Of a DNA stretch of 64,000 nt, positions 1 through 64,000 are shown piece by piece; position 1 is the first letter of the stretch; each line of letters opens with the position of its first letter. The notes under the pieces were generated by a model. The model was not told the origin of the DNA and searched no databases. It was given only the letters and a program-made list of their open reading frames with translations. The position numbers and the translations under genes were made by a program. The stretch is from Arthrobacter sp. (GTDB lineage Bacteria > Actinomycetota > Actinomycetes > Actinomycetales > Micrococcaceae), in the NCBI GenBank assembly GCA_023264815.1, contig JAHFUZ010000021.1, forward strand, positions 1-64,000, written 5' to 3'.

Positions 1-56
1 CAATAAATTGGTATCAACAAACTTGGCACACTATTGAGTTCTCAAACAACAGACAC
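1..56 (-). promoter_or_regulatory. rRNA operon leader with conserved processing box
   Basis: Read on the minus strand, positions 44-22 give TGAGAACTCAATAGTGTGCC, the conserved leader element found upstream of 16S rRNA in actinobacteria, followed by GTTTGTTGATACC. The block sits just downstream of a strong promoter at 113-141, so an rRNA operon should begin here and run left out of the window. The 16S gene itself is not visible. Family recognition is from memory of actinobacterial rrn leaders. Confidence 0.75.
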
Positions 57-112
57 ACCCGGCACCACCACCAGCACAAAACCGCCGTGGATCGCTCCGG
101 AGCAACTTTCCA

Positions 113-141
113 AACTTACCGGCTGGTCCCACTCTTGTCAA
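113..141 (-). promoter_or_regulatory. Strong rrn-type promoter
   Basis: On the minus strand a perfect -35 TTGACA (141-136) is separated by exactly 17 bases from -10 TAAGTT (118-113). Transcription should begin near 106 and run left into the conserved rRNA leader box. No open reading frame with convincing coding character lies between this promoter and the glgB terminator; 142-294 holds only the promoter upstream region. Confidence 0.8.
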
Positions 142-294
142 ACCGGCGTCCGCGACGTTCATCAGCCAGAGGCTGTCGTGTCGGTTTTTCCGTCTGACTC
201 CGTGGAGCAGCGCGGAAATAAACTCTACCACCACTTTTCCGGGATGGCCACCGAAGCCCGGGAAGCCGTCCCGTTACTCCACCATCATCCAACG

Positions 295-330
295 AAAAAG
301 CCCGGAATCTCAAGGGATTCCGGGCTTTTT
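295..330 (-). terminator. Terminator after the glgE-treS-glgB operon
   Basis: A 10-bp perfect stem (300-309 with 316-325) is flanked by five A on the left and five T on the right, so it can work in both directions. It lies ten bases beyond the glgB stop codon and separates that operon from the rRNA promoter. Confidence 0.9.
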
Positions 331-339
331 GCGTCGCGT

Positions 340-3300
340 TTATGAGACCGGCTTCACACTTTTCTGTGCGGCCGCTGCCGGTGCACCGGCAGCATCGGCC
401 GGACGTGCGCCAGGCTTGAAGTACGCCGCACCCAGCGGGGGTAGCGTCACGGTCAGCGTTGCCGGCTGGCCGTCCAGTCCTTCGTTCACGGCAGACAGGG
501 CGCCCCCGTTCAGGACACCGGATCCCCCGTACACCGCAGCATCGGTATTGAGCACCTCAACCCAGGGCCCGGCCGAGGGAACCCCCAGGTCGTAACCTAC
601 GTGCGGGCCACCGGAGAAGTTGATGGCGCAGACCAGAGGATTTCCGTCTTTATCCCAGCGGACGAACGTCAGGACGTTGCGGTCAGCGTCTCCCCCATTG
701 ATCCACTGGAAGCCGCCCGGCTCGTTGTCCCGTGTGTAGAGGGCCGGCGTTGTGCTGTACAGCTCGTTCAGGTCCTTGGTGAGGAGCTGCATCCCGCGGT
801 GCGCCGGAATATCGGCGAGGTACCAGTCGAGGCCGTGCTGTTCGGACCACTCGGCTTCCTGGCCGAACTCGGTGCCCATAAAGATGAGCTGCTTGCCGGG
901 GTGTGCCCACTGGTAGCCCAGGAAGGCGCGCAGGTTGGCCAGCTGCTGCCAGCGGTCGCCGGGCATCTTCCGGAGCATGGAGCCCTTGCCGTGCACTACT
1001 TCGTCGTGGCTGATGGGGAGCAGGAAGTTTTCGGTGAACGCGTAGACCATGGAGAACGTGACCGTGCCGTGGTGCCACTTCCGGTTGACCGGATCCTCGG
1101 ACGCGTACTTGAGCGAGTCATGCATCCAGCCCATGTTCCACTTCAGGCCGAAGCCCAAGCCGCCATGGCTCGTCGGGGCGGTCACGCCGGGGAAAGCCGT
1201 GGACTCCTCAGCGATCATTACCGCGCCGGGGTGGGTTTTGTAGACGGTGGCGTTGACTTCCTGCAGGAAGGAGATGGCTTCAAGGTTTTCCCGTCCGCCG
1301 AAACGGTTGGGCGACCATTGACCGTCTTCACGCGAATAGTCGAGATAAAGCATGGAAGCCACTGCATCCACTCGGAGCCCGTCGATGTGGAACTCGTCCA
1401 GCCAGTACAGTGCGTTGGCCACCAGGAAGTTGCGCACTTCCGTCCGGCCAAAGTCGAAGATCAGTGTTCCCCAGTCGGGGTGTTCCCCCAGGTTGGGGTC
1501 GGCATGCTCGTACAGCGGCTCGCCATCAAACCGGGCGAGGGCCCATTCATCCTTGGGGAAATGCGCCGGCACCCAGTCCAGGAGCACGCCGATCCCGGCC
1601 TGGTGCAGGGAATCCACCAGGAACCTGAATTCGTCCGGGTGGCCGAACCGGGAAGTTGGGGCGAAGTAGGACGTTACCTGGTAGCCCCAGGACCCGCCGA
1701 AAGGGTGCTCGGCCACGGGCATGAACTCCACGTGCGTGAAACCGAGCCATTTGACGTACTCAACCAGTTCCTTGGCCAACTCCCGATAGCCCAGGCCGAG
1801 GCGCCAGGAGCCCAGGTGGACTTCATAGACGCTCATGGGCGAATTGTGCGGGTCACGCTGTGCCCGGGCTTCCATCCACTCGGCGTCCTTGAACGCATAG
1901 GAGGGCTCAACCACCCGCGAAGCTGTCAGCGGCGGAACCTCGGTACCGAACGCCAGGGGGTCGGCCTTTTCAACCCAGTTCCCGTGTTTGGTCCTGATCT
2001 CAAACTTGTAGCACGCCCCTGCTAAAACACCCGGGAGGAAGACTTCCCAGACACCTGATGACCCGAGCGAGCGGAGCGAATGCTCACGGCCGTCCCACGC
2101 GTTGAAGTCGCCCTTGACGCGCACTGCCTGGGCGTTCGGTGCCCAGACAGCGAAGGAAACGCCGTCCACGTCGCCCAGCGAGGACTTGTAATGCTGGACA
2201 TGGGCACCCAGGACTTCCCAGAGCTTCTCGTGCCGGCCCTCGCCGATCAGGTGCAGATCCACTTCGCCCACCGTGGGCAGGTAGCGGTATGGCTCGTCCA
2301 CAGTGATGGCTTCCGCGCCGGGGTAGGTCACTTCCAGCCGGTAGTCAGGTACATGGCCTGGCTGGAGCGGCTCCACGACCGCCACCCACACACCGAAGTC
2401 TTCGTGGGCCATGGGCACCGACCCGGCAGCCGTCACCACACTGACGGACTCGGCGAGGTGCTTGACCGTCCGCACGGTCACGTGGCCATGGTTGTCCAGG
2501 TGCGCACCGAGCACGGAGTGGGGCGCATGGTGTTCGCCGTTTGCCACCTGCCCCAACGTCCCCTGGTCCACGTGGAGCGGCGTACCCGGCCTGTCTGTAG
2601 GTGCTGAGCCTGTCATCTTCGTACCTTCCGATGCTGCGCCGGCCTGTTCGCCGGAGCCTTTAACGCTAAGGAGCCGCCTGGACGCATTCACGGGAATGGC
2701 CAGCCAGTCAGGTCTGTTCCGCAATTCATAAACGACTTCGTAGAGTGCCTTGTCCAGCCACAATGCCACAAACAGCGGCGAACGGCGGTCCACTGTTCCG
2801 GGCGTGACACCGGCATACCCGGCAAGGAACGCATCTGCGCAATCGTCAACCCAGGACGCCGGAACACGGGCCCCCTGGTACTCCCGTTCAGCTGCACCGG
2901 CCGCGTAGTCGAAGGACCGAAGCATCCCCACCACGTCCCGGAGCGGGACGTCGGGGACATTGCGTTCCGCGATGGGCCGGAGCGGCTCCCCTTCGAAATC
3001 AAGGATGGCCCAGCGTGCCGGTTCACCGCTGGGGCCGGGAACCTGCAAGATCTGCCCAAGGTGCAGATCGCCATGGATCCTCTGCAGCGGACCGGGCGCG
3101 ACGCCGTCGAGCCCGTCCAGCAGCCGGTTCAGTTCCCTGTCATAGGGCCCGACGGCGGCAGCGGCCTCCGCCCATGCCTGCCGGACCCGCTGGGCTACTC
3201 CGGGCGCAATCACCTGGCCCGGAACCGGTTCCTCGGACGTGCCGAGAGCCGCAGCCAGCCTGCAGTGGACAGTGGCGGTGGCGGCGCCCAGGGCGCGCGC

Positions 3301-4095
3301 TTCCGCCGTGAAGTCAGCTCCCGTTCGGGCGGCGTCCACGGCGAGGCGCCAGGCGTCCCGGCCACCGGCCAGGAACTCGTGGGCGACAGCCAGCTCGCCC
3401 TGGGCCGTGTGCGGTACCGGCGGCGAATGCTCCGGAAGCCCAGCAGGCGGCTGCACCTCCGGAGCCTGCCATTGCCCGCGCACCCATCCCAGGGTGGCAG
3501 GCACCTCGGACGTGCCCCCTGCGGTCAGGGCCGCCCCCACCTCAACCTCCGGGTTGATCCCTGCAGAAAGAACCCGGAAGAATTTCAGGATGGCCGCGGA
3601 CTCGCCGTCGTCCACGATCACGGAACTGTTGGACTGCTCTCCTGACAGCACCTTGACCACGCCGTGGGCCGTAGGCAGGCGGTGGTCCGACGCCGTGCGG
3701 TGGCCCGTGGCCGCCCCCTCACGGGACCGCGATTCGGAGCGGATCAGCTCCAGCCAGGCGGCAACGAAGGACGGATCGTGGACGGCGTCGTAGATCCAGC
3801 CCACGCCGGCGTCCGGAGCCCGGCCCACCAGCGCACCCTCGCCGCCGGACAGCGGAAGGTCGCGATAGCTCAGGGGCACCTGGACCACGTCCGTCCGCTG
3901 CCCGCCGTCGGCCGTCCGGGACGTCACGGCAAGGATGAAGACCTCCAGCCTGGCAGTGCCGGCAGCGTCCTCCAGGCCCAGGCTGCCAACCTGTTCCAGC
4001 GAGAATTCAGCTGACTTGACGGGAAACCAGCGCTGCCGCGGCAGCCAGTCCCGCAGGACGGCGCTCAACGTGGCAGTAAGTATCGGCTCGGTCAT
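340..4095 (-). CDS. glgB: Maltokinase / 1,4-alpha-glucan branching enzyme fusion
   Basis: A 1251-residue two-enzyme protein. Residues ~1-480 are a maltokinase (Mak/Pep2 type) with the kinase loop IHGDLHLGQIL near 340 and ILDFEGEP after it; it would make maltose-1-phosphate for GlgE. Residues ~500-1251 are a GH13 branching enzyme with catalytic DGLRVDAVASM (~908), AEES (~960) and SHDEVVHG (~1030). The start ATG at 4095 lies one base past the treS stop; the frame also opens upstream to 4188, inside treS. An internal ATG at 2616 (M494, at the domain junction) has a good ribosome site, GGAAGG seven bases upstream, so a free GlgB may also be made. Many relatives have the two enzymes as separate genes. 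Cytoplasmic, last gene of the operon. Confidence 0.93.
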   Translation of the reverse strand: MTEPILTATLSAVLRDWLPRQRWFPVKSAEFSLEQVGSLGLEDAAGTARLEVFILAVTSRTADGGQRTDVVQVPLSYRDLPLSGGEGALVGRAPDAGVGWIYDAVHDPSFVAAWLELIRSESRSREGAATGHRTASDHRLPTAHGVVKVLSGEQSNSSVIVDDGESAAILKFFRVLSAGINPEVEVGAALTAGGTSEVPATLGWVRGQWQAPEVQPPAGLPEHSPPVPHTAQGELAVAHEFLAGGRDAWRLAVDAARTGADFTAEARALGAATATVHCRLAAALGTSEEPVPGQVIAPGVAQRVRQAWAEAAAAVGPYDRELNRLLDGLDGVAPGPLQRIHGDLHLGQILQVPGPSGEPARWAILDFEGEPLRPIAERNVPDVPLRDVVGMLRSFDYAAGAAEREYQGARVPASWVDDCADAFLAGYAGVTPGTVDRRSPLFVALWLDKALYEVVYELRNRPDWLAIPVNASRRLLSVKGSGEQAGAASEGTKMTGSAPTDRPGTPLHVDQGTLGQVANGEHHAPHSVLGAHLDNHGHVTVRTVKHLAESVSVVTAAGSVPMAHEDFGVWVAVVEPLQPGHVPDYRLEVTYPGAEAITVDEPYRYLPTVGEVDLHLIGEGRHEKLWEVLGAHVQHYKSSLGDVDGVSFAVWAPNAQAVRVKGDFNAWDGREHSLRSLGSSGVWEVFLPGVLAGACYKFEIRTKHGNWVEKADPLAFGTEVPPLTASRVVEPSYAFKDAEWMEARAQRDPHNSPMSVYEVHLGSWRLGLGYRELAKELVEYVKWLGFTHVEFMPVAEHPFGGSWGYQVTSYFAPTSRFGHPDEFRFLVDSLHQAGIGVLLDWVPAHFPKDEWALARFDGEPLYEHADPNLGEHPDWGTLIFDFGRTEVRNFLVANALYWLDEFHIDGLRVDAVASMLYLDYSREDGQWSPNRFGGRENLEAISFLQEVNATVYKTHPGAVMIAEESTAFPGVTAPTSHGGLGFGLKWNMGWMHDSLKYASEDPVNRKWHHGTVTFSMVYAFTENFLLPISHDEVVHGKGSMLRKMPGDRWQQLANLRAFLGYQWAHPGKQLIFMGTEFGQEAEWSEQHGLDWYLADIPAHRGMQLLTKDLNELYSTTPALYTRDNEPGGFQWINGGDADRNVLTFVRWDKDGNPLVCAINFSGGPHVGYDLGVPSAGPWVEVLNTDAAVYGGSGVLNGGALSAVNEGLDGQPATLTVTLPPLGAAYFKPGARPADAAGAPAAAAQKSVKPVS

Positions 4096-4096
4096 A

Positions 4097-5893
4097 TCAG
4101 TTCTCGATGGACAGGATGGGGAGCGCCTGCGTGTACGGGGACGATGGATTGGACGTCGCCGAGCGGATCCGAAGCCAGAAGAAATCATGGCTGCCCAAGG
4201 TCAGGGTCAGGGACCCGTTCTCGTCGATCCCGGGGAAGGGCTGGCCGCCGAAGACGTCACGCAGTCCGCGCCCGGCGTACTCCGGGATCCGCAGTTTTGC
4301 CGCGACCGGGTGCTGGGACAGGTTGAAGGCGCACAGAATGGTTTCCCCTGCTTCGCCGGCCGCGTTGTCCTCGGAGAGTTCCCGCAGGTAGGACACCACG
4401 GCGTCGTGGTCTGCTTCAACGTGCTTGAAGGAACCCAGCCCAAAAGCCGGGTGGTTCTTGCGGACGCTCAGGATCTGCCGGGTCCAGCGGAGCAGGGAGC
4501 CGGAGTGGGCGGCTTCAGCTTCCACGTTGGCCATGCCGTAGTTGTACACCAGCGACTGGATGACCGGCAGGTAGAGCTTTCCCGGATCGGCGTTGGAGAA
4601 TCCCGCGTTGCGGTCCGGGTTCCACTGCATCGGGGTGCGCACCGCATCGCGGTCCTCTAGCCAGATGTTGTCCCCCATGCCGATCTCGTCCCCGTAGTAC
4701 AGGAACGGGCTGCCCGGCAGCGAGAGGAGCAGGGCGTTGATCAGTTCGATCTCGGCCCGGGAGTTGTCCAGCAGCGGAGCAAGCCGGCGGCGGATGCCGA
4801 TGTTGGCCCGCATCCGGGGGTCCGGGGCGTACCAGCCCAGCATGGCCGCGCGTTCGTCGGCCGTGACCATCTCGAGCGTCAGTTCATCGTGATTCCGCAG
4901 GAACGTCCCCCACTGCGCCCCCTCCGGAATCTCAGGGGTGTCATGCATCGTCTCGATGATGGGGGCGGCCTTCTGGTCGCGCAGGGCGTAGTAGAGCCGC
5001 GGCATGATGGGAAAGTGGAAGGCCATGTGGCATTCAGGCTCTTCAGCTGTCCCGAAGTACTCCACCACCTCGTTGGGCGGCTGGTTGGCCTCGGCGATGA
5101 TGACGCGGCCGGGGTAGCTTTCATCCACCATCGCCCGCAGCTTGCGCAGGAAATCGTGTGTTGCCGGCAGGTTCTCGCAGTTGGTCCCCTCCTCTTCGAA
5201 GAGGTAGGGAATGGCGTCGGCGCGGAAGCCGTCAATGCCCTGGTCCAGCCAGAAGCGGACCACGTCAAAAAGCGCTTCGATGACCCTGGGGTTTTCGAAG
5301 TTGAGGTCAGGCTGGTGGCTGAAGAACCGGTGCCAGAAGAACTGCCGGCGGATGGGATCGAAGGTCCAGTTGGATTCTTCCGTGTCCACGAAGATGATGC
5401 GGGCGTCCTGGTACTTCTCGTCAGTGTCGCTCCACACGTAGAAGTCACCGAAGGGGCCCTCGGGGTCCTTCCGTGATTCCTGGAACCAGGGGTGCTGGTC
5501 CGAGGTGTGGTTCAACGGCAGGTCGATGATCACGCGGACGCCGCGGGCGTGGGCCTCGGCCACCAGCCGCTTGAAGTCGCTGATGGTGCCGAATTCATCC
5601 AGCACGGAGTTATAGTCCGAGATGTCGTAGCCACCGTCGCGCAGCGGGGACTGGAAGAACGGGGGCAGCCACAGGCAGTCCACCCCCAGCCACTGCAGAT
5701 AATCCAGCCTGTCAATCAGGCCCGAGAAATCGCCTGACCCGTCCCCGTTGGCATCCGCAAAGGCCCGGACCAGCACTTCATAAAACACGGCTTTCCGATA
5801 CCACAAAGGATCGTGGGCCAGGCCCGGGGCGTTTAGCTCAAACGTGCTTTTAGGGGTGAAATGCTGACCGGAACTCTGCGGATTAAAACTCAC
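4097..5893 (-). CDS. treS: Trehalose synthase (maltose alpha-D-glucosyltransferase)
   Basis: 598 residues, a usual length for TreS without a fused kinase. It interconverts trehalose and maltose, feeding maltose to the maltokinase domain of the next gene. GH13 motifs are intact: IDLPLNHTSDQHPWF, GFRADAIPYL (nucleophile Asp ~230), VIIAEANQ (acid Glu ~272) and FLRNHDEL. The start is GTG 5893, overlapping the glgE stop in a GTGA arrangement, with GAGGAGA about nine bases upstream. The frame opens 26 codons earlier, but that stretch lies within glgE and has no start with a better ribosome site. Translationally coupled middle gene of glgE-treS-glgB. Confidence 0.93.
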   Translation of the reverse strand: MSFNPQSSGQHFTPKSTFELNAPGLAHDPLWYRKAVFYEVLVRAFADANGDGSGDFSGLIDRLDYLQWLGVDCLWLPPFFQSPLRDGGYDISDYNSVLDEFGTISDFKRLVAEAHARGVRVIIDLPLNHTSDQHPWFQESRKDPEGPFGDFYVWSDTDEKYQDARIIFVDTEESNWTFDPIRRQFFWHRFFSHQPDLNFENPRVIEALFDVVRFWLDQGIDGFRADAIPYLFEEEGTNCENLPATHDFLRKLRAMVDESYPGRVIIAEANQPPNEVVEYFGTAEEPECHMAFHFPIMPRLYYALRDQKAAPIIETMHDTPEIPEGAQWGTFLRNHDELTLEMVTADERAAMLGWYAPDPRMRANIGIRRRLAPLLDNSRAEIELINALLLSLPGSPFLYYGDEIGMGDNIWLEDRDAVRTPMQWNPDRNAGFSNADPGKLYLPVIQSLVYNYGMANVEAEAAHSGSLLRWTRQILSVRKNHPAFGLGSFKHVEADHDAVVSYLRELSEDNAAGEAGETILCAFNLSQHPVAAKLRIPEYAGRGLRDVFGGQPFPGIDENGSLTLTLGSHDFFWLRIRSATSNPSSPYTQALPILSIEN

Positions 5894-7971
5894 TGATGCA
5901 ATCTCCTCACGCTCAGAATGTGTGCGGGTTCGACGTGCGCGTCCAGGCGGACGTAATTGTATTCGCCCCATTCCCAGGATTCCCCGGAGATGAGGTCATC
6001 CACCGTGAACGCTCCGTTCGGCAACAGATCTTCGGGGTCCAGTTCCAAGGCCGCCAGGTCCAGCGACACGGTGCTTTCCCTGGTTCCGTGCGGATCCACG
6101 TTCACCACCACGATGATGGTGTCCTTGGTGCCGTCCGGGAGGGTCTTGTGCTTGGAGTACACCACGGTGGCGTCGTCCGTACTGTGGTGGATGGTGAGGT
6201 TCTGCAGGTCCTGCAGCGCAGGGTGGGCGTGCCTGATGCTGTTCAGCCGGGTCAGGTACGGGGCCAGGCTGCGGCCCGATTCCGCGGCGGCGTCCCAGTC
6301 GCGTGCCTTGTACTCGAACTTTTCGTTGTCGATGTATTCCTCCGCGCCCGGCCGGGCTACGTGTTCATACAGTTCGAAGCCGGCATACACGCCCCACAGC
6401 GGGCTGGCAGTGGAGGCCAGCGCCGCCCGGATCTTGAAGGCCGCCGGGCCGCCGAACTGGAGGTACTCGGTCAGGATGTCCGGGGTGTTGACGAAGAAGT
6501 TGGGGCGGAAGAACGCCGCCGACTCGTGGCTGACTTCGTTGAAGTAGGATTCCAGCTCCTTCTTGGTGTTCCGCCACGTGAAGTAGGTGTATGACTGCTG
6601 GAACCCGGCCCGGCCCAGCGCGTGCATCATCGCCGGGCGGGTAAAGGCCTCGGCGAGGAACACCACACCGGGAGTCTTCTTGTTTACCTGGGCGATCAGC
6701 CATTCCCAGAACCAGACCGGCTTGGTGTGGGGGTTGTCCACGCGGAAGATCTTGACGCCGTGGCTGACCCAGAGCTGGACCACCCGCAGGATTTCCTTGG
6801 CCAGGCCCTCGGGATCATTATCGAAATTCAGGGGGAAGATGTCCTGGTATTTCTTGGGCGGGTTTTCGGCATAGGCGATGCTGCCGTCAACGCGCGTGGT
6901 GAACCATTCGGGGTGCGCTTGAACCCAGGGGTGGTCCGGTGCGGCCTGCAGTGCCAGGTCCAGCGCCACTTCCAACCCCAGCTCGTTGGCCCTGGCCACG
7001 AAGGCATCGAAGTCCTCGAACGTGCCCAGGTCCGGGTGGATGGCGTCGTGGCCGCCCTCCTTCGCGCCGATGGCCCAGGGCGAGCCGGGGTCGTGCGGGC
7101 CGGCGATCAGGGTGTTGTTGGGGCCCTTGCGGTGCTGCACGCCGATGGGGTGGATCGGCGGCATGTACAGCACGTCGAAGCCCATTGCCGCCACCGCGTC
7201 CAACCGCTTGGCGGCCGTGCGGAAGTTACCCGAGGTCCATGCCCCTGTGTGGTGGTCCCGGACGGCACCTTCGGAGCGGGGGAAGAATTCGTACCATGCG
7301 CCGCGGCCGGCGAGATCGCGCTCCACCAGGAGCGGGTACTGCTCCGACTCCGTGACCAGTTCACGGATGGGCTGGCGCTCCACCACGGCGGCGACGTCGG
7401 CGCTGAACCCTCCGGCCAGGCGCTCTTCCGCCGCGAGGGCCGTGTTGCCCAGGGTGGAAGCAGCCATGCGCAGGGTGCGCCGGTCCGAGGCACTGCGGGA
7501 GACGTCGTCGGCCGCTTCAGACAGGAGCGCCTCGCCTTCGGCGAGCATCAGCTCCACGTCGATGCCCGCGGCCACCTTGACTTCGGCGTTGTGGTGCCAG
7601 GTTCCGTAGCGGTCGTGCCAGGCTTCAATGAAGAAGGTCCAGTTTCCTACGGCCGACGGCGTGAGGACGCCTTCCCAGCGGTCCGTCCCGAGTCCGCGTT
7701 CCCCGCGCGGCGGCGCCAGCCTGACGCGCTGCCGTTCCTTCCCGCGGGGATCCAGGAGGACGGCGCTGACGCCGAGCTGGTCATGCCCCTCTCGGAATGC
7801 GGTGGCGCCCACCACTATTCCCTCGCCGGGCAAGGCCTTGGCGGGGTACTTTCCCCCCTCAACCACCGGCTGGACGGCAGTGATCGGAAAACGGCCAAAC
7901 CTGAGCCCGTCGGTGATTTTGCCTTTCGGCTTTTTCTTTGAAGCGGCGGTGGTTCCTGAGTTAGTCGTCAC
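5890..7971 (-). CDS. glgE: Alpha-1,4-glucan:maltose-1-phosphate maltosyltransferase
   Basis: 693 residues, typical of GlgE (GH13 subfamily 3). It transfers maltosyl units from maltose-1-phosphate to the non-reducing end of an alpha-1,4-glucan. Visible motifs are LYMPPIHPIG, FRVDNPHTKP (nucleophile Asp ~410) and VVFLAEAFTRP (Glu ~438), with an N-terminal beta-sandwich region. The start is GTG 7971; an ATG two bases upstream is out of frame and closes at once. No strong ribosome site is seen, so this may be a weakly led or leaderless first gene. It heads the operon with treS and mak-glgB and is divergent from glgP across a short shared promoter region (7972-8124). Confidence 0.94.
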   Translation of the reverse strand: MTTNSGTTAASKKKPKGKITDGLRFGRFPITAVQPVVEGGKYPAKALPGEGIVVGATAFREGHDQLGVSAVLLDPRGKERQRVRLAPPRGERGLGTDRWEGVLTPSAVGNWTFFIEAWHDRYGTWHHNAEVKVAAGIDVELMLAEGEALLSEAADDVSRSASDRRTLRMAASTLGNTALAAEERLAGGFSADVAAVVERQPIRELVTESEQYPLLVERDLAGRGAWYEFFPRSEGAVRDHHTGAWTSGNFRTAAKRLDAVAAMGFDVLYMPPIHPIGVQHRKGPNNTLIAGPHDPGSPWAIGAKEGGHDAIHPDLGTFEDFDAFVARANELGLEVALDLALQAAPDHPWVQAHPEWFTTRVDGSIAYAENPPKKYQDIFPLNFDNDPEGLAKEILRVVQLWVSHGVKIFRVDNPHTKPVWFWEWLIAQVNKKTPGVVFLAEAFTRPAMMHALGRAGFQQSYTYFTWRNTKKELESYFNEVSHESAAFFRPNFFVNTPDILTEYLQFGGPAAFKIRAALASTASPLWGVYAGFELYEHVARPGAEEYIDNEKFEYKARDWDAAAESGRSLAPYLTRLNSIRHAHPALQDLQNLTIHHSTDDATVVYSKHKTLPDGTKDTIIVVVNVDPHGTRESTVSLDLAALELDPEDLLPNGAFTVDDLISGESWEWGEYNYVRLDAHVEPAHILSVRRLHQ

Positions 7972-8111
7972 ATGCTCGACGTTAGCGAGAAATGATCCAG
8001 ATAGCTAAGCCTGCCCAACTTTTTAACAACACGATTCGTCTTATCCACGGCGTCAACTGTCATTTACCTAAAAGAAAGCCAAACCTTGTTCCCGCCGCTG
8101 ATCTTGTCGGT

Positions 8112-8117
8112 TAGTGT
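8112..8117 (+). promoter_or_regulatory. -10 element of glgP, leaderless type
   Basis: TAGTGT ends seven bases before the GTG start at 8125, the spacing expected if transcription begins at the start codon. A TTGTTC at 8086 is a poor -35 at 20 bases. No purine-rich ribosome site precedes the GTG. Confidence 0.5.
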
Positions 8118-8124
8118 GGCGCAG

Positions 8125-10743
8125 GTGAAGGCAATCCGCAGATTTACCGTCAGAACTGTCCTCCCCGAGCCGATCCGGCCTTTGGTCCGTTTGGCCACCA
8201 ACCTGCGCTGGTCCTGGCACCGGCCCACCCGGGAACTTTTCGCCAGCCTGAACCCCAGGAAATGGGAGGAAAGCGAGCAGGATCCCGTCAGCTTCCTGGG
8301 ACGGGTCAGCCGCGAAGAGTTCCAGGCGCTGGCCGCGGACCAGTCCGTCGTACAGCGCGTCAGGGCTGCCGCCGAGGACCTGGACCGGTACCTCGACGAA
8401 CCACGCTGGTACCAAAGCCTGGGCGACGGCGCCCCGGCCGCCATCGCGTACTTCTCCCCCGAGTTTGGCATCACCGAAGTCCTGCCGCAGTACTCCGGCG
8501 GCCTGGGAATCCTGGCCGGCGACCACCTCAAGGCAGCCTCGGACCTGGGCGTGCCCCTGATCGGCGTGGGCCTCCTGTACCAGGCCGGCTACTTCAAGCA
8601 GTCCCTCTCCCGGGACGCCTGGCAGCAGGAAACGTACCCGGTCCTGGACCCGGACGGCCTGCCCCTCACCCTGCTCCGGGAGCCGTCCGCCGACGGTAAC
8701 GGACGGCCCCTGCACGTCACCCTGCCCCTGCCCAACGGCCGCCGGCTCCTGGCACACATCTGGCGTGCCGACGTCGGACGCGTTCCGCTGCTTCTCCTGG
8801 ACTCCAACGTTCCGGGCAACGACGACGCCGCCCGCGGCGTCACCGACCGGCTGTACGGCGGCGGCGGCGACCACCGGCTGCAGCAGGAACTCCTCCTGGG
8901 CATGGGAGGCGTCAAAGCACTGCGCGCCTACCAGCAGCTCACAGGGACACCGGCCCCGGAAGTCTTCCACACCAACGAGGGCCATGCCGGTTTCCTCGGT
9001 ATCGAGCGGATCCAGGAGCTGATGTCCGGTGAAGCCGCCCTGACGTTCGACGAGGCGCTGGCCGCTGGCCGGGCCTCCACGGTCTTCACCACCCACACCC
9101 CCGTCCCTGCCGGTATCGACCGGTTCGAGATCTCCCAGATCCAGCACTTCTTCCAGGCCGGGCTGGCGCCCGCCGTGCCCGTGGACCGGATCCTGGAGCT
9201 TGGCCGCGAAAACTACGCCGACGGCAACCCGTCAGTGTTCAACATGGCCGTGATGGGACTCCGGCTCGCCCAGCGGGCCAACGGCGTGGCCAAACTGCAC
9301 GGCGAAGTGTCCCGCGGAATGTTCTCCGCGCTGTGGCCGGGCTTTGACCACTCCGAGGTCCCCATCACGTCGGTCACCAACGGCGTGCATGTGCCCACCT
9401 GGGTTGACGGCCGCATCTCCCAGCTGGCCCGGGACAAGTTCGGCCCCGAGGCAGAGGCCCAGGGCCGCTGGGACCTCGCCTACAATGTCAGCGACGCGGA
9501 CGTTTGGGCGCTGCGCCGCGAGATGCGTTCGGCCCTGGTGGACGATGTCCGCCGCCGGCTGCGGGCGTCATGGAAGAAGCGCGGTGCCGCGGATGCCGAA
9601 CTCGGCTGGACCGACAACGTGCTGGACCCCGACGTGCTCACCATCGGGTTTGCCCGCCGCGTCCCCACCTACAAGCGGCTCACGCTGATGCTGCGCGAGC
9701 CGGACCGGCTCAAGGCGCTGCTGCTGCATCCCGAACACCCCATCCAGCTGGTGATCGCCGGCAAGTCCCACCCGGCCGACGATGCCGGTAAGAAGATGAT
9801 CCAGGACCTGGTCCGGTTCACCGACGACCCCGATGTCCGCCACCGGATCGCGTTCCTCCCGAACTACGACATCGCCATGGCCAGGACACTGTTCCCCGGC
9901 TGCGATGTGTGGCTGAACAACCCGCTGCGTCCCCTGGAAGCCTGCGGCACCTCCGGGATGAAGGCCGCCATCAACGGTTCGCTGAACCTTTCGGTGATGG
10001 ACGGCTGGTGGGATGAAATGTACGACGGCGAGAACGGCTGGGCGATCCCCACCGCCAACAATGACGCGTCCCCCGAGGAAAGGGACGACATCGAGGCGGC
10101 TGCCCTGTACGAGCTGCTGGAGACCCAGGTGGCACCGCGCTTCTACGGCAGCACCGTGTCCGAGAGTGCAGGCGCTGCCGGACCGTCCACCACGGGGAGG
10201 GAGCAGGTCCCCACCCACTGGGTATCCATGATCAAGCACACCCTGACGCACCTCGGCCCGGCCGTGTCCGCTGACCGGATGCTTCATGACTACGTCAAGG
10301 TCCTGTACCGGCCCGCGGCCGAGGCCGGCCGCCGGGCGGTGGCCGACTCCTACGCGCAGGCACGGTACCTCGCAGCGTGGACTGCCAAGGTGCGGTCCGC
10401 ATGGCCCCTGCTCCATGTGGAGCATGTGGACTCCGTGGGAGTGTCCGAAGATCCGCAGATCGGGGACACCATGCAGGTGAACGCCTACGTCGCGCTGCAC
10501 ACCCTGACACCGGATGACGTCTCAGTGGAGGTGGCCTACGGGCGCGCTGAGGAAAGCGACACACTCTCCGATGTGACCGTGATGGAGCTGCAGCCCAAGG
10601 AGGACCTCGGCAGCGGGCGCCACCTGTTCAGTGGCTCCCTGGTCATTGACCGCTCAGGCCCGTTTGGCTACACGGTCCGCGTCCTGCCCCGGCACGAGGC
10701 GCTGGCGTCCAAGGCCGAACTGGGGCTGATCGTCAACGCCTGA
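8125..10743 (+). CDS. glgP: Alpha-glucan phosphorylase
   Basis: 872 residues. It releases glucose-1-phosphate from alpha-1,4-glucan, opposing the synthetic operon next door. It is of the alpha-glucan phosphorylase type seen in actinobacteria and Thermotoga, with an N-terminal DUF3417 region (LATNLRWSWHRPTRELF), AYFSPEFGI, QYSGGLGILAGDH, and the PLP-lysine segment ACGTSGMKAAINGSLNLS near 612. I chose GTG 8125 because the conserved N-terminus (KAIRRFTVRTVLPEPIRPL) begins there and a -10 element lies seven bases upstream; the frame is open from 8086. Divergent from glgE. It ends six bases before the convergent barstar gene with no visible hairpin between them. Confidence 0.94.
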   Translation: MKAIRRFTVRTVLPEPIRPLVRLATNLRWSWHRPTRELFASLNPRKWEESEQDPVSFLGRVSREEFQALAADQSVVQRVRAAAEDLDRYLDEPRWYQSLGDGAPAAIAYFSPEFGITEVLPQYSGGLGILAGDHLKAASDLGVPLIGVGLLYQAGYFKQSLSRDAWQQETYPVLDPDGLPLTLLREPSADGNGRPLHVTLPLPNGRRLLAHIWRADVGRVPLLLLDSNVPGNDDAARGVTDRLYGGGGDHRLQQELLLGMGGVKALRAYQQLTGTPAPEVFHTNEGHAGFLGIERIQELMSGEAALTFDEALAAGRASTVFTTHTPVPAGIDRFEISQIQHFFQAGLAPAVPVDRILELGRENYADGNPSVFNMAVMGLRLAQRANGVAKLHGEVSRGMFSALWPGFDHSEVPITSVTNGVHVPTWVDGRISQLARDKFGPEAEAQGRWDLAYNVSDADVWALRREMRSALVDDVRRRLRASWKKRGAADAELGWTDNVLDPDVLTIGFARRVPTYKRLTLMLREPDRLKALLLHPEHPIQLVIAGKSHPADDAGKKMIQDLVRFTDDPDVRHRIAFLPNYDIAMARTLFPGCDVWLNNPLRPLEACGTSGMKAAINGSLNLSVMDGWWDEMYDGENGWAIPTANNDASPEERDDIEAAALYELLETQVAPRFYGSTVSESAGAAGPSTTGREQVPTHWVSMIKHTLTHLGPAVSADRMLHDYVKVLYRPAAEAGRRAVADSYAQARYLAAWTAKVRSAWPLLHVEHVDSVGVSEDPQIGDTMQVNAYVALHTLTPDDVSVEVAYGRAEESDTLSDVTVMELQPKEDLGSGRHLFSGSLVIDRSGPFGYTVRVLPRHEALASKAELGLIVNA

Positions 10744-10749
10744 CGCTGG

Positions 10750-11106
10750 TCAGAGCAGGACGGCGGTGACTGCCAGGTCGCTGCCAGCGTAGCTCTCGGC
10801 ATCCTGAAGGACCTCGCAGATGATCCCGAAGGAACGGTCGCCGCGGAATGCCGCGGCGACCTGCCAGATCAGCGTGACCGGGGCGTTGCCGTTTTCGCCG
10901 ATGCTGTCCGCGAAATCGTGGAGTGAATCGTTCAGGGCGTCCAGGTTCACACCGTAATGCTCGGGGAACTCCAGAACCTCACCGAAGGTTTCCAGGACAC
11001 CGCGTTTGGTGTCCGCGGCAGGCACCACCAGGCTGCGGCGACCGGCATCGGCCACCTGTTCCAGGAGTTCTTCCATGGTCCAGGTGTCGGCGGAGTAGAT
11101 TTTCAT
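10750..11106 (-). CDS. Barstar-family ribonuclease inhibitor
   Basis: 118 residues starting at ATG 11106, seven bases after the stop of the RNase gene. The core LEFPEHYGVNLDALNDSLHDF and the later VTLIW are typical of barstar (RNase inhibitor) proteins, which block barnase-type guanyl RNases by occupying the active site. With the RNase upstream in the same unit it should be the cognate cytoplasmic inhibitor that protects the producer before secretion. A longer frame to 11283 runs inside the RNase gene and is not needed. Pairing is inferred from adjacency and family; the interaction is not shown by sequence alone. Confidence 0.88.
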   Translation of the reverse strand: MKIYSADTWTMEELLEQVADAGRRSLVVPAADTKRGVLETFGEVLEFPEHYGVNLDALNDSLHDFADSIGENGNAPVTLIWQVAAAFRGDRSFGIICEVLQDAESYAGSDLAVTAVLL

Positions 11107-11113
11107 GCGGGTT

Positions 11114-11602
11114 TCAGCTGCCTTCTGCAATGAATTTGAACGAGTCGTAATGGTCCTGCGTGTAGTACTTCTCTCCCCCGGCGCCGGTGACGATCCGGCG
11201 CGCTCCGCGGTCAGATTCGCCGGGCGTGGGCACCGTGTACTCGCGGTAATAGCCTGAGGCCTGCCGTGGGAGGATCCGCTCAAAGTTGCCGAACGTCTGG
11301 TTGTCCTGGCGGTAGGAGTAAGGCCCGCCGTTGCGGATCAGGGTCAGCGTCCTGCGTCCCTCGACCGGTAGTTCGGATTCCCTGATCGCCGGCAGGCCGG
11401 ACGGGTTGGCGGGAACCGCGGCGCTCTCCGGGCCCTGCCCCGGGGCTGAGCCGGGCGCGTCAGGAACCGGCGCCGCGCTGGAACTCGCTGCCGGCGTCGG
11501 ACTTCCCGTGATGGCTTCCAGGAGCCCGGGGCCGCCAAACGCGAACAGCGCGATGGCCAGCAGCCCGGTCAGCAACAGGGCAATGGTGGGACGCTTGCGC
11601 AT
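11114..11602 (-). CDS. Secreted guanyl-specific ribonuclease (RNase Sa/N1 family)
   Basis: 162 residues with an N-terminal hydrophobic segment (residues ~7-25), then a Ala/Pro/Ser-rich linker to about 70, then a microbial RNase domain. Catalytic signature segments of the family are present: GYYREYTVPTPG (Glu), RGARRIVTG (Arg) and YYTQDHYDSFKFI (His). The expected activity is cleavage of RNA after guanosine. The leader segment lacks a clear AxA site, so the product may be membrane-anchored or released. It sits 18 bases after glgX and seven before barstar, so debranching enzyme, RNase and inhibitor seem to be one transcript. The link to glycogen is unexplained. Confidence 0.87.
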   Translation of the reverse strand: MRKRPTIALLLTGLLAIALFAFGGPGLLEAITGSPTPAASSSAAPVPDAPGSAPGQGPESAAVPANPSGLPAIRESELPVEGRRTLTLIRNGGPYSYRQDNQTFGNFERILPRQASGYYREYTVPTPGESDRGARRIVTGAGGEKYYTQDHYDSFKFIAEGS

Positions 11603-11620
11603 AGGTTGTTTCCTTGGCCG

Positions 11621-13732
11621 CTACGTGCGGTAGATGTTGATCGAGTTCGCCTCAACGAGGTCGGTCTCACCGGACGCCACGCGGCCGCCCTGGCGCAGTT
11701 CGTGGAGCGGCGACGTGGTCAGGCGGAGCTCGAACATCCGGCGGGGAGTGCCGTCGTCGTTTGTCACTTCGGGGAGGGTGACTTTCACGTCCGACGCACT
11801 GCCGTTGACCACCACGAGGCCTGCAAGCGTGCCGTCGTCCGAGCCAAGCAGCAGTTGCATCACCCGGTGCTGCGGGTCATTCCACCGGTCCATGGACATG
11901 GGCTGCCCCGCATGGTCGAACCAATAAAGGTAGGACTGCTCGTCCCGGGCCGGAAAATCGTGCGGCTGGCTGGCCAGGAACTCCTTGCGGAGCCGGATGA
12001 AGCGCTTGGTGCTGCGAAGCATCTCGTGGGACTCCGGCGTGCGGGTCCAGTCCAGCCAGGCCAGAGGGTTGTCCTGGCAGTAGGCGTTGTTGTTCCCCTG
12101 CTGTGTGCGGGCCAGTTCGTCGCCGCCGGTGATCATAGGGACGCCCAGGGAAATCATCATCGAAGCCATGAGGTTGCGGCGGGACTGGGCCCGCTGGGCC
12201 AGGATGTCCTCGTCCTCGGTCCGGCCTTCGAAGCCGTGGTTGTAGCTGCGGTTGTCCCCGTGGCCGTCGCGGTTCTGCTCGCCGTTGGCCTCGTTGTGCT
12301 TGCGGTCATACGACACGAGGTCGTTCAGCGTGAAGCCGTCGTGGGCCGTGATCAGGTTCAGCGACGCCAGCCGGGACCGGCCCGATGCTTCGAACAGCGC
12401 GGCCGAGCCGGACAGGGCATCGGCCAGCCGGGCCACGGAACCGCCCTGCCCTCCGGAGTCGATGGCCGCACGGTCGGAGAGCCAGAAGGAACGCACACCG
12501 TCCCGGAAATGGTCGTTCCAGTCCACCCAGCCGCCCGGGAAACGGCCTGTCTGCCAGCCGCCGTAACCGACGTCCCACGGCTCGGCAATGAGTTTGACGT
12601 CCGAGAGCACAGGATCGGCCGCCAGGGCCACGAGGAACGGGTGCCGCGGATCAAACTCATTGTCCGCGTTCCGGCACAGCGTCACGGCAAGGTCAAAGCG
12701 GAAGCCGTCAACATGGAACTCGTCCACCCAGTACCTGAGCGAATCGAGGACCAGCTGGACCACCCGGGGCTGGCCGAAGTTCAGGGTGTTGCCGCAGCCG
12801 GTGGTGTCCACATACTTCCCGTGGCCATCGGTCCGGTAATAGGTTTCTTCACCCAGGCCGCGGAAGCTGATGGTGGGTCCGTCCGCACCGCCCTCGGCAG
12901 TGTGGTTGTACACCACGTCAAGGATCACTTCGAGTCCGGCCGCGTGGAGCAGCTTGACCATTCCCTTGAACTCGTCCTGGACCGCCTGCGGGCCGGCTTC
13001 CTGGGCCGCCTTGGTGGCATAGCCGGGGTGCGGTGCGAAGAACGCGGCGGTGTTGTAGCCCCAGTAGTTGGTCAGCCCAAGGTCCTGCAGGTGCAGCTCA
13101 TCAAGGTGGAAATGTACGGGCAGCAGTTGGACCGAGGTGATGCCCAGGCTCTTGAAATGCTCGATGATGGCCGGGTGTGCCATGCCTGCATACGTCCCGC
13201 GCAATGCCTCCGGAACGTCCGGATGCAACATGCTCTGGCCACGCACATGTGCCTCGTAGATGATGGTGTTCCGCCACTGCAGGCGGGGCCGCCGGTCTGT
13301 TCCCCAGTCGAAGTCGCCGGCCATCCGGACGCTGGTCAGGAAACCTTCCCGCTCGTCCACCGCCCGGCCGTAAGGGTCCAGCAGCAGCGGCTGCCCGGCG
13401 TCGTCATCCAGGTCCGGCATGGGGAAGGACAGTGGCAGCGCTTCCGCCTTGGACGCGGCCCGGAAACCGTAGCGCGATCCATACGGAAAATCTGCCACAA
13501 TCCCGTGGTGCACGCCGTGGGTGAGGTTGGGCAGCGCCTGGATGTGCCACTCGCCGCCGGGTGCCTTGTAGGCGATTTCCAGGCTCTCGACGCCCGGCGC
13601 GTAGACGGCCACGTTTGCGGCGGACGGGGAGCCTGCGCCCGGGCCGGAATCCGGGCGCGGAACGCTGACACCGAGTGGATGGGCCGATGAGGCGTCCATG
13701 GTGGAAGCGGTGTCAAAGAGCGGCATAACCAT
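11621..13732 (-). CDS. glgX: Glycogen debranching enzyme
   Basis: 703 residues of GH13 isoamylase/GlgX type with an N-terminal CBM48-like region. It hydrolyses alpha-1,6 branches of limit dextrins left by GlgP. Catalytic segments are DGFRFDLAVTL (nucleophile), LIAEPWD (acid) and TAHDGFTLNDLV. ATG 13732 (MVMPLFD) is chosen; a TACCAT element lies eight bases upstream and no ribosome site is seen, fitting a leaderless transcript, although ATG 13726 is also possible. First gene of the unit with the RNase and barstar; divergent from the nitrilase-family gene at 13863. Confidence 0.92.
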   Translation of the reverse strand: MVMPLFDTASTMDASSAHPLGVSVPRPDSGPGAGSPSAANVAVYAPGVESLEIAYKAPGGEWHIQALPNLTHGVHHGIVADFPYGSRYGFRAASKAEALPLSFPMPDLDDDAGQPLLLDPYGRAVDEREGFLTSVRMAGDFDWGTDRRPRLQWRNTIIYEAHVRGQSMLHPDVPEALRGTYAGMAHPAIIEHFKSLGITSVQLLPVHFHLDELHLQDLGLTNYWGYNTAAFFAPHPGYATKAAQEAGPQAVQDEFKGMVKLLHAAGLEVILDVVYNHTAEGGADGPTISFRGLGEETYYRTDGHGKYVDTTGCGNTLNFGQPRVVQLVLDSLRYWVDEFHVDGFRFDLAVTLCRNADNEFDPRHPFLVALAADPVLSDVKLIAEPWDVGYGGWQTGRFPGGWVDWNDHFRDGVRSFWLSDRAAIDSGGQGGSVARLADALSGSAALFEASGRSRLASLNLITAHDGFTLNDLVSYDRKHNEANGEQNRDGHGDNRSYNHGFEGRTEDEDILAQRAQSRRNLMASMMISLGVPMITGGDELARTQQGNNNAYCQDNPLAWLDWTRTPESHEMLRSTKRFIRLRKEFLASQPHDFPARDEQSYLYWFDHAGQPMSMDRWNDPQHRVMQLLLGSDDGTLAGLVVVNGSASDVKVTLPEVTNDDGTPRRMFELRLTTSPLHELRQGGRVASGETDLVEANSINIYRT

Positions 13733-13862
13733 TACGGTCAATGGTAGCCGCCAGCGACTGTCCGGCTGCACTATGGCTTTTGTGACGCTGTGGCCTGCCG
13801 GATCCCGGCCGGAACAGCGCCGGATTGCATACTGGAATGAAACGTCGACGTGGAGGTGAACA

Positions 13863-14702
13863 GTGCGGGTTGCGCTGGCTCAGATCATCAGCGGCCGGGA
13901 CCTGGCCGCCAACCTGTCCATCCTGGAACAGGAGGTGCACAGGGCCAAGGCCGGTGGCGCGGACCTGGCGGTGTTTCCGGAGGCGACGATGCGGGCATTC
14001 GGGCACTCGCTGGTGGACATTGCCGAGCCCTTGGACGGGCCGTGGGCTTCCCGCGTGCGGGAGATTGCGGCGGCGCAGGAGATCGTGGTGGTGGCAGGAA
14101 TGTTTACGCCCGGCTCCCCCACCGGGCTGGGGTCCGGTTCCGTCTCCAAGGTGCGCAACACCCTGCTGGCAACGGGTCCGGGCGTGGAAACAAGTTACGA
14201 CAAAGTCCACCTCTTCGACGCCTTCGGGTTCCTCGAATCGGACACCGTGGACCCGGGCACCGAACCCGTCACGTTCGAGGCGGGCGGCCTCACCTTCGGC
14301 CTGGCGACCTGCTACGACATCCGGTTTCCGGCCCTGTTTACGGCCAATGCCGAGCGCGGCGCTGAGGTGAACATCGTGTGTGCGTCCTGGGGCTCCGGCC
14401 CGGGCAAGGTGGATCAGTGGCAGCTGCTTGGCCGTGCCCGCGCCCTGGATTCCACCACGTACGTCCTCGCCTGCGGGCAGGGAGACCCCGCCACGCAGGG
14501 CGTCCAGGCCGGGAACGGCGCACCCACCGGGGTGGGCCATTCCGCCGTCGTCTCCCCCTTTGGTGAGGTGCTGGACGAGCTCGACGGCGCCCCGGGACTG
14601 CTGTTCGCCGACCTGGACGCCGCCGTGGTCAGGGAAGCCCGCGCGAAACTTCCAGTACTGGCCAACCGCCGCGACTTCCAGTCCCGACGCTCTCTCACTT
14701 AA
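13863..14702 (+). CDS. Carbon-nitrogen hydrolase (nitrilase superfamily)
   Basis: 279 residues with the full catalytic triad: E40 (AVFPEATM), K114 (SYDKVHLF) and C150 (GLATCYDIRFP). Such enzymes hydrolyse amides; the closest functional groups are omega-amidase/deaminated glutathione amidase and related deamidases, but substrate cannot be fixed from sequence. GTG 13863 is preceded by GGAGGTG. Single gene, divergent from glgX and convergent with rlmB. Its last four codons (RSLT) lie inside the outer arm of the inverted repeat 14685-14789. Confidence 0.9.
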   Translation: MRVALAQIISGRDLAANLSILEQEVHRAKAGGADLAVFPEATMRAFGHSLVDIAEPLDGPWASRVREIAAAQEIVVVAGMFTPGSPTGLGSGSVSKVRNTLLATGPGVETSYDKVHLFDAFGFLESDTVDPGTEPVTFEAGGLTFGLATCYDIRFPALFTANAERGAEVNIVCASWGSGPGKVDQWQLLGRARALDSTTYVLACGQGDPATQGVQAGNGAPTGVGHSAVVSPFGEVLDELDGAPGLLFADLDAAVVREARAKLPVLANRRDFQSRRSLT

Positions 14703-14789
14703 CGCAAATAAAACAACAACCCTCTCTCACTTTCTTGAAGAAAGTGAGAGAGGGTTGTTGGAAAAACCACATCAGGTGAGAGAGCGTCG
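14685..14789. repeat. Nested inverted repeat between convergent genes
   Basis: An inner 23-bp perfect inverted repeat (14714-14736 with 14738-14760) has only one base between its arms. It is enclosed by an outer 14-bp perfect repeat (14685-14698 with 14776-14789, CGACGCTCTCTCAC). The CTCTCTCAC motif occurs in both layers. The outer left arm overlaps the end of the nitrilase gene. It probably terminates both converging transcripts, but the double structure and motif reuse look more like a mobile palindromic intergenic element than a plain terminator. Confidence 0.85.
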
Positions 14790-14796
14790 CAAGGGG

Positions 14797-15786
14797 TTAC
14801 TGGGTAGAGCGCTGCCTGGAGATTTCGTACAGCGAGATGCCGACGGCCATGGAGGCGTTGAGCGATTCCATGGCGGAGTCGATGGGAATCGAGACGATCT
14901 GGTCGCAGTTTTCGCGGACCAGGCGGCTCAGGCCCTTGCCCTCGGAGCCAACCACGATGCACACCGGCTCGGTGGCCAGGGTGAGGTCCGGCAGGGATAC
15001 ATCGCCCTCCCCGTCCAGCCCGAGGACAAAGATTCCCATGGATTTGAACTGCTTCAGCGCGCTGTTGAGGTTGGCGGCGCGGGCCACCGGCACGCGGACT
15101 GCTGCGCCGGCACTGGTCTTCCAGGCCGAGGCCGTGACCCCCACGGAACGGCGTTCCGGGACGATGACGCCATGGCCGCTGAAGGCGGAGACGGAGCGGA
15201 TGATGGCGCCGAGGTTGCGGGGATCGGTAATGCCGTCCAGCGCCACGAACAGCGGGGCGTTGCCGACGTGGCCCTTCTTCCAGCGCTCCACGGTTTCCTC
15301 GGCGAGGTCGTAGGCGTCCTGGTACTCGTACGGCGGGATCTGGAGGACGAGGCCCTGGTGGACGGCGTCGTCGGTCATGCGGTCCAGTTCCGGCTTGCCG
15401 GTCTCAAGCAGCGGGATGCCTCGCTCGGCCGCGATCTTCAGGGATTCCTTGACCCGGTCATCCATTTCGATGCGGATGGCGATGTGCAGGGCCTTGGCGG
15501 GGATGCCGGCGCGGAGCGCCTCGACCACCGAATTGCGGCCGGTGACGACTTCCTCGGTGGCGCGGCCCTTGGGCCCGCTGCGGGCCGCACCGGCGCTCCG
15601 GGCGCCGGTGCCGCGCTTGGCCGCCGACCGCTCGGACAGCTGCTTGGCCTTGTGGGCCTTGTGGTAGACGCGGTCCTCCGCCTTGGGCGTCGGCCCCTTG
15701 CCTTCGAGGGCCTTCCGGCCGTGGCCACCGGTTCCGACGGTTGGGCCCTTCTTCGCTTTAACCGATCGGCGACCGTTGTTGGCCAT
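14797..15786 (-). CDS. rlmB: 23S rRNA 2'-O-ribose methyltransferase (SpoU/TrmH family)
   Basis: 329 residues. The first ~80 are Lys/Arg/Gly-rich and disordered, as in many actinobacterial RlmB proteins. Then follows an RNA-binding substrate domain (GRNSVVEALRAG) and a SPOUT methyltransferase with DGITDPRNLGAIIRSV, IVVGSEGKGLSRL and SIPIDSAMESLNASMA, the three SpoU motifs. It methylates the ribose of a 23S rRNA guanosine. GGGTGGAAC lies just upstream of ATG 15786. Last gene of the carD-ispD-ispF-cysS-rlmB cluster, about 90 bases after cysS, possibly with its own promoter. Confidence 0.9.
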   Translation of the reverse strand: MANNGRRSVKAKKGPTVGTGGHGRKALEGKGPTPKAEDRVYHKAHKAKQLSERSAAKRGTGARSAGAARSGPKGRATEEVVTGRNSVVEALRAGIPAKALHIAIRIEMDDRVKESLKIAAERGIPLLETGKPELDRMTDDAVHQGLVLQIPPYEYQDAYDLAEETVERWKKGHVGNAPLFVALDGITDPRNLGAIIRSVSAFSGHGVIVPERRSVGVTASAWKTSAGAAVRVPVARAANLNSALKQFKSMGIFVLGLDGEGDVSLPDLTLATEPVCIVVGSEGKGLSRLVRENCDQIVSIPIDSAMESLNASMAVGISLYEISRQRSTQ

Positions 15787-15876
15787 AATGTTCCACCCTT
15801 AATTGTGTTGACTAAGTCTGCCTACCAGTCTACTGACCGAAGAAAAATCGGCAGGCCCTGGCCGGAAATCCCGGCG

Positions 15877-17334
15877 TCAGTCCCGCTGCAGGCTCCACGT
15901 GGCGCCGTCGGGACCGTCTTCGACAGCGACGCCGGCCGCCTTCAGCGTGTCCCGGATGGCGTCCGAAGCAGCCCAGTCCTTGGTGGCCCTGGCCTGGGCA
16001 CGTGCCGCAAGCTGGGCTTCGATCAGCACGTTAAGGGCAGCCGATTCGCGGGCATCCGATGCCGCTCCGGTTGCCACCGCGTTCAGGCCGAGGACCCGGA
16101 GCATGTCATGGACCCAGTGCAGAGCCTGGCGCGCGTCCTCCAGCCGCCCTTCCGTCAAGGAGGTATTGCCCGACCGGACAGTTTCGTGCAGCACCGCCAG
16201 TGCCTGCGGCACGTTGAGGTCATCATCCATGGCCCGCTCGAAGCCCTCCGGCACCCGGCCGTACGTGGCGACGCTGTAGTTCCGCCCCTCGGACAGGGCC
16301 CGGACGGCACGGCTGATGAAACCGTCAACGCGTTCGACGGCGGCGGCAGCCTCCTCAAGCGAGGTGGGACGGTAGTCCAGGACTGAGCGGTAGTGCGCCT
16401 GGCCGAGGTAGTACCGGACCACCCGCGGCGAGGCGAGTTCCAGCATCTCGGCGGGGCTGATGGTGTTGCCGATGGACTTGGACATTTTCTCGCCCTGATA
16501 GGTGACCATGCCGTTGTGCATCCAGAAGTTCGCGAAGCCGTGCCCTGCTGCCTGGGACTGGGCCATCTCGTTTTCGTGGTGCGGGAAGCGCAGGTCCAAC
16601 CCGCCGCCGTGGATATCGAACTCCGTGCCGAGGTACTTGGTAACCATGGCGGAGCATTCCAGATGCCAGCCCGGACGGCCGGCACCCCACGGCGAAGCCC
16701 AGCTCGCCGTCGTCGGCTCTCCCTCTTTGGAACCCTTCCACAGGGCGAAGTCGCGGGGGTCCTTTTTGCCGCGGGGATCCGCGTCCGGGGCGCCCTGCAT
16801 ATCGTCAATGTTCTGGCGGGTGAGTGACCCGTACTGGTCCCAGGAACGCACATCGAAGTACACGTCGCCGGAATCGTCCAGCGCCGGGTAGGCATGGCCG
16901 CGCTCAATCAGCCGCTGGACCAGGGCGTGCATTTCCGGGATGTGGCCGGTAGCGCGAGGCTCGTAGGTGGGCCGGGAGACGCCCAGGGTGTCGTAGGCCT
17001 TCAGGAATTCCTGCTCATAGCGGTACGCCAGCGCCCACCATTCCTCCTCGCGGACAGTGTCCGGACCCTGCTCGAAGGAGGGTTCGAAGGATTCGGCGGA
17101 CTTGATGAGGATCTTGTCGTCGATGTCCGTGACGTTGCGGACCGAGGTAACACGCAGGCCGCGGTATTCAAGCCAGCGGGTGAGCTGGTCGAAGGCGATG
17201 GCTGAGCGGATGTGGCCCACATGCGGCATGCCCTGCACCGTGGCGCCGCAGTAGTACAGACTGACCTTTCCCGGGACAAGGGGAACGAAGTCACGGACTT
17301 CGGCGGATGCGGTGTCGTAAAAACGGAGGCTCAC
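15877..17334 (-). CDS. cysS: Cysteinyl-tRNA synthetase
   Basis: 485 residues, a class I synthetase that charges tRNA-Cys. It has the HIGH-type motif ([10 protein letters not shown], ~35-44), CGATVQ with the first zinc Cys, and [10 protein letters not shown] near 290. The normal adjacency to rlmB separates it from the related mycothiol ligase MshC. The start is GTG 17334; TAATCT ends six bases upstream, so it is probably a leaderless transcript initiating right after ispF. Confidence 0.93.
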
Positions 17335-17340
17335 CGATCC

Positions 17341-17346
17341 AGATTA
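17341..17346 (-). promoter_or_regulatory. -10 element of cysS, made from the ispF stop codon
   Basis: TAATCT on the minus strand ends six bases before the cysS GTG. Its first three bases are the TAA stop codon of ispF. Confidence 0.6.
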
Positions 17347-17859
17347 GCCGATGCCGCCCGGTTGACTGGGATACACGAGCGCGGTGGCAATGGCGGAAAT
17401 GCCTTCACTCCGGCCGGTGAAACCCAGGCCGTCGCTGGTGGTGGCCGTGACGCTGACCGGTGCGTTCGCCGCCGCGCTCAGGACGTCCTGGGACTCCAGG
17501 CGCCGCGGCCCGAACTTGGGCCGGTTGGCCACAAACTGCACGGCGACGTTGCCGATCTCAAACCCTGCCGCCCGGACGATCCGTGCTGCCTCGGCCAGGA
17601 GTGTGGTCCCGGATGCCCCGGCGAACTCCGGGCGGTCCGTGCCGAAATGGGTGCCGAGGTCCCCGATGCCGGCGGCCGAGAAGAGGGCGTCGGCAGCGGC
17701 ATGGGCAACGGGATCGCCGTCCGAGTGCCCGGCCAGGCCGCGTTCGCCTTCCCAGAGCAGCCCGCCCAGCCACAGCGGGCGGGGGTGGTCCTCGGAGGCG
17801 TACGCGTGGACATCCAGTCCGATGCCGGTGCGGGGAAGGATCATCCTGGCGTCACTCAT
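17344..17859 (-). CDS. ispF: 2-C-methyl-D-erythritol 2,4-cyclodiphosphate synthase
   Basis: 171 residues. It performs the fifth step of the MEP isoprenoid pathway. Metal-ligand and active-site segments are GIGLDVHAY (Asp, His), [19 protein letters not shown], and the conserved [14 protein letters not shown] near the C-terminus. ATG 17859 follows the ispD stop by two bases, with GGAGG inside the end of ispD, so it is translationally linked to ispD. The frame opens six codons earlier within ispD. Confidence 0.93.
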
Positions 17860-17861
17860 GC

Positions 17862-18659
17862 TTAGCCCTCCACCCAACGGATGCCCAGCGGGCCTTCCAG
17901 CAGTCCTTCGGCGATGATCAGGTCCAGGGGTGTGGTGATCTTCAGCGACTGGGTTGAGCCGTGGACCGCGTGCACGGGAACTCCGAGCAGTTCCACCAGC
18001 ATGGCGTCATCGGTGACCGCAGCCGCCTGTTTGTCGCCGAAGCCTTCCGCAGCCTGGTGGGCCTGGAGCAGCGTGGACAGCCGGAATCCTTGGGGTGTCT
18101 GGACCGAGCGCAGTTCTTCCCGCGGGGCAGTCCCGGTGACGAGTTCCGGTGCGATCACGGTGTCGTCACCGCTGGTGCGCGTTACGGTCTTGACGGTATC
18201 CACCACAGGCACTGCGGGAATCACGGCGACGGCGCCGGCAGCGAGTGAGTCCACCACGCGGTGGAAGACGGCTTCGGGGGCCAGCGCCCTGGCGGCGTCG
18301 TGCACCAGTACCGCTTCGGTGCCGTCGAGCAGGGCACCCAGCGCCGACCGGACGGAGGCGGCCCGGGTGGCGCCGCCGTCGACCGTTGTGAGCAGGGGGA
18401 TCTGCGCCTCGGGGTTCCCGGCCCGCAGCTCCGCCTCGAAGGACCCGCAGAGTTCCTGGAGGGCGGTATCGCCCGGCGGCAGAGCCACGCAGATTTGACG
18501 TGCAACGCCGGCGGCGGCCACGCCGCGGAGGGCATGGGTGAGGATGGTGTCGCTTCCCAAAGGGACCCGCGCCTTGGGCATCCCGTAGCCGAGCCGCTCG
18601 CCGGAACCGGCGGCGACAATAACGACGGCGGTGACGGGGCGGGGCAGTCCGTTGTTCAT
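17862..18659 (-). CDS. ispD: 2-C-methyl-D-erythritol 4-phosphate cytidylyltransferase
   Basis: 265 residues. It couples MEP to CTP. The nucleotide-binding motif [15 protein letters not shown] (residues ~16-30) and [14 protein letters not shown] are diagnostic. ATG 18659 is chosen because the family N-terminus ([11 protein letters not shown]) starts here and TAGGCT lies seven bases upstream; the open frame reaches 18740 but that part is inside the carD terminator. Operon with ispF. Confidence 0.93.
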
Positions 18660-18666
18660 GGCGTCT

Positions 18667-18672
18667 AGCCTA
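18667..18672 (-). promoter_or_regulatory. -10 element of ispD, leaderless type
   Basis: TAGGCT on the minus strand ends seven bases before ATG 18659, just after the carD terminator. This implies ispDF has its own promoter rather than depending on read-through from carD. Confidence 0.6.
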
Positions 18673-18738
18673 CGTCCCGTCCTGCGGGTCTGCTGGAAGG
18701 GACCTTCGTTGAGTGGGCGCCAGCCCCACAAAAAGGGC

Positions 18739-18775
18739 AAAAAGAAACCCCGGAGGTACTTGAGTACCCCCGGGG
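18739..18775 (-). terminator. Terminator of carD
   Basis: On the minus strand a GC-rich stem with one small asymmetry (18775-18748, CCCCGG and GGTACT arms) is followed by TTTCTTTTT. It lies nine bases past the carD stop. Confidence 0.85.
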
Positions 18776-18783
18776 ATCAATTC

Positions 18784-19266
18784 TTAGGAAGCCAGAACCT
18801 CGTCAAGAACGCTTGCGGCCTTCTCTTCATCGGTCTTCTCAGCCAAGGCAAGTTCCGAAATCAGAATCTGCCGGGCTTTGGCCAGCATGCGCTTCTCACC
18901 TGCGGAAAGTCCCCGGTCGTGGTCCCGGCGCCACAGGTCGCGGACAACCTCTGCCACCTTGATGACGTCACCGGAAGCAAGCTTCTCCAGATTTGCCTTG
19001 TATCTGCGCGACCAGTTGGTGGGCTCCTCGGTGAACTCGGCACGGAGTACGTCAAATACGTGCTCCAGGCCTTCTTTGCCCACTACGTCCCGGACCCCAA
19101 CAAGGTCAACGTTCTCTGCTGGAACTTCAATGGTCAGATCACCCTGAGCCACCTTGAGCTTGAGATACATCTTCTCTTCGCCCTTGACGGTGCGCATCTT
19201 GATTTCTTCAATTTTGGCTGCACCGTGGTGAGGGTAAACTACTGTCTCGCCGACCTCAAATACCAT
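18784..19266 (-). CDS. carD: CarD-family RNA polymerase-binding transcription regulator
   Basis: 160 residues, the usual size. The N-terminal Tudor-like RNA polymerase interaction domain ([20 protein letters not shown]) is followed by the helical DNA-binding domain with [13 protein letters not shown] and the [12 protein letters not shown]-like helix. In actinobacteria CarD stabilises open complexes, notably at rRNA promoters. ATG 19266 has GGGGAA about eight bases upstream; a longer frame to 19302 is unnecessary. Monocistronic, ending at its own terminator. Confidence 0.94.
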
Positions 19267-19522
19267 GTAAACATTCCCCTTTCCCGCAGACCAGTTTATC
19301 ACGATTAAGGCATATGACTGGCCGGGAACGGGGCGCGGAACCCAGTAAATACGCGGAAAATGCCCCGAATCGACCCCCTTGGACCCCTTGACGGATGCAG
19401 ATAATAGTGCATGCAGGGTCCGCTGCCAAGGACAGTATGACCAGCCGGAATCCTTGTTTGGGGGCGTTTGGCGCTAGGCTATGGGCTGAATAATGTTTCC
19501 ACACTCTCAAGGAGTACGTGAC

Positions 19523-20083
19523 GTGCGTTTCACTGCGATGAACCGGGCCCAGAGCGGCAAACTGGCGCTGGCGGCGGGGGCCCTTGCCCTGGGCCTGGCA
19601 ACGATGACCGGCTGCGGCTACATCAACCCCCAGCAGACCACTCACCAGTACTCCTCCTCCGACGGCATCCGCGCAGACCTCGGCCCGCTCCAGCTGCGGA
19701 ACATGCTGATCGTTTCCGCTGGCGAGGACAAGCCCGGCCGCCTCATCGGCGCTGTGTACAACTCCTCGTCTAAGGACGTCAAGCTGACGGTCAACGGCGC
19801 ACAGGGCTCACAGACGCAGGTGCCCGTCAAAGCCAACTCCTACACGCTGCTCAACGGTTCCACCGATGAGGCAATCCTCAGCACCAGCGGCGGCATTGCC
19901 GGTTCCCTGGTGGACCTCAAGATCGCCGAGGACGGCACCAACGTCTCCAAGTCAGTCAAGGTGCCCGTTCTGGATGCCACGCTGCCTGAGTACAAGGAAT
20001 ACCTCCCGGCCGGCAGCGAGCCGACAGGTTCCGCGTCACCGACCCCGTCGCCGTCGGCAAGCTCCACGGGCGCAGCCCACTAG
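19523..20083 (+). CDS. Secreted lipoprotein of unknown function
   Basis: 186 residues starting at GTG 19523 with AAGGAG eight bases upstream. A signal sequence with hydrophobic core ends in the lipobox MTGC (Cys ~31), predicting lipid anchoring outside the membrane. Residues ~45-160 form a beta-rich domain (LRNMLIVSAGEDKPGRLIG, VKVPVLD) of a kind common in actinobacterial DNA-modulation-type lipoproteins, and the tail is Ser/Pro-rich. I do not recognise a function. It stands alone between carD and the regX3 terminator. Confidence 0.82.
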   Translation: MRFTAMNRAQSGKLALAAGALALGLATMTGCGYINPQQTTHQYSSSDGIRADLGPLQLRNMLIVSAGEDKPGRLIGAVYNSSSKDVKLTVNGAQGSQTQVPVKANSYTLLNGSTDEAILSTSGGIAGSLVDLKIAEDGTNVSKSVKVPVLDATLPEYKEYLPAGSEPTGSASPTPSPSASSTGAAH

Positions 20084-20098
20084 GCAGCAGCAGACAGC

Positions 20099-20135
20099 AA
20101 AAAGGAGGGGCTCCCCGTGGGGAGCCCCTCCTTTT
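20099..20135. terminator. Bidirectional terminator between lipoprotein gene and regX3
   Basis: A 14-bp perfect GC-rich stem flanked by A-run and TTTT lies between the converging genes. Confidence 0.88.
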
Positions 20136-20173
20136 GCGTCTGCCTTTGCGTGCCGGACGTTGCCGGCACGGAC

Positions 20174-20854
20174 CTACGGCTCGAACTTGTAGCCGAGGCC
20201 GCGGACCGTTACAAGGTAACGCGGCACTGAGGGGTCGGGTTCGATCTTGCCGCGGAGCCGCTTGACGTGGACATCGAGGGTTTTGGTGTCCCCCACGTAA
20301 TCCGAACCCCACACGCGGTCTATCAGCTGCCCCCGGGTCAGCACGCGACCGGAGTTGCGCAGCAACATTTCCAGCAGCTCGAATTCCTTCAGCGGCAGGA
20401 GCACCTGCTCGCCGTCCACGCTGACCACGTGCCGTTCGATGTCCATCCGGACGGGCCCGGCCTGGACCGTCGCAGAGATCAGCTCTTCGGGTTCGCCCTG
20501 CCGGCGGAGCACAGCCCGCACGCGGGCCACCAGCTCGCGGGAGGAATACGGCTTGGTGACGTAGTCGTCGGCACCCAGCTCCAGGCCCACCACCTTGTCG
20601 ATCTCGGAGTCCTTGGCTGTCAGCATGATGACCGGCACACTGGAGCGCTGGCGCAGCTGGCGGCAGACCTCCGTGCCGGACAACCCCGGCAGCTGCAGGT
20701 CCAGCAGGACCAGGTCCGCCCCGTTCCGGTCAAACTCGGTGATGGCGTCGAGGCCGTTGTCCACTACCTCGACCTCGAATCCTTCCTTGCCCAGCAAATA
20801 GGACAACGGATCGCTGAACGACTCCTCGTCCTCGACAATCAAAATCCTGCTCAA
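20174..20854 (-). CDS. regX3: OmpR/PhoB-family response regulator
   Basis: 226 residues. Receiver domain with acidic pair E8-D9, phospho-acceptor D52 (LVLLDLQLPG) and Lys in MLTAKDSE, then a winged-helix DNA-binding domain (VWGSDYVGDTKTLDVHVKRLRGKI). It is the partner of SenX3 and controls phosphate-starvation genes in actinobacteria. The start is an unusual TTG at 20854, overlapping the senX3 stop (TTGA) with AGGAG upstream, so translation is coupled. Confidence 0.92.
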   Translation of the reverse strand: MSRILIVEDEESFSDPLSYLLGKEGFEVEVVDNGLDAITEFDRNGADLVLLDLQLPGLSGTEVCRQLRQRSSVPVIMLTAKDSEIDKVVGLELGADDYVTKPYSSRELVARVRAVLRRQGEPEELISATVQAGPVRMDIERHVVSVDGEQVLLPLKEFELLEMLLRNSGRVLTRGQLIDRVWGSDYVGDTKTLDVHVKRLRGKIEPDPSVPRYLVTVRGLGYKFEP

Positions 20855-22068
20855 GCGCTGGCTCCTTGCTCATGTACGCCGCGTTCTTTGACACGCTCGG
20901 GTACGGCTCGATCGTTGACAACTGAAGTTTCCGGCTCGTCCTGGCTCTCCATCTCGGGAAGCCTGAGGGTGAACGTGGACCCCTGCCCGGGGCGGGACCA
21001 CAACGTCACCTCGCCGCCGTGGTTCGAGGCAACGTGCTTGACGATGCTCAGGCCCAGGCCGGTGCCGCCGGTGTGGCGCGACCGGGCGGCATCCACCCGG
21101 TAGAAACGCTCGAAAACCCGTTCCTGGTCCTCCGGGGTCATCCCCTCGCCCTGGTCCGTAACGGAGACGGCGATGAGTCCGTCCTTCGACCGGACACCCA
21201 CGCCGACCCTGGTGTTCTCCGGTGAGTAGCGGATGGCGTTGTCGATCAGGTTACGAAGGGCTGTCACCAGCAGGTCCCGGTCGCCATAGACCGTGGCATC
21301 CACACGCTCACCCACAACAATCTGGATTTTCTTGCTTTCTGCGGGCAACTGGGAACGGTCCACGGCTTCGGTGATGACAGCGTTGATGTCTACGGCTTTG
21401 CCCTCCTGGGATACGCTGGCGCCCTGGAGGCGGGAGAGTTCAATAATGTCCTGCACCAGCGCTGCCAGCCGGCCTGTCTCCTTGTGCATCCGCTTGGCGA
21501 ACCGGCGGACGGCCTGTTCGTCGTCCGCCGAGGATTCGAGGGCCTCGGCGAGCAGGGATATGGCCCCCACAGGGGTCTTCAGCTCGTGGGATACGTTCGC
21601 CACGAAGTCGTTGCGGATCTCCTCGGTGCGGGTGATCTCGGTGCGGTCATCGGCCAGCAGGAGGATATATTCCTCGCCCAGCATGGCCGCACGGACCTGC
21701 ACGATGATGGTGCCCTGGCCCAGGGGACCGCGCGGAAGCTCGAGCTTCTTCTCCAGGATCACACCATCCCGGCGCACACCGGCCGTCATGTCCAGCAGTT
21801 CCTTATGGACCACCGTGTGGCCGCGGACCAGGCCGTAGGCATACGCCGCAGGGTTTGCCCGCACCACGCCGTCCACCGCATCCACCACAACAAAGGCACG
21901 GCCGACGACGGCCAGCACCTCGGCTGCGCCTTTCGGCAGGGCGAGCTCGTCCATGTCGACGTCCACCAGTTGGCGCTGCCTTTCGCTGACCCTGAAGGCG
22001 AGTACGCCAAAGGTGCCGAGCGCCAGGCCGACCAGCCCGGCGATGACACTCATGAGCATAGGATCCAC
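20851..22068 (-). CDS. senX3: Phosphate-responsive sensor histidine kinase
   Basis: 405 residues from GTG 22068 (ATG 22059 is an alternative with better spacing to the GGAG). One N-terminal membrane segment (~6-25), a PAS-like domain (~45-140), HisKA with NVSHELKTP (His ~161) and HATPase_c with DNAIRYSPEN, TGGTGLGLSIVKHV. It phosphorylates RegX3 under low phosphate. Divergent from phoU, whose product restrains this kinase in relatives; a PHO-box-like repeat lies between the genes. Confidence 0.92.
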   Translation of the reverse strand: MDPMLMSVIAGLVGLALGTFGVLAFRVSERQRQLVDVDMDELALPKGAAEVLAVVGRAFVVVDAVDGVVRANPAAYAYGLVRGHTVVHKELLDMTAGVRRDGVILEKKLELPRGPLGQGTIIVQVRAAMLGEEYILLLADDRTEITRTEEIRNDFVANVSHELKTPVGAISLLAEALESSADDEQAVRRFAKRMHKETGRLAALVQDIIELSRLQGASVSQEGKAVDINAVITEAVDRSQLPAESKKIQIVVGERVDATVYGDRDLLVTALRNLIDNAIRYSPENTRVGVGVRSKDGLIAVSVTDQGEGMTPEDQERVFERFYRVDAARSRHTGGTGLGLSIVKHVASNHGGEVTLWSRPGQGSTFTLRLPEMESQDEPETSVVNDRAVPERVKERGVHEQGASA

Positions 22069-22128
22069 AACTCCAGCTTATGCTGTGGTTAGCGGCCTGC
22101 CGGTGCGTCCGGGGCCGTTCCACGGACG

Positions 22129-22172
22129 GTTCAGCTAACGTTCATCTACAAGAGACTTTTCGTTCACCGCAC
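22129..22172. promoter_or_regulatory. PHO-box-like direct repeat (RegX3/PhoP site)
   Basis: Four 11-base units in register: GTTCAGCTAAC, GTTCATCTACA, a non-matching unit, and GTTCACCGCAC. Three of four carry the GTTCA(C/T)C core known from actinobacterial PHO boxes; a further GTTCCAC unit sits one base out of register at 22117. It lies between senX3 and phoU, suggesting autoregulation of the system. Binding is inferred. Confidence 0.65.
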
Positions 22173-22261
22173 GCTGGCAGAGTTACGGGTTGGAGTGCCG
22201 AACGGCGACATGAATCCCGTCTGCCATATAGGGGGCGGGATTCCAAAGAAAGGACGCCCCT

Positions 22262-22915
22262 GTGCGTAAGGTTTTTCAGGAAGAGCTGTCTCACGTCGGC
22301 GAGCAGCTGGTCGAGATTTCCAAACTGGTCAGCGAAGCCATGGAGAAGGCCAACACGTCCTTCCAGGTTGCAGACGTTGACCTCGCGGAGGACGTCATTG
22401 CCGCGGACGCCCGCATCGATTTCCTGCAGAACAGCCTGGATGAACGCGCCATCGACATCCTCGCCCTGCAGGGTCCGGTAGCCAGCGACCTCCGGATGAT
22501 CGTTGGCTCCCTCCGGATGAGCGCCTCCCTGGAGCGGATGGGCGACCTCGCCCGGCACATCGCCCAGCTGGCCCGCCTGCGCTTCCCGTCCACGGTGATC
22601 CCCGCGGCCATGGCGGACACCTTCAAGAAGATGGCCGAGCAGGACCAGCTGATTGCTGACAAGCTCACCGTGCTCCTGGAAAGCCGGGATCTCGAAGTGG
22701 CCCGCGACATCCTCAAGGCCAACGCCATCATCGACGACCTTCACCTGAGCGTGTTCAAGGCCATCGCTTCCCCGGACTGGGCCGAGTCGCCCGCCACCAC
22801 CGTGGACGTTGCCCTCGCGAGCCGCTACTTCGAACGCTTCGCCGACCACGGCGTCTCCGTGGCACGCAAGGTCACCTACCTGGTGACCGGCGAATGGCAG
22901 CCGCAGGGCCTCTAG
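22262..22915 (+). CDS. phoU: Phosphate signalling complex protein PhoU
   Basis: 217 residues with the two repeated three-helix PhoU bundles (~20-100 and ~120-205), including RIDFLQNSLDERAI and the metal-binding E/D-rich helices. It couples phosphate transport status to SenX3 and represses the Pho response. GTG 22262 has AAAGGA upstream. Monocistronic, closed by the hairpin at 22932. Confidence 0.92.
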   Translation: MRKVFQEELSHVGEQLVEISKLVSEAMEKANTSFQVADVDLAEDVIAADARIDFLQNSLDERAIDILALQGPVASDLRMIVGSLRMSASLERMGDLARHIAQLARLRFPSTVIPAAMADTFKKMAEQDQLIADKLTVLLESRDLEVARDILKANAIIDDLHLSVFKAIASPDWAESPATTVDVALASRYFERFADHGVSVARKVTYLVTGEWQPQGL

Positions 22916-22931
22916 CCCCACTTTCACCGCG

Positions 22932-22976
22932 AACGACGGCGGGCCGGTCACCTGAGGTGACCGGCCCGCCGTCGTT
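22932..22976. terminator. Bidirectional terminator between phoU and gpmA
   Basis: A 21-bp perfect inverted repeat with a three-base loop lies between the converging genes. There is only a weak T tract. Confidence 0.82.
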
Positions 22977-22990
22977 ATTGCTGCTTTTGC

Positions 22991-23737
22991 CTATTTCTTG
23001 CCCTGGTTGGCAACGGCCAGGATGGCCTCTGCTGCGGCGTCCGGGTCAAGGTAGGTGCCGCCCGGCTTGATGGGCTGGAAGTCCTCGTCCAGGTCGTACA
23101 CCAGCGGGATGCCCGTGGGGATGTTCAGGCTGGCGATGGCGTCGTCGCTGATGCCGTCAAGGTGCTTGACCAGCGCGCGCAGGGAGTTGCCGTGGGCAGT
23201 GACCAGGACGGTCTTGCCGGCCTTCAGGTCTGCCTTGATGTCCGACTCCCAGTACGGCAGCAGGCGGACCAGGACGTCCTTGAGGCACTCGGTACGCGGC
23301 AGGGCGTCGCCGAGGTCCGCGTAGCGGGGGTCATGGGCCTGGGAGAACTCGCTGTCGTCGGACAGGGGCGGCGGCGGGGTGTCGTAGCTGCGACGCCATT
23401 CCATGAACTGCTCTTCGCCGAACTCGGCCAGGGTCTGCGCCTTGTCCTTGCCCTGCAGGGCGCCGTAGTGGCGCTCGTTCAGGCGCCAGTCGCGCTTGAC
23501 CGGGATCCAGCCGCGGTCTGCCTTGTCCAGTGTGATGTTCGCCGTGTTGATGGCGCGCTTGAGCAGTGACGTGTACAGGACATCGGGGAGGACGTTGTTT
23601 TCCACCAGGAGCTCACCGCCGCGGGCCGCTTCCGCGCGGCCCTGGTCGTTGAGGTCAACATCCACCCAGCCGGTGAACAGGTTCTTGGCGTTCCATTCGC
23701 TGTGGCCGTGGCGCAGCAGAATCAGCTTGTAAGTCAT
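22991..23737 (-). CDS. gpmA: 2,3-bisphosphoglycerate-dependent phosphoglycerate mutase
   Basis: 248 residues, typical length. Interconverts 3- and 2-phosphoglycerate. It has [10 protein letters not shown] (phospho-His ~11), [11 protein letters not shown] and [14 protein letters not shown] (second His). ATG 23737 is chosen because TAGGAT lies seven bases upstream; the frame opens 12 codons earlier. Adjacent to the SenX3 locus as in mycobacteria. Confidence 0.94.
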
Positions 23738-23744
23738 GATTTTT

Positions 23745-23750
23745 ATCCTA
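23745..23750 (-). promoter_or_regulatory. -10 element of gpmA, leaderless type
   Basis: TAGGAT on the minus strand ends seven bases before ATG 23737; the bases between are A/T-rich without a ribosome site. Confidence 0.6.
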
Positions 23751-23788
23751 GCCGAGGCCGCGCCGGAGCCCACTTTGCGTTACAGGGA

Positions 23789-23794
23789 TAGGGT
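23789..23794 (+). promoter_or_regulatory. -10 element of the methyltransferase gene, leaderless type
   Basis: TAGGGT ends six bases before GTG 23801. Confidence 0.55.
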
Positions 23795-23800
23795 TGGGCC

Positions 23801-24637
23801 GTGGTGCAAAAGGCTGAACGGGTGAGCTCTCCCCATCATCGCAGCGGCAAGCCGGTAGGAAACGTCACCCGCGGCACCACCAACCCCAACCGGATGCGCC
23901 GCGTGGACCGCTGGCTGACCGGCCCGCAGGCCTGGCGCCTGCGCGCTGCCACCGACCCCCTCGTGGTTGACCTTGGCTACGGCGCAACGCCGGCCACCGC
24001 CGTCGAACTCTTTGAACGCCTCCGCGGCACCCGGCCGGACGTGCGGATGTACGGCGTGGAGATCGAACCGGAACGTGTGCGGGCGGCCAAGGCGCTGGAG
24101 CAGCCGGGCCTGAGCTTCCAAGTGGGCGGCTTCGAGTTGGCCCTGCCCGGGCGCCCGGTGCTGGTGCGTGCCTTTAACGTCCTGAGGCAGTACGAAGAGG
24201 CAGACGTGGCAGGGATCTGGCGGCTGGTCCAGGGCCGGCTCTCCCCCGGCGGGCTTTTCATCGACGGGACCTGCGATGAGATTGGCCGGCGCGTAACCTG
24301 GATTGCCCTCGATGACCAGCGGCCGCTGTCCCTGAGCATGTCCGTGCGGTTCGGCAGTTTTGACCTGCCCTCAGACCTTGCCGAGCGCCTGCCCAAGGCC
24401 CTCATCCACCGCAACGTCCCCGGCGAACCGGTGCACCGGCTGATGCAGGCCATGGACCGCGCCTGGCTGGAGTCGGCGGCGCTGGCATCATTCGGTAACC
24501 GGCAGCGCTGGCAAGCAATGTGCAAGGCACTGCGCGACGGCGGGTGGCCGGTCCAGGACGGGCCGGCGCGGTGGCGCCTGGGCGAACTAACGGTGGACTG
24601 GGAGGCGGTGGCGCCGGGAGGTCACCAGGGACCGTAA
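23801..24637 (+). CDS. Class I SAM-dependent methyltransferase
   Basis: 278 residues. SAM-binding motif I is VVDLGYGATPATAVELF (~54-70) and an acidic residue follows in YGVEIEPERVRAAK. The rest matches no specific substrate class that I can name. The start is GTG 23801 behind a leaderless-type -10. Divergent from gpmA; its 3' end overlaps the convergent small membrane-protein gene by 16 bases. Confidence 0.82.
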   Translation: MVQKAERVSSPHHRSGKPVGNVTRGTTNPNRMRRVDRWLTGPQAWRLRAATDPLVVDLGYGATPATAVELFERLRGTRPDVRMYGVEIEPERVRAAKALEQPGLSFQVGGFELALPGRPVLVRAFNVLRQYEEADVAGIWRLVQGRLSPGGLFIDGTCDEIGRRVTWIALDDQRPLSLSMSVRFGSFDLPSDLAERLPKALIHRNVPGEPVHRLMQAMDRAWLESAALASFGNRQRWQAMCKALRDGGWPVQDGPARWRLGELTVDWEAVAPGGHQGP

Positions 24638-24972
24638 GGTCCGGTGTTGCGGCTGCCGCCGCGGCCCGCGTCCTTGACGGCGGGACGGACGTCGGCGAGG
24701 TAGACCGAGGCCGCCACCACTGCGGCCAGGCCGAACAGGCCGATGGTGCCGAAGATGCCGCCGCTGCTGAACAGCGAAATGGTGCCGATCAGGGTGGCAC
24801 CGCCGGTCAGCGCCAGCCAAAACGTCTTGGTGCGCTTGCCGGTGGCTTCAAAGGCGGCGGACTTGTGCCGGACGCAGTCAAGCAGCGCCCACACTTCAAG
24901 TCCGAGCGCCACCAGGGCAAGGATAAAAAACACTGCCTGCTCAACAGGCCGAATAATCAGTTCACCGTCCAC
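24622..24972 (-). CDS. Small membrane protein, DUF2516 family
   Basis: 116 residues with about three hydrophobic segments (~12-32, ~48-66, ~70-92) and a Gly-rich polar tail ending GPYGPW. The arrangement and the EVWALLDCVRHKSAAF segment match DUF2516 proteins of actinobacteria, whose role is unknown. GTG 24972 is six bases after TAGGCT. It directly follows the cystathionine-synthase-like gene on the same strand. Confidence 0.82.
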   Translation of the reverse strand: MDGELIIRPVEQAVFFILALVALGLEVWALLDCVRHKSAAFEATGKRTKTFWLALTGGATLIGTISLFSSGGIFGTIGLFGLAAVVAASVYLADVRPAVKDAGRGGSRNTGPYGPW

Positions 24973-24978
24973 CGTCCA

Positions 24979-24984
24979 AGCCTA
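24979..24984 (-). promoter_or_regulatory. -10 element of the DUF2516 gene, made from the upstream stop codon
   Basis: TAGGCT on the minus strand ends six bases before GTG 24972. Its TAG is the stop codon of the upstream PLP-enzyme gene. Confidence 0.6.
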
Positions 24985-26172
24985 GCCGCCCAGCGAGTCC
25001 AGCGCCTGTTTCAAATCGGCCCAGAGGTCTTCAACATTCTCAATGCCGACGCTCAGGCGCACCAGGTTCTCCGGAACGCTCAGCGGTTCGGCGGCGTGCC
25101 GCCGGCGCCGTTCGATCAGTGACTCCACGCCGCCCAGTGAGGTGGCAGGGAGCCACAACTTCAGGGCGCGCACGAGCTTGTCCGCCGCGCCGGCCCCGTC
25201 AAGGCCGGCGGCCGGCGCGATCTGCACGCACACGATTGATCCGAAACCTGTCATCTGCGACTTCGCCCGTTCGTGGCCGGGGTCGGCGGGAAGTCCGGGG
25301 AAGCGGATGCTCTCGATGAGGGGATGCGCGCTGAGGCGTTCCGCCAGGACCGCGGCGGACGCCTGGGACCGTTCCACGCGCAGGGCCAAGGTCCGGAGCC
25401 CCCGCAGTGCCAGCCAGGCTTCGAAGGGACCCGCGATGCCGCCGTGGATGGTGCGGTGGTGCAGGAGCGCCGCCCGGATGTCCGGGTTCGGGGTCACCAG
25501 GGCGCCGAGGACAACGTCGGAATGGCCGGCCAGGTACTTGGTCACCGAATGCAGCACGACGTCGGAGCCCAGGGACAGGGGCTGCTGGACCAGCGGGGTG
25601 GAAAAGGTGTTGTCCGTGACCACGATGGCGCCCACGGCGTGGGCCGCGGCCGTCAGTTCGCGGATGTCGGCGATACCGAGCATGGGGTTGGTGGGGCTTT
25701 CCAGCCACAGCATCCTGGCCGCCTTGGCGTCGGGTCCCTGCGGGGCAAGCTGTTCCTTGACCGCGTCCGTGTCCGCGATGTCCACCGTCCGGAGTTCCAG
25801 GAATCCCTTCTGCGCCAGCTCTGCAGCCATCACCAGCGACCCCGCGTAGCTGTGCGAGGGCATGACCAGGACCCCACCGGCGGGCAGGAGCGAGAGGGCA
25901 GAACTGACGGCGGCAAGCCCCGACGCGTACAGCAGCCCGGGAAGCGCGGATCCTTCCAGCCGGCCGAGGGCCTCCTCGAAGGGATCCCAGGTAGGGTTCG
26001 CGTACCGGCCGTAGCCGCGGTCTCCGTCCGACAGGGCCCCCGTCCCGAAATACGTGGACGACAGCACGAGGGGCGGGTTGACCGGTTCGTCATGCCCGCG
26101 CGGGGGCCGGCCGGCGGCAACCACCACGGTTTCGGCGGACAGGGACGCTGCGTGGTGTTCCGTGAGACTCAT
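24982..26172 (-). CDS. Trans-sulfuration-type PLP enzyme (cystathionine gamma-synthase/lyase family)
   Basis: 396 residues of the Cys/Met metabolism PLP family. It shows GYGRYANPTWDPFEEALGRLE, YASGLAAVSSAL, the PLP-lysine motif SVTKYLAGHSDVVLGA and SLGGVESLIERR. The exact reaction (gamma-synthase, gamma- or beta-lyase) cannot be fixed. The start ATG 26172 is seven bases after TACGCT. Divergent from tmk; the two -10 elements are about 30 bases apart. Confidence 0.88.
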   Translation of the reverse strand: MSLTEHHAASLSAETVVVAAGRPPRGHDEPVNPPLVLSSTYFGTGALSDGDRGYGRYANPTWDPFEEALGRLEGSALPGLLYASGLAAVSSALSLLPAGGVLVMPSHSYAGSLVMAAELAQKGFLELRTVDIADTDAVKEQLAPQGPDAKAARMLWLESPTNPMLGIADIRELTAAAHAVGAIVVTDNTFSTPLVQQPLSLGSDVVLHSVTKYLAGHSDVVLGALVTPNPDIRAALLHHRTIHGGIAGPFEAWLALRGLRTLALRVERSQASAAVLAERLSAHPLIESIRFPGLPADPGHERAKSQMTGFGSIVCVQIAPAAGLDGAGAADKLVRALKLWLPATSLGGVESLIERRRRHAAEPLSVPENLVRLSVGIENVEDLWADLKQALDSLGG

Positions 26173-26179
26173 GAGTGAA

Positions 26180-26185
26180 AGCGTA
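26180..26185 (-). promoter_or_regulatory. -10 element of the PLP-enzyme gene, leaderless type
   Basis: TACGCT on the minus strand ends seven bases before ATG 26172. Confidence 0.5.
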
Positions 26186-26214
26186 CTTCGACGCCCGCAG
26201 GCCCCTGAAGTCGG

Positions 26215-26220
26215 TAGGCT
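26215..26220 (+). promoter_or_regulatory. -10 element of tmk, leaderless type
   Basis: TAGGCT ends six bases before GTG 26227. No clear -35 hexamer at standard spacing. Confidence 0.6.
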
Positions 26221-26226
26221 GGGACA

Positions 26227-26883
26227 GTGACCACCACCAACAGTCCTGGACTTTTCATCGCCTTTGAGGGCGGTGACGGCGCCGGCAAGTCCACGCAGGC
26301 TTCCCTGCTGGCCGATGCCATGGAGGCTCGCGGCCTGACAGTCCTGCGGACCCGGGAACCAGGCGGAACACCCATCGGTGAAAAGCTGCGCTCACTGGTC
26401 CTTGACCACGGCCACGGCCACATCGACGCCCACACCGAGGCCCTCATCTTTGCGGCTTCGCGGGCAGCCCACGCCAGCCAGGTGATTCGGCCGGCACTGG
26501 AGCGCGGGGACGTTGTCCTGACAGACCGCTACATCGATTCGTCCGTGGCATACCAGGGGGCCGGCCGGGACCTGGGCACCGACGTTGTCCGCACGCTCAA
26601 CGAATGGGCCACTTCCGGGCTGCAGCCGGATCTGACAGTGCTGCTGGATGTTGACCCAGCCGATGGCCGCCGCCGCCGCACCGCCGGTGATGCTGCCGAA
26701 GACCGGCTGGAGTCCGAAGCTGACGAGTTCCACACCACCATTCGCGAGGCATTCCTGAAGCTGGCGGCCACCCGCCCGGACACTTACCTCGTGCTGCCCG
26801 CGCACCTGCCCGTCCACGAGCTCGCCGCGCAGATCCTGAGCCGCACCGATTCCCTGCTCGCGACTGCCCGGGGTGCCGCATGA
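26227..26883 (+). CDS. tmk: Thymidylate kinase
   Basis: 218 residues. It phosphorylates dTMP to dTDP. P-loop FEGGDGAGKSTQ (13-24), DR(E)P-type segment RTREPGGTPIGE, and VVLTDRYIDSSVAYQG are all present. GTG 26227 fits a leaderless start. The stop overlaps the holB ATG by four bases (ATGA), a pairing widely conserved in bacteria. Confidence 0.94.
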   Translation: MTTTNSPGLFIAFEGGDGAGKSTQASLLADAMEARGLTVLRTREPGGTPIGEKLRSLVLDHGHGHIDAHTEALIFAASRAAHASQVIRPALERGDVVLTDRYIDSSVAYQGAGRDLGTDVVRTLNEWATSGLQPDLTVLLDVDPADGRRRRTAGDAAEDRLESEADEFHTTIREAFLKLAATRPDTYLVLPAHLPVHELAAQILSRTDSLLATARGAA

Positions 26884-28022
26884 CGGTATGGGATGACCTT
26901 CAGGGCCAGCCCGCCGTCGTCCACCAGCTCCGGCAGGCGACGCTGGGTGAGGGACTCACCCATGCGTGGCTGTTTACCGGCCCGCCCGGGTCCGGGCGGT
27001 CCAACGCGGCGAAGGCGTTCGCGGCCGCCCTCAACTGCGACCAGGAGGACGTGGCACGGCGGGGCTGCGGCGAGTGCCCCGCCTGCCTGACGATCCTTGG
27101 CGAGACACATTCGGATGTGACGTTCGTCCGGACCGAGAAGGTCACCATCACCATTGATGAGGCCCGCGACCTGGTGTCCTCGGCGGGGAACCGGCCGTCC
27201 TCCGGACGGTGGCGGATCATCGTCGTCGAAGACGCCGACCGCATGGCCGAACGCACCACGAACGTCCTGCTGAAGGCGATCGAGGAACCAACACCGCGGA
27301 CCATCTGGATGCTGTGCGCGCCGTCGCCCGCCGATGTCCTGGTGACCATCCGGTCCCGCTGCCGGGCCGTAGCCCTGCGCCTGCCCCCGGCCGCCGATGT
27401 GGCCGCACTACTGGTAAAGCGCGACGGCGTGGAACCTGGCCTCGCCGAATGCGCGGCCCGCGCGGCCCAAAGCCATGTGGGCATCGCCCGCCGCCTGGCC
27501 CGGGACCCCGAGGCGCGCGAACGCCGCCTGGAAACCGTGCGGTTCCCGCTGGGACTGCGCGGGGTCACCGCGGCGGTGATGATGGCGGACAAGCTCGTGA
27601 AGATCGCCACCGCAGAGGCGAACAGTTCCAATGAAGAGCGCGACGCCGCCGAGAAGGCTGCGCTGCTGGCCACCCTGGGAGCCCCGGAGTCCGGCACGCT
27701 GCCGCCGGCCATGAGGAGCCAGATCAGGCAACTGGAGGACGACCAGAAACGCCGGGCGAAGCGGTCCATCACCGATTCCCTGGACCGGACCCTCACCGAC
27801 CTGCTCTCGTTTTACCGGGACGTGCTGATTATCCAGCTGGGGAACAGCGTGGAGCTGGTGAACGTTGAACTCAGGAGTGAGCTGGAGGAATTCGCCGGCC
27901 GCTCCGCCCCCGAGACCACGCTCGCCCGCATGGACGCCATCAACAAAGCCCGTCAGCGCATCACCACCACCAACGTTGCCCCGCTGTTGACCATTGAGTC
28001 CATGGCTGCCAGCCTGATCTAG
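26880..28022 (+). CDS. holB: DNA polymerase III delta-prime subunit
   Basis: 380 residues, clamp-loader subunit. AAA+ domain with FTGPPGSGRSNAAKAF (modified P-loop, GSGRS, as expected for a non-ATPase delta-prime), zinc cluster CGECPAC, and the SRC motif IRSRCRAVALRLP. Overlaps tmk by four bases and is followed after 20 bases by the peptidase gene. Confidence 0.92.
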   Translation: MTVWDDLQGQPAVVHQLRQATLGEGLTHAWLFTGPPGSGRSNAAKAFAAALNCDQEDVARRGCGECPACLTILGETHSDVTFVRTEKVTITIDEARDLVSSAGNRPSSGRWRIIVVEDADRMAERTTNVLLKAIEEPTPRTIWMLCAPSPADVLVTIRSRCRAVALRLPPAADVAALLVKRDGVEPGLAECAARAAQSHVGIARRLARDPEARERRLETVRFPLGLRGVTAAVMMADKLVKIATAEANSSNEERDAAEKAALLATLGAPESGTLPPAMRSQIRQLEDDQKRRAKRSITDSLDRTLTDLLSFYRDVLIIQLGNSVELVNVELRSELEEFAGRSAPETTLARMDAINKARQRITTTNVAPLLTIESMAASLI

Positions 28023-28042
28023 CCCTTCTAGGAGACCCTCGA

Positions 28043-29608
28043 ATGACTGCCCGCCCCCTGCCTGCACGCCGCCGATCCCTGGTGATTGGCCTGCGGGCTG
28101 CCGGCGCCCTGGTCCTGTCCGTGACGCTGGCATCGTGCAGCCTCTTAGGCGGTGACGAACCGGATGCAGCTCCCTCCACGGCCAAGGCGGATGCCTCCAT
28201 TGTGGCTTCCGCACCTGCCGGACTGGACTCCTACTACTCCCAGGAAGTGGTGTGGGAGCCGTGCGAAAACGGCTTCCAGTGCACCAAGGTGACCGTGCCG
28301 ATGGACTACGCGAATCCTGACGGGGACAAGATCCAGCTCGCCGCGCTGCGGGCCCCCAGCGCCGGTAAGAAGCAGGGAAGCCTGCTGGTCAATCCCGGCG
28401 GACCCGGCGGCTCCGGCTACGACTTCGTCAAGGACGCCGCAGGAACCCACTTCTCGCAGTCCGTCAAGGCCAACTACGACCTTGTGGGCTTTGATCCGCG
28501 CGGCGTCAAGCGTTCCGCTCCCGTGACGTGTATGACGGACGCCGAACGGGACGCTGCCCGGGCCAAGATTTATGACTACGGGACCGATGCGGGGATCGCC
28601 GCGGTGCTGGCTGACAACAAGGCCATCGCGGCGCAGTGCGCGGCTCAGACGGGCCCGTCCCTCGGCCATATCGATACCGTCAGCGCCGCCAAGGACCTGG
28701 ACATCCTGCGGGCCGTGGTTAACGACGCCAAGCTCAATTACCTGGGCTATTCCTACGGCACGTTCCTGGGGTCAACCTACGCCTCCCTGTTCCCGGACAA
28801 CGTGGGCCGGATGGTTCTTGACGGTGCCCTTGACCCCTCCATCAGCAACGAAGAGCTGACGATGGGTCAGGCGGTTGCCTTCGAGAAGGCCATCCGCGCC
28901 TATGTGGCTGATTGCCTCCAGGAAAATGGCTGCCCCCTCTCCGGCGGGGTGGACAGCGGGGTGCAGCAGATCCGCGGCCTCATCAACTCAATCCAGGAGA
29001 CACCGCGGGTGGCGAAGGACGGGCGCACCGTGAACGCCACTATGTTTGTCAGCGGCCTCATCACACCGCTCTACAACGACCAGAGCTGGCCGGCCCTGAC
29101 CCAGGCCCTGGCAGCCGCTGCGACCGGTGACGTGAGCCTGATGCTCCGCCTGGCCGATCTTGGTGCCGACCGGGGGGCCAACGGCAAATACACGTCGAAC
29201 TCCACTTTCGCGTTCGGCGCCATCAACTGCCTGGACTACCCGATGGTGTCCGACACCGCCGCCATGCGGGCCGAAGAGCAACGGCTGCGGCAGGCCTCCC
29301 CCACGCTTGGCTACTTCTTCGCCTACGGCGGAACCAACTGCGTGGACTGGCCTTACAAAAATGTCCGAACCCCCGCGCCGGTGGAATACACCGGGGACGC
29401 CCCCATCGTTGTCATCGGAACCACCGGAGACCCGGCAACCCCGGTGGAATGGGCCGCGTCCCTGCGCAAGCAGCTGGGCAACGCCTCGCTGATGACCTGG
29501 CAGGGTGAGGGCCACACAGCGTATGGCCGGGCGAACAGCTGCCTCGAGGACTCGGTGGACAGCTACCTCGTCGAGGGCAAGGTGCCGGCCGACAACACGG
29601 TGTGCTGA
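28043..29608 (+). CDS. Secreted alpha/beta-hydrolase, tripeptidyl aminopeptidase-like lipoprotein
   Basis: 521 residues. Signal peptide with lipobox LASC (Cys ~32). The hydrolase core has VNPGGPGGSGYDF (oxyanion region), the nucleophile elbow LGYSYGTFLG, and a TAP-like C-terminal domain with GTTGDPATPVEWA (Asp) and GEGHTAYG (His). Such enzymes of the SlpD/SlpE type remove N-terminal peptides outside the cell. AGGAGA precedes ATG 28043. Third gene of the tmk-holB unit. Confidence 0.9.
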   Translation: MTARPLPARRRSLVIGLRAAGALVLSVTLASCSLLGGDEPDAAPSTAKADASIVASAPAGLDSYYSQEVVWEPCENGFQCTKVTVPMDYANPDGDKIQLAALRAPSAGKKQGSLLVNPGGPGGSGYDFVKDAAGTHFSQSVKANYDLVGFDPRGVKRSAPVTCMTDAERDAARAKIYDYGTDAGIAAVLADNKAIAAQCAAQTGPSLGHIDTVSAAKDLDILRAVVNDAKLNYLGYSYGTFLGSTYASLFPDNVGRMVLDGALDPSISNEELTMGQAVAFEKAIRAYVADCLQENGCPLSGGVDSGVQQIRGLINSIQETPRVAKDGRTVNATMFVSGLITPLYNDQSWPALTQALAAAATGDVSLMLRLADLGADRGANGKYTSNSTFAFGAINCLDYPMVSDTAAMRAEEQRLRQASPTLGYFFAYGGTNCVDWPYKNVRTPAPVEYTGDAPIVVIGTTGDPATPVEWAASLRKQLGNASLMTWQGEGHTAYGRANSCLEDSVDSYLVEGKVPADNTVC

Positions 29609-29703
29609 AGGCCTCCGCGTCCCATTTTGACCCGGACGGCGGGACTCTATTACAGTTGACTCTTGCATGAACCGCCCGGTTTCGCCGGGAGATTCCATGC
29701 GGT

Positions 29704-29776
29704 GCTTCCTTAGCTCAGTCGGTAGAGCGTTTCACTCGTAATGAAAAGGTCATCAGTTCGATTCTGATAGGAAGCT
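29704..29776 (+). tRNA. tRNA-Thr (CGT)
   Basis: 73 bases with a complete cloverleaf: acceptor GCTTCCT/AGGAAGC, D-arm GCTC/GAGC, anticodon stem TTTCA/TGAAA with loop CTCGTAA, and T-loop TTCGATT. CCA is not encoded. A hairpin terminator follows at once. Confidence 0.96.
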
Positions 29777-29782
29777 CGGGAT

Positions 29783-29825
29783 AAACCCCGGACTGCCCCT
29801 GGCTTCAGGGGTTTCCGGGGTTTTT
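29783..29825 (+). terminator. Terminator after tRNA-Thr
   Basis: Outer stem AACCCCGG/CCGGGGTT encloses a second small stem and is followed by TTTTT. Confidence 0.85.
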
Positions 29826-30169
29826 CGCTGGTTAAGCAGTGCCTGCGCATCTCCCGCACCGGAACCGGAAGGTAGCTCGCCGGCATCGCAGGCCACCACC
29901 TGTCGGGACCCAGAGCCAGCTGGACAACAACCCAACGGCCGGGGCTGACATCGGAGGGTGCGGCGAATATAAGGACTTCGGAGGCCCAGGGTTCGCCAGG
30001 GGCATTGACGGCCCGCCAACCTTTCTGCGGAAAATCATCCCGTGTCCTTCTGGGCATCATGTCATCCTGAGCCAAGCGGCCACTGACGATTTCCTCCCAG
30101 CTGGTTCCTACGTGTTCCAGCGCGTAACGGGTAACGTCCCAACTACCCAGCTGGATTAATTGCGCCCCG
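29800..30169 (-). pseudogene. Possible coding remnant beside tRNA-Thr
   Basis: The stretch between tRNA-Thr and the Hpt gene has no intact gene. On the minus strand one frame is open from about 30171 down to a stop inside the tRNA (29710). Its upper part reads like protein, for example TSWEEIVSGRLAQDDMM and SPGRWVVVQLALGPDRWWP, rich in Trp. It has no ATG/GTG start at the beginning of the open stretch, and base composition is less GC-rich than neighbours. It may be the remnant of a gene lost here. No function can be named. Confidence 0.25.
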
Positions 30170-30354
30170 ACTCAGCGGTGATGGGTCCCCATGGAAGGTA
30201 TGGCAAACCCCGTTACATGCCGCCGGTTACCGCCGCGTATCTGCGCGGTAAAAAGCGAGTACAACCTACTCGTGTGCCCATGCTTCCCTGCACCGTATAG
30301 TCCTTTGCATGTCCTGGGGGACGTTGATCAATACATCGGCGCTCAGGGGGAATC

Positions 30355-30741
30355 ATGGACGGCAAAACCTTACCGCTGCTGGATTCGGCAGCTCTGGAAC
30401 GGCTCCGCGACGAAGTGGACGACACCGAAGACATCTGGAAGGTCTTTGTGCGGAACTTCATCAGGATGCTCCCCGACCGGGCTGAAAAAGTCCGCCTGAC
30501 GCTGACCACGGGAGATCTGCCCGGCGCACTGGACGCGGTACTCAGCCTCAAGTCATCGAGCCAGATGGTCGGAGCAGAACGCCTCGCAGAATTCGCCACC
30601 GACCTCGAGAGATCCCTCCGCGTTGACACCCACTACGCAGAGCCCGCCAGGCTGCTCCCGCAACTGGCCGCCGAGAACCTCGCGAAGATCACACGGTGCG
30701 GCCGGCAGACCCAGGACCTGCTCCTGAAGTACGTCGCCTGA
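30355..30741 (+). CDS. Hpt-domain-like protein lacking the phospho-accepting histidine
   Basis: 128 residues predicted all-helical. Residues ~61-75 match the Hpt phosphotransfer motif (HSLKGSSxxxGA) as LSLKSSSQMVGA, but the His is Leu63 (CTC instead of CAC) and the conserved Gly is Ser. GGGGGAATC precedes ATG 30355 and TATAGT at 30296 could be the -10. No kinase or regulator is adjacent. It may be a phosphorylation-dead Hpt scaffold or a helical bundle that resembles one. Confidence 0.65.
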   Translation: MDGKTLPLLDSAALERLRDEVDDTEDIWKVFVRNFIRMLPDRAEKVRLTLTTGDLPGALDAVLSLKSSSQMVGAERLAEFATDLERSLRVDTHYAEPARLLPQLAAENLAKITRCGRQTQDLLLKYVA

Positions 30742-30865
30742 CGCGTTCGACGGCGTTGCGGGAGTGACGGGATTTACGCCTGTGACGACGCGGGGTCGCC
30801 TCGCAGGACGAACGAAAAACCTTCCCTGATCCCTCAGAAGTGGAGCCGGGGCTCCGCATCAGGAC

Positions 30866-31363
30866 TCAGCCGCCCGGCACCACAAGGTCGATGGGCGGAG
30901 CCTGCGCCGGTCCCCCGCACTGTGCCGAGCCACCTACCCGCTTCCACTCCAGGTCCGCCTCCTTCTCAGCGAGAACCTCGCCCGATGCCGTGAGCGCTTT
31001 GGCGGTGACGTGGTCCGGGGAGCTCATATTGACGGCAAACCGCCATGTGTCGGCATCGATCCGTTCAGCGTAAAACGGCGCCATGGTGGGCGGAGGGCCA
31101 GGAGTCACCGGAGCAGTGGGACCCACTGGCAAAGTCTCCACAACCCGCGGCGCCGCTGTCCCAGGTGCCGGGCGCAGTTCTGAACACTCGCCTCCAGCAC
31201 ACAGCTGAACGGCAGCAACCCGGGTAACGTCGCCGGTCAGTTCAACCGTCACGGTATTGATCCACCCCATCGCCGGGCACGCGTTGGAGCAACCGGTCAC
31301 TGGCACACAGAGCGCCAACAGCAGGACCGCCGGCCGGACAACGAGCCCCCACACTCTTCCCAT
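30866..31363 (-). CDS. Putative lipoprotein of unknown function
   Basis: 165 residues. A hydrophobic signal (~8-22) ends in VTGC (Cys ~25). The remainder has four further Cys, a Pro-rich stretch (~75-95) and a beta-like domain with WRFAVNMSSPDHVTAKAL. ATG 31363 lies six bases after TAGACT. I recognise no family. Divergent from the gene at 31425. Confidence 0.72.
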   Translation of the reverse strand: MGRVWGLVVRPAVLLLALCVPVTGCSNACPAMGWINTVTVELTGDVTRVAAVQLCAGGECSELRPAPGTAAPRVVETLPVGPTAPVTPGPPPTMAPFYAERIDADTWRFAVNMSSPDHVTAKALTASGEVLAEKEADLEWKRVGGSAQCGGPAQAPPIDLVVPGG

Positions 31364-31369
31364 GCGGAC

Positions 31370-31375
31370 AGTCTA
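31370..31375 (-). promoter_or_regulatory. -10 element of the lipoprotein gene, leaderless type
   Basis: TAGACT on the minus strand ends six bases before ATG 31363. Confidence 0.55.
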
Positions 31376-31411
31376 GGCTCTGCTCGCACCCCGCAGTCCA
31401 TAAGACGCCCC

Positions 31412-31417
31412 TATGAT
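31412..31417 (+). promoter_or_regulatory. -10 element of the coiled-coil protein gene
   Basis: TATGAT ends seven bases before ATG 31425. The ATG inside this hexamer (31413) is therefore not the likely start. Confidence 0.55.
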
Positions 31418-31424
31418 GGCGTGC

Positions 31425-32435
31425 ATGGACCACAAGGCCCTCACGGCCATCGCGCTGGAACTCTACGCCCTGCCATTCGACGAATTCATGGCGGCACGGA
31501 CCGCTGCGGCCAAGGCCTCCGGCGGGTCCGGGAAGGAGCTCCCTGCCGCCGTCAAAAGCCTGCCCAAGCCGTCGGTAGCGGCCTGGGCCGTAAACATGCT
31601 GGCGGTGCATGAGCCGGAAATCGTCGCCGGCCTCGCCGGCCTCGGCCGCCGGATGCGCGGGGCCCAGGCGTCCCTGGACGCCGCCGCCCTCCGGGAAATG
31701 GCGCGGGAACGCCGCACCCTGCTGGCGGATGCCGTGGACACCGCCCGCTCTGTGGCGGAACGCCACGGGCGCGCCATCAGCGCCACCATAGCGTCCGACG
31801 TCGAGCGGACCCTCGGCGCCCTGGTGGCGGACGAAGGTGCCGCTGCGGCCGTCCAGAGTGGGCTGCTGGTCCAGACACTGTCCGCCGACGGTGTGGACGT
31901 GGTGGACCTCGACGGCGCCGTGGCGGTCCCCGGAGCCTTGCCGGCGCCCCGCGCCTCCACGCAGCGGACTTCCCCTCCGCCCAGCGCCGCCGTACCTGCG
32001 CTGGACCAACAGGGGCCGAAAGAACAGGGGCGAGGCGGACAACGGACGACGCCGACGGCAGGCACCGCCCCACAGCGTCCGGTCCAGCCGCGCCTTAGGG
32101 CTGTCCGGGAGACTCCACGGCCGCCGTCGCCGTCCGCATGGGAAAAGGCCAAAGCCGCCCTCGCCGCGGCCCAGGACGCCGCGGCGGAAGCTGTGCGTCT
32201 CGCCGCCGAACGGCAGGACCGGCTGGAGGAGTCAGAGGTTGAGGTTGCGGAGCTGATCCGCGAAACCCGGGAGCTCCGGGCGCGCCTGAAGGCCGCTGAG
32301 GAGAAGTTGGACAGTGCCCGGAAACAGCAGGCCACCGCCGCCGCCGAGACGAAACAGGCGTCCAGGGCGGCCGGGATGGCGCAACGTTCAGCCGTGCTCG
32401 CGCAGGAGCGGGTACTCAGGCTGGACAATACATGA
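31425..32435 (+). CDS. Coiled-coil protein of unknown function
   Basis: 336 residues. N-terminal helical domain with YALPFDEFMAARTAAAKA and a LPKPSVAAWAVNML segment (~45-60), a Pro/Arg-rich disordered middle (~165-240), and a long Ala/Glu/Arg coiled coil (~250-330). Homologous proteins are common in actinobacteria, sometimes labelled transposase by coiled-coil similarity; no transposase catalytic motif is visible here. Not part of an operon. Confidence 0.75.
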   Translation: MDHKALTAIALELYALPFDEFMAARTAAAKASGGSGKELPAAVKSLPKPSVAAWAVNMLAVHEPEIVAGLAGLGRRMRGAQASLDAAALREMARERRTLLADAVDTARSVAERHGRAISATIASDVERTLGALVADEGAAAAVQSGLLVQTLSADGVDVVDLDGAVAVPGALPAPRASTQRTSPPPSAAVPALDQQGPKEQGRGGQRTTPTAGTAPQRPVQPRLRAVRETPRPPSPSAWEKAKAALAAAQDAAAEAVRLAAERQDRLEESEVEVAELIRETRELRARLKAAEEKLDSARKQQATAAAETKQASRAAGMAQRSAVLAQERVLRLDNT

Positions 32436-32589
32436 GCACGCGAACATGCCGATGGTGATCAGGACTTCCAAGGGGCTGGCCGTACAGCCACAGCTTCGAT
32501 CCCCTCTGCCGTCATACAGCAAGGGATGGTCACACAACACGCGGGACCGGTGACCCTTAATTGTCAGACCCCGGTTGCACACTGGATTT

Positions 32590-32775
32590 ATGGAAAACCG
32601 ACTCGCCCACGAATTTCACGTCACGTACTTCGACGCCGACAACGGCCGGATCTGCAGCGAATCCTTCGACTCCCGGACGGAAGCAGAGCGCTTCGCCAGC
32701 CGCAACTGCCGCAGCGAGGAATCCTGGGCAGTGATTGACGAAGTTCCTGTGGAACAGGCGCGGATCGCCGCCTGA
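32590..32775 (+). CDS. Small acidic hypothetical protein
   Basis: 61 residues from ATG 32590. Beta-alpha-beta character: FHVTYFDADNGRICSESF, then DSRTEAERFASRNC, then SWAVIDEVPV. It resembles small stand-alone domains of actinobacteria without assigned function. No ribosome site is visible; CACACT ends six bases upstream, a weak -10. Confidence 0.6.
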   Translation: MENRLAHEFHVTYFDADNGRICSESFDSRTEAERFASRNCRSEESWAVIDEVPVEQARIAA

Positions 32776-32833
32776 CCCGGTTGGCCCGGCCCAACTGGCT
32801 TGACCCCGGCCGGACTAAACCGGCGGACTGACC

Positions 32834-33310
32834 CTAGCCGGACAGGCTCTCCGGCTGCCCGCCGGCGGCATCCTCCGCGAGGCGCCGTTCGGCGTCGGCC
32901 ACCTGCTCAAACACTGATTCTGCGCGACGGCGCACTGAGGCAGCCCCCACCGGGACAGGGCCGACGGCGAGCCGGAGCATGGCGGCGGCCTCGGCCGTGG
33001 TGGCCAGCGAGTTCCCTGCTTTGGAGAGCGAGCGGTGGACGCCGGCCAGCGCCCCGGGAATGTCCAGCCCATCGCTGGGTGAACGCTTCTGGGCCTCCAC
33101 GCACACGGCACGGACCCGCTCCAGGAGCCCGGCCAGCTCGTTGGCAACCTCCACCAGTTCGGCGTACAGCTGATCGTCTTCGACGCCCTCAAGAACCTGG
33201 TGATATCTGTCAAGGCCCCGGTTGAACCGGTCATGGGCGCGGCGCCAGAGGCCCTTGCCGAGCTCGGCGTCATCCTTGCGCCCCTGGCGGGCGGCAGAAA
33301 AGAATCCCAC
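32834..33310 (-). CDS. Helical protein of unknown function downstream of bpa
   Basis: 158 residues starting at GTG 33310, eight bases after the bpa stop. Mostly helical (ELVEVANELAGLLERVRAVC, EAAAMLRLAVGPVP). The open frame extends upstream to 33556, but that part overlaps bpa and has no protein character, so I discard it. The close spacing suggests cotranscription with bpa, but a proteasome role is only inference. Confidence 0.72.
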   Translation of the reverse strand: MGFFSAARQGRKDDAELGKGLWRRAHDRFNRGLDRYHQVLEGVEDDQLYAELVEVANELAGLLERVRAVCVEAQKRSPSDGLDIPGALAGVHRSLSKAGNSLATTAEAAAMLRLAVGPVPVGAASVRRRAESVFEQVADAERRLAEDAAGGQPESLSG

Positions 33311-33318
33311 AGACGGAC

Positions 33319-33978
33319 CTACAGGTACTGTCCGGGACCGCGGTCCGGGTCCTCCGGACGGCCCGGTGAGCCCGTGCCGGGGCGCTGGCCGGCCGTAGCC
33401 CGCTGCGGTTCGCCGTTCTCCCCGATAACTACTCCCGGTGCGATCATGGTGCCCGGGGGCAGCTGCTTCAGCTGCATCTGCGCCACGGCATGCTCCCGGG
33501 CAGCGTGCTGGGCGGCGATGGCCGTCTGGATGCCGTGGAACAGGCCCTCCAGCCACCCCACCAGCTGCGCCTGGGCGATCCGGAGCTCGGCGTCGGACGG
33601 CGTGGCGTTTTCCGGGAAGGGGAGGCTGATCCGTTCCAGTTCCTCGACCAGTTCCGGCGCCAGCCCGTCCTCGAGCTCCTTGATGGACCGCTTGTGGATC
33701 GCGGCCAGGCGTTCGCGGGCGGCGTTGTCCAGCGGAGCCGACTTTACCTCTTCGAGGAGCTGGCGGATCATGGTGCCGATCCGCATGACTTTGGCCGGTT
33801 GGTCCACCAGGTCCTGGAGGTTGCTGCCCTTGGTCTTACCGGAGCCCGGTCCGGCTGCAGCCGGACGCGCTGCGGCGGCATCGGGTCCGGCAGAGGCCGG
33901 GGCGGCAGATTCGCCGTTGTCCAGGGTTTTGCCCTCAACAGGGACATCATCGGGCTGAGTGTCTTTCGGATCGCTCAT
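33319..33978 (-). CDS. bpa: Bacterial proteasome activator
   Basis: 219 residues. A disordered Pro/Ala-rich N-terminus (~1-50) precedes the conserved helical core with KVMRIGTMIRQLLEEVK, RLAAIHKRSIKELEDGL and LVGWLEGLFHGIQTAI. The C-terminus is GQYL, the motif with which Bpa docks on the 20S proteasome. ATP-independent activator that feeds unfolded proteins to the 20S core; its presence implies that the organism has an actinobacterial proteasome. Confidence 0.93.
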   Translation of the reverse strand: MSDPKDTQPDDVPVEGKTLDNGESAAPASAGPDAAAARPAAAGPGSGKTKGSNLQDLVDQPAKVMRIGTMIRQLLEEVKSAPLDNAARERLAAIHKRSIKELEDGLAPELVEELERISLPFPENATPSDAELRIAQAQLVGWLEGLFHGIQTAIAAQHAAREHAVAQMQLKQLPPGTMIAPGVVIGENGEPQRATAGQRPGTGSPGRPEDPDRGPGQYL

Positions 33979-34073
33979 GCGTTCATACTCTCACGCGCCG
34001 GCGAGGCCGGGCCCAGTCGATGACAGAGCCCAACGCGAGTGACTGGTTCGCTCAGGCCGGTGCGTGCCGGGCC

Positions 34074-34277
34074 TCAGCAGCACCGGCCCTGCGGGTTGGA
34101 GTTCTGGCGGTCCGTCCGGTCCCGCCAGAACTCACGTTCCGTCAGGGGCGGGTCCGTATGCCCCGTGGCGCGGTGGTACTCCACATATTTCGTATAGGCA
34201 TCCGCGCCCATGACACCGCCGATGTACCGGGCGAAGCCGCGGAACCCATTTGCCAGGGCGTCCAGGCCGGTGCTCAT
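34074..34277 (-). CDS. YbdD/YjiX family protein
   Basis: 67 residues starting at ATG 34277, which shares a base with the cstA stop (TGATG). It has the family signature YTKYVEYHRATGHTDPPLTEREFWRDRTD and a C-terminal CC. Small proteins of this type are always encoded just after CstA/BtsT peptide or pyruvate transporters and are needed for them in Enterobacteria, by unknown means. Confidence 0.9.
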   Translation of the reverse strand: MSTGLDALANGFRGFARYIGGVMGADAYTKYVEYHRATGHTDPPLTEREFWRDRTDRQNSNPQGRCC

Positions 34278-36577
34278 CAGTGGTGCCGTGCGCTTTCGAA
34301 GCGGACGTCGGCCGGCAGTTTGTCCCATTCAGCCATCAGTTCCTTCTCCGCCGGTGTGGGGATCAGCCCTGAGGGCGCGAAGACCTTGGACGCCCGGGCT
34401 TTGTCCTCGTTATTCGGGTTGGGCGTTCCCGCCTGGTGGTTGCGGAAGGCCCGGACGGTGGCCAAAACCGCGGTGGCAATGACAATGATGCTCAGCACCA
34501 CGAAGATGACGGACAGCCAGCCCTGGATGGCCGTGTTGCGGACCACGGCTTCCATGGCGGCCACACTCTTCGCTGAGCCGAACTCGGTCTTGCCGTCCGC
34601 GAGTGCTTTGCTGAAGGCCGCGTTGTTGGCAAAGTAGCCCACGGCGGGAGTGGACGAGAAGATCTTCTGGTAGCTGGCGGTAATGGTCACCACCGCGGCA
34701 AAGGCCAGCGGCAGGGCAACGATCCACAGGTACTTGAACGTTCCCCGCCGGGCGACGATGGCCAGGCACACAGACAGCGCAATCGCTGCCAGCAACTGGT
34801 TGGCGATGCCGAACAGCGGGAAGAGCGTGTTAATGCCGCCCAGCGGGTCCGTCACGCCCATCAGGAGCACCAGGCCCCAGGCGGCCACCATAACGGCCGT
34901 GCAGAGCCAGGCGCCGGGGCGCCACGAGTGTTCCTTGAACTTAGGGGCGAAGTTTCCGATGGAATCCTGGAGCATAAAGCGCGCAACCCGGGTGCCGGCG
35001 TCGACCGCGGTCAGGATGAACAGCGCCTCGAACATAATGGCGAAGTGGTACCAGAAGGACATCATGGCCGTGCCGCCGATGAACTGCTGCATGATGTGCG
35101 CCAGCCCCACCGCGAGGGTGGGCGCGCCGCCGGTGCGGGAGACAATGCTCTCTTCACCCACGTTCCTGGCCGTCTCGGCAAGCATGTCCGGGGCGATGTT
35201 CACGCCGGAAAGACCCAGCCCGTTGACCCAGGCGGCGGCCGTTTCCACCGTTCCGCCGGTCAGGGCGGCAGGAGCGTTCATGGCGAAGTAGAGACCCCGG
35301 TCAATCGAGATCGCGGCAACGAGGGCCATGATGGCGACGAAGGACTCCATGAGCATTCCGCCGTAGCCGATGTAGCGGGTCTGCCGTTCCTTCTCTACGA
35401 GCTTGGGCGTGGTGCCGGAGGAAATCAGGGCGTGGAAGCCGGACAGGGCACCGCACGCGATGGTGACGAACAGGAACGGGAACAGGGCTCCGGGGAAGAC
35501 CGGCCCGTTGTCCCGGCTGGCGAATTCGCTGAAGGCCGGGACGGTGATTTCCGGGCGGACCACAATGATGGCCAGCGCGAGCATCACAATCACGCCGATC
35601 TTCATAAACGTCGAAAGGTAGTCGCGCGGTGCCAGCAGCAGCCAGACCGGAAGGATCGCGGCGATGAAGCCGTAGATGATCAGGGCCCAGGCGATGGTGA
35701 CCTTGTCCAGGGTGAAGAATGCCGCGCCCCATTCGGTTTCGGCCACGAGGCCGCCGCCGATGATGGCCGCCATCAGCAGGACGAAGCCGATCAGGGAGAC
35801 TTCCATGACCTTGCCCGGCCGGAGGAAACGCAGGTAAACGCCCATAAAGAGCGCGATGGGGATGGTCATGCCCACCGAGAAGACGCCCCAGGGGCTTTCG
35901 GCCAGTGCGTTGACCACCACGAGGGCAAGGATGGCGACAATGATGACCATGATCAGGAGGGTGGCGATCAGCGCGGCGGTTCCGCCGACGACACCGAGTT
36001 CCTCACGGGCCATCTGGCCCAGGGACCGTCCGCCGCGGCGCATGGAGAAGAACATGACCACGTAGTCCTGGACGGCGCCGGCCAGCACCACGCCGAGGAT
36101 GATCCAGATGGTCCCGGGGAGGTATCCCATCTGCGCGGCAAGGATGGGGCCAACCAGGGGGCCCGCGCCGGCGATGGCGGCAAAGTGGTGGCCAAACAGG
36201 ACATTGCGGTCGGTGCGGACGTAGTCCTTGCCGTCAGCCTTGTACTCGGCAGGCGTGGCGCGCCGGTCGTCCGGCTTGGTGATGTACCGCTCGATCACCT
36301 TCGAATAGAAGCGGTACCCGATCAGGTAGGTACACACCGAGGCGAACACGAACCAGATGGCGTTGACGGTCTCGCCGCGGATAATCGCCACCATGAACCA
36401 GGCCACACCGCCCAGCAGCGCGATGGCCACCCAGAGGGCAATCTTGCCGGGGGTCCACTTTTTCTCTTCAGCCTCGCGGACAGCGTCATCCACGGCGGTG
36501 GGTGGAAGGTCAGGGCTGGCGGTCAGTGGGCCGCCCCGTCTCGCTGAACCTGCCGGTTCCTCAGGCCTGTTGGCCAT
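34277..36577 (-). CDS. cstA: Carbon starvation protein CstA (peptide/pyruvate transporter family)
   Basis: 766 residues with about 16-18 membrane segments, the usual length. The CstA signature LFGHHFAAIAGAGPLVGPILAAQMGY-type segment is near 125-150 and a cytoplasmic N-terminus of about 45 residues precedes the first helix. AAGGAGGAG is nine bases before the ATG. It imports peptides or pyruvate in starved cells of relatives. A TAGGGT about 30 bases further upstream may be the -10. Confidence 0.93.
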   Translation of the reverse strand: MANRPEEPAGSARRGGPLTASPDLPPTAVDDAVREAEEKKWTPGKIALWVAIALLGGVAWFMVAIIRGETVNAIWFVFASVCTYLIGYRFYSKVIERYITKPDDRRATPAEYKADGKDYVRTDRNVLFGHHFAAIAGAGPLVGPILAAQMGYLPGTIWIILGVVLAGAVQDYVVMFFSMRRGGRSLGQMAREELGVVGGTAALIATLLIMVIIVAILALVVVNALAESPWGVFSVGMTIPIALFMGVYLRFLRPGKVMEVSLIGFVLLMAAIIGGGLVAETEWGAAFFTLDKVTIAWALIIYGFIAAILPVWLLLAPRDYLSTFMKIGVIVMLALAIIVVRPEITVPAFSEFASRDNGPVFPGALFPFLFVTIACGALSGFHALISSGTTPKLVEKERQTRYIGYGGMLMESFVAIMALVAAISIDRGLYFAMNAPAALTGGTVETAAAWVNGLGLSGVNIAPDMLAETARNVGEESIVSRTGGAPTLAVGLAHIMQQFIGGTAMMSFWYHFAIMFEALFILTAVDAGTRVARFMLQDSIGNFAPKFKEHSWRPGAWLCTAVMVAAWGLVLLMGVTDPLGGINTLFPLFGIANQLLAAIALSVCLAIVARRGTFKYLWIVALPLAFAAVVTITASYQKIFSSTPAVGYFANNAAFSKALADGKTEFGSAKSVAAMEAVVRNTAIQGWLSVIFVVLSIIVIATAVLATVRAFRNHQAGTPNPNNEDKARASKVFAPSGLIPTPAEKELMAEWDKLPADVRFESARHH

Positions 36578-36805
36578 GTCTCCTCCTTGAGAATTCCTGC
36601 TTCGGTATTTTGCTCAACGGCACCCTACCAACGGCGTGCCACAGGGAGTGCGGCTTTAGCTGCCGCGCCGTTTCAGCGTGCGGTGAACGGCGGCTGAGAC
36701 GCGCTCAGTGACAGACCTCATGCCTCCCACCGTAGGCCCGCCGCCGCCAATGGAAAAGACCCAACCCTGTAACGCCTCCCGGCATCAACGCCGTGCCAGC
36801 GCTGG

Positions 36806-37465
36806 TCAGGTGCCCGTTTCCCGGCGGGATACCGGCAGCTTCGCGCGGGTAAACAGCCATGCCAGCGCGGCGCCGGTGAGCGGCACCGCGAGCAGGAGTG
36901 CCGCCAGTTGAAGCCAAGGTACGACGGCGGTCCTCGTCATCCCCGTGGCTGTCACCAGAAGCAGGGCGGGGATGGTCCCGGCCAGGCTTCCCAGCACCGT
37001 TCCGAGGCCTGCTGTCATCAGGGCCTGCGAACCGGCGAGCGCCTTCCGCAGCCGCGGGGCGGCGCCCACGCCGGCCAGGGTCACATGGTCCTTCCGTGAG
37101 TCCGCCATGGACAGCCCGGTGGTGATCCCGGCGGCACTGAGGGTGATCAGCGCCCCCAAGCCAACGATGGACCAGAGAATCAGGGACGCGTCCCGTTATG
37201 CGCCGCGCTCCACGTACATCGACCCGAACCTGTCCGCGTAGATATTTGCGCCGGCCGCCGCCGCAGCCTCCGGGGATACGACGCCGTAGTACTGCACCTC
37301 CACAACGGGCTCCAGCACTGCGGCAGCCACATCCGTGCGTCCCGTTTCCTGGTAGCCCTGGAAAGCACCCGTGGCGGCGTTGCCTGGAGCGGGTTTACGC
37401 ACATCCTGCGCCACCAAGGACACGTGGCCCTCACGTACGAAGGCCGGATTGGTCACCACCATAGG
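36806..37465 (-). pseudogene. ABC exporter permease (FtsX/MacB type), truncated with internal stop
   Basis: Only the C-terminal part of an FtsX-like permease remains. Its reading frame starts at a deletion junction near 37460 ([17 protein letters not shown]), runs to GSMYVERGA, meets a TAA at 37196-37198, and then continues in the same frame as RDASLILWSIVGLGALITL to the natural stop at 36806. The last part holds three clear membrane helices. The missing N-terminal half and the nonsense codon make it non-functional. Confidence 0.8.
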
Positions 37466-37622
37466 ATTTCCCCGACCCGGACGGACCCATCACCGCGACG
37501 AACTCACCCGTGCCGATGGTGAGGTCAACCTCGCGCAGCGCGGCAACCGCCGTCGCTCCTTCACCGAACGTCCTGCTGACCTTGGCGAGTTCCAGGACCT
37601 GCTGCGGCCCGCGGACGCTCAT
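37431..37622 (-). pseudogene. ABC exporter ATPase, N-terminal fragment
   Basis: The first ~54 residues of a MacB/LolD-type ATPase, through the Walker A motif GPSGSGKS, are intact; then the frame enters permease DNA out of frame and stops. Signature motif, Walker B and H-loop are lost. A single deletion joined this gene to the permease. The ATG at 37622 overlaps the padR stop (ATGA), so the original order was padR-ATPase-permease. Confidence 0.82.
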
Positions 37623-38233
37623 CGGCGGGTCTCCGCGGTGAGCGGGGCGGCCTCTTCCGTGGGGACCCCGTTGGACGGTTTACGCGCGCTTCCGTGGGCT
37701 GAAGCCTGCGCCGCCTGCTGGACCATCCGCGCCTCGCACAGGTCCAGCCAGCGGACCTCCGCCTCGGTCTGGAAGATCAGCGAATCCAGGACCAGCAGCC
37801 AGGCCGTATCCGCTGCCCGCTGGGTGGCGGCTGTGTCCCGCCGAGACTTCGTGTAGTCCTGCAGCGCCCGGATGGACGCCACCCGCTGGGCCTGGATGAC
37901 CGCCTGCACGTCCACGCCGGGCAGGGTCACCGCGAGCGCCAGCTTGATGGCGAGTTCGTTGCGCGGCGGGTTGGCCCGCTCCACCGGAGCGGCAAACCAG
38001 CCCCGCACGTCCGCCTTTCCCGCGGCGGTGATGCTGTAGACAACATGGCCTTCGCCGTCGCTGCCATCGTTGCTGACCAGGCCGTCACGTTCCAGCCGGT
38101 CCAAAGTGGTGTACACCTGCCCGATATTCAGGGGCCAGGTGGCGCCCGTACGGTTCTCGAACTCGACCCTGAGCTGGTAGCCGTATCGCGGTTGGTCCTG
38201 TAACAGGGCAAGAAGGCTGTGGCGGATTGACAT
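37619..38233 (-). CDS. PadR-family transcriptional regulator
   Basis: 204 residues starting at ATG 38233 with GGAGAG upstream. N-terminal winged helix with [22 protein letters not shown] and [14 protein letters not shown], then a C-terminal helical dimerisation domain. The gene is intact although the exporter that it should control, directly downstream, is destroyed. An 11-bp inverted repeat in its upstream region is the probable operator. Confidence 0.9.
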
Positions 38234-38260
38234 GTCTCTCCAGGCGGCGGCGTCAGCATC

Positions 38261-38293
38261 GGTATGCACGGACCCCCAAGACCCGTGCATACC
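38261..38293. promoter_or_regulatory. Inverted repeat upstream of padR, likely operator
   Basis: Perfect 11-bp arms GGTATGCACGG and CCGTGCATACC separated by 11 bases, 28 bases before the padR start. A further GTATG half-site follows at 38297. Autoregulation is inferred. Confidence 0.6.
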
Positions 38294-38372
38294 GCGTATG
38301 GTTCGAGACTAGTCCACGTGGGCCCTGCAGGCAATACTCAGTATCTACCGGAAGATCCGCGGCGTTTCCCGC

Positions 38373-39356
38373 TTACATGACCAGCAGGACCTTGCCCACA
38401 TGGTCGCCGCTGTCGAAATACTCGTGCGCCTGGCCGGCCTGGTCCAGCGGGAACGTCTTGGCCACCAGCGGGCGGATCCGGCCATCGGCGATGAGCGGCC
38501 ACACCGACTCGCGGACCGCGTTCATGATGGCGCCTTTTTCCTCCACTGGGCGCGGCCGCAGGGCGGTGGCCACCACGGCAGCGCGCTTCCGCAGGAGCTT
38601 GCCGAGGTCCAGTTCGCCCTTGGCGCCGCCCTGCAGCCCAATCACCACCAGCCGGCCATAGTCCGCCAGCGCATCCACGTTCTGTGCCAGGTACTTCGCC
38701 CCCACCACGTCGAGGATGACATCGGCGCCCCGGCCGCCGTTCTGGCTCCGCAGGCTGTCCGGGAAGTCTTCTTCCTTGTAATTGATGGCGATGTCAGCAC
38801 CGAGGAAGGCCTTGGCGGTACCAACCTTTTCGTCCGTCCCGGCAGTGGTGGCAACCCTGGCCCCCAGGGCCTTGGCCAGCTGGATGGCCATGGTGCCGAT
38901 CCCGCCGGTGGCGCCGTGGATCAGGACCGTCTCGCCGGCCTGCAACTGGGCCGTCATGACGAGGTTCGAGTAGACAGTTGCCGCCACCTCAGGCAAGGAC
39001 GCGGCAGTAACCACATCAACGCCGTCGGGAATCCTCAGGACCTGCTCGGCCGGCACGGCAACCTTCTCCGCGTAGCCGCCGCCCGCCAGCAGTGCCACCA
39101 CTTTGTCCCCCACAGAGAACGCCTTGGTGACGCCGGGGCCAAAGCCGGCGATCCGGCCGGAAACTTCCAGCCCGGGGATCTCGGACGCACCCGGCGGCGG
39201 CGGGTAGAACCCCCTGCGCTGCTGCACGTCGGCCCGGTTGAGGCCGGCAGCGACCACGTCGATCAACACCTCGCCGTGCCCGGGGACCGGAGCGTCCACG
39301 TCGCGGACTTCCAGTACCTCCGGACCGCCGGGTTCCGAGATAAAGACGGCTTTCAT
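38373..39356 (-). CDS. NAD(P)H:quinone oxidoreductase, zinc-free MDR family
   Basis: 327 residues. Medium-chain reductase of the quinone oxidoreductase type: AAGLNRADVQQRRGFYPPP near the N-terminus, nucleotide fold VLIHGATGGIGTMAIQLAKALGA (~140-162), and no structural or catalytic zinc Cys set. GGGAG is about seven bases before ATG 39356. Single gene between padR and the divergent tRNA-Ser. Confidence 0.9.
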   Translation of the reverse strand: MKAVFISEPGGPEVLEVRDVDAPVPGHGEVLIDVVAAGLNRADVQQRRGFYPPPPGASEIPGLEVSGRIAGFGPGVTKAFSVGDKVVALLAGGGYAEKVAVPAEQVLRIPDGVDVVTAASLPEVAATVYSNLVMTAQLQAGETVLIHGATGGIGTMAIQLAKALGARVATTAGTDEKVGTAKAFLGADIAINYKEEDFPDSLRSQNGGRGADVILDVVGAKYLAQNVDALADYGRLVVIGLQGGAKGELDLGKLLRKRAAVVATALRPRPVEEKGAIMNAVRESVWPLIADGRIRPLVAKTFPLDQAGQAHEYFDSGDHVGKVLLVM

Positions 39357-39464
39357 GGAGTACTCCCGTTTCTAGCTGATTCGTGCCCCAGAACCAGTGT
39401 GCACCGGACGCACGGCAGCCTCTGTTTTGTTGCAGCCAACTGCCTATGAAACACTACTCGGTAG

Positions 39465-39552
39465 GGAAGGTTGTCCGAGCGGCCGAAGGAGCTAGTCTTG
39501 AAAACTAGTGTGCGGTAACCCCGTACCAAGAGTTCGAATCTCTTACCTTCCG
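39465..39552 (+). tRNA. tRNA-Ser (TGA)
   Basis: 88 bases, class II with a long variable arm. Acceptor GGAAGGT/ACCTTCC, anticodon stem CTAGT/ACTAG with loop CTTGAAA, T-loop TTCGAAT. No encoded CCA. Terminator follows. Confidence 0.96.
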
Positions 39553-39557
39553 CGAAC

Positions 39558-39595
39558 AAACCCCGGTGCGCCAGTAATGGCGGACCGGGGTTTTT
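39558..39595 (+). terminator. Terminator after tRNA-Ser (TGA)
   Basis: Stem AACCCCGGT/ACCGGGGTT with TTTTT. Confidence 0.88.
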
Positions 39596-39603
39596 CGTTT
39601 CCA

Positions 39604-39631
39604 TTGAAACTGTCAGGGCCCCGCATAGGGT
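39604..39631 (+). promoter_or_regulatory. Orphan promoter
   Basis: TTGAAA, 16 bases, TAGGGT. It lies between two terminators and would start a transcript near 39638 that ends at 39775, about 135 bases. The only gene-like content is a 27-codon frame beginning TTG at 39634 and ending in the Arg/Ser-rich MRCSRSSRK. Either a small RNA or a short peptide mRNA; nothing else lies in 39596-39731. Confidence 0.4.
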
Positions 39632-39731
39632 CATTGCTGTTGCATCCCTGGACAGAAAGCGGAAAAAACAAGAGGGTGGCCGGCCTCATGCGCTGTTCAA
39701 GATCATCGCGTAAGTAAATTCCCTCGACGAA

Positions 39732-39775
39732 ATACCGGCCGGCGGCTTGCAATGAAGCTACCGGCCGGTATTTTT
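39732..39775 (+). terminator. Second terminator downstream of tRNA-Ser
   Basis: Arms ATACCGGCCGG and CCGGCCGGTAT close a loop and are followed by TTTTT. It is too far from the tRNA to be its only terminator and would serve the orphan promoter. Confidence 0.85.
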
Positions 39776-39896
39776 GTGCTCACGCGCCATCAATCCTGCG
39801 TTCACCCGGCGCTGCTTTGCTATGCCGGACATCACTTGACCAGGAGCGGAGTCCGGTTCGGACGTCCACAGGTACAACCCGGACACATTCCATTGG

Positions 39897-39912
39897 GTCC
39901 CCTACAGGGGAC
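39897..39912. promoter_or_regulatory. Palindrome upstream of nuclease/nucleotidase gene
   Basis: GTCCCC, TACA, GGGGAC: a perfect 6-4-6 inverted repeat 22 bases before the start codon. It could be an operator or an mRNA hairpin near the ribosome site. Confidence 0.45.
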
Positions 39913-39934
39913 ACCCCTATGAAAGTAAGAGCGG

Positions 39935-42900
39935 ATGCACAATACACCTTGGAAATTAGCGCTGGGCACTGCGCTGTCTGTGGGGCTCATCGCAGCCCCG
40001 CTGGCAACCGTCCCGGCAGCAGCAGAGGTCTCAGCTGCTGCTGCCGGCACCTCGCCAGTAGTGATCAACGAGGCCTACCTCAGCGGCGGCAGCGCCGGTG
40101 CGGCCTACAAGAGCAAGTTCGTGGAGCTTTACAACACCTCCGACGCGCCAGTATCACTGGCCGGCTGGTCGATTCAGTACCGGTCTGCCACCGCCACGGC
40201 GGCACCCACCAGCGTTGCCCCACTCACCGGCTCCATCCCCGCCAAGGGCCACTACCTGGTGCAGGGCGGCAGTAACAACGGCGGGGCCGCAGGCGCAGAC
40301 CTGCCGGCGCCGGACCTGGTGGCCACCTCCCTGAACTTCAGTGGCTCCGCCGGCACCATCATCCTGGCGAAGCAGGCCACCGCCGTCGCGCTCGCCACCG
40401 GCTCGGTCGTTGAACCGGCCGGCGTGGCGGACCTGCTGGGCTATGGCACCTCCAACACGTTCGAAACGCAGGCGGCCACGGCTCCCTCCGGCACGGGCGA
40501 CGTCCGGAGCCTGAACCGCAGCGGCGGGTTGGACAGCAACAGCAACCTCGCTGACTTCACCCTGAACGCCTCGATCACGCCGACGGCGGCGGGCGGCACT
40601 GGTACCCCGCCGGTCGATCCTCCGACAGAGCCCGCACCGGTGGGCACCAAAACCATCGCCGAAATCCAGGGCACCGGAGCGGCCAGCCCGTTCGCCGGCT
40701 CAACGGTGACCACGCGCGGCAAAGTCACCGCGGCGTTCCCCACCGGCGGTTTTGCCGGCTACTACGTCCAGACCCCCGGAACCGGCGGGGACCTCACCCC
40801 GGCCGGCCATACGGCGTCGGACGCTCTTTTTGTCTACTCCCCCGCCACCGCGGGTTCCGTACAGATCGGCGATTTCGTAGAGGTCACCGGGGCCGTGTCC
40901 GAGTTCTACGGCATGACCCAGGTCAGCGTGGCAGATGCGGCCGGCCTCACCAAACTTACGGATGCCGCGCCGGAAGTGAAGGCCACCAACTTCACGCTCC
41001 CGGCGGCAGAGACCTTCCGCGAAGCACTCGAAGGCATGCTGCTTGCGCCCCAGGGACCGGTCACGGTGACGGACAACTATTCGCTGAACCAGTACGGCGA
41101 AATCGGGCTCGCCGGCGGAACCACCACACTGGTGCAGCCCACCGCCGTTGCGCCGTACGGCTCGGCCGGGTACGAGGCCGCCGTGGCGGACAACGCCGCC
41201 CGTGGCATCAAGCTCGACGACGGCTCCACCACCAATTTCCTCCGCGACGCCGGCACCAAGGCCCAGGTACTTCCGTACCTGACGGCCACGGACCCGGTCC
41301 GGGTGGGCTCGCCGGTAACGTTCAACACCAACGTGGTGCTCAGCTACGCCAACAACGCCTGGAAGTTCCAGCCACTGACCCACCTCACCGAGGCCAACAA
41401 GGGCACGGTCCAGCCGGCCAGCTTCGGTGCCACCCGCACGGAGGCGCCCGCCACCGTGGGCGGCAACCTGAAGATCGCCTCCTTTAACGTGCTGAACTAC
41501 TTCCCCACCACCGGCGACCAGCTCACCGGCTGCACTTACTACACGGACCGCGACGGCAACCCCATCACGGTCCGCGGCGGCTGCGATGCACGCGGCGCCG
41601 CCAACGCCGAGAACTTTGTCCGCCAGCAGGACAAGATCGTCGCCGCCATCACCAAGACCGGCGCCGATGTGGTCTCCCTGATGGAGATCGAGAACTCGGC
41701 TCAGTTCGGCAAGGACCGCGACGACGCCCTGGCGAAGCTGGTGGAGGCGCTGAACATCGCCACCCCCGGCGTCTGGGATTACGTCCGCACTCCCGCCAAC
41801 GCTCCCCCGCTGGCCGACGAAGACATGATCCGCACCGCTTTCATCTTCAAGAAGGCCGTGGCCGAACCGGTGGGCGAATCCGTCATCCACAACGACACCG
41901 TGGCCTTCGCCAGTGCCCGCAAGCCGCTCGCCCAGGCCTTCAAGCCGGTGGGTGCAGCCGCTGACAAAACGTTCATCGCCATTGCCAACCACTTCAAGTC
42001 CAAGGGTTCCGCCGCCACTCCGGAGGACACCGACAAGGGGCAGGGTGCGTCCAACCTCGCCCGCACGGCCCAAGCCAAGTCGCTCCTGGACTTCGCAACG
42101 AAGCTGCAGGCTGAGAACGGCACCACCAAGGTGTTCCTGATCGGCGACTTCAACTCCTACGCCCACGAAGACCCCATGAATGTCTTCCGGGAGGCCGGCT
42201 ACGTCAACCAGGACGAGAAGGCCAAAAACGCTGACGGTTCGGCGAAGCACTCCTACCTCTTCGGCGGGCTGGTGGGCTCCCTGGACCACATCCTCGCTTC
42301 TCCGGCGGCCGATGCCGTGGTGACCGGCGCCGACATCTGGAACATCAACTCCGTGGAGTCCGTGGCGCTGGAGTACAGCAGGTATAACAACAATGTGACC
42401 AACTACTATGCGCCGGACCAGTTCCGTGCCAGCGACCACGACCCCGTGGTGGTGGGCCTGGACCTCCCGGCAGCCCCGGTCACGCCGGCCAGTGTTGAGC
42501 TGAACTTCCTGGGCATCAACGACTTCCACGGCCGCATCGACGCCAACACCGTCCTGTTCGCCGGCACCATCGAAAAGCTCCGCGCCGCGGCGCCCGGTGC
42601 CACCGCCTTCATCTCGGCGGGCGACAACATCGGCGCCTCGCTGTTCGCCTCGGCCGTGGCCAAGGACCAGCCCACCATCGACGTGCTGAACGCCCTGCAG
42701 CTGGACGCGTCCGCCGTGGGCAACCACGAGTTCGACGGCGGCTGGGCAGACCTGCGCGACCGCGTCACCGCGGGCGGCAGCAACGCCAAGTTCCCCTACC
42801 TGGGAGCCAACGTCTACCGCAAGGGCACCACCGAACCGGTCCTCCCCGAGTACACGGTCCTGGACATGGACGGCATCAAGGTGGCCGTGATCGGCACCGT

Positions 42901-44482
42901 CACCGAGGAAGTTCCGTCCCTGGTGACCCCGGCCGGCATCGCCGACCTGGAATTCGGGGACCCGGTGGACGCCATCAACCGGGTGGCGGCCAAGATTACG
43001 GCGGAGAAGCTCGCCGACCTCATCATCGTGGAAAACCACGACGGCGCCGGGTCCGGCACCCCGGAGGGCGCCACCCTGGAGCAGGAAGTGGCAGCCGGCG
43101 GACCGCTCGCGAAGCTGGTCACCGAAACCTCCGCCGACGTTGATGCCATCTTCACCGGCCACACGCACAAGGAATACGCCTGGGACGCCCCCGTCCCCGG
43201 CATGGAGGGCAAGACCCGTCCGATCGTCCAGACTGGCAACTACGGCGAGAACATCGGCCAGATCAAGCTCACCGTAGACACCGCCACCAGGCAGGTCACG
43301 GGCCACTCCGCCGGCAACGTCAAGCGCACCACTGACGCGGCGGCAGACCTCGTGGCGGCCTACCCGCGGGTGGCTGCGGTAGATGCGATCGTCAGGAAGG
43401 CACTCGCGGCGGCTGCCGAGATCGGCAACCAGCCGGTGGGCGCCCTGACCGCTGATATCACCACCGCCTTCAGCCCGGACCCCGCTGGCGGACCGGCCAA
43501 ACGCGATGACCGTGCGAGCGAATCCACCCTGGGCAACCTCGTGGCTGACTCGCTGCGCGATTCGCTGAGCGGTGCCGACCTCGGCGGCGCGGAAATCGGC
43601 GTCGTCAACCCCGGCGGGCTCCGCAACGAGCTGTACTACGCGCCGGACGGCACCATCACCTATGCGGAAGCCAACTCGGTCCTGCCGTTCGTGAACAACC
43701 TCTGGACCACCTCCCTGACCGGTGACCAGTTCAAAACGCTCCTGGAACAGCAGTGGCAGACCAACCCGGACGGGACGGTGCCCAGCCGTGCCTACCAGCA
43801 GCTGGGGCTGTCCAAGAACGTCAACTACACCTATGACGCCGCCCGCGCCGCAGGTGACCGGATCACTTCGATCCGCGTGGACGGTACCCTCATTGATCCG
43901 GCGAAGTCATACCGGATCGGCACGTTCAGCTTCCTGGCCACCGGCGGTGACAACTTCCGGATCTTCAAGGAAGGAACCGGGACCCGTGATTCGGGCCTCG
44001 TGGACCGTGACGCGTGGATCACGTACCTGCAGGGGCACAACCCCGTATCACCGGACTTCGCCCGGCGGACCGTGGCGGTCCAGAACACCACCGCCGCCGA
44101 AGTCAAGCCCGGCGACGCCATCACCCTGGCGGTCAGCAAGCTGGACCTGACCTCACTGGGCAGCCCGGTGAACACTTCCCTGGCCGCGGCTTTCACCGAC
44201 AGCGCCGGAACCACCACGGCCTTGGGCACGGTGCCGGTTTCCGGCGGCAGCGCCACGGTGCAGCTGCCGGTGCCGGCCGGGGCTGCCGCGGGCCCGGGAA
44301 CCCTGGTCCTTACTGCGGCCGAGTCCGGCACCGTGGTGAAGAGCGCGGTGCAGGTGGCGGCCAGCGGACCGGTACAGCCGGTCTGCACCGCCCCCGTCCC
44401 GCCCAAGAAGTGGTACGACGCCCTGGGCTGGCTCCGCTACGGCATCGCCTGGCTGCAGTACCAGCAGTGCCTTCGCGGCTAG
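39935..44482 (+). CDS. Secreted multidomain nuclease / 5'-nucleotidase
   Basis: 1515 residues. Signal peptide (~1-31), lamin-tail domain (~40-190), OB-fold-like domain (~215-330), an ExeM/NucH-type endonuclease (~511-840, IASFNVLNYF, LIGDFNSYAHEDP, SDHDPVVVGLD), then a metallophosphatase 5'-nucleotidase (~853-1130, GINDFHGRID, GNHEFDGG, TGHTHKEY) with its C-terminal substrate domain (~1150-1340, GGLRNELYY, GGDNFRIF). It ends in a Trp-rich tail WYDALGWLRYGIAWLQYQQC. It could degrade extracellular DNA and then dephosphorylate nucleotides. No sortase motif. Monocistronic. Confidence 0.92.
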   Translation: MHNTPWKLALGTALSVGLIAAPLATVPAAAEVSAAAAGTSPVVINEAYLSGGSAGAAYKSKFVELYNTSDAPVSLAGWSIQYRSATATAAPTSVAPLTGSIPAKGHYLVQGGSNNGGAAGADLPAPDLVATSLNFSGSAGTIILAKQATAVALATGSVVEPAGVADLLGYGTSNTFETQAATAPSGTGDVRSLNRSGGLDSNSNLADFTLNASITPTAAGGTGTPPVDPPTEPAPVGTKTIAEIQGTGAASPFAGSTVTTRGKVTAAFPTGGFAGYYVQTPGTGGDLTPAGHTASDALFVYSPATAGSVQIGDFVEVTGAVSEFYGMTQVSVADAAGLTKLTDAAPEVKATNFTLPAAETFREALEGMLLAPQGPVTVTDNYSLNQYGEIGLAGGTTTLVQPTAVAPYGSAGYEAAVADNAARGIKLDDGSTTNFLRDAGTKAQVLPYLTATDPVRVGSPVTFNTNVVLSYANNAWKFQPLTHLTEANKGTVQPASFGATRTEAPATVGGNLKIASFNVLNYFPTTGDQLTGCTYYTDRDGNPITVRGGCDARGAANAENFVRQQDKIVAAITKTGADVVSLMEIENSAQFGKDRDDALAKLVEALNIATPGVWDYVRTPANAPPLADEDMIRTAFIFKKAVAEPVGESVIHNDTVAFASARKPLAQAFKPVGAAADKTFIAIANHFKSKGSAATPEDTDKGQGASNLARTAQAKSLLDFATKLQAENGTTKVFLIGDFNSYAHEDPMNVFREAGYVNQDEKAKNADGSAKHSYLFGGLVGSLDHILASPAADAVVTGADIWNINSVESVALEYSRYNNNVTNYYAPDQFRASDHDPVVVGLDLPAAPVTPASVELNFLGINDFHGRIDANTVLFAGTIEKLRAAAPGATAFISAGDNIGASLFASAVAKDQPTIDVLNALQLDASAVGNHEFDGGWADLRDRVTAGGSNAKFPYLGANVYRKGTTEPVLPEYTVLDMDGIKVAVIGTVTEEVPSLVTPAGIADLEFGDPVDAINRVAAKITAEKLADLIIVENHDGAGSGTPEGATLEQEVAAGGPLAKLVTETSADVDAIFTGHTHKEYAWDAPVPGMEGKTRPIVQTGNYGENIGQIKLTVDTATRQVTGHSAGNVKRTTDAAADLVAAYPRVAAVDAIVRKALAAAAEIGNQPVGALTADITTAFSPDPAGGPAKRDDRASESTLGNLVADSLRDSLSGADLGGAEIGVVNPGGLRNELYYAPDGTITYAEANSVLPFVNNLWTTSLTGDQFKTLLEQQWQTNPDGTVPSRAYQQLGLSKNVNYTYDAARAAGDRITSIRVDGTLIDPAKSYRIGTFSFLATGGDNFRIFKEGTGTRDSGLVDRDAWITYLQGHNPVSPDFARRTVAVQNTTAAEVKPGDAITLAVSKLDLTSLGSPVNTSLAAAFTDSAGTTTALGTVPVSGGSATVQLPVPAGAAAGPGTLVLTAAESGTVVKSAVQVAASGPVQPVCTAPVPPKKWYDALGWLRYGIAWLQYQQCLRG

Positions 44483-44502
44483 CAGCCCCGCACTGAACCG
44501 AC

Positions 44503-44536
44503 CATGGGCCCACGCTGATCACGGCGTGGGCCCATG
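44503..44536. terminator. Hairpin after nuclease/nucleotidase gene
   Basis: 13-bp perfect stem CATGGGCCCACGC with its complement, eight-base loop, no T tract. The rest of 44537-44790 shows no gene, promoter or repeat that I can support. Confidence 0.6.
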
Positions 44537-44790
44537 CTGGTTAAGCGGGCTGCGGGACCCACTCGGGACCACACCTGGTGCCGGTGTTCCACGAAGGCGT
44601 AGCTTTCCGACTCGTTCGCCCGTGGCGCGACGCCGGGCGAAACGCTGCGCCGTTCCGGGTAACGCTTGGAGGCCATGCGGGTTCACCGGCGATGCACGGC
44701 GAAAGTTTCTGCGCACCATGTCCCCCGATGACGCGGAACGTCAGAGGTTTAGGCCGCTAATACCTTCCGGAACATCCGTGCCCCGTCGCG

Positions 44791-46716
44791 TCAGCGGGCC
44801 AGGACGGCCTGCGCAATTTCGTCGGCGTCGCGGAGCGTCCGCTGCCCGCTGGCATAGGAGGGTCCGCCGGGCTGCACCGCTTCGGCCGCGATGGCGGTCC
44901 CCCACTGGGCCGCGGAGAGCTGCAGGCCCAGGACGTACAGCCCGTCCGTGACGGAGCCGTTGGCCGCCACCGGCCGGTACGGATGCGGTGCGACGTCCAG
45001 GCCGGAGGACTGCACCGGAGCACCTTCCGCCGTCATCATCAGCCGCGGGCGGACCATGCCGTCGGCCAGGAGCTGCTGCAGGAGCGGTGAATCGTTGGCA
45101 GCCACCCGGTTGGCCGGTGCCAGCGCCTCCACCATGGTGGTGGCGGCAACCGGCGGACCGTCCACCCAGGGTGAGACTGCGGTAAACCGGCCCGCCCGCC
45201 GGTCCACGCTGAACCGGGGGTCGGGGCCCACGAAGCTGACCACTCCAGCCCGCGCCAGGGCAGCCAGCTGCTCGGCACGCAGCGCCGGCGGCCCGCTGGC
45301 CAGACCCTCCACAAACGACTCAAACCAGCCACGAAGGCCGGCAACCCAGGATTCATCGGTGATGCCGCCGTCGGCCACTGCCGTCTTCAGCACGGCGCGC
45401 CCGCGGTGCAGGGCTCCGATGGCCATCTTTACGGGGTCGTCCTCTCCGAGCGCGGAGCGGCGGGCGTCGTCCAGGAGGTAGTCCACCACGGCGGCGTCCA
45501 GTCCGGCGCGCGATGCAAACGAGCGCCCGGCCAGCGGGGACGCAAGGCCCAGCAGGTCCAGCCGGTGCCGCGGCACGACGTGCACGGCCAGGACGCTTTC
45601 CACGGCATCTTCCCATTTGGTGGTGCTGTGGGCGTGGGGCCGCAATGCTTCGTCGAGGGCGGCCAGGAACGCCGGTGCGTCGGGGACAGCCCCGGGCTGC
45701 GAGCGAACCAGGGTGGAGTAGTAGGCCCACAGGGTATCGCGGTGCAGCAGCGGCCAGAGGTCGTGGTCGAAGCCGGGCAGGATGCCGGCGGCCGCGAACC
45801 GCTCCAAGGCGGCCTCCGTCAGGTACCGCAGGGTGACCGACGACGGGTAGTAGCCGTCCAGGGCGGCCTTGGCCCGGTACGGGGTACCGCGGCGGGAGGC
45901 GGCAATGATCAGCGGTTCACGCCCGGAGGGCTGGTAGTCGAGGTGAGTCCCGGCGTCGATGAATTTTCCGCCGCGGCCCTCGGTCAACTGGCCCATGGCG
46001 TCGAAGAAGTTCAGCCCCATGCCACGGACCAGGACGGGTTCGCCGGAGGGGATGGCGGACCAGTCCACGTCGGCGGGCACGGCAGGCGGAAAGTAGCGCA
46101 GCCCCAGCCGGGTGGCTGACGACTGGAGTTCGCGCTGTTCGGCGTTGAGCCGGGACGGAATGTGCCCGAGCGCGAGAACCACGGAATCGACCGGGAGGGA
46201 GCCGCCGCCGGCGAGTCCGACGTCGTACCCGTCACCTGCCCTGCGCACCCACTCAGCCTCCGTTTCGTGGAAGCCGACAGTGACGCCGTCGGGCAGCTTT
46301 CCCAGGAGCTCCTCCACGGTGGAGCGAAGGTAGCGGCCGTAGATGGCGCGGCTGGGGAAGTCGCGGGACTCCAGGCCCGCCAGTTCGGTCCGCTCATCCG
46401 GCGTCAGGGCCGCCAGCGGCTCCTGCTGCTGGCGGGCCCGCCAGCAGTCGAATGTGGTGCCGGCCAGCGGCGGGGCCAGCCGGGTGTCCTCGGGGATGAC
46501 CGTGGGATAGAAGGACTGCGTGTTCATGAGGTACAGCCGGGACTGGCCGGGCTGCCACACGTGCCCGGGACCGGCCGGGTACGGGTCCACCACGTCGATG
46601 TGGAGTTTTGTTGGGTCTGCCTGGATAGCGGCGTGGGCGAGCAGGCGTTCCAGGACGCTGGTACCCCGGGGGCCTGCGCCGATGATGGCTACCCGGATGC
46701 TCGTCGATTTACCCAC
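44791..46716 (-). CDS. FAD/NAD(P)-binding oxidoreductase-like protein
   Basis: 641 residues. Starts with the Rossmann motif VAIIGAGPRGTSVLERLL, characteristic of the FAD-NAD(P)-binding family (PF13454 type), with VVLALGHIPS and VRGMGLNFFD further on. Its substrate is unknown; related proteins accompany siderophore or secondary metabolism but no such genes are near. GTG 46716 is preceded by TACTCT at seven bases; the frame opens to 46815 without support. Divergent from the S9 peptidase. Confidence 0.85.
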   Translation of the reverse strand: MGKSTSIRVAIIGAGPRGTSVLERLLAHAAIQADPTKLHIDVVDPYPAGPGHVWQPGQSRLYLMNTQSFYPTVIPEDTRLAPPLAGTTFDCWRARQQQEPLAALTPDERTELAGLESRDFPSRAIYGRYLRSTVEELLGKLPDGVTVGFHETEAEWVRRAGDGYDVGLAGGGSLPVDSVVLALGHIPSRLNAEQRELQSSATRLGLRYFPPAVPADVDWSAIPSGEPVLVRGMGLNFFDAMGQLTEGRGGKFIDAGTHLDYQPSGREPLIIAASRRGTPYRAKAALDGYYPSSVTLRYLTEAALERFAAAGILPGFDHDLWPLLHRDTLWAYYSTLVRSQPGAVPDAPAFLAALDEALRPHAHSTTKWEDAVESVLAVHVVPRHRLDLLGLASPLAGRSFASRAGLDAAVVDYLLDDARRSALGEDDPVKMAIGALHRGRAVLKTAVADGGITDESWVAGLRGWFESFVEGLASGPPALRAEQLAALARAGVVSFVGPDPRFSVDRRAGRFTAVSPWVDGPPVAATTMVEALAPANRVAANDSPLLQQLLADGMVRPRLMMTAEGAPVQSSGLDVAPHPYRPVAANGSVTDGLYVLGLQLSAAQWGTAIAAEAVQPGGPSYASGQRTLRDADEIAQAVLAR

Positions 46717-46723
46717 GGCATCC

Positions 46724-46729
46724 AGAGTA
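46724..46729 (-). promoter_or_regulatory. -10 element of the FAD-protein gene, leaderless type
   Basis: TACTCT on the minus strand ends seven bases before GTG 46716. Confidence 0.5.
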
Positions 46730-46791
46730 TCCGCCCCGCCCCGGGACGCTTGACTTGCTTGCTGAGCGAAGATGTTGTTTGGATGGGGCGC

Positions 46792-49098
46792 ATGACCACC
46801 ACTGCAGCTGATCAAGCGCCCGGTTCATCGTCCGCCAACACTCCTTCCTCCGCGTCGTCCACCGAAGCTTCCGGCCCGGAGGTTGCCCCGGAGCCCACGG
46901 ACGAGAACGTCTGGCTGGAGGAGATTTACGGCGAGGAACCGCTGGCGTGGGTTCGGGAGCAGAACGCCCGCACCGAGGACCTGATCGAGGACGCCGATTA
47001 CGCGGCGCTGGAGGGAAGCATCCTCGAGGTGCTGGACTCCACGGACCGGATCGCCATGGTGGGCAAGCGCGGCGACTGGTACTACAACTTCTGGAAGGAC
47101 CAGGCGAACCCGAAAGGCCTGTGGCGCCGGACCACGTGGGAGAGCTACCTCACCGATTCCCCCGACTGGGATGTCCTGCTGGACGTGGACGCGCTGGCCG
47201 CCGCGGAAGGGGTCGAGTGGGTGTTCCACGGAGCCACGTTCCTGCGTCCGGCGGACGGGGAACACTACCGCTTGGCGCTGGTGGCGCTCTCACCCGACGG
47301 CGGCGACGCCAACCGCTACCGCGAGTTCGACGTGGACACCCGCACCTTCGTGGACCCGGCCGCCAGCGGTTTTGACCTCCCGACGGCGAAGGGGAACGTC
47401 TCGTGGCTGGATGCCGACACGCTGCTGGTCGCCTCCACGGCGGCGGGGCTGCCCGCGACTGCCTCTTCCTACGCCCGGACCGCCGTGACGCTGAGGCGCG
47501 GCGAGGCCCTGGCTTCTGCACCGCTGTTGTTTGAGGTCCCTGTGGACCACATGATGGCCCTCGTAGCGCACGATTCCACCCCTGGCTTCGAGCGCACCTT
47601 CGCCGTGGACTACATCGACTTCTACAACCGCAGCACGTTTGTCCGTTCCGCTGAGGCATGGACGGAGATCGAGGCCCCCACCGACGTCAACCTCAGCGCC
47701 CACCGCGAATGGCTGCTGTTCAGGCCGCAGCAGGACTGGACCGTTGGCGGGGCCACCTACCCGGCCGGTTCCCTTCTTGCCGCCAGGTTCGAAGACTACC
47801 TCGCCGGGTCGCGGGAGCTGCTGGTGCTGTTCACCCCGGATGCGCACACGTCGCTGCAGTCGTGGAGCTGGACCCGGAACTTCCTGCTGCTGAACCTCCT
47901 GCGGGACGTTTCCTCCGAAATCCGGGTGCTGGACCCTGGCGCGCGTGGCTCGGGGGCCGGCGGTTCCATCTCGGGCGCCTGGGCCTCGTCGCTGCTGGAC
48001 GCCTGCCCGCCGCTGCACGACGTCAACGCCTATGCCGTGGACGATGAGGATGAAGGGCCGGACGACGGCGGTGCGGGCGACGATTTCTGGCTCGTCGCCA
48101 CGGGCTTCACCACGCCCAGCACGCTGATGCGGGGAACCCTGGAGCGGGCAGCATCCGGGGACATTGCCTCGGGGAGCGCCGATTCCGGTAGTGCCGGCGT
48201 GGTGAGCCGGCACGCGGAAGTGAAAGCGTCGCCGTCGTTCTTTAATGACGACAACTATGAAGTGCAGCAGCACTTCGCCGTGTCCGCGGACGGTACCCGG
48301 ATCCCGTATTTCCAGGTGGCCTCCCGCGACCTGGTCCTGGACGGCCAGAACCCCACCCAGCTCTCCGGCTACGGCGGCTTCGAAGTCTCCCGCACCCCTG
48401 CCTACAGCGGGACCGTGGGACGTGCCTGGCTGGAGCGGCGGACCACGGCGGCTGCGGACGCCGACGGGGCACCGCACTCGCGCGGCGGTGTCTATGTTGT
48501 GGCCAACATCCGTGGCGGCGGCGAGTACGGGCCCGGCTGGCATCGGGCCGCCCTGAAGGAGAACCGGCACCGCGCCTATGAGGATTTTGCGGCCGTCGCG
48601 GGGCACCTCATCTCCCGCGGCGTCACCTCGCGCGAGCGGCTGGGCTGCGTGGGCGGATCCAACGGCGGGCTCCTGGTGGGCAACATGCTCACCACGTACC
48701 CGGAGCTGTTCGGAGCCGTTTCCTGCGGCGTTCCGCTGCTGGATATGCGGCGCTACACCAAGCTCTCGGCCGGGCACTCCTGGATCGCCGAGTACGGCAA
48801 CCCGGACGTACCCGCCGAATGGGAGTACATCCAGACGTTTTCGCCCTACCACCTGCTCAAGGACGGTGTGGACTACCCCGAAACGTTCATCTGGACCGCC
48901 ACATCCGACGACCGGGTTGGCCCGGTCCAGGCCCGCAAGATGGCCGCCCGGATGCAGGCGATGGGGATCCCCAACGTCTGGTTCCACGAGGCACTGGAAG
49001 GCGGCCATGCCGGAGCGTCGGACAACCGGCAGTCCGCCGCTCTCCAGGCCCGCAGCCAGCACTTCCTGTGGCGGACCCTGGCGGGCGGGACCTCCTAG
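46792..49098 (+). CDS. S9-family prolyl oligopeptidase
   Basis: 768 residues. An acidic/Ser-rich N-terminus of ~40 residues, a beta-propeller (~60-480), then the alpha/beta hydrolase domain with GGSNGGLLVGN (nucleophile Ser), ATSDDRVGP (Asp) and EGGHAGASDN (His). It cleaves short peptides after proline; no signal peptide, so probably cytoplasmic. ATG 46792 is favoured, with TTGCTT, 18 bases, TTGGAT ending seven bases upstream (leaderless type); ATG 46783 is an alternative. The frame is open far upstream but that is antisense to the divergent gene. Confidence 0.92.
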   Translation: MTTTAADQAPGSSSANTPSSASSTEASGPEVAPEPTDENVWLEEIYGEEPLAWVREQNARTEDLIEDADYAALEGSILEVLDSTDRIAMVGKRGDWYYNFWKDQANPKGLWRRTTWESYLTDSPDWDVLLDVDALAAAEGVEWVFHGATFLRPADGEHYRLALVALSPDGGDANRYREFDVDTRTFVDPAASGFDLPTAKGNVSWLDADTLLVASTAAGLPATASSYARTAVTLRRGEALASAPLLFEVPVDHMMALVAHDSTPGFERTFAVDYIDFYNRSTFVRSAEAWTEIEAPTDVNLSAHREWLLFRPQQDWTVGGATYPAGSLLAARFEDYLAGSRELLVLFTPDAHTSLQSWSWTRNFLLLNLLRDVSSEIRVLDPGARGSGAGGSISGAWASSLLDACPPLHDVNAYAVDDEDEGPDDGGAGDDFWLVATGFTTPSTLMRGTLERAASGDIASGSADSGSAGVVSRHAEVKASPSFFNDDNYEVQQHFAVSADGTRIPYFQVASRDLVLDGQNPTQLSGYGGFEVSRTPAYSGTVGRAWLERRTTAAADADGAPHSRGGVYVVANIRGGGEYGPGWHRAALKENRHRAYEDFAAVAGHLISRGVTSRERLGCVGGSNGGLLVGNMLTTYPELFGAVSCGVPLLDMRRYTKLSAGHSWIAEYGNPDVPAEWEYIQTFSPYHLLKDGVDYPETFIWTATSDDRVGPVQARKMAARMQAMGIPNVWFHEALEGGHAGASDNRQSAALQARSQHFLWRTLAGGTS

Positions 49099-49133
49099 CC
49101 CGGACGTCCCGAATCCGGCGCTGACCGGCCGTT

Positions 49134-49163
49134 TTGCACTGCGTGCCCCGTTCTGCGTATCCT
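49134..49163 (+). promoter_or_regulatory. Promoter of tRNA-Ser (GCT)
   Basis: TTGCAC, 18 bases, TATCCT, placing the transcript start about 15 bases before the tRNA. Confidence 0.5.
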
Positions 49164-49185
49164 TGGTGGGCTAGTAATAGCCATT

Positions 49186-49273
49186 GGAGACGTGCCAGAG
49201 CGGCCGAATGGGCTTCACTGCTAATGAAGTGTGGGGCACAACTCCACCGGGGGTTCAAATCCCCCCGTCTCCG
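49186..49273 (+). tRNA. tRNA-Ser (GCT)
   Basis: 88 bases, class II. Acceptor GGAGACG/CGTCTCC, anticodon stem CTTCA/TGAAG with loop CTGCTAA, long variable arm, T-loop TTCAAAT. No encoded CCA. Confidence 0.96.
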
Positions 49274-49278
49274 CGTTT

Positions 49279-49305
49279 GGCCCCGGTCCTGGACCGGGGC
49301 CTTTT
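49279..49305 (+). terminator. Terminator after tRNA-Ser (GCT)
   Basis: Stem GGCCCCGGTCC/GGACCGGGGCC with TTTT. Confidence 0.88.
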
Positions 49306-49342
49306 GCGTTCCCGGGTTTCCCCAAGGTGGCAGGATGGTGGG

Positions 49343-50842
49343 ATGCCAGCACGCAGCACCCCCGACGTCGGAACCAGCCAGGCGTGGAGTCCCCGCCTTG
49401 CGCTGCTGGTTGCCGCCACCCTCTTCATGGAGTTCCTCGACGCCACCGTCCTCACCACCGCCATACCCAACATCGCCGGCGACTTTGGTGTGCCCCCGGC
49501 CGACGTCAACATCACCATGACCGCCTACCTCATGACGGTGGCCATGGGCATCCCCCTGAGCGGCTGGCTCGCCGAAAGGGTGGGGGCCCGCACGGTCTTC
49601 TGCGTCGCGATCGCCCTCTTCACCGTGGCGTCACTGGCCTGCGCGGTGAGCCCCGACCTGACCGTCCTGACCATCAGCCGGATCGTCCAGGGTGCCGGAG
49701 GCGCCATGATGGTTCCGGTGGGCACGCTCCTGGTTCTTCGCGGCACACCCAAATCCGAGCTCCTGCGGGCCACGGCTTTCCTGGTGTGGCCGGCGCTGCT
49801 GGCACCGGTGCTCGCGCCGCTGGTGGGCGGGGCCCTGACCACCTACCTGTCCTGGCACTGGATCTTCCTCATCAACCTGCCTCTCGGCGCTGCCGCCTTC
49901 ATTGCGGCGCTGCGGATTGTCCCCGCTGTGCCGGGAAATCCGTCCCGCCGGCTGGACTGGCTGGGTCTGCTCCTGACCACGGCGGGGGTGGGTGCGCTGG
50001 TGGTTGGCCTGGAACTTGCCACAGCGCATTCCGACGGGCCGTGGGCCGCTGCCTGCGCGGCCGCTGGTGTGGTGTTCCTGGGGGCCGCCGTGCTGTGGAT
50101 GAAGCGGGCCAGGAATCCACTCTTTGACCTTTCGGTGTTCGCCACGCGGACGTTCCGGGCCATGGCCACGGGCGGGTTTGTCTACCGCCTGACCATCAGC
50201 TCGGTGCCGTTCCTCCTGCCCCTGATGTTCCAGACCGGCTTTGGCTGGTCGCCGCTGCACGCCGGCGCCATGGTGGCGGCCGTCTTCATCGGCAATATTG
50301 GAATTAAACCGGCCACTACACCGCTGATCCGGCGTTTCGGGTTCCGCGCCATGCTGGTATTCGGGTCCCTGGCTTCGGCCGTGACCTTCGCACTGTGTGC
50401 CTTGCTCACGCCGGACACCCCGCAGGTCCTGATCTTTGCCCTGCTCGTGTGCAGCGGCGCGTTCCGCTCCATCGGGTTCTCGGCCTACGCTTCGGTTCAG
50501 TACGCGGACATCGTGCCGGCCCAGCTGACGTCGGCAAACTCCGTTTCGGCCACCCTGGTTCAGCTGGCCGCCGGCTCGGGCATCGCGGTGGGCGCACTGC
50601 TGATCCGGATTTACGACGGTGTGGCGGTGTTCGACGCGGATGCTGCCGGCCCGTTTCGGGGCGCCTTCCTGACCATGGCGCTGCTGATGCTTTTCAGCAC
50701 CGCGGACAGCCTGTCCCTGCACCGGCACGCCGGAGCAGAAGTCAGCCGGCCTGGCGGGAAAGAAGTCAGCCTGCCTGGCCAAGAACCAGCGGAAGGACCG
50801 CACCCGCCCCCGCCTGGCGCAGGGCACGTCCAGCCACGGTAA
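49343..50842 (+). CDS. MFS drug exporter, DHA2 (14-helix) type
   Basis: 499 residues from ATG 49343; the longer frame runs into the tRNA. Motif C-like VQGAGGAMMVPVGTLLV, FMEFLDATVLTTAIPNIA at the first helix and NITMTAYLMTVAMGIPLSGWLAERVG (motif A) are typical of multidrug exporters of the EmrB/QacA type. The last ~40 residues are not membrane-like and are encoded over a 24-base tandem duplication and the antisense 3' end of recQ. Substrate unknown. Confidence 0.9.
   Translation: MPARSTPDVGTSQAWSPRLALLVAATLFMEFLDATVLTTAIPNIAGDFGVPPADVNITMTAYLMTVAMGIPLSGWLAERVGARTVFCVAIALFTVASLACAVSPDLTVLTISRIVQGAGGAMMVPVGTLLVLRGTPKSELLRATAFLVWPALLAPVLAPLVGGALTTYLSWHWIFLINLPLGAAAFIAALRIVPAVPGNPSRRLDWLGLLLTTAGVGALVVGLELATAHSDGPWAAACAAAGVVFLGAAVLWMKRARNPLFDLSVFATRTFRAMATGGFVYRLTISSVPFLLPLMFQTGFGWSPLHAGAMVAAVFIGNIGIKPATTPLIRRFGFRAMLVFGSLASAVTFALCALLTPDTPQVLIFALLVCSGAFRSIGFSAYASVQYADIVPAQLTSANSVSATLVQLAAGSGIAVGALLIRIYDGVAVFDADAAGPFRGAFLTMALLMLFSTADSLSLHRHAGAEVSRPGGKEVSLPGQEPAEGPHPPPPGAGHVQPR
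50737..50784. repeat. 24-base tandem duplication at the MFS/recQ 3' overlap
   Basis: AGAAGTCAGCC-GCCTGGC occurs at 50737 and 50761, 24 bases apart, with one mismatch over 19 bases. It gives the repeated EVSRPGGK/EVSLPGQE in the MFS tail, and the recQ stop codon lies in the second copy. Confidence 0.7.
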
Positions 50843-52946
50843 CGCTCCACCGGCTGTCTACCAGATCGTCGATCAGCATCACGCCCTGGCCATGCAGTGA
50901 CGCCAGGGCCGCTTCCAGGTCCGGCCCCACCACCAGGCGGTCCCAGACCCCGGCCAGCCGGTAGGCGCTGTTGCCGCCGCGGCTTCCAGTGGGGCCGCCG
51001 TGGCCCAGGGACAGCTCACCGAGGTACGGCATCCGGCCGATTTCCGAGATCCCCCGGGCAAGGGACCGGACCAGTTCCGGTTTACCCCGGGAGGGCATGC
51101 TGACAATAGCGGCTGGCCTGCCGACCCCGCTCCAGCCCGGATTCCGGGCGTCGCCGGTTCCCCATTCGCGCAGGACCTGCACGCAGGCCTGCAGCATGGC
51201 CGGGTCCACCGGGCGGTCAGGCGCGCCGGCGGCGAAGAGTTCCCGCAGCGCCCCGCCCCAGCCCAGATCCGTCAGCCGGGCCAGCACCCGTCCGTCCGCG
51301 AGCCCCTCATCGGCCTTGATCTTGCCCTTCACCGGCGCACCCAGGCGGTCCATTCCGCTGGGCCACTGAAGTCTCGCCTCCAGGACGCCGCCTGCCCGGC
51401 TCAGCGTCTGCCCCGCAGCTGCTGTGGCATCGGCGGCAATGTCGGCCGGGAACCAGCGGCCCGCGCAGTTGTCGCAGCGGCCGCAGGGATGTGCGGTCTC
51501 GTCGTCAAGGACCGACGTGATGTACTCCATCCGGCACCCGGCCGTGTCCTGGTAGATAACCATGGAGTCCTGCTCATCCACCCTTGCCTCGGCAATCCGG
51601 GCGTACCGCTCGGCGTCGTAAACCCATGGCAGGCCGGTGGAACGCCATCCGCCGCCCACACGCTCCACCGCGCCGTCCACAGCCAGTACCTTGAGCAGCA
51701 GCTCCAGCGGTGTCCGGCGAAGGTCAACACGCGCTTCCAGGGCAACGGTGGAAACCGCGGCGCCGGCCTCTGCCAGGGCAGTCAGCACGGCCGTGGCCTT
51801 CTCCTCCGAGGGCATGGATGCGGTGGCGAAGTACTGCCAGATATCGCGGTCCTCGGAGCCCGGCAGCAGCAGTACGTCCGCATTCGCCGCGCCACGGCCG
51901 GCACGTCCCACCTGCTGGTAGTACGCCACCGGCGAGGACGGCGCCCCGAGGTGGACCACAAAGCCAAGGTCCGGCTTGTCAAAGCCCATGCCCAGTGCCG
52001 ACGTGGCCACGAGCGCCTTGACCTGGTTGTCCTTGAGCAGCTGCTCGGCACGCTCACGGTCCGCAGGATCGGTCCTGCCGGTGTAAGCAAGGACGTGATG
52101 CCCTGCCTCGGCCAGAAGCCGGGCGGTGTCTTCCGCCGCGGAAACCGTCAGTGTGTAGATGATTCCGCTGCCCGGCAGATCAGCGAGATGCGTCAGCAGC
52201 CAGCCCAGCCGCTCGCGCGAGTCCGGCAGGGCAAGGACGCCCAGGCGCAGGGAATCACGGCCAAGGGTGCCGCGGATAGTCAGGACCCCGGCGCCGAGCT
52301 GTTCTTCGATGTCATGGACCACACGTGAGTTGGCTGTGGCCGTGGTGGCCAGGACGGGGACCGAGTCCGGGAGCTGCGTAATCAGGTCTGCGATGCGCCG
52401 GTAGTCCGGCCTGAAATCATGCCCCCAGTCGGAAATGCAGTGGGCTTCGTCGATCACCAGCAGGCCGGTGCGCCGGATGAGCTCCGGCAGCTGGTTTTCC
52501 CGGAAGGACGGGTTGGTGAGCCGTTCCGGCGACACCAGCAGGACGTCCACTTCATCGGCGGCGAGCTGCTCCCGGACGGTGTCCCAGTCCAGCTGGTTCG
52601 CGGAGTTGATGGCCACGGCGCGCACTCCGGCGCGGGCGGCGGCGGCAACCTGGTCCCGCATCAGGGCGAGCAGTGGCGAAACGATCAGGGTGGGCCCTGC
52701 TCCGCGGCGCCGGAGCAGCAAGGACGCCACAAAGTAAACGGCCGACTTTCCCCACCCGGTGCGCTGGACCACCAAAGCCCGCCGGCCGCCGTCGACCAGT
52801 GCCTCAATCGCTTCATACTGGCCGTCATGGAACTCCGCCGCGGGGTGGCCCACCAGCTCGCGGAGAACTTCCAAGGCCTGGGTTTGCGTGGCGGACTGCT
52901 GGGTGGAGGAAGCGGAAAGAAGGGCGGCGTTCTGGGTATCGACCAT
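50766..52946 (-). CDS. recQ: RecQ-family DNA helicase with C-terminal phosphoribosyltransferase-like domain
   Basis: 726 residues. SF2 helicase core: QRTGWGKSAVYF (Walker A, 62-73), LLVIDEAHCISDWGHDFRPD (DEAH 166-169), and the GMGFDKPDLGFVVHLG motif; a RecQ zinc-binding region with CGRCDNCAG follows near 510. Instead of an HRDC domain, residues ~600-726 carry GVMLIDDLVDSRWSVTVAGRALRQ-like sequence, the PRPP-binding loop of type I phosphoribosyltransferases. ATG 52946 is chosen; the frame opens further without support. Its last 77 bases overlap the convergent MFS gene. Confidence 0.9.
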   Translation of the reverse strand: MVDTQNAALLSASSTQQSATQTQALEVLRELVGHPAAEFHDGQYEAIEALVDGGRRALVVQRTGWGKSAVYFVASLLLRRRGAGPTLIVSPLLALMRDQVAAAARAGVRAVAINSANQLDWDTVREQLAADEVDVLLVSPERLTNPSFRENQLPELIRRTGLLVIDEAHCISDWGHDFRPDYRRIADLITQLPDSVPVLATTATANSRVVHDIEEQLGAGVLTIRGTLGRDSLRLGVLALPDSRERLGWLLTHLADLPGSGIIYTLTVSAAEDTARLLAEAGHHVLAYTGRTDPADRERAEQLLKDNQVKALVATSALGMGFDKPDLGFVVHLGAPSSPVAYYQQVGRAGRGAANADVLLLPGSEDRDIWQYFATASMPSEEKATAVLTALAEAGAAVSTVALEARVDLRRTPLELLLKVLAVDGAVERVGGGWRSTGLPWVYDAERYARIAEARVDEQDSMVIYQDTAGCRMEYITSVLDDETAHPCGRCDNCAGRWFPADIAADATAAAGQTLSRAGGVLEARLQWPSGMDRLGAPVKGKIKADEGLADGRVLARLTDLGWGGALRELFAAGAPDRPVDPAMLQACVQVLREWGTGDARNPGWSGVGRPAAIVSMPSRGKPELVRSLARGISEIGRMPYLGELSLGHGGPTGSRGGNSAYRLAGVWDRLVVGPDLEAALASLHGQGVMLIDDLVDSRWSVTVAGRALRQAGAGAVLPLVLGQAG

Positions 52947-53084
52947 TAATACAGTATCCCAGCCCCCACCGACAGCCACATGCCGCGAGGCCCGTATGTG
53001 GACACCGGCCCGCCACACCCTGACAGTAACGTCATATAGTCCCGGACCCCACTTCCCCTCCACAGGCACCGGTGCGCTTCAACG

Positions 53085-53090
53085 TAAGAT
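53085..53090 (+). promoter_or_regulatory. -10 element of manB, leaderless type
   Basis: TAAGAT ends seven bases before GTG 53098. The ATG at 53089 overlaps this hexamer, which argues against it as start. Confidence 0.55.
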
Positions 53091-53097
53091 GAAACCC

Positions 53098-54516
53098 GTG
53101 ACTAGCGAACAGACAAAGACTTTTGACCTCTCGGCATCCTTCAAGGCCTATGACGTCCGCGGCATCGTGGGCGATTCCATCACCGCCGAAATCGTCGAAG
53201 CCGTGGGGGCCGCGTTCGTGGATGTCCTCCAGCTCGAAGGTGAGACTGTCCTGGTGGGCGGCGACATGCGCCCTTCATCCCCCGAGTTCGCCAAGGCCTT
53301 CGCCGACGGTGCCGCCACCCGAGGTGCCAATGTCCAGCTCCTTGACCTCATCTCCACCGACGAGCTGTACTACGCCTGCGGCTCCCTGAACGCGGCCGGC
53401 GCCACGTTCACCGCCAGCCACAACCCCGCCGAGTACAACGGCATCAAGATGTCCAGGGCCGGTGCGCAGCCCATCTCCTCAGAATCCGGACTCAAGGAGA
53501 TCCAGGCCCTGGCCGAGGAATACCTGAACACGCGGTCCATCCCGGCTGCCGCCACGCGCGGCCAGATCGGCGTCCACGACGTCCTCAAGGGCTACGCCGA
53601 GTACCTCCGCGGACTGGTGGACCTCTCCGGTTCCCGCCCGCTCAAGGTAGTGGTGGACGCAGGCAATGGCATGGCCGGCCTGACCACCCCCGCAGTCCTG
53701 GGCGATGCGCTGCTGCCGAAACTCCCCTTCGACATCATCCCCCTGTACTTCGAGCTGGACGGCTCCTTCCCCAACCACCCCGCCAACCCGCTCGAGCCGG
53801 AGAACCTCCGCGACCTGCAGGCCGCCGTCATCCAGCACGGCGCCGACATTGGACTGGCCTTCGACGGCGACGCCGACCGCTGCTTCGTGATTGATGAGAA
53901 GGGCGAGCCCGTCTCGCCGTCGGCCATCACGGGCATGGTGGCGCGCCGCGAAATCGCACGCGCCCGGGCACAGGGCGAGGAGACGCCCACCATCATCCAC
54001 AACCTGCTCACCTCCCGCGCGGTGCCTGAACTCGTGGCGAACGACGGCGGCCGCGCCGTCCGCACGCGCGTGGGCCACTCCTTCATCAAGGCAGTCATGG
54101 CTGAGGAAGGCGCCGTGTTCGGCGGCGAGCACTCCGCGCACTTCTACTTCCGCGACTTCTGGAACGCTGACACCGGAATGCTCGCGGCAATGCATGTGCT
54201 CGCGGCGCTTGGTGAACAGGACGGCCCGCTGTCCGAGCTCGGCCATGAGTACGAGCCCTACGTGTCCTCCGGCGAGATCAACTCCGAGATCGAGGACAAA
54301 GCCGGCGCCGTGGAGCGGGTCCGCGCAGATTTCGCCGCCGAGGACATCACCGTGGACACCCTGGACGGCAGCACGTTCACGGCCAACGACGGCAGCTACT
54401 GGTTCAACCTGCGCCCGTCCAACACTGAGCCTTTCCTGCGCCTGAACGTGGAAGCCACCGACCGGCAGCTGATGGAACAGGTTCGCGACCGCGTGCTGGC
54501 CAATGTCCGGCACTAG
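53098..54516 (+). CDS. manB: Phosphomannomutase/phosphoglucomutase
   Basis: 472 residues of the alpha-D-phosphohexomutase family. All four signatures are visible: FKAYDVRGIVGD, the phospho-Ser loop TASHNPAEYNG, the metal loop AFDGDADRCFV and GGEHSAHFYF, with the phosphate-binding RPSNTEPFLRLNVEA at the end. It interconverts mannose or glucose 1- and 6-phosphates and would link gluconeogenesis with glycogen and cell-wall sugars. Followed by a coupled gene that overlaps its last 14 bases. Confidence 0.92.
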   Translation: MTSEQTKTFDLSASFKAYDVRGIVGDSITAEIVEAVGAAFVDVLQLEGETVLVGGDMRPSSPEFAKAFADGAATRGANVQLLDLISTDELYYACGSLNAAGATFTASHNPAEYNGIKMSRAGAQPISSESGLKEIQALAEEYLNTRSIPAAATRGQIGVHDVLKGYAEYLRGLVDLSGSRPLKVVVDAGNGMAGLTTPAVLGDALLPKLPFDIIPLYFELDGSFPNHPANPLEPENLRDLQAAVIQHGADIGLAFDGDADRCFVIDEKGEPVSPSAITGMVARREIARARAQGEETPTIIHNLLTSRAVPELVANDGGRAVRTRVGHSFIKAVMAEEGAVFGGEHSAHFYFRDFWNADTGMLAAMHVLAALGEQDGPLSELGHEYEPYVSSGEINSEIEDKAGAVERVRADFAAEDITVDTLDGSTFTANDGSYWFNLRPSNTEPFLRLNVEATDRQLMEQVRDRVLANVRH

Positions 54517-55012
54517 CCCGCGCGCAGGACAGGAGGCAGCGGGCGGCCAGGCCGCGGCGCAGTCCTGGCGGGATTCTGTTCCGGAGGCCAGTGCCGCGGA
54601 CCTGGAGAACCTGATCGGCACGGGAATCGGCGCCGCGCAGGAACAACTCCAGCGAAACGGCGGCTTCCTGCCGTTCGCCCTGGGCGTGGCGAACGACGGC
54701 GAGGTCCGGCTGATGGCGGTCACGCCGGCAGATGCCGCGGAAGGTATGGAAGGCGACTTCGACGCGGACGCGATGATCGGCGACCTCACCGAACTGCTTC
54801 GCCAGAACCGGGATGATTTCCGGGCGGCCGCCGTAGTCTGCGACATCCTGCTCGTCGAGGAAGAATCGGATGCCATCCACGTGGCCGCCGAACACCGTGA
54901 CGGATCGGTATTTGCCGCGGTCCTCCCCTACGCCGCCAACACCGCCACCGCCGAATGGGACTTCGGGCAACTGACCGCGGACACCAACGAACCCACCGTC
55001 TGGGTGGACTAG
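54503..55012 (+). CDS. Conserved hypothetical protein coupled to manB
   Basis: 169 residues. ATG 54503 lies 14 bases inside manB, so it is expressed with it. N-terminal ~30 residues are flexible; the rest is alpha/beta with GFLPFALGVANDGEVRLMAV, LRQNRDDFRAAAVVCDILLV and SVFAAVLPYA, acidic overall. No catalytic motif or signal. I do not recognise a function. Confidence 0.8.
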   Translation: MSGTSPRAGQEAAGGQAAAQSWRDSVPEASAADLENLIGTGIGAAQEQLQRNGGFLPFALGVANDGEVRLMAVTPADAAEGMEGDFDADAMIGDLTELLRQNRDDFRAAAVVCDILLVEEESDAIHVAAEHRDGSVFAAVLPYAANTATAEWDFGQLTADTNEPTVWVD

Positions 55013-55019
55013 ACCGCCC

Positions 55020-55499
55020 ATGGCCCTGAAAATCAACGCCTTCGTCGACGTGAGCCTCCGGGCCCTGATGGTCCTCGCCGCAGCACCGGAGGCCACGCTC
55101 CTCACCACGCAGAACATTGCCGATGCCGTGGCCACGCCGTACAACCATGTCAGCAAGGCGATGGCCAAACTGCGGGGCCTCGGCCTGATCGAGGTTGAAC
55201 GCGGCAGGAGCGGCGGGGCCCGGCTCAGTCCCGCAGGCCGCCGCGTCACGGTGGGACAGGTCATGCGGGACCTGAATACCAGACTGGACGCGGCCGACTG
55301 CGTCTCACCCGGCGGCAACTGCCCCCTGATTCACGAGTGCAGGCTCCGGGCCGCCCTTGCCCGCGCCCGCGAGGCCTTCTACCGCGAGTTGGACTCAGTG
55401 GTCATCTCCGAGCTCCCCGGATCCGCCCAGATGGCACCCGTCTTCCAGATGATCGGCCTGCGCCCGGGCCTTGAGCCCTCGCCGGTCCCGGTGCGGTAG
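55020..55499 (+). CDS. nsrR: Rrf2-family nitric oxide sensor, NsrR-like
   Basis: 159 residues. Winged helix (SLRALMVLA, NIADAVATPYNHVSKAMAKLRGLGLIEVERGRSGG) and three Cys at 94, 101 and 107 (DCVSPGGNC, HEC) for an iron-sulfur cluster; Asp10 sits where the actinobacterial NsrR uses an Asp as fourth ligand. It should repress hmp directly downstream and be relieved by NO. Starts seven bases after the previous gene; ribosome site weak. Confidence 0.9.
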   Translation: MALKINAFVDVSLRALMVLAAAPEATLLTTQNIADAVATPYNHVSKAMAKLRGLGLIEVERGRSGGARLSPAGRRVTVGQVMRDLNTRLDAADCVSPGGNCPLIHECRLRAALARAREAFYRELDSVVISELPGSAQMAPVFQMIGLRPGLEPSPVPVR

Positions 55500-55562
55500 C
55501 CGGGACCCCTCCAACTCCGCCGGGCCTCATTCAGGCCCATGACGCAGCCAATTTGATTCTCT

Positions 55563-55581
55563 TTTCTACGAGGTGTAGAAA
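55563..55581. promoter_or_regulatory. Inverted repeat upstream of hmp
   Basis: Perfect arms TTTCTAC and GTAGAAA with five bases between. It coincides with the -35 region (TTCTAC, 18 bases, TATAAA) of the putative hmp promoter, ten bases before the NsrR-like palindrome. The regulator that reads it is unknown. Confidence 0.55.
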
Positions 55582-55590
55582 TTGAGCTAT

Positions 55591-55619
55591 AAATACACGC
55601 ATTTCAGATGCGCGTATTT
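55591..55619. promoter_or_regulatory. NsrR-like operator of hmp
   Basis: 29-base palindrome AAATACACGCATTT, C, AGATGCGCGTATTT with 12 of 14 positions symmetric. The centre follows the 11-1-11 pattern of NsrR sites. It overlaps the end of the TATAAA -10 at 55588, so binding would block transcription. Confidence 0.75.
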
Positions 55620-55663
55620 GCCCGGCCGGGCGAAGGCCCCGGCCACCTACCTCAGGAGTACGC

Positions 55664-56824
55664 ATGCTCTCGGACAAATCCCGCCCTGTCATTGAGGCCA
55701 CCCTGCCGCTGGTCGGCTCGCGGATCGGCGCCATCACCCCCAAGTTCTACGCCCGGCTCTTCGCCGCGCACCCGGAACTGCTGGACGGCCTGTTCAGCCG
55801 GTCCAACCAGCGCTCCGGCGACCAGCAGCAGGCGCTGGCCGGAAGCATCGCAGCTTTCGCCACGCATCTGGTCAACAACCCCGGCACCCTCCCGGAAGCC
55901 GTCCTCTCCCGGATCGCCCACAAGCATGCCTCACTGGGGATCACCGAGCCGCAGTACCAGGTGGTCTACGAGCACCTCTTCGCAGCCATCGCCGAGGATC
56001 TCGCCGAGGTCATCACCCCCGAGATCGCGGAGGCCTGGACCGAGGTCTACTGGCTGATGGCCGACGCGCTCATCAAGCTGGAAAAGGGCCTTTACGCAGC
56101 ACAGGCCAACGGCAAGATGTGGTCCCCGTGGCGTGTTGCCGCCAAGACTCCCGCCGGCACCGGCGCCATGACCTTCACTTTGGAACCGGCCGACGACACC
56201 CCGATCACCCCAGCCCTGCCCGGCCAGTACGTCAGCGTGAAGGTCCAGCTCCCGGATGGCCTGCGCCAGGTCCGCCAATATTCGCTCTCCGATGAGGCCG
56301 GCGCCAGCCGCACCTTCACCACCAAGCTCGACGACGGCGGCGAAGTCTCCCCAGTGCTGCACAACGGCGTCAACGTGGGCGACATCCTGGAGATCTCCAA
56401 CCCCTACGGCGAGATCACGCTCAAGAACGGTGACGGCCCCGTGGTCCTGGCTTCGGCCGGCATTGGCTGCACTCCCACCGCGTCCATCCTGCGCTCCCTC
56501 GCCGAAGCGGGTTCAGAACGGCGGGTCCTGGTGCTGCACGCCGAAAGCACCCTGGAGAGCTGGGCCCTGCGCGGGCAGATGACGGACGACGTCGACCGCC
56601 TCGAAGGTGCCGACCTCCAGCTGTGGCTGGAACAGCCGGTGGAGGGGTCCCGCGCAGGGTTTATGTCCCTGCGTGAGGTGGACCTCCCGGCCGACGCGTC
56701 GCTGTACCTGTGCGGACCGCTGCCGTTCATGAAGCACATCCGCAACGAGGCCATCAGCGCCGGCATCCCGGCCACCAGGATCCACTACGAGGTCTTCGGC
56801 CCGGACATCTGGCTCGCCAGCTGA
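55664..56824 (+). CDS. hmp: Flavohemoprotein nitric oxide dioxygenase
   Basis: 386 residues, typical. Globin domain (~1-135) with the proximal heme His in RIAHKHASLGI (~88), FAD domain with GQYVSVKV and VRQYSLSDE, and the NAD domain with VLASAGIGCTPTASILRSL and LYLCGPLPFM. It converts NO plus oxygen to nitrate with NADH. CAGGAG precedes ATG 55664. Regulated by NsrR through the palindrome upstream. Confidence 0.95.
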   Translation: MLSDKSRPVIEATLPLVGSRIGAITPKFYARLFAAHPELLDGLFSRSNQRSGDQQQALAGSIAAFATHLVNNPGTLPEAVLSRIAHKHASLGITEPQYQVVYEHLFAAIAEDLAEVITPEIAEAWTEVYWLMADALIKLEKGLYAAQANGKMWSPWRVAAKTPAGTGAMTFTLEPADDTPITPALPGQYVSVKVQLPDGLRQVRQYSLSDEAGASRTFTTKLDDGGEVSPVLHNGVNVGDILEISNPYGEITLKNGDGPVVLASAGIGCTPTASILRSLAEAGSERRVLVLHAESTLESWALRGQMTDDVDRLEGADLQLWLEQPVEGSRAGFMSLREVDLPADASLYLCGPLPFMKHIRNEAISAGIPATRIHYEVFGPDIWLAS

Positions 56825-56884
56825 ATCGACTGCTCCGTACCGGCCCTTTTGCGGCCCGATAAGGACCATTACGGAGCAATCGAT
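56825..56884. repeat. Inverted repeat directly after hmp
   Basis: TGCTCCGTA (56831-56839) pairs with TACGGAGCA (56870-56878), extended by ATCGA/TCGAT outside with one bulge. It starts at the hmp stop and is immediately followed by a second long hairpin. Confidence 0.55.
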
Positions 56885-56888
56885 GAGA

Positions 56889-56941
56889 GTACGACGGCGG
56901 CCCCGCACCTTTTGCGGAAAGGTGCGGGGCCGCCGTCGTAC
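56889..56941. terminator. Long perfect hairpin between hmp and pckG
   Basis: 24-bp perfect stem with a five-base loop between converging genes; no T tract outside, TTT/AAA at the stem tip. Bidirectional termination is the simple reading. Confidence 0.8.
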
Positions 56942-56952
56942 TTATGGGAATG

Positions 56953-58788
56953 TCAGGCCAGGCGGGCCTTCAGGCCTGCCAGCTCGGACTGCAGCGCTTC
57001 GGGGAGGGACTCGCCGAAGTTGGCGTACCACTCCTCGATGGATGCCAGCTCGGTGGCCCATTCGGCGGGGTCGACGCGGACCGCTTCCTCGACCTGCGCC
57101 GGGGTCATGTCCAGGCCCTTGAGGTCTATGGATTCGCCCGTGGGAACAAACCCGATGGGTGTCTCCACTGCGTCAGCCTTTCCTTCGAGGCGCTCGATGG
57201 CCCACTTCAGGACCCGGGCGTTGTCGCCGAAGCCAGGCCAGGCGAAGCCGCCCTCGGGGGTGCGGCGGAACCAGTTGACCAGGAAGATCTTGGGCAGGCG
57301 GTTTTGTCCAAGTGAGTTGGCCTTGGCTGACAGGTTGACCCAGTGGTTCAGGTAGTCACCCGCGTCGTAGCCCATGAAGGGCAGCATGGCCATGGGGTCG
57401 CGGCGGACCACGCCCACCGCGCCCGCTGCTGCGGCCGTGGTTTCGGAGGACAGGGTGGAACCCATGAAAATGCCGTTGGACCAGCTGCGGGCCTCGGTCA
57501 CCAGGGGGATGGTGGTCTTGCGGCGGCCGCCGAAGAGGATCGCGGAGAGCTCCACGCCGTCCGGGCTGTGGTATTCCTCGGCCAACATGTCAATCTGCTC
57601 GATCGGCGTGCAGAAGCGCGAGTTGGGGTGTGCAGCAGGCTTGTCCGAGTCCGGGGTCCAGGAGTTGCCCTGCCAGTCGGTGAGGTGGGCGGGCACTTCC
57701 TCGGTCATGCCCTCCCACCACACGCCGCCGTCATCGGTCAGTGCAACGTTGGTGAAGATGCTGTTGCCCTTGGCGATGGCGCGCATGGCGTTGGGGTTGG
57801 TGCCCCAGCCGGTGCCGGGGGCCACGCCGAAGAGGCCGGCTTCGGGGTTGACGGCACGGAGCTCGCCCTCCTTACCGAAGCGCATCCAGGTGATGTCGTC
57901 ACCCAGGGTCTCCACCTTCCAGCCCTCGATCGTGGGGTCGAGCAGCGCCAGGTTGGTCTTGCCGCAGGCGGACGGGAAGGCAGCCGAGATGTAGTACGTC
58001 TTCTGCTCGGGCGAGGTCAGCTTCAGGATGAGCATGTGCTCGGCCAGCCAGCCTTCGTCGCGGGCCATCACGGAGGCAATACGGAGGGCGTAGCACTTCT
58101 TGCCCAGCAGCGCGTTGCCGCCGTAGCCGGAGCCGAAGGACCAGATGGAGCGCTCCTCGGGGAAGTGCACGATCCACTTGTCCGGGTTGCAGGGCCAGGG
58201 CACATCGGCCTGGCCGGCTTCGAGCGGCGCACCCAGGGAGTGCAGCGCCGGCACGAAGAAGGCATTGGTCTCGGTGATGCGGTTCAGCACATCGGTGCCG
58301 ATCCGCGCCATGATGCGCATGGAGGCAACAACGTAGGCGCTGTCCGTGATTTCGACGCCGAACTTGGGATCCTCCGCGTCAAGGTGGCCCATGACGAACG
58401 GGATCACGTACATGGTGCGGCCACGCATGGAGCCGGCGAACAGGCCGCGCAGCTTCTGCTTCATTTCAGCCGGGGCCATCCAGTTGTTGGTGAAGCCGGC
58501 GTCGTGTTCCTTTTCGGAGCAGATGTAGGTCTGCTCTTCAACACGGGCCACGTCGGCGGGATCGGAGAACGCCGCGAACGAATTCGGGAATGTGTCCGGG
58601 TTGAGCCGCTTCAGCGTGCCGGCAGCAACCAGCTCGTCCGTGAGGCGGGTGTTTTCTTCCTCGGACCCGTCAACCCAGTGGATCCGGGCCGGCTGCGTCA
58701 GCTCAGCTACCTCTTCGACCCATGCCAGCAGTGCTGCATGCGTGGTGGGTGCTTTCTCAAGCAGCGGCTGTGGTGCCAGTTCGCCCAT
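56953..58788 (-). CDS. pckG: GTP-dependent phosphoenolpyruvate carboxykinase
   Basis: 611 residues, typical of the GTP type. It converts oxaloacetate to PEP, the entry to gluconeogenesis. The kinase P-loop is [15 protein letters not shown] (~277-291), with the Mn-site segment near GDDITWMRF and the R-loop/cap residues around [22 protein letters not shown] precedes ATG 58788. A CRP/GlxR-type site lies 150 bases upstream, consistent with carbon control. Supplies sugar phosphates for the glycogen genes. Confidence 0.95.
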
Positions 58789-58937
58789 TGCGGTTCCCTT
58801 CCTCGGGTTCTTCGGTGTGTCCTAAATGCTATTGGCCACCTGGGAGTCCCATGAGGCACCGGCGGTGCACGTTTGTGATCGTTAGGGACGTAAACCGCGC
58901 AAATTCAAGGAAATTCTGCTCAAAACGCTCCATTTAA

Positions 58938-58951
58938 GTGACAAAGGTCAC
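58938..58951. promoter_or_regulatory. CRP/GlxR-type site upstream of pckG
   Basis: GTGAC, AAAG, GTCAC: a perfect match to the GTGA-N6-TCAC core of cAMP-receptor-type sites. It lies between pckG and the tRNA-Arg promoter. Function is inferred. Confidence 0.55.
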
Positions 58952-58965
58952 CTAGACCGGTCTAG
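58952..58965. promoter_or_regulatory. Perfect 14-base palindrome
   Basis: CTAGACCGGTCTAG directly abuts the CRP-type site. Unknown regulator; could serve pckG or the tRNA promoter 26 bases away. Confidence 0.45.
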
Positions 58966-58990
58966 TTGGCTATATTACACGCCTCTCGAT

Positions 58991-59020
58991 TTGGCATGGG
59001 GGCCCACACTCGCGTAAAGT
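58991..59020 (+). promoter_or_regulatory. Promoter of tRNA-Arg
   Basis: TTGGCA, 18 bases, TAAAGT; start expected about 37 bases before the tRNA. Confidence 0.6.
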
Positions 59021-59063
59021 AATTCGAGGTTCGGGGAGCGAGATGCTCCGCGAAACAGAATAA

Positions 59064-59137
<74 letters not shown>

Positions 59138-59144
59138 CAGAATG

Positions 59145-59178
59145 AAGGTCCGCATCGGTTCGCCGGTGCGGACCTTTT
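59145..59178 (+). terminator. Terminator after tRNA-Arg
   Basis: Stem AAGGTCCGCA/TGCGGACCTT with TTTT. Confidence 0.88.
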
Positions 59179-59256
59179 GCTTTAAGCTCCGGCTCCTCAG
59201 GCCGCCGGACCGCGCGCATGCGGCAAGGCACGCTCCCCACCCTACGGCGGCGGGCG

Positions 59257-59262
59257 TAGGCT
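59257..59262 (+). promoter_or_regulatory. -10 element of the flavoprotein reductase gene
   Basis: TAGGCT ends six bases before ATG 59269; no ribosome site, leaderless type. Confidence 0.6.
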
Positions 59263-59268
59263 GGATGA

Positions 59269-60738
59269 ATGACGCCCCAAGCCGTGGACCGCGAATTTGA
59301 TGTCGTAATCATCGGCGCAGGCGCTGTGGGCGAGAATGTAGCGGGCCGGGTGGTCCGCGGCGGACTCACGGCAGCTGTTGTTGAGGCCGAGCTGGTGGGC
59401 GGTGAATGTTCCTACTGGGCGTGCATTCCGTCCAAGGCCCTGCTCCGCCCGGGCACCGCCCTCCACGGCGCGCAGACTGTGCCCGGCGCCGCCGAAGCCG
59501 TCACGCGCACCCTGGATTCCGCGGCAGTGCTCAAACGCCGCGACTACTTCACCGCCAACTGGCAGGACCACAACGGCGTGAAGTGGCTTGAAGAGACCGG
59601 GATCGAACTCATCCGCGGCCACGGCTGGCTCACCGGAACCCGCACCGTGGAAGTGGCCGGCCTGGACGGCAACACGTACCAGCTCAAAGCCCGTCACGCC
59701 GTGGTTCTGGCCACCGGCTCCACACCCAACCAGCCGCCCATCCCCGGCCTGGCCGACGTCCAGGTGTGGGGCACGCGGGAGGCCACCTCGGCCAGGGAAG
59801 TCCCGGAACGGCTGGCAGTCCTGGGCGGCGGCGTGGCCGGTACAGAACTGGCCCAGGCTTTCGCCCGCCTCGGCACGGACGTGACCCTCGTGGCACGGAG
59901 CGGACTCCTGGGCAGTTTCCCGGCGGAAGCCAGCCGGCTCGTGGCAGCCGGACTCCGGGCGGATGGGGTGACTGTCCGCGTCAACACCTCCGCGCACGGC
60001 ATCCATGAAAACGACGACGGCACGTTCACCCTGGCGCTGCACGACCGGGCTACCGGCGAAAACAGCACCGTCACGGCCGAAAAAGTCCTGGTTTCCACCG
60101 GCAGGCATCCCGCCCTCGAGGGCCTCGGGCTGGAAAGCCTGGGCTTGGAGGCCCAGGACGGGCACCCCCTCCGCCTCTCCACCGACACCACTGGCCTAGT
60201 CCACGGGACGGAAGGCGGCCAAGCCTGGCTATATGCCGCGGGGGACGCCGCCGGACGCAACTATTTCACCCACCAGGGCAAGTACGAGGCCCGCGCCACG
60301 GGGGACGCCATCGTGGCCCGCGCCAAGGGCAGCCTGGAAGGGACGCCGGAGCCCTGGAGCAGCTTGGCCCAGACGGCCAACCAGCACGCCGTCCCCAGCG
60401 TGGTATTTACCGATCCCGAACTGGCAGCCGTGGGGCGCACCGTGGAGCAGGCCAAGGTGGACGGCTACAACGCGTCCTCGGTGGAACTGCCCATCGAGGT
60501 ATCGGGCTCCGCCCTGCATTCAGAGCATTACGAGGGCTGGGCCCAGCTGGTGGTGGACGAGGACCGCAGGGTCATTCTGGGGGCAACGTTCGCCGGACCG
60601 GACGTGGCCGAACTCCTGCATGCCGCCACGATCGCCGTGGTGGGCGAAGTGCCCCTGGACCGGCTGTGGCACGCAGTGCCGTCGTTTCCGACCATCAGCG
60701 AAGTGTGGCTGCGGCTGCTGGAGAAGTACGGCCTCTAG
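59269..60738 (+). CDS. Dihydrolipoamide dehydrogenase-like flavoprotein disulfide reductase
   Basis: 489 residues. FAD motif VVIIGAGAVGENVAG (~12-26), redox disulfide GGECSYWACIPSKALLRP (C47, C52), NAD motif LAVLGGGVAGTELAQAFARLG, and the C-terminal HAVPSFPTISE His-Glu pair. The CSYWAC spacing fits the pyridine nucleotide-disulfide reductases, but the sequence differs from the classic GGTCLNVGC of Lpd, so lipoamide may not be its substrate; no partner complex genes are near. Confidence 0.88.
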   Translation: MTPQAVDREFDVVIIGAGAVGENVAGRVVRGGLTAAVVEAELVGGECSYWACIPSKALLRPGTALHGAQTVPGAAEAVTRTLDSAAVLKRRDYFTANWQDHNGVKWLEETGIELIRGHGWLTGTRTVEVAGLDGNTYQLKARHAVVLATGSTPNQPPIPGLADVQVWGTREATSAREVPERLAVLGGGVAGTELAQAFARLGTDVTLVARSGLLGSFPAEASRLVAAGLRADGVTVRVNTSAHGIHENDDGTFTLALHDRATGENSTVTAEKVLVSTGRHPALEGLGLESLGLEAQDGHPLRLSTDTTGLVHGTEGGQAWLYAAGDAAGRNYFTHQGKYEARATGDAIVARAKGSLEGTPEPWSSLAQTANQHAVPSVVFTDPELAAVGRTVEQAKVDGYNASSVELPIEVSGSALHSEHYEGWAQLVVDEDRRVILGATFAGPDVAELLHAATIAVVGEVPLDRLWHAVPSFPTISEVWLRLLEKYGL

Positions 60739-60743
60739 TCTAT

Positions 60744-60772
60744 TTGAACTGACTGGTCAGTTCAGTTAGGCT
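60744..60772 (+). promoter_or_regulatory. Promoter with embedded TetR-type operator
   Basis: TTGAAC (60744-60749), 17 bases, TAGGCT (60767-60772). A palindrome TGAACTGAC, TG, GTCAGTTCA (60745-60764) fills the -35/-10 spacer. Since the operon ends in a TetR gene, autorepression is the natural reading. Confidence 0.72.
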
Positions 60773-60804
60773 GGTGGTGACAGACAGTCGTCGAAAGGTC
60801 ACCT

Positions 60805-61530
60805 TTGCTCTCCGTTCAGCAGCTCCATGTGAAAGGCCGGCGGGACGATCTCCTTCCGCCCACCTCTCTGCGCGCCAGCCGGGGTGAGCTCCTCCTGGTG
60901 TCGGCCGACCGCCAGGACCAGCGGACCGCGCTCGCACTGGCGATCAGCGGACGGATGAAGCCCAGCAGCGGCCGGATCGAGTGGGCCGGCAACCCCGGCC
61001 TCAAACACCTCCGGCTCGCCAGCTCCCTGGTGGACTCCCCCGGCGTCAACGAACCGGAACAGCACCTGAGCGTCCGCGACCTGATGACCGAGGACCTTGC
61101 CCTGATCCCCCGGCGCTACCGCGGCGCACTCCTGAGCAAGCCCTGGCTGAAGGTCAACAGCTTCGAGGACATCGCGGATCTCTGGACCGAACAGCTGCCC
61201 GCCGGCAAACGCATTGAGCTGCTGACTGCACTGGCTCTTGCCAACCCGTACACGGATCTGCTCGTAGTGGATTCCCCGGACAGGCACAGTGCCAGCGCCG
61301 CGGCCTGGCTCCCGCGGCTCGAGGAACTGGCGTACGACGGCGGCCGGCCACTCGCCGTCGTCGCTACCGTCACTGCCCTCCCGGACTCGTGGACGGGCCC
61401 GGCGGCAGAGATCGGGAACGCGGTCCAGCGGCGGGACGATACGCCGGTAACCCCGGAAGCCCTCCCGGCCGATGCTGCGGCTGACGACGAATCAGAAGCC
61501 TTCCTACTCGAAACCGAGGTTGCCAGGTGA
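60805..61530 (+). CDS. Degenerate ABC-type ATPase paired with YhgE
   Basis: 241 residues from TTG 60805 with AAAGG upstream. The fold of an ABC ATPase is recognisable (LHVKGRRDDLLPPTSLRASRGELLLV, SSGRIEWAGNPGLK, LTALALANPYTDLLVVDSP), but Walker A, normally GxxGxGKS/T, reads SADRQDQRTAL, the signature is LPAGKRIEL, and the Walker B Glu is replaced by Ser. It should neither bind nor hydrolyse ATP normally. Its stop overlaps the YhgE start (GTGA). Probably a structural partner of the membrane protein. Confidence 0.8.
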   Translation: MLSVQQLHVKGRRDDLLPPTSLRASRGELLLVSADRQDQRTALALAISGRMKPSSGRIEWAGNPGLKHLRLASSLVDSPGVNEPEQHLSVRDLMTEDLALIPRRYRGALLSKPWLKVNSFEDIADLWTEQLPAGKRIELLTALALANPYTDLLVVDSPDRHSASAAAWLPRLEELAYDGGRPLAVVATVTALPDSWTGPAAEIGNAVQRRDDTPVTPEALPADAAADDESEAFLLETEVAR

Positions 61531-63563
61531 CCGTGCTGCGGCTGGCCCGTTCCGAACTCAAGCGCATGACCGGCGGCCTGCTGCCGAAGCTGACCATCCT
61601 GGCCCTGATCATGGTGCCGCTCCTGTACGGTGCGGTGTATCTGTACGCCAACTGGAACCCGTATGGGAACCTGAACCAGATCGACGCCGCGCTGGTGGTG
61701 GAGGACAGCGGTGCCACCTCGGGCGACGGAACCAGGCTCCAGGCCGGCAATGACGTGGCTGAGGGACTGATTGCGGGCCATGTTTTCAACTGGCAGCAGG
61801 TCTCCAGCGCTGACGAAGCCGAGGCCGGCGTCAGCAGCGGCAGGTACGCCTTTGCACTGAAGATCCCCCAGGACTTCTCCGCCAACCTGGTCTCGCCGGG
61901 CAGCTTCGACTCGGCCAGCCAGGCGATGCTTAACGTCACCACCAACGATGCCAACAACTACCTGCTGAGCACCATCGTGGACAAACTGACCACGTCCGTG
62001 CACACCACAGTGGCCAAGGAAGTGGGCGAAGAGACCGCCAACCAGCTCCTCACCGGCTTCGGCACCATCCATGCGCAGATGCTCAAGGCAGGCGATGGCG
62101 CCGGACAGCTGGCCGGCGGCGTGGCCACCCTCCGGGACGGTGCCGGCACGCTGCACGCGGGCACTACCGAACTCAGCGCCGGAGCGGCGGAACTCTACGA
62201 CGGGCAGCTGAAACTGCGGGACGGCGCCAACCAGCTGACCGACGGCGCCGGACAGCTCAGCAGCGGCCTTACCGTCCTCAAGGACAAGACCACCACCCTG
62301 CCCACCGACGCCCAGACACTGGCGAACGGGGCGGCGCAGGTGGCCGCAGGCAACGCCCAGCTCAACACCAAGGTCCACAACGTGGTCACCCAGCTCGACG
62401 CGGCGGACCAGGGGCTGCGGGCGCGGGTGATCGAATCGAATGCACGGCTCGTCGCAGCAGGAGCCATCACCCAGGCGCAGGCCGACAAAATATTGGCCGA
62501 TTTTGATTCCGTGGCAGCCTCCAGCCCGGTGGCGGCGGCGAAGTCCGCCATCCAGGCCGACGCCGCCCAGATCCAGCAGCTCTCAGACGGCGCCGGTGCG
62601 GTAAGCGTCGGCGCGGCCCAGCTCGCGGCGGGCATGCCCGCGTTGAAGGAAGCGGTGGCCCAGGCGTCGGGTGGGGCCGACAAGCTCCACACTGGTGCGG
62701 CCACGCTGGTCACGGGCCAGCAGTCTGCACTTGACGGCGCCGGCCGCCTCGCGCAGGGGGCGAAGACGGTCGACGCCGGTGCGGGGCAGCTTGAGTCGGG
62801 GGCCGGCACAGCCGCTGACGGCTCGCGCACGCTTGCTGACGAAATCAACCGGGGCGCCGGGCAGGTGCCCAACCCAAGCGACGCACAGAAAGACAGCCTC
62901 TCCCAGGTCATCGCCGATCCTGTGGCCGTCAGCAACATCTCCCAGGCCAAGGCAGACTCCTACGGCGCGGGACTGGCACCCTTCTTCCTGACCCTCGCCT
63001 TGTGGATCGGCATCTTTATGCTGATCCAGGCCATGCGGCCCATCACCCAGCGGGCTCTGGCGTCGAACGCCCCCGACTGGAAAATCGCCGTCGGCGGCTG
63101 GCTTCCGTTCCTGGCCGTTTCCGCAGTCCAGGCCACCCTCCTGACCCTCGTGGTGGACCTGTCGCTGGGACTGAACCCAGCCCATCCGGTCCTGATGTGG
63201 CTGTTCATGCTGGCGGCGGCAATGGCCTTCAGTGCCATCATCCAGGGTGTGGTGGCGCTGCTGGGATCGCCCGGCAAGCTGGTGGTGCTGATCCTGCTGG
63301 TGCTGCAGCTGGTGTCCTCCGGCGGGACTTTCCCGTGGCAGACCACGCCGCAGCCGCTGCATGTGGTGCACGAAGTCCTGCCGATGGGCTACGTGGTCAC
63401 CGGCATGCGGCACCTCATTTATGGTGCCGACCTGTCCATGATCATGCCCACGGCGCTGGGGCTGCTCGGCTACACGCTGCTGGGGACCGTCATGTCCACC
63501 CTGGCGGTCCGGAAGCACAAGTACTGGACACTGAAGACGCTTAAGCCTGAGATTGCGGTATGA
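61527..63563 (+). CDS. YhgE/Pip-family membrane protein
   Basis: 678 residues. One N-terminal helix (~20-42), a large extracytoplasmic domain with coiled-coil repeats of the form LxxGAxxLxxGxxxL (~185-470), and five to six helices at the C-terminus (~480-665). This is the YhgE/phage-infection-protein architecture, related to ABC-2 permeases and ESX-type/RND-like surface assembly factors. GTG 61527 overlaps the ATPase stop. Role unknown; export or surface assembly with the pseudo-ATPase is inference. Confidence 0.88.
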   Translation: MTVLRLARSELKRMTGGLLPKLTILALIMVPLLYGAVYLYANWNPYGNLNQIDAALVVEDSGATSGDGTRLQAGNDVAEGLIAGHVFNWQQVSSADEAEAGVSSGRYAFALKIPQDFSANLVSPGSFDSASQAMLNVTTNDANNYLLSTIVDKLTTSVHTTVAKEVGEETANQLLTGFGTIHAQMLKAGDGAGQLAGGVATLRDGAGTLHAGTTELSAGAAELYDGQLKLRDGANQLTDGAGQLSSGLTVLKDKTTTLPTDAQTLANGAAQVAAGNAQLNTKVHNVVTQLDAADQGLRARVIESNARLVAAGAITQAQADKILADFDSVAASSPVAAAKSAIQADAAQIQQLSDGAGAVSVGAAQLAAGMPALKEAVAQASGGADKLHTGAATLVTGQQSALDGAGRLAQGAKTVDAGAGQLESGAGTAADGSRTLADEINRGAGQVPNPSDAQKDSLSQVIADPVAVSNISQAKADSYGAGLAPFFLTLALWIGIFMLIQAMRPITQRALASNAPDWKIAVGGWLPFLAVSAVQATLLTLVVDLSLGLNPAHPVLMWLFMLAAAMAFSAIIQGVVALLGSPGKLVVLILLVLQLVSSGGTFPWQTTPQPLHVVHEVLPMGYVVTGMRHLIYGADLSMIMPTALGLLGYTLLGTVMSTLAVRKHKYWTLKTLKPEIAV

Positions 63564-64000
63564 GCACCGTCCTGCCCGGCCATCCTCCGGCTGAAAAGAA
63601 GCTCCGCCCCGCCCGGACCAATGCCACCAGGCAGAAACTGTTCGACGCCTCCATGGAACTGATCGGCGAGCGGGGCGCCGCCGGCGTCACGGTGGACGAA
63701 ATCGCCGCAGCAGCAGGGGTTTCCAAGGGCACTGTGTATTACAACTTCGGCAGCAAGTCCGATCTCATCGCCCAATTGCTGCGGCACGGCGTGGACATCC
63801 TGAAGGCCCGGCTGCTCAGCGCTTCCGGTGATACCGGCACTGACCCTCTGGCGGCGATGGAGGCGATGATCGGGCAGGCCATGGACTTCATGGCCGACTA
63901 CCCGTCCTTCGCCCGGCTGTGGGTCAGTGAAAACTGGCGCACGCCCAGCGTCTGGCAGGACACGTTCGCTGTGCTCAGGACCGAACTCCTCGCCGTGATC
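63560..64000 (+). CDS. TetR-family regulator, cut by the window end
   Basis: The first 147 codons are visible. ATG 63560 overlaps the YhgE stop (ATGA). The N-terminal HTH is complete: ATRQKLFDASMELIGERG, then VDEIAAAAGVSKGTVYYNF and SKSDLIAQLL; the ligand domain begins after that. Third gene of the operon and probably the repressor that binds the palindrome in the operon promoter. Confidence 0.9.
   Translation, partial: MSTVLPGHPPAEKKLRPARTNATRQKLFDASMELIGERGAAGVTVDEIAAAAGVSKGTVYYNFGSKSDLIAQLLRHGVDILKARLLSASGDTGTDPLAAMEAMIGQAMDFMADYPSFARLWVSENWRTPSVWQDTFAVLRTELLAVI

What the first reader, a model, noticed from the sequence alone, without database searches (positions are those of the whole stretch)
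60744..64000. Self-regulated operon of a pseudo-ATPase, YhgE/Pip membrane protein and TetR
The first gene keeps the ABC ATPase outline but has lost Walker A, signature and Walker B catalytic residues. It is coupled by GTGA and ATGA overlaps to a YhgE/Pip protein with a large external repeat-rich coiled-coil domain and to a TetR regulator, and a palindrome sits exactly in the promoter spacer. An ATP-independent, ligand-induced surface or export system built from a dead ATPase is not something I know to be described.
Basis: partly seen in the sequence, partly recalled or inferred. Interest (0 to 1): 0.7.

Follow-up and report, generated by a model that had tools for sequence, protein, structure and literature searches.

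The report
Dead ATPase partnered with membrane protein
A soil bacterium and its relatives keep a protein shaped like the ATP-burning motor of a transporter, but with its ATP-handling parts lost, next to a surface membrane protein and a switch gene; the loss is old and preserved, which suggests that the motor part now does a different job.

Summary
60805-61530 encodes a protein with the ABC ATPase fold (predicted model, Z 18.9 to LptB) but without P-loop Lys, LSGGQ, Walker B Glu or H-loop His. It overlaps a YhgE/Pip gene by GTGA, which overlaps a TetR gene by ATGA; TetR ends outside the window.

The losses are not recent. The 80 close Micrococcaceae sequences aligned share them. In 181 YhgE-linked domains read from Actinomycetota, the Walker B Glu occurs in 0 and the P-loop Lys in 12, none within the window's clade. 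The gene is under purifying selection.

Two further results. (1) The palindrome at 60745-60764 belongs to a class-wide operator: CTGACNNGTCAG lies near YhgE in 40 of 44 loci with this TetR, 3 of 91 without. (2) A YhgE loop (R-A-L) is present in 106 of 112 sequences with the pseudo-ATPase, 6 of 36 without; in the window's YhgE clade two separate losses of the partner coincide with loss of the motif.

Best reading: an ABC-2-like membrane protein with a docked non-catalytic subunit, self-regulated by TetR. ATP independence, ligand and transport are inferred. My searches found no description.

The parts
60744..60749 (+). -35 hexamer TTGAAC of the operon promoter
   Evidence: TTGAAC in 79 of 81 sequences, TTGTAC in 2
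60745..60764 (+). TetR operator, perfect 9+9 palindrome TGAACTGAC-TG-GTCAGTTCA
   Evidence: core ACTGACNNGTCAGT upstream in 80 of 80 close relatives; class-wide association with this TetR, 40 of 44 against 3 of 91; one exact 16-base site in the own genome
60767..60772 (+). -10 hexamer TAGGCT, 17-base spacer
   Evidence: T, A and T of TAnnnT in 81, 80 and 80 of 81; the generic promoter scan did not call it
60805..61530 (+). pseudo-ATPase: ABC nucleotide-binding-domain fold without catalytic residues, 241 aa, TTG start
60904..60927 (+). former Walker A (residues 34-41, ADRQDQRT); Lys position is R40, the last two P-loop Gly positions are Q37 and Q39
   Evidence: Q37, R40 and T41 in 80 of 80 close sequences, Q39 in 72 of 80; the first Gly (34) is kept in 67 of 80 but is Ala in the window
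61195..61212 (+). former signature motif (residues 131-136, LPAGKR)
   Evidence: no SGG, SGQ or GGQ in 162 linked sequences
61258..61275 (+). former Walker B (residues 152-157, LLVVDS): Asp kept, Glu lost
   Evidence: D156 in 80 of 80, Ser or Thr at 157 in 80 of 80
61372..61374 (+). former H-loop His position (T190)
   Evidence: no His in this column in 80 of 80 close sequences
61527..63563 (+). YhgE/Pip family membrane protein, 678 aa, starts in the GTGA overlap
   Evidence: TIGR03061 and TIGR03062 over cut-off; ABC2_membrane_3 70.2 bits over a cut-off of 31.6
62064..62861 (+). repeat and coiled-coil region (residues about 180-445), taken to be extracellular
   Evidence: 8 xxxLxxG stretches; predicted long helices, block pLDDT mostly 75-95; outside location inferred from the family topology, not tested
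63033..63065 (+). loop MRPITQRALAS (residues 503-513), proposed cytoplasmic coupling helix that docks the pseudo-ATPase
   Evidence: R-A-L type motif in 106 of 112 with NBD, 6 of 36 without; lost with the NBD in two lineages of the window's YhgE clade
63560..64000 (+). TetR-family regulator, starts in the ATGA overlap; runs past the window end (210 aa, to 64192 on the contig)
   Evidence: TetR_N 61.8 bits; full gene read

Best explanation
The three genes encode a self-regulated membrane complex. YhgE/Pip is an ABC-2-like membrane protein with a long external coiled coil. The first gene makes a protein with the ABC nucleotide-binding-domain fold that has lost ATP catalysis and very probably ATP binding, but still docks on the cytoplasmic coupling loop (RPxxxRALAS) of YhgE as a structural or regulatory subunit, for assembly, stability or conformational locking. 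TetR, the third gene, binds the palindrome over the -35 element and represses its own operon until a ligand, perhaps hydrophobic, releases it. Shown by sequence: fold (predicted model), motif loss, its antiquity, purifying selection, linkage, operator-regulator association, loop-partner association. Inferred: docking, lack of ATP use, repression, ligand. Unknown: what YhgE moves or binds, and what energy if any it uses.
For: ABC NBD fold in an AlphaFold2 model (pLDDT 76.7): LptB Z 18.9, 200 residues, rmsd 3.0; 998 of 998 aligned chains at Z>=8. P-loop Lys, Walker B Glu and H-loop His column changed in 80 of 80 close sequences; Lys and Glu absent from all 46 rows of the window's clade. dN/dS median 0.24 (336 pairs; 0.21 over 440 pairs for the core), YhgE 0.13 (310 pairs) (pairs not independent). 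NBD/YhgE 4-base overlap in 79 of 79 loci read for it, GTGA 74 and ATGA 5. Loop motif: 106 of 112 with NBD, 6 of 36 without; in the 45-row YhgE clade with the window, 42 of 42 with NBD keep it and 3 of 3 without have lost it, two separate losses. Operator with this TetR 40 of 44 against 3 of 91; 2 further sites in 934,823 other bases.
Against: No binding, ATPase or interaction data. R40, T41 and D156 are fixed in the close family, so weak or altered nucleotide binding is not excluded. The loop test is not significant once kinship is allowed for (5 starred independent pairs: about 3 the same way, 0.1 the other way, 1.9 no difference), and the motif pattern was chosen after seeing the alignment. 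Six NBD-linked YhgE lack the motif and six NBD-less have it. YhgE works in Firmicutes without such a partner (recalled; E. faecalis PIP is needed for phage infection), so the subunit cannot be essential to every YhgE function. One relative (L202) has YhgE, TetR and operator but no NBD. The complex could not be predicted with the tools.
Confidence: 0.6

Rival explanations
1. Nucleotide-sensing subunit: the protein no longer hydrolyses ATP but still binds a nucleotide or another phosphate ligand, through Arg instead of Lys in the P-loop, and gates YhgE by binding alone.
For: Arg at the Lys position is fixed in 94 of 94 Micrococcaceae sequences of the window's type and in 18 of 18 of the second tier, where the P-loop is otherwise GxGR[TS]; T41 and D156 are kept in the close family; 12 of 181 linked domains keep the Lys but lack the Glu, as expected of binding without hydrolysis.
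Against: In the window's close family the last two P-loop glycines are mostly Gln (Q37 80 of 80, Q39 72 of 80). In the sister clade the Lys position is His, Pro or others in 24 of 24 and the Walker B Asp is gone in 22 of 24, so the pocket is not under general constraint.
Confidence: 0.2
2. Half of a mixed pair: the degenerate domain pairs with a canonical ATPase encoded elsewhere, as in heterodimeric ABC exporters with one degenerate site.
For: Heterodimeric ABC exporters with a degenerate site are well documented (PMC7756269, listing and start of abstract).
Against: A three-motif pattern scan found a canonical ATPase in 2 loci of L116-L210 (L127, L177; neither beside YhgE) and in 4 of the 40 loci L214-L253 (L216, L227, L228, L243), with a fifth, L252, and a part-gene in L240 seen. 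Of these L243 lies 32 bases away but convergent, L216 629 bases upstream on the same strand, the others over 1.2 kb away; none is contiguous and in line with YhgE. The degenerate gene is the one that is linked and translationally coupled. The scan may miss odd motifs, and a partner elsewhere in the genome is not excluded.
Confidence: 0.1
3. Relic: the ATPase gene is decaying and is kept only because it lies upstream of YhgE and couples its translation.
For: Decay is graded over the class and no NBD is seen in some lineages whose YhgE kin have one (L185, L236, L237).
Against: dN/dS median 0.21-0.24; residues invariant over distant genera of the family (R50, D77, E96, W114, D156, P158, R160, 28 sequences); fold kept; loop of YhgE changed where the NBD is missing.
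Confidence: 0.07

Closest known systems
YhgE/Pip (phage infection protein) family, TIGR03061/TIGR03062, TCDB 9.B.74
   Same: The middle gene is a clear member; TCDB already relates the family to the ABC-2 superfamily (PMC3924187, one passage).
   Different: The E. faecalis and L. lactis members are known as phage-infection factors (PMC4999554, one passage); a linked pseudo-ATPase is not part of any description my searches showed.
ABC transporter nucleotide-binding domains (PF00005; nearest solved folds LptB, HrtA, EcfA)
   Same: Fold over model residues 1-207, Z about 17-19 for the 50 entries shown. 7 of 28 aligned family members match the CcmA model (best E 4.1e-07).
   Different: No Walker A Lys, signature, Walker B Glu or H-loop His; 1 of 28 aligned family members reaches PF00005 at E 0.001 and the window protein reaches none.
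ABC exporters with one degenerate site (TM287/288 and the like)
   Same: Part of the ABC motifs is lost and kept lost.
   Different: There one site stays catalytic (PMC7756269 and PMC5216877, listing and start of abstract, and recalled); here no linked copy read has the catalytic Glu (0 of 181).
EsaA of type VII secretion (TIGR03929)
   Same: N-terminal similarity to YhgE, 39.4 bits.
   Different: Far under the cut-off of 122; no type VII gene among the three genes of this operon.

Membership tests
YhgE/Pip | N-terminal and C-terminal YhgE domains over NCBIfam cut-offs | tested here: met
   167.1 and 217.9 bits against 96.15 and 102.2
YhgE/Pip | xxxLxxG heptad repeats between the two domains | tested here: met
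   TIGR03057 86.7 bits, 8 stretches
ABC ATPase (catalytic NBD) | NBD fold | tested here: met
   Foldseek and VIA-align 2, Z 18.9 to LptB, model residues 1-207; predicted model only
ABC ATPase (catalytic NBD) | Walker A GxxGxGK[ST] | tested here: not met
   AxxQxQRT; R40 in 80 of 80 close sequences
ABC ATPase (catalytic NBD) | LSGGQ signature | tested here: not met
   LPAGK; no SGG, SGQ or GGQ in 162 sequences
ABC ATPase (catalytic NBD) | Walker B catalytic Glu | tested here: not met
   Ser157; Glu in 0 of 162 and 0 of 19 more (read by eye)
ABC ATPase (catalytic NBD) | H-loop His | tested here: not met
   T190 in the window; His in this column in 0 of 162, one column further in 7 distant ones, which may be true H-loops
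ABC ATPase (catalytic NBD) | ATP binding and hydrolysis | not testable with these tools
   needs purified protein
Heterodimeric ABC exporter with one degenerate site | a linked canonical partner NBD | tested here: inconclusive
   none contiguous and in line with YhgE in the loci scanned; nearest are L216 (629 bases, same strand) and L243 (32 bases, convergent); partners elsewhere in the genome not excluded
TetR-family regulator | TetR_N helix-turn-helix | tested here: met
   61.8 bits, cut-off 24
TetR-family regulator | binds the palindrome and represses the operon | tested here: inconclusive
   operator-regulator association 40 of 44 against 3 of 91; no binding data
EsaA (type VII secretion) | TIGR03929 over cut-off | tested here: not met
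   39.4 against 122 bits

The most novel reading that the evidence does not exclude
Actinomycetota hold a class of ABC-shaped membrane machines, built on YhgE/Pip, in which both nucleotide-binding positions are filled by a pseudo-ATPase: the NBD was kept through the radiation of several actinobacterial families as a non-enzymatic docking and gating subunit, under a conserved TetR-CTGACNNGTCAG switch. In other lineages the same kind of domain is fused to MMPL transporters (proton-driven in studied cases, recalled) in front of YhgE, which would point to another energy source.
Probability: 0.4. Interest if true: 0.75.

Novelty: new variant of a known kind. Interest (0 to 1): 0.6.

Why it matters
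Some YhgE/Pip proteins are known as phage-infection factors, but what the family does for the cell is not known. A conserved dead ATPase partner, a candidate docking loop and a mapped operator make that function testable in harmless soil bacteria: find the TetR ligand, delete the operon, and ask whether an ABC-2 machine can work without ATP. It also warns that an 'ABC transporter ATP-binding protein' label on this family (one seen) is probably wrong about ATP.

Tried and rejected
Recent pseudogene: rejected by conservation in 80 of 80 close sequences and by dN/dS. Oddity of one genus: rejected. Natural NBD-YhgE fusion in L085: rejected; the long ORF comes from a reading-frame disruption near the 5' end of YhgE. 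EsaA or type VII part: under cut-off. Solved structure of YhgE by sequence: one weak match within the repeat region, taken as chance. Solved structures close to the pseudo-ATPase by sequence: nothing below E 0.037. A fold search with the YhgE model was not run, because that model is poor outside the coiled coil (pTM 0.35). Complex prediction was not possible with the tools.

Induction by amphiphiles from literature (single passages only): mixed. A YhgE/Pip gene is listed with 3.82 in a table of genes raised by cholesterol in Saccharopolyspora hirsuta, and a YhgE gene was mutated in both ginkgolic-acid-insensitive E. faecalis isolates; but a YhgE/Pip gene has -4.30 (2- against 1-butanol) in a butanol study (the strain is not clear from the passage), and one has -1.31 in M. 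ruminantium under lauric acid. So the hydrophobic ligand is a guess.

Prior description: searches show none. I saw listings with the starts of abstracts, and passages of seven papers; subscription papers are not held. The operator letters were searched for as three 12-base strings and gave four unrelated papers.

Weak spots. The generic promoter scan found nothing. In the own genome the 16-base operator pattern at up to one mismatch gives 3 sites and the reversed control pattern also gives 3, so only the exact site upstream of this operon is taken as real. The NBD tree includes the motif columns, uses a quick search without bootstrap and four outgroup rows, one of them a fragment. The loci read were chosen by me (best hits and spread over groups), not drawn at random.
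Full report
What is there. The third gene, TetR, continues outside the window and is 210 aa. Upstream lies an FAD/NAD oxidoreductase gene (59269-60738); downstream of tetR is an ORF of 204 aa and then ORFs on the other strand.

The first protein. It has no Pfam match at E<=1 and only weak, partial ABC matches in NCBIfam. An AlphaFold2 model from 52 sequences (mean pLDDT 76.7) is an ABC nucleotide-binding domain: Foldseek finds 1127 chains at E<=0.001, the 50 shown being mostly ABC ATPases, and VIA-align 2 gives Z 18.9 to LptB over 200 residues at rmsd 3.0, with 998 of 998 aligned chains at Z>=8. The nucleotide motifs are changed: P-loop AxxQxQRT for GxxGxGK[ST], LPAGK for LSGGQ, DS for DE in Walker B, Thr for the H-loop His. 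Walker B Asp156 and Thr41 remain.

Conservation near the window. 80 loci from named genomes (the best 80 of 102 relatives) all hold NBD, YhgE and TetR (80 of 80; in L085 a frame disruption merges two reading frames). 79 loci, L085 left out, were read for the overlap: NBD/YhgE overlap by 4 bases in 79 of 79 (74 GTGA, 5 ATGA), and YhgE ends in ATGA in 78 of 79 and TTGA in 1. In 80 aligned close sequences (window plus 79, L085 left out) the P-loop Lys position is Arg in 80, the Walker B Glu position Ser in 78 and Thr in 2, and Asp156 is kept in 80; the first P-loop Gly is still Gly in 67. In the family sample 71 of 149 genomes match the protein at E<1e-20; 11 more match only at E 1e-6 to 1e-3. 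Of four of these weak ones that I read, three (L113-L115) carry a canonical P-loop (L114 shows only its N-terminal part in the alignment) and one (L116) is another YhgE-linked domain. Of 14 loci from other genera of the family (L117-L130), 14 have NBD and YhgE and 13 have TetR, L127 not. Nei-Gojobori dN/dS has a median of 0.24 over 336 pairs, 0.21 over 440 pairs for residues 1-205, and 0.13 over 310 pairs for YhgE.

Wider family. A profile of 28 members matches in 105 of 248 genomes of the order at E<=1e-6 and 64 of 296 of the class at E<=1e-10; the weak ones among them may be ordinary ABC proteins. I read 40 loci chosen from these lists: 40 of 40 have YhgE beside or overlapping the NBD ORF. 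Because this set was found with a degenerate profile, I also started from YhgE (TIGR03062 at E<=1e-20: 85 of 296 genomes of the class, 20 of 149 of the phylum, 105 of 149 of the family, 139 of 248 of the order) and read 80 chosen YhgE regions. In the first 40, 28 have an NBD-like hit, though L200 and L201 are partial and L195 and L198 weak; in the second 40 I counted 19 as linked.

Motif tally. 162 linked NBDs were aligned together. Dropped before the count: the fragments L208_1, L208_2, L200 and L201, the duplicate L111, the unlinked L177_1, and L085; the four unlinked domains L112-L115 were kept apart as group 0. P-loop Lys: 7 of 162. Walker B Asp: 132 of 162. Walker B Glu: 0 of 162. SGG, SGQ or GGQ: 0 of 162. 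H-loop His in the column: 0 of 162, one column further in 7 (L120, L121, L129, L135, L138, L141, L143), which may be true H-loops. The 19 further linked NBDs (read by eye) have Lys in 5 and Glu in 0. So 12 of 181 keep the Lys and 0 of 181 the Glu. Counting only loci found through YhgE, Lys is in 12 of 45 and Glu in 0 of 45.

Tree. In a quick maximum-likelihood tree of 94 NBDs, the window's family and the sister group with His, Pro or other residues at the Lys position form one clade of 46 rows (SH-aLRT 99) with no Lys in it; the 7 Lys-bearing copies lie in the other part. The 5 Lys-bearing loci were not in that tree; their YhgE lie outside the window's YhgE clade. The motif columns were included and only four outgroup rows were used. 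The loss is thus old and shared, and the wider picture looks like graded decay: Lys with Asp or Asn in place of Glu, then Arg, then His, Pro or Gln-rich loops. The order of steps is my inference.

Regulation. The operator core ACTGACNNGTCAGT lies upstream in 80 of 80 close loci. Over 81 sequences the -35 is TTGAAC in 79 and TTGTAC in 2, and the T, A and T of the -10 box 17 bases on are kept in 81, 80 and 80; the outer palindrome bases at 60763-60764 vary. Over 135 wider YhgE loci (L116-L210, L214-L253), CTGACNNGTCAG is found between 1.8 kb upstream and 0.2 kb inside the start of YhgE in 40 of 44 that have a same-strand TetR of this kind in the locus (profile score >=100) and in 3 of 91 without; 2 more sites occur in 934,823 other bases (kinship is not corrected for). 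The 40 include L202 and L203, from genomes of another class of the phylum. In the own genome the 16-base pattern has one exact site and two with one mismatch; the reversed control pattern also gives three. A local self-regulator is the likely reading.

The membrane partner. YhgE/Pip domains and repeats are clear and the protein scores as an ABC-2-type membrane protein (PF12698 70.2 bits, PF01061 40 bits). In ABC-2 transporters the cytoplasmic loop after the second membrane helix docks the NBD (recalled). Here that loop reads MRPITQRALAS. A pattern R-[ASPLGM]-[LVIAM] in this place, chosen after looking at the alignment, is present in 106 of 112 NBD-linked YhgE and in 6 of 36 without NBD (L210 and L234 left out as cut by contig ends; of the close set only the window and 7 rows were used; L188 counts as NBD-less although its near kin L195 and L198 carry weak NBD-like domains). 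On a YhgE tree built without the loop columns (144 rows), the 45-row clade with the window (SH-aLRT 99) has 42 NBD-linked rows, all with the motif, and 3 NBD-less rows, all without, in two separate places: L236/L237 and L185. Their genomes, G262, G288 and G639, are not among the genomes with a hit. Over the whole tree only 5 well-supported independent pairs exist; the motif goes with the NBD in about 3, against it in 0.1, and does not differ in 1.9, which cannot reach significance.

Reading. The simplest account is a pseudo-NBD kept for its shape: it still docks on the YhgE loop, is made alongside it by translational coupling, and is switched with it by TetR. Whether it still senses a nucleotide is open; the fixed Arg40, Thr41 and Asp156 leave room for that. 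What YhgE does is unknown. E. faecalis PIP is needed for phage infection, which is a use by phages and not a native function. Some MMPL transporters carry an NBD-like domain at their C-terminus just before YhgE: MMPL and ABC_tran are both found in one protein in L184, L190 and L209, while L195, L198, L200 and L201 are MMPL proteins whose C-terminal NBD-like match is too weak for Pfam. L165, a long ORF, has ABC_tran but no MMPL. This hints at a proton-driven partner in those lineages.

Novelty. No family model names the first protein (no family for the window protein at E 0.001; 7 of 28 members match the CcmA model at that limit, 1 of 28 PF00005). On one of two plasmid records with a copy it is annotated as 'ABC transporter ATP-binding protein'. 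My literature searches show no description of a YhgE-linked pseudo-ATPase; they cover open-licence papers only. YhgE, dead ABC sites and TetR switches are each known; their union as a class-wide unit is a new variant.

Noticed in passing
L184:120-3206, L190:4281-7199, L209:114-3179: MMPL transporters with a C-terminal ABC_tran-like domain directly before YhgE; these three keep the P-loop Lys but not the Walker B Glu. L195, L198, L200 and L201 are MMPL proteins with only a weak NBD-like C-terminus.
   Followed up: partly
L196, L197, L205, L206, L207: Tandem pairs of YhgE genes with no NBD found; the loop lacks the RAL motif.
   Followed up: partly
59269-60738: The FAD/NAD oxidoreductase (mercuric reductase / lipoamide dehydrogenase-like) upstream is found in 79 of 80 close loci, within 400 bases of the operon in 71, though operator and promoter lie between.
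   Followed up: no
L070 and L107, about 130 bases before the NBD start: Long inverted repeats (arms of 28-29 bases) between the oxidoreductase and the operon in two Arthrobacter genomes.
   Followed up: no
L085:6001-8823: Reading-frame disruption near the 5' end of YhgE in one genome; assembly error or mutation.
   Followed up: partly
NZ_AP024649.1:879320-879940 and NZ_CP012477.1:503699-504325: Copies of the pseudo-ATPase on large Arthrobacter plasmids.
   Followed up: no
L202:3447-5489: YhgE with this TetR and operator but no NBD found, in another class: switch and YhgE can exist without the pseudo-ATPase.
   Followed up: partly
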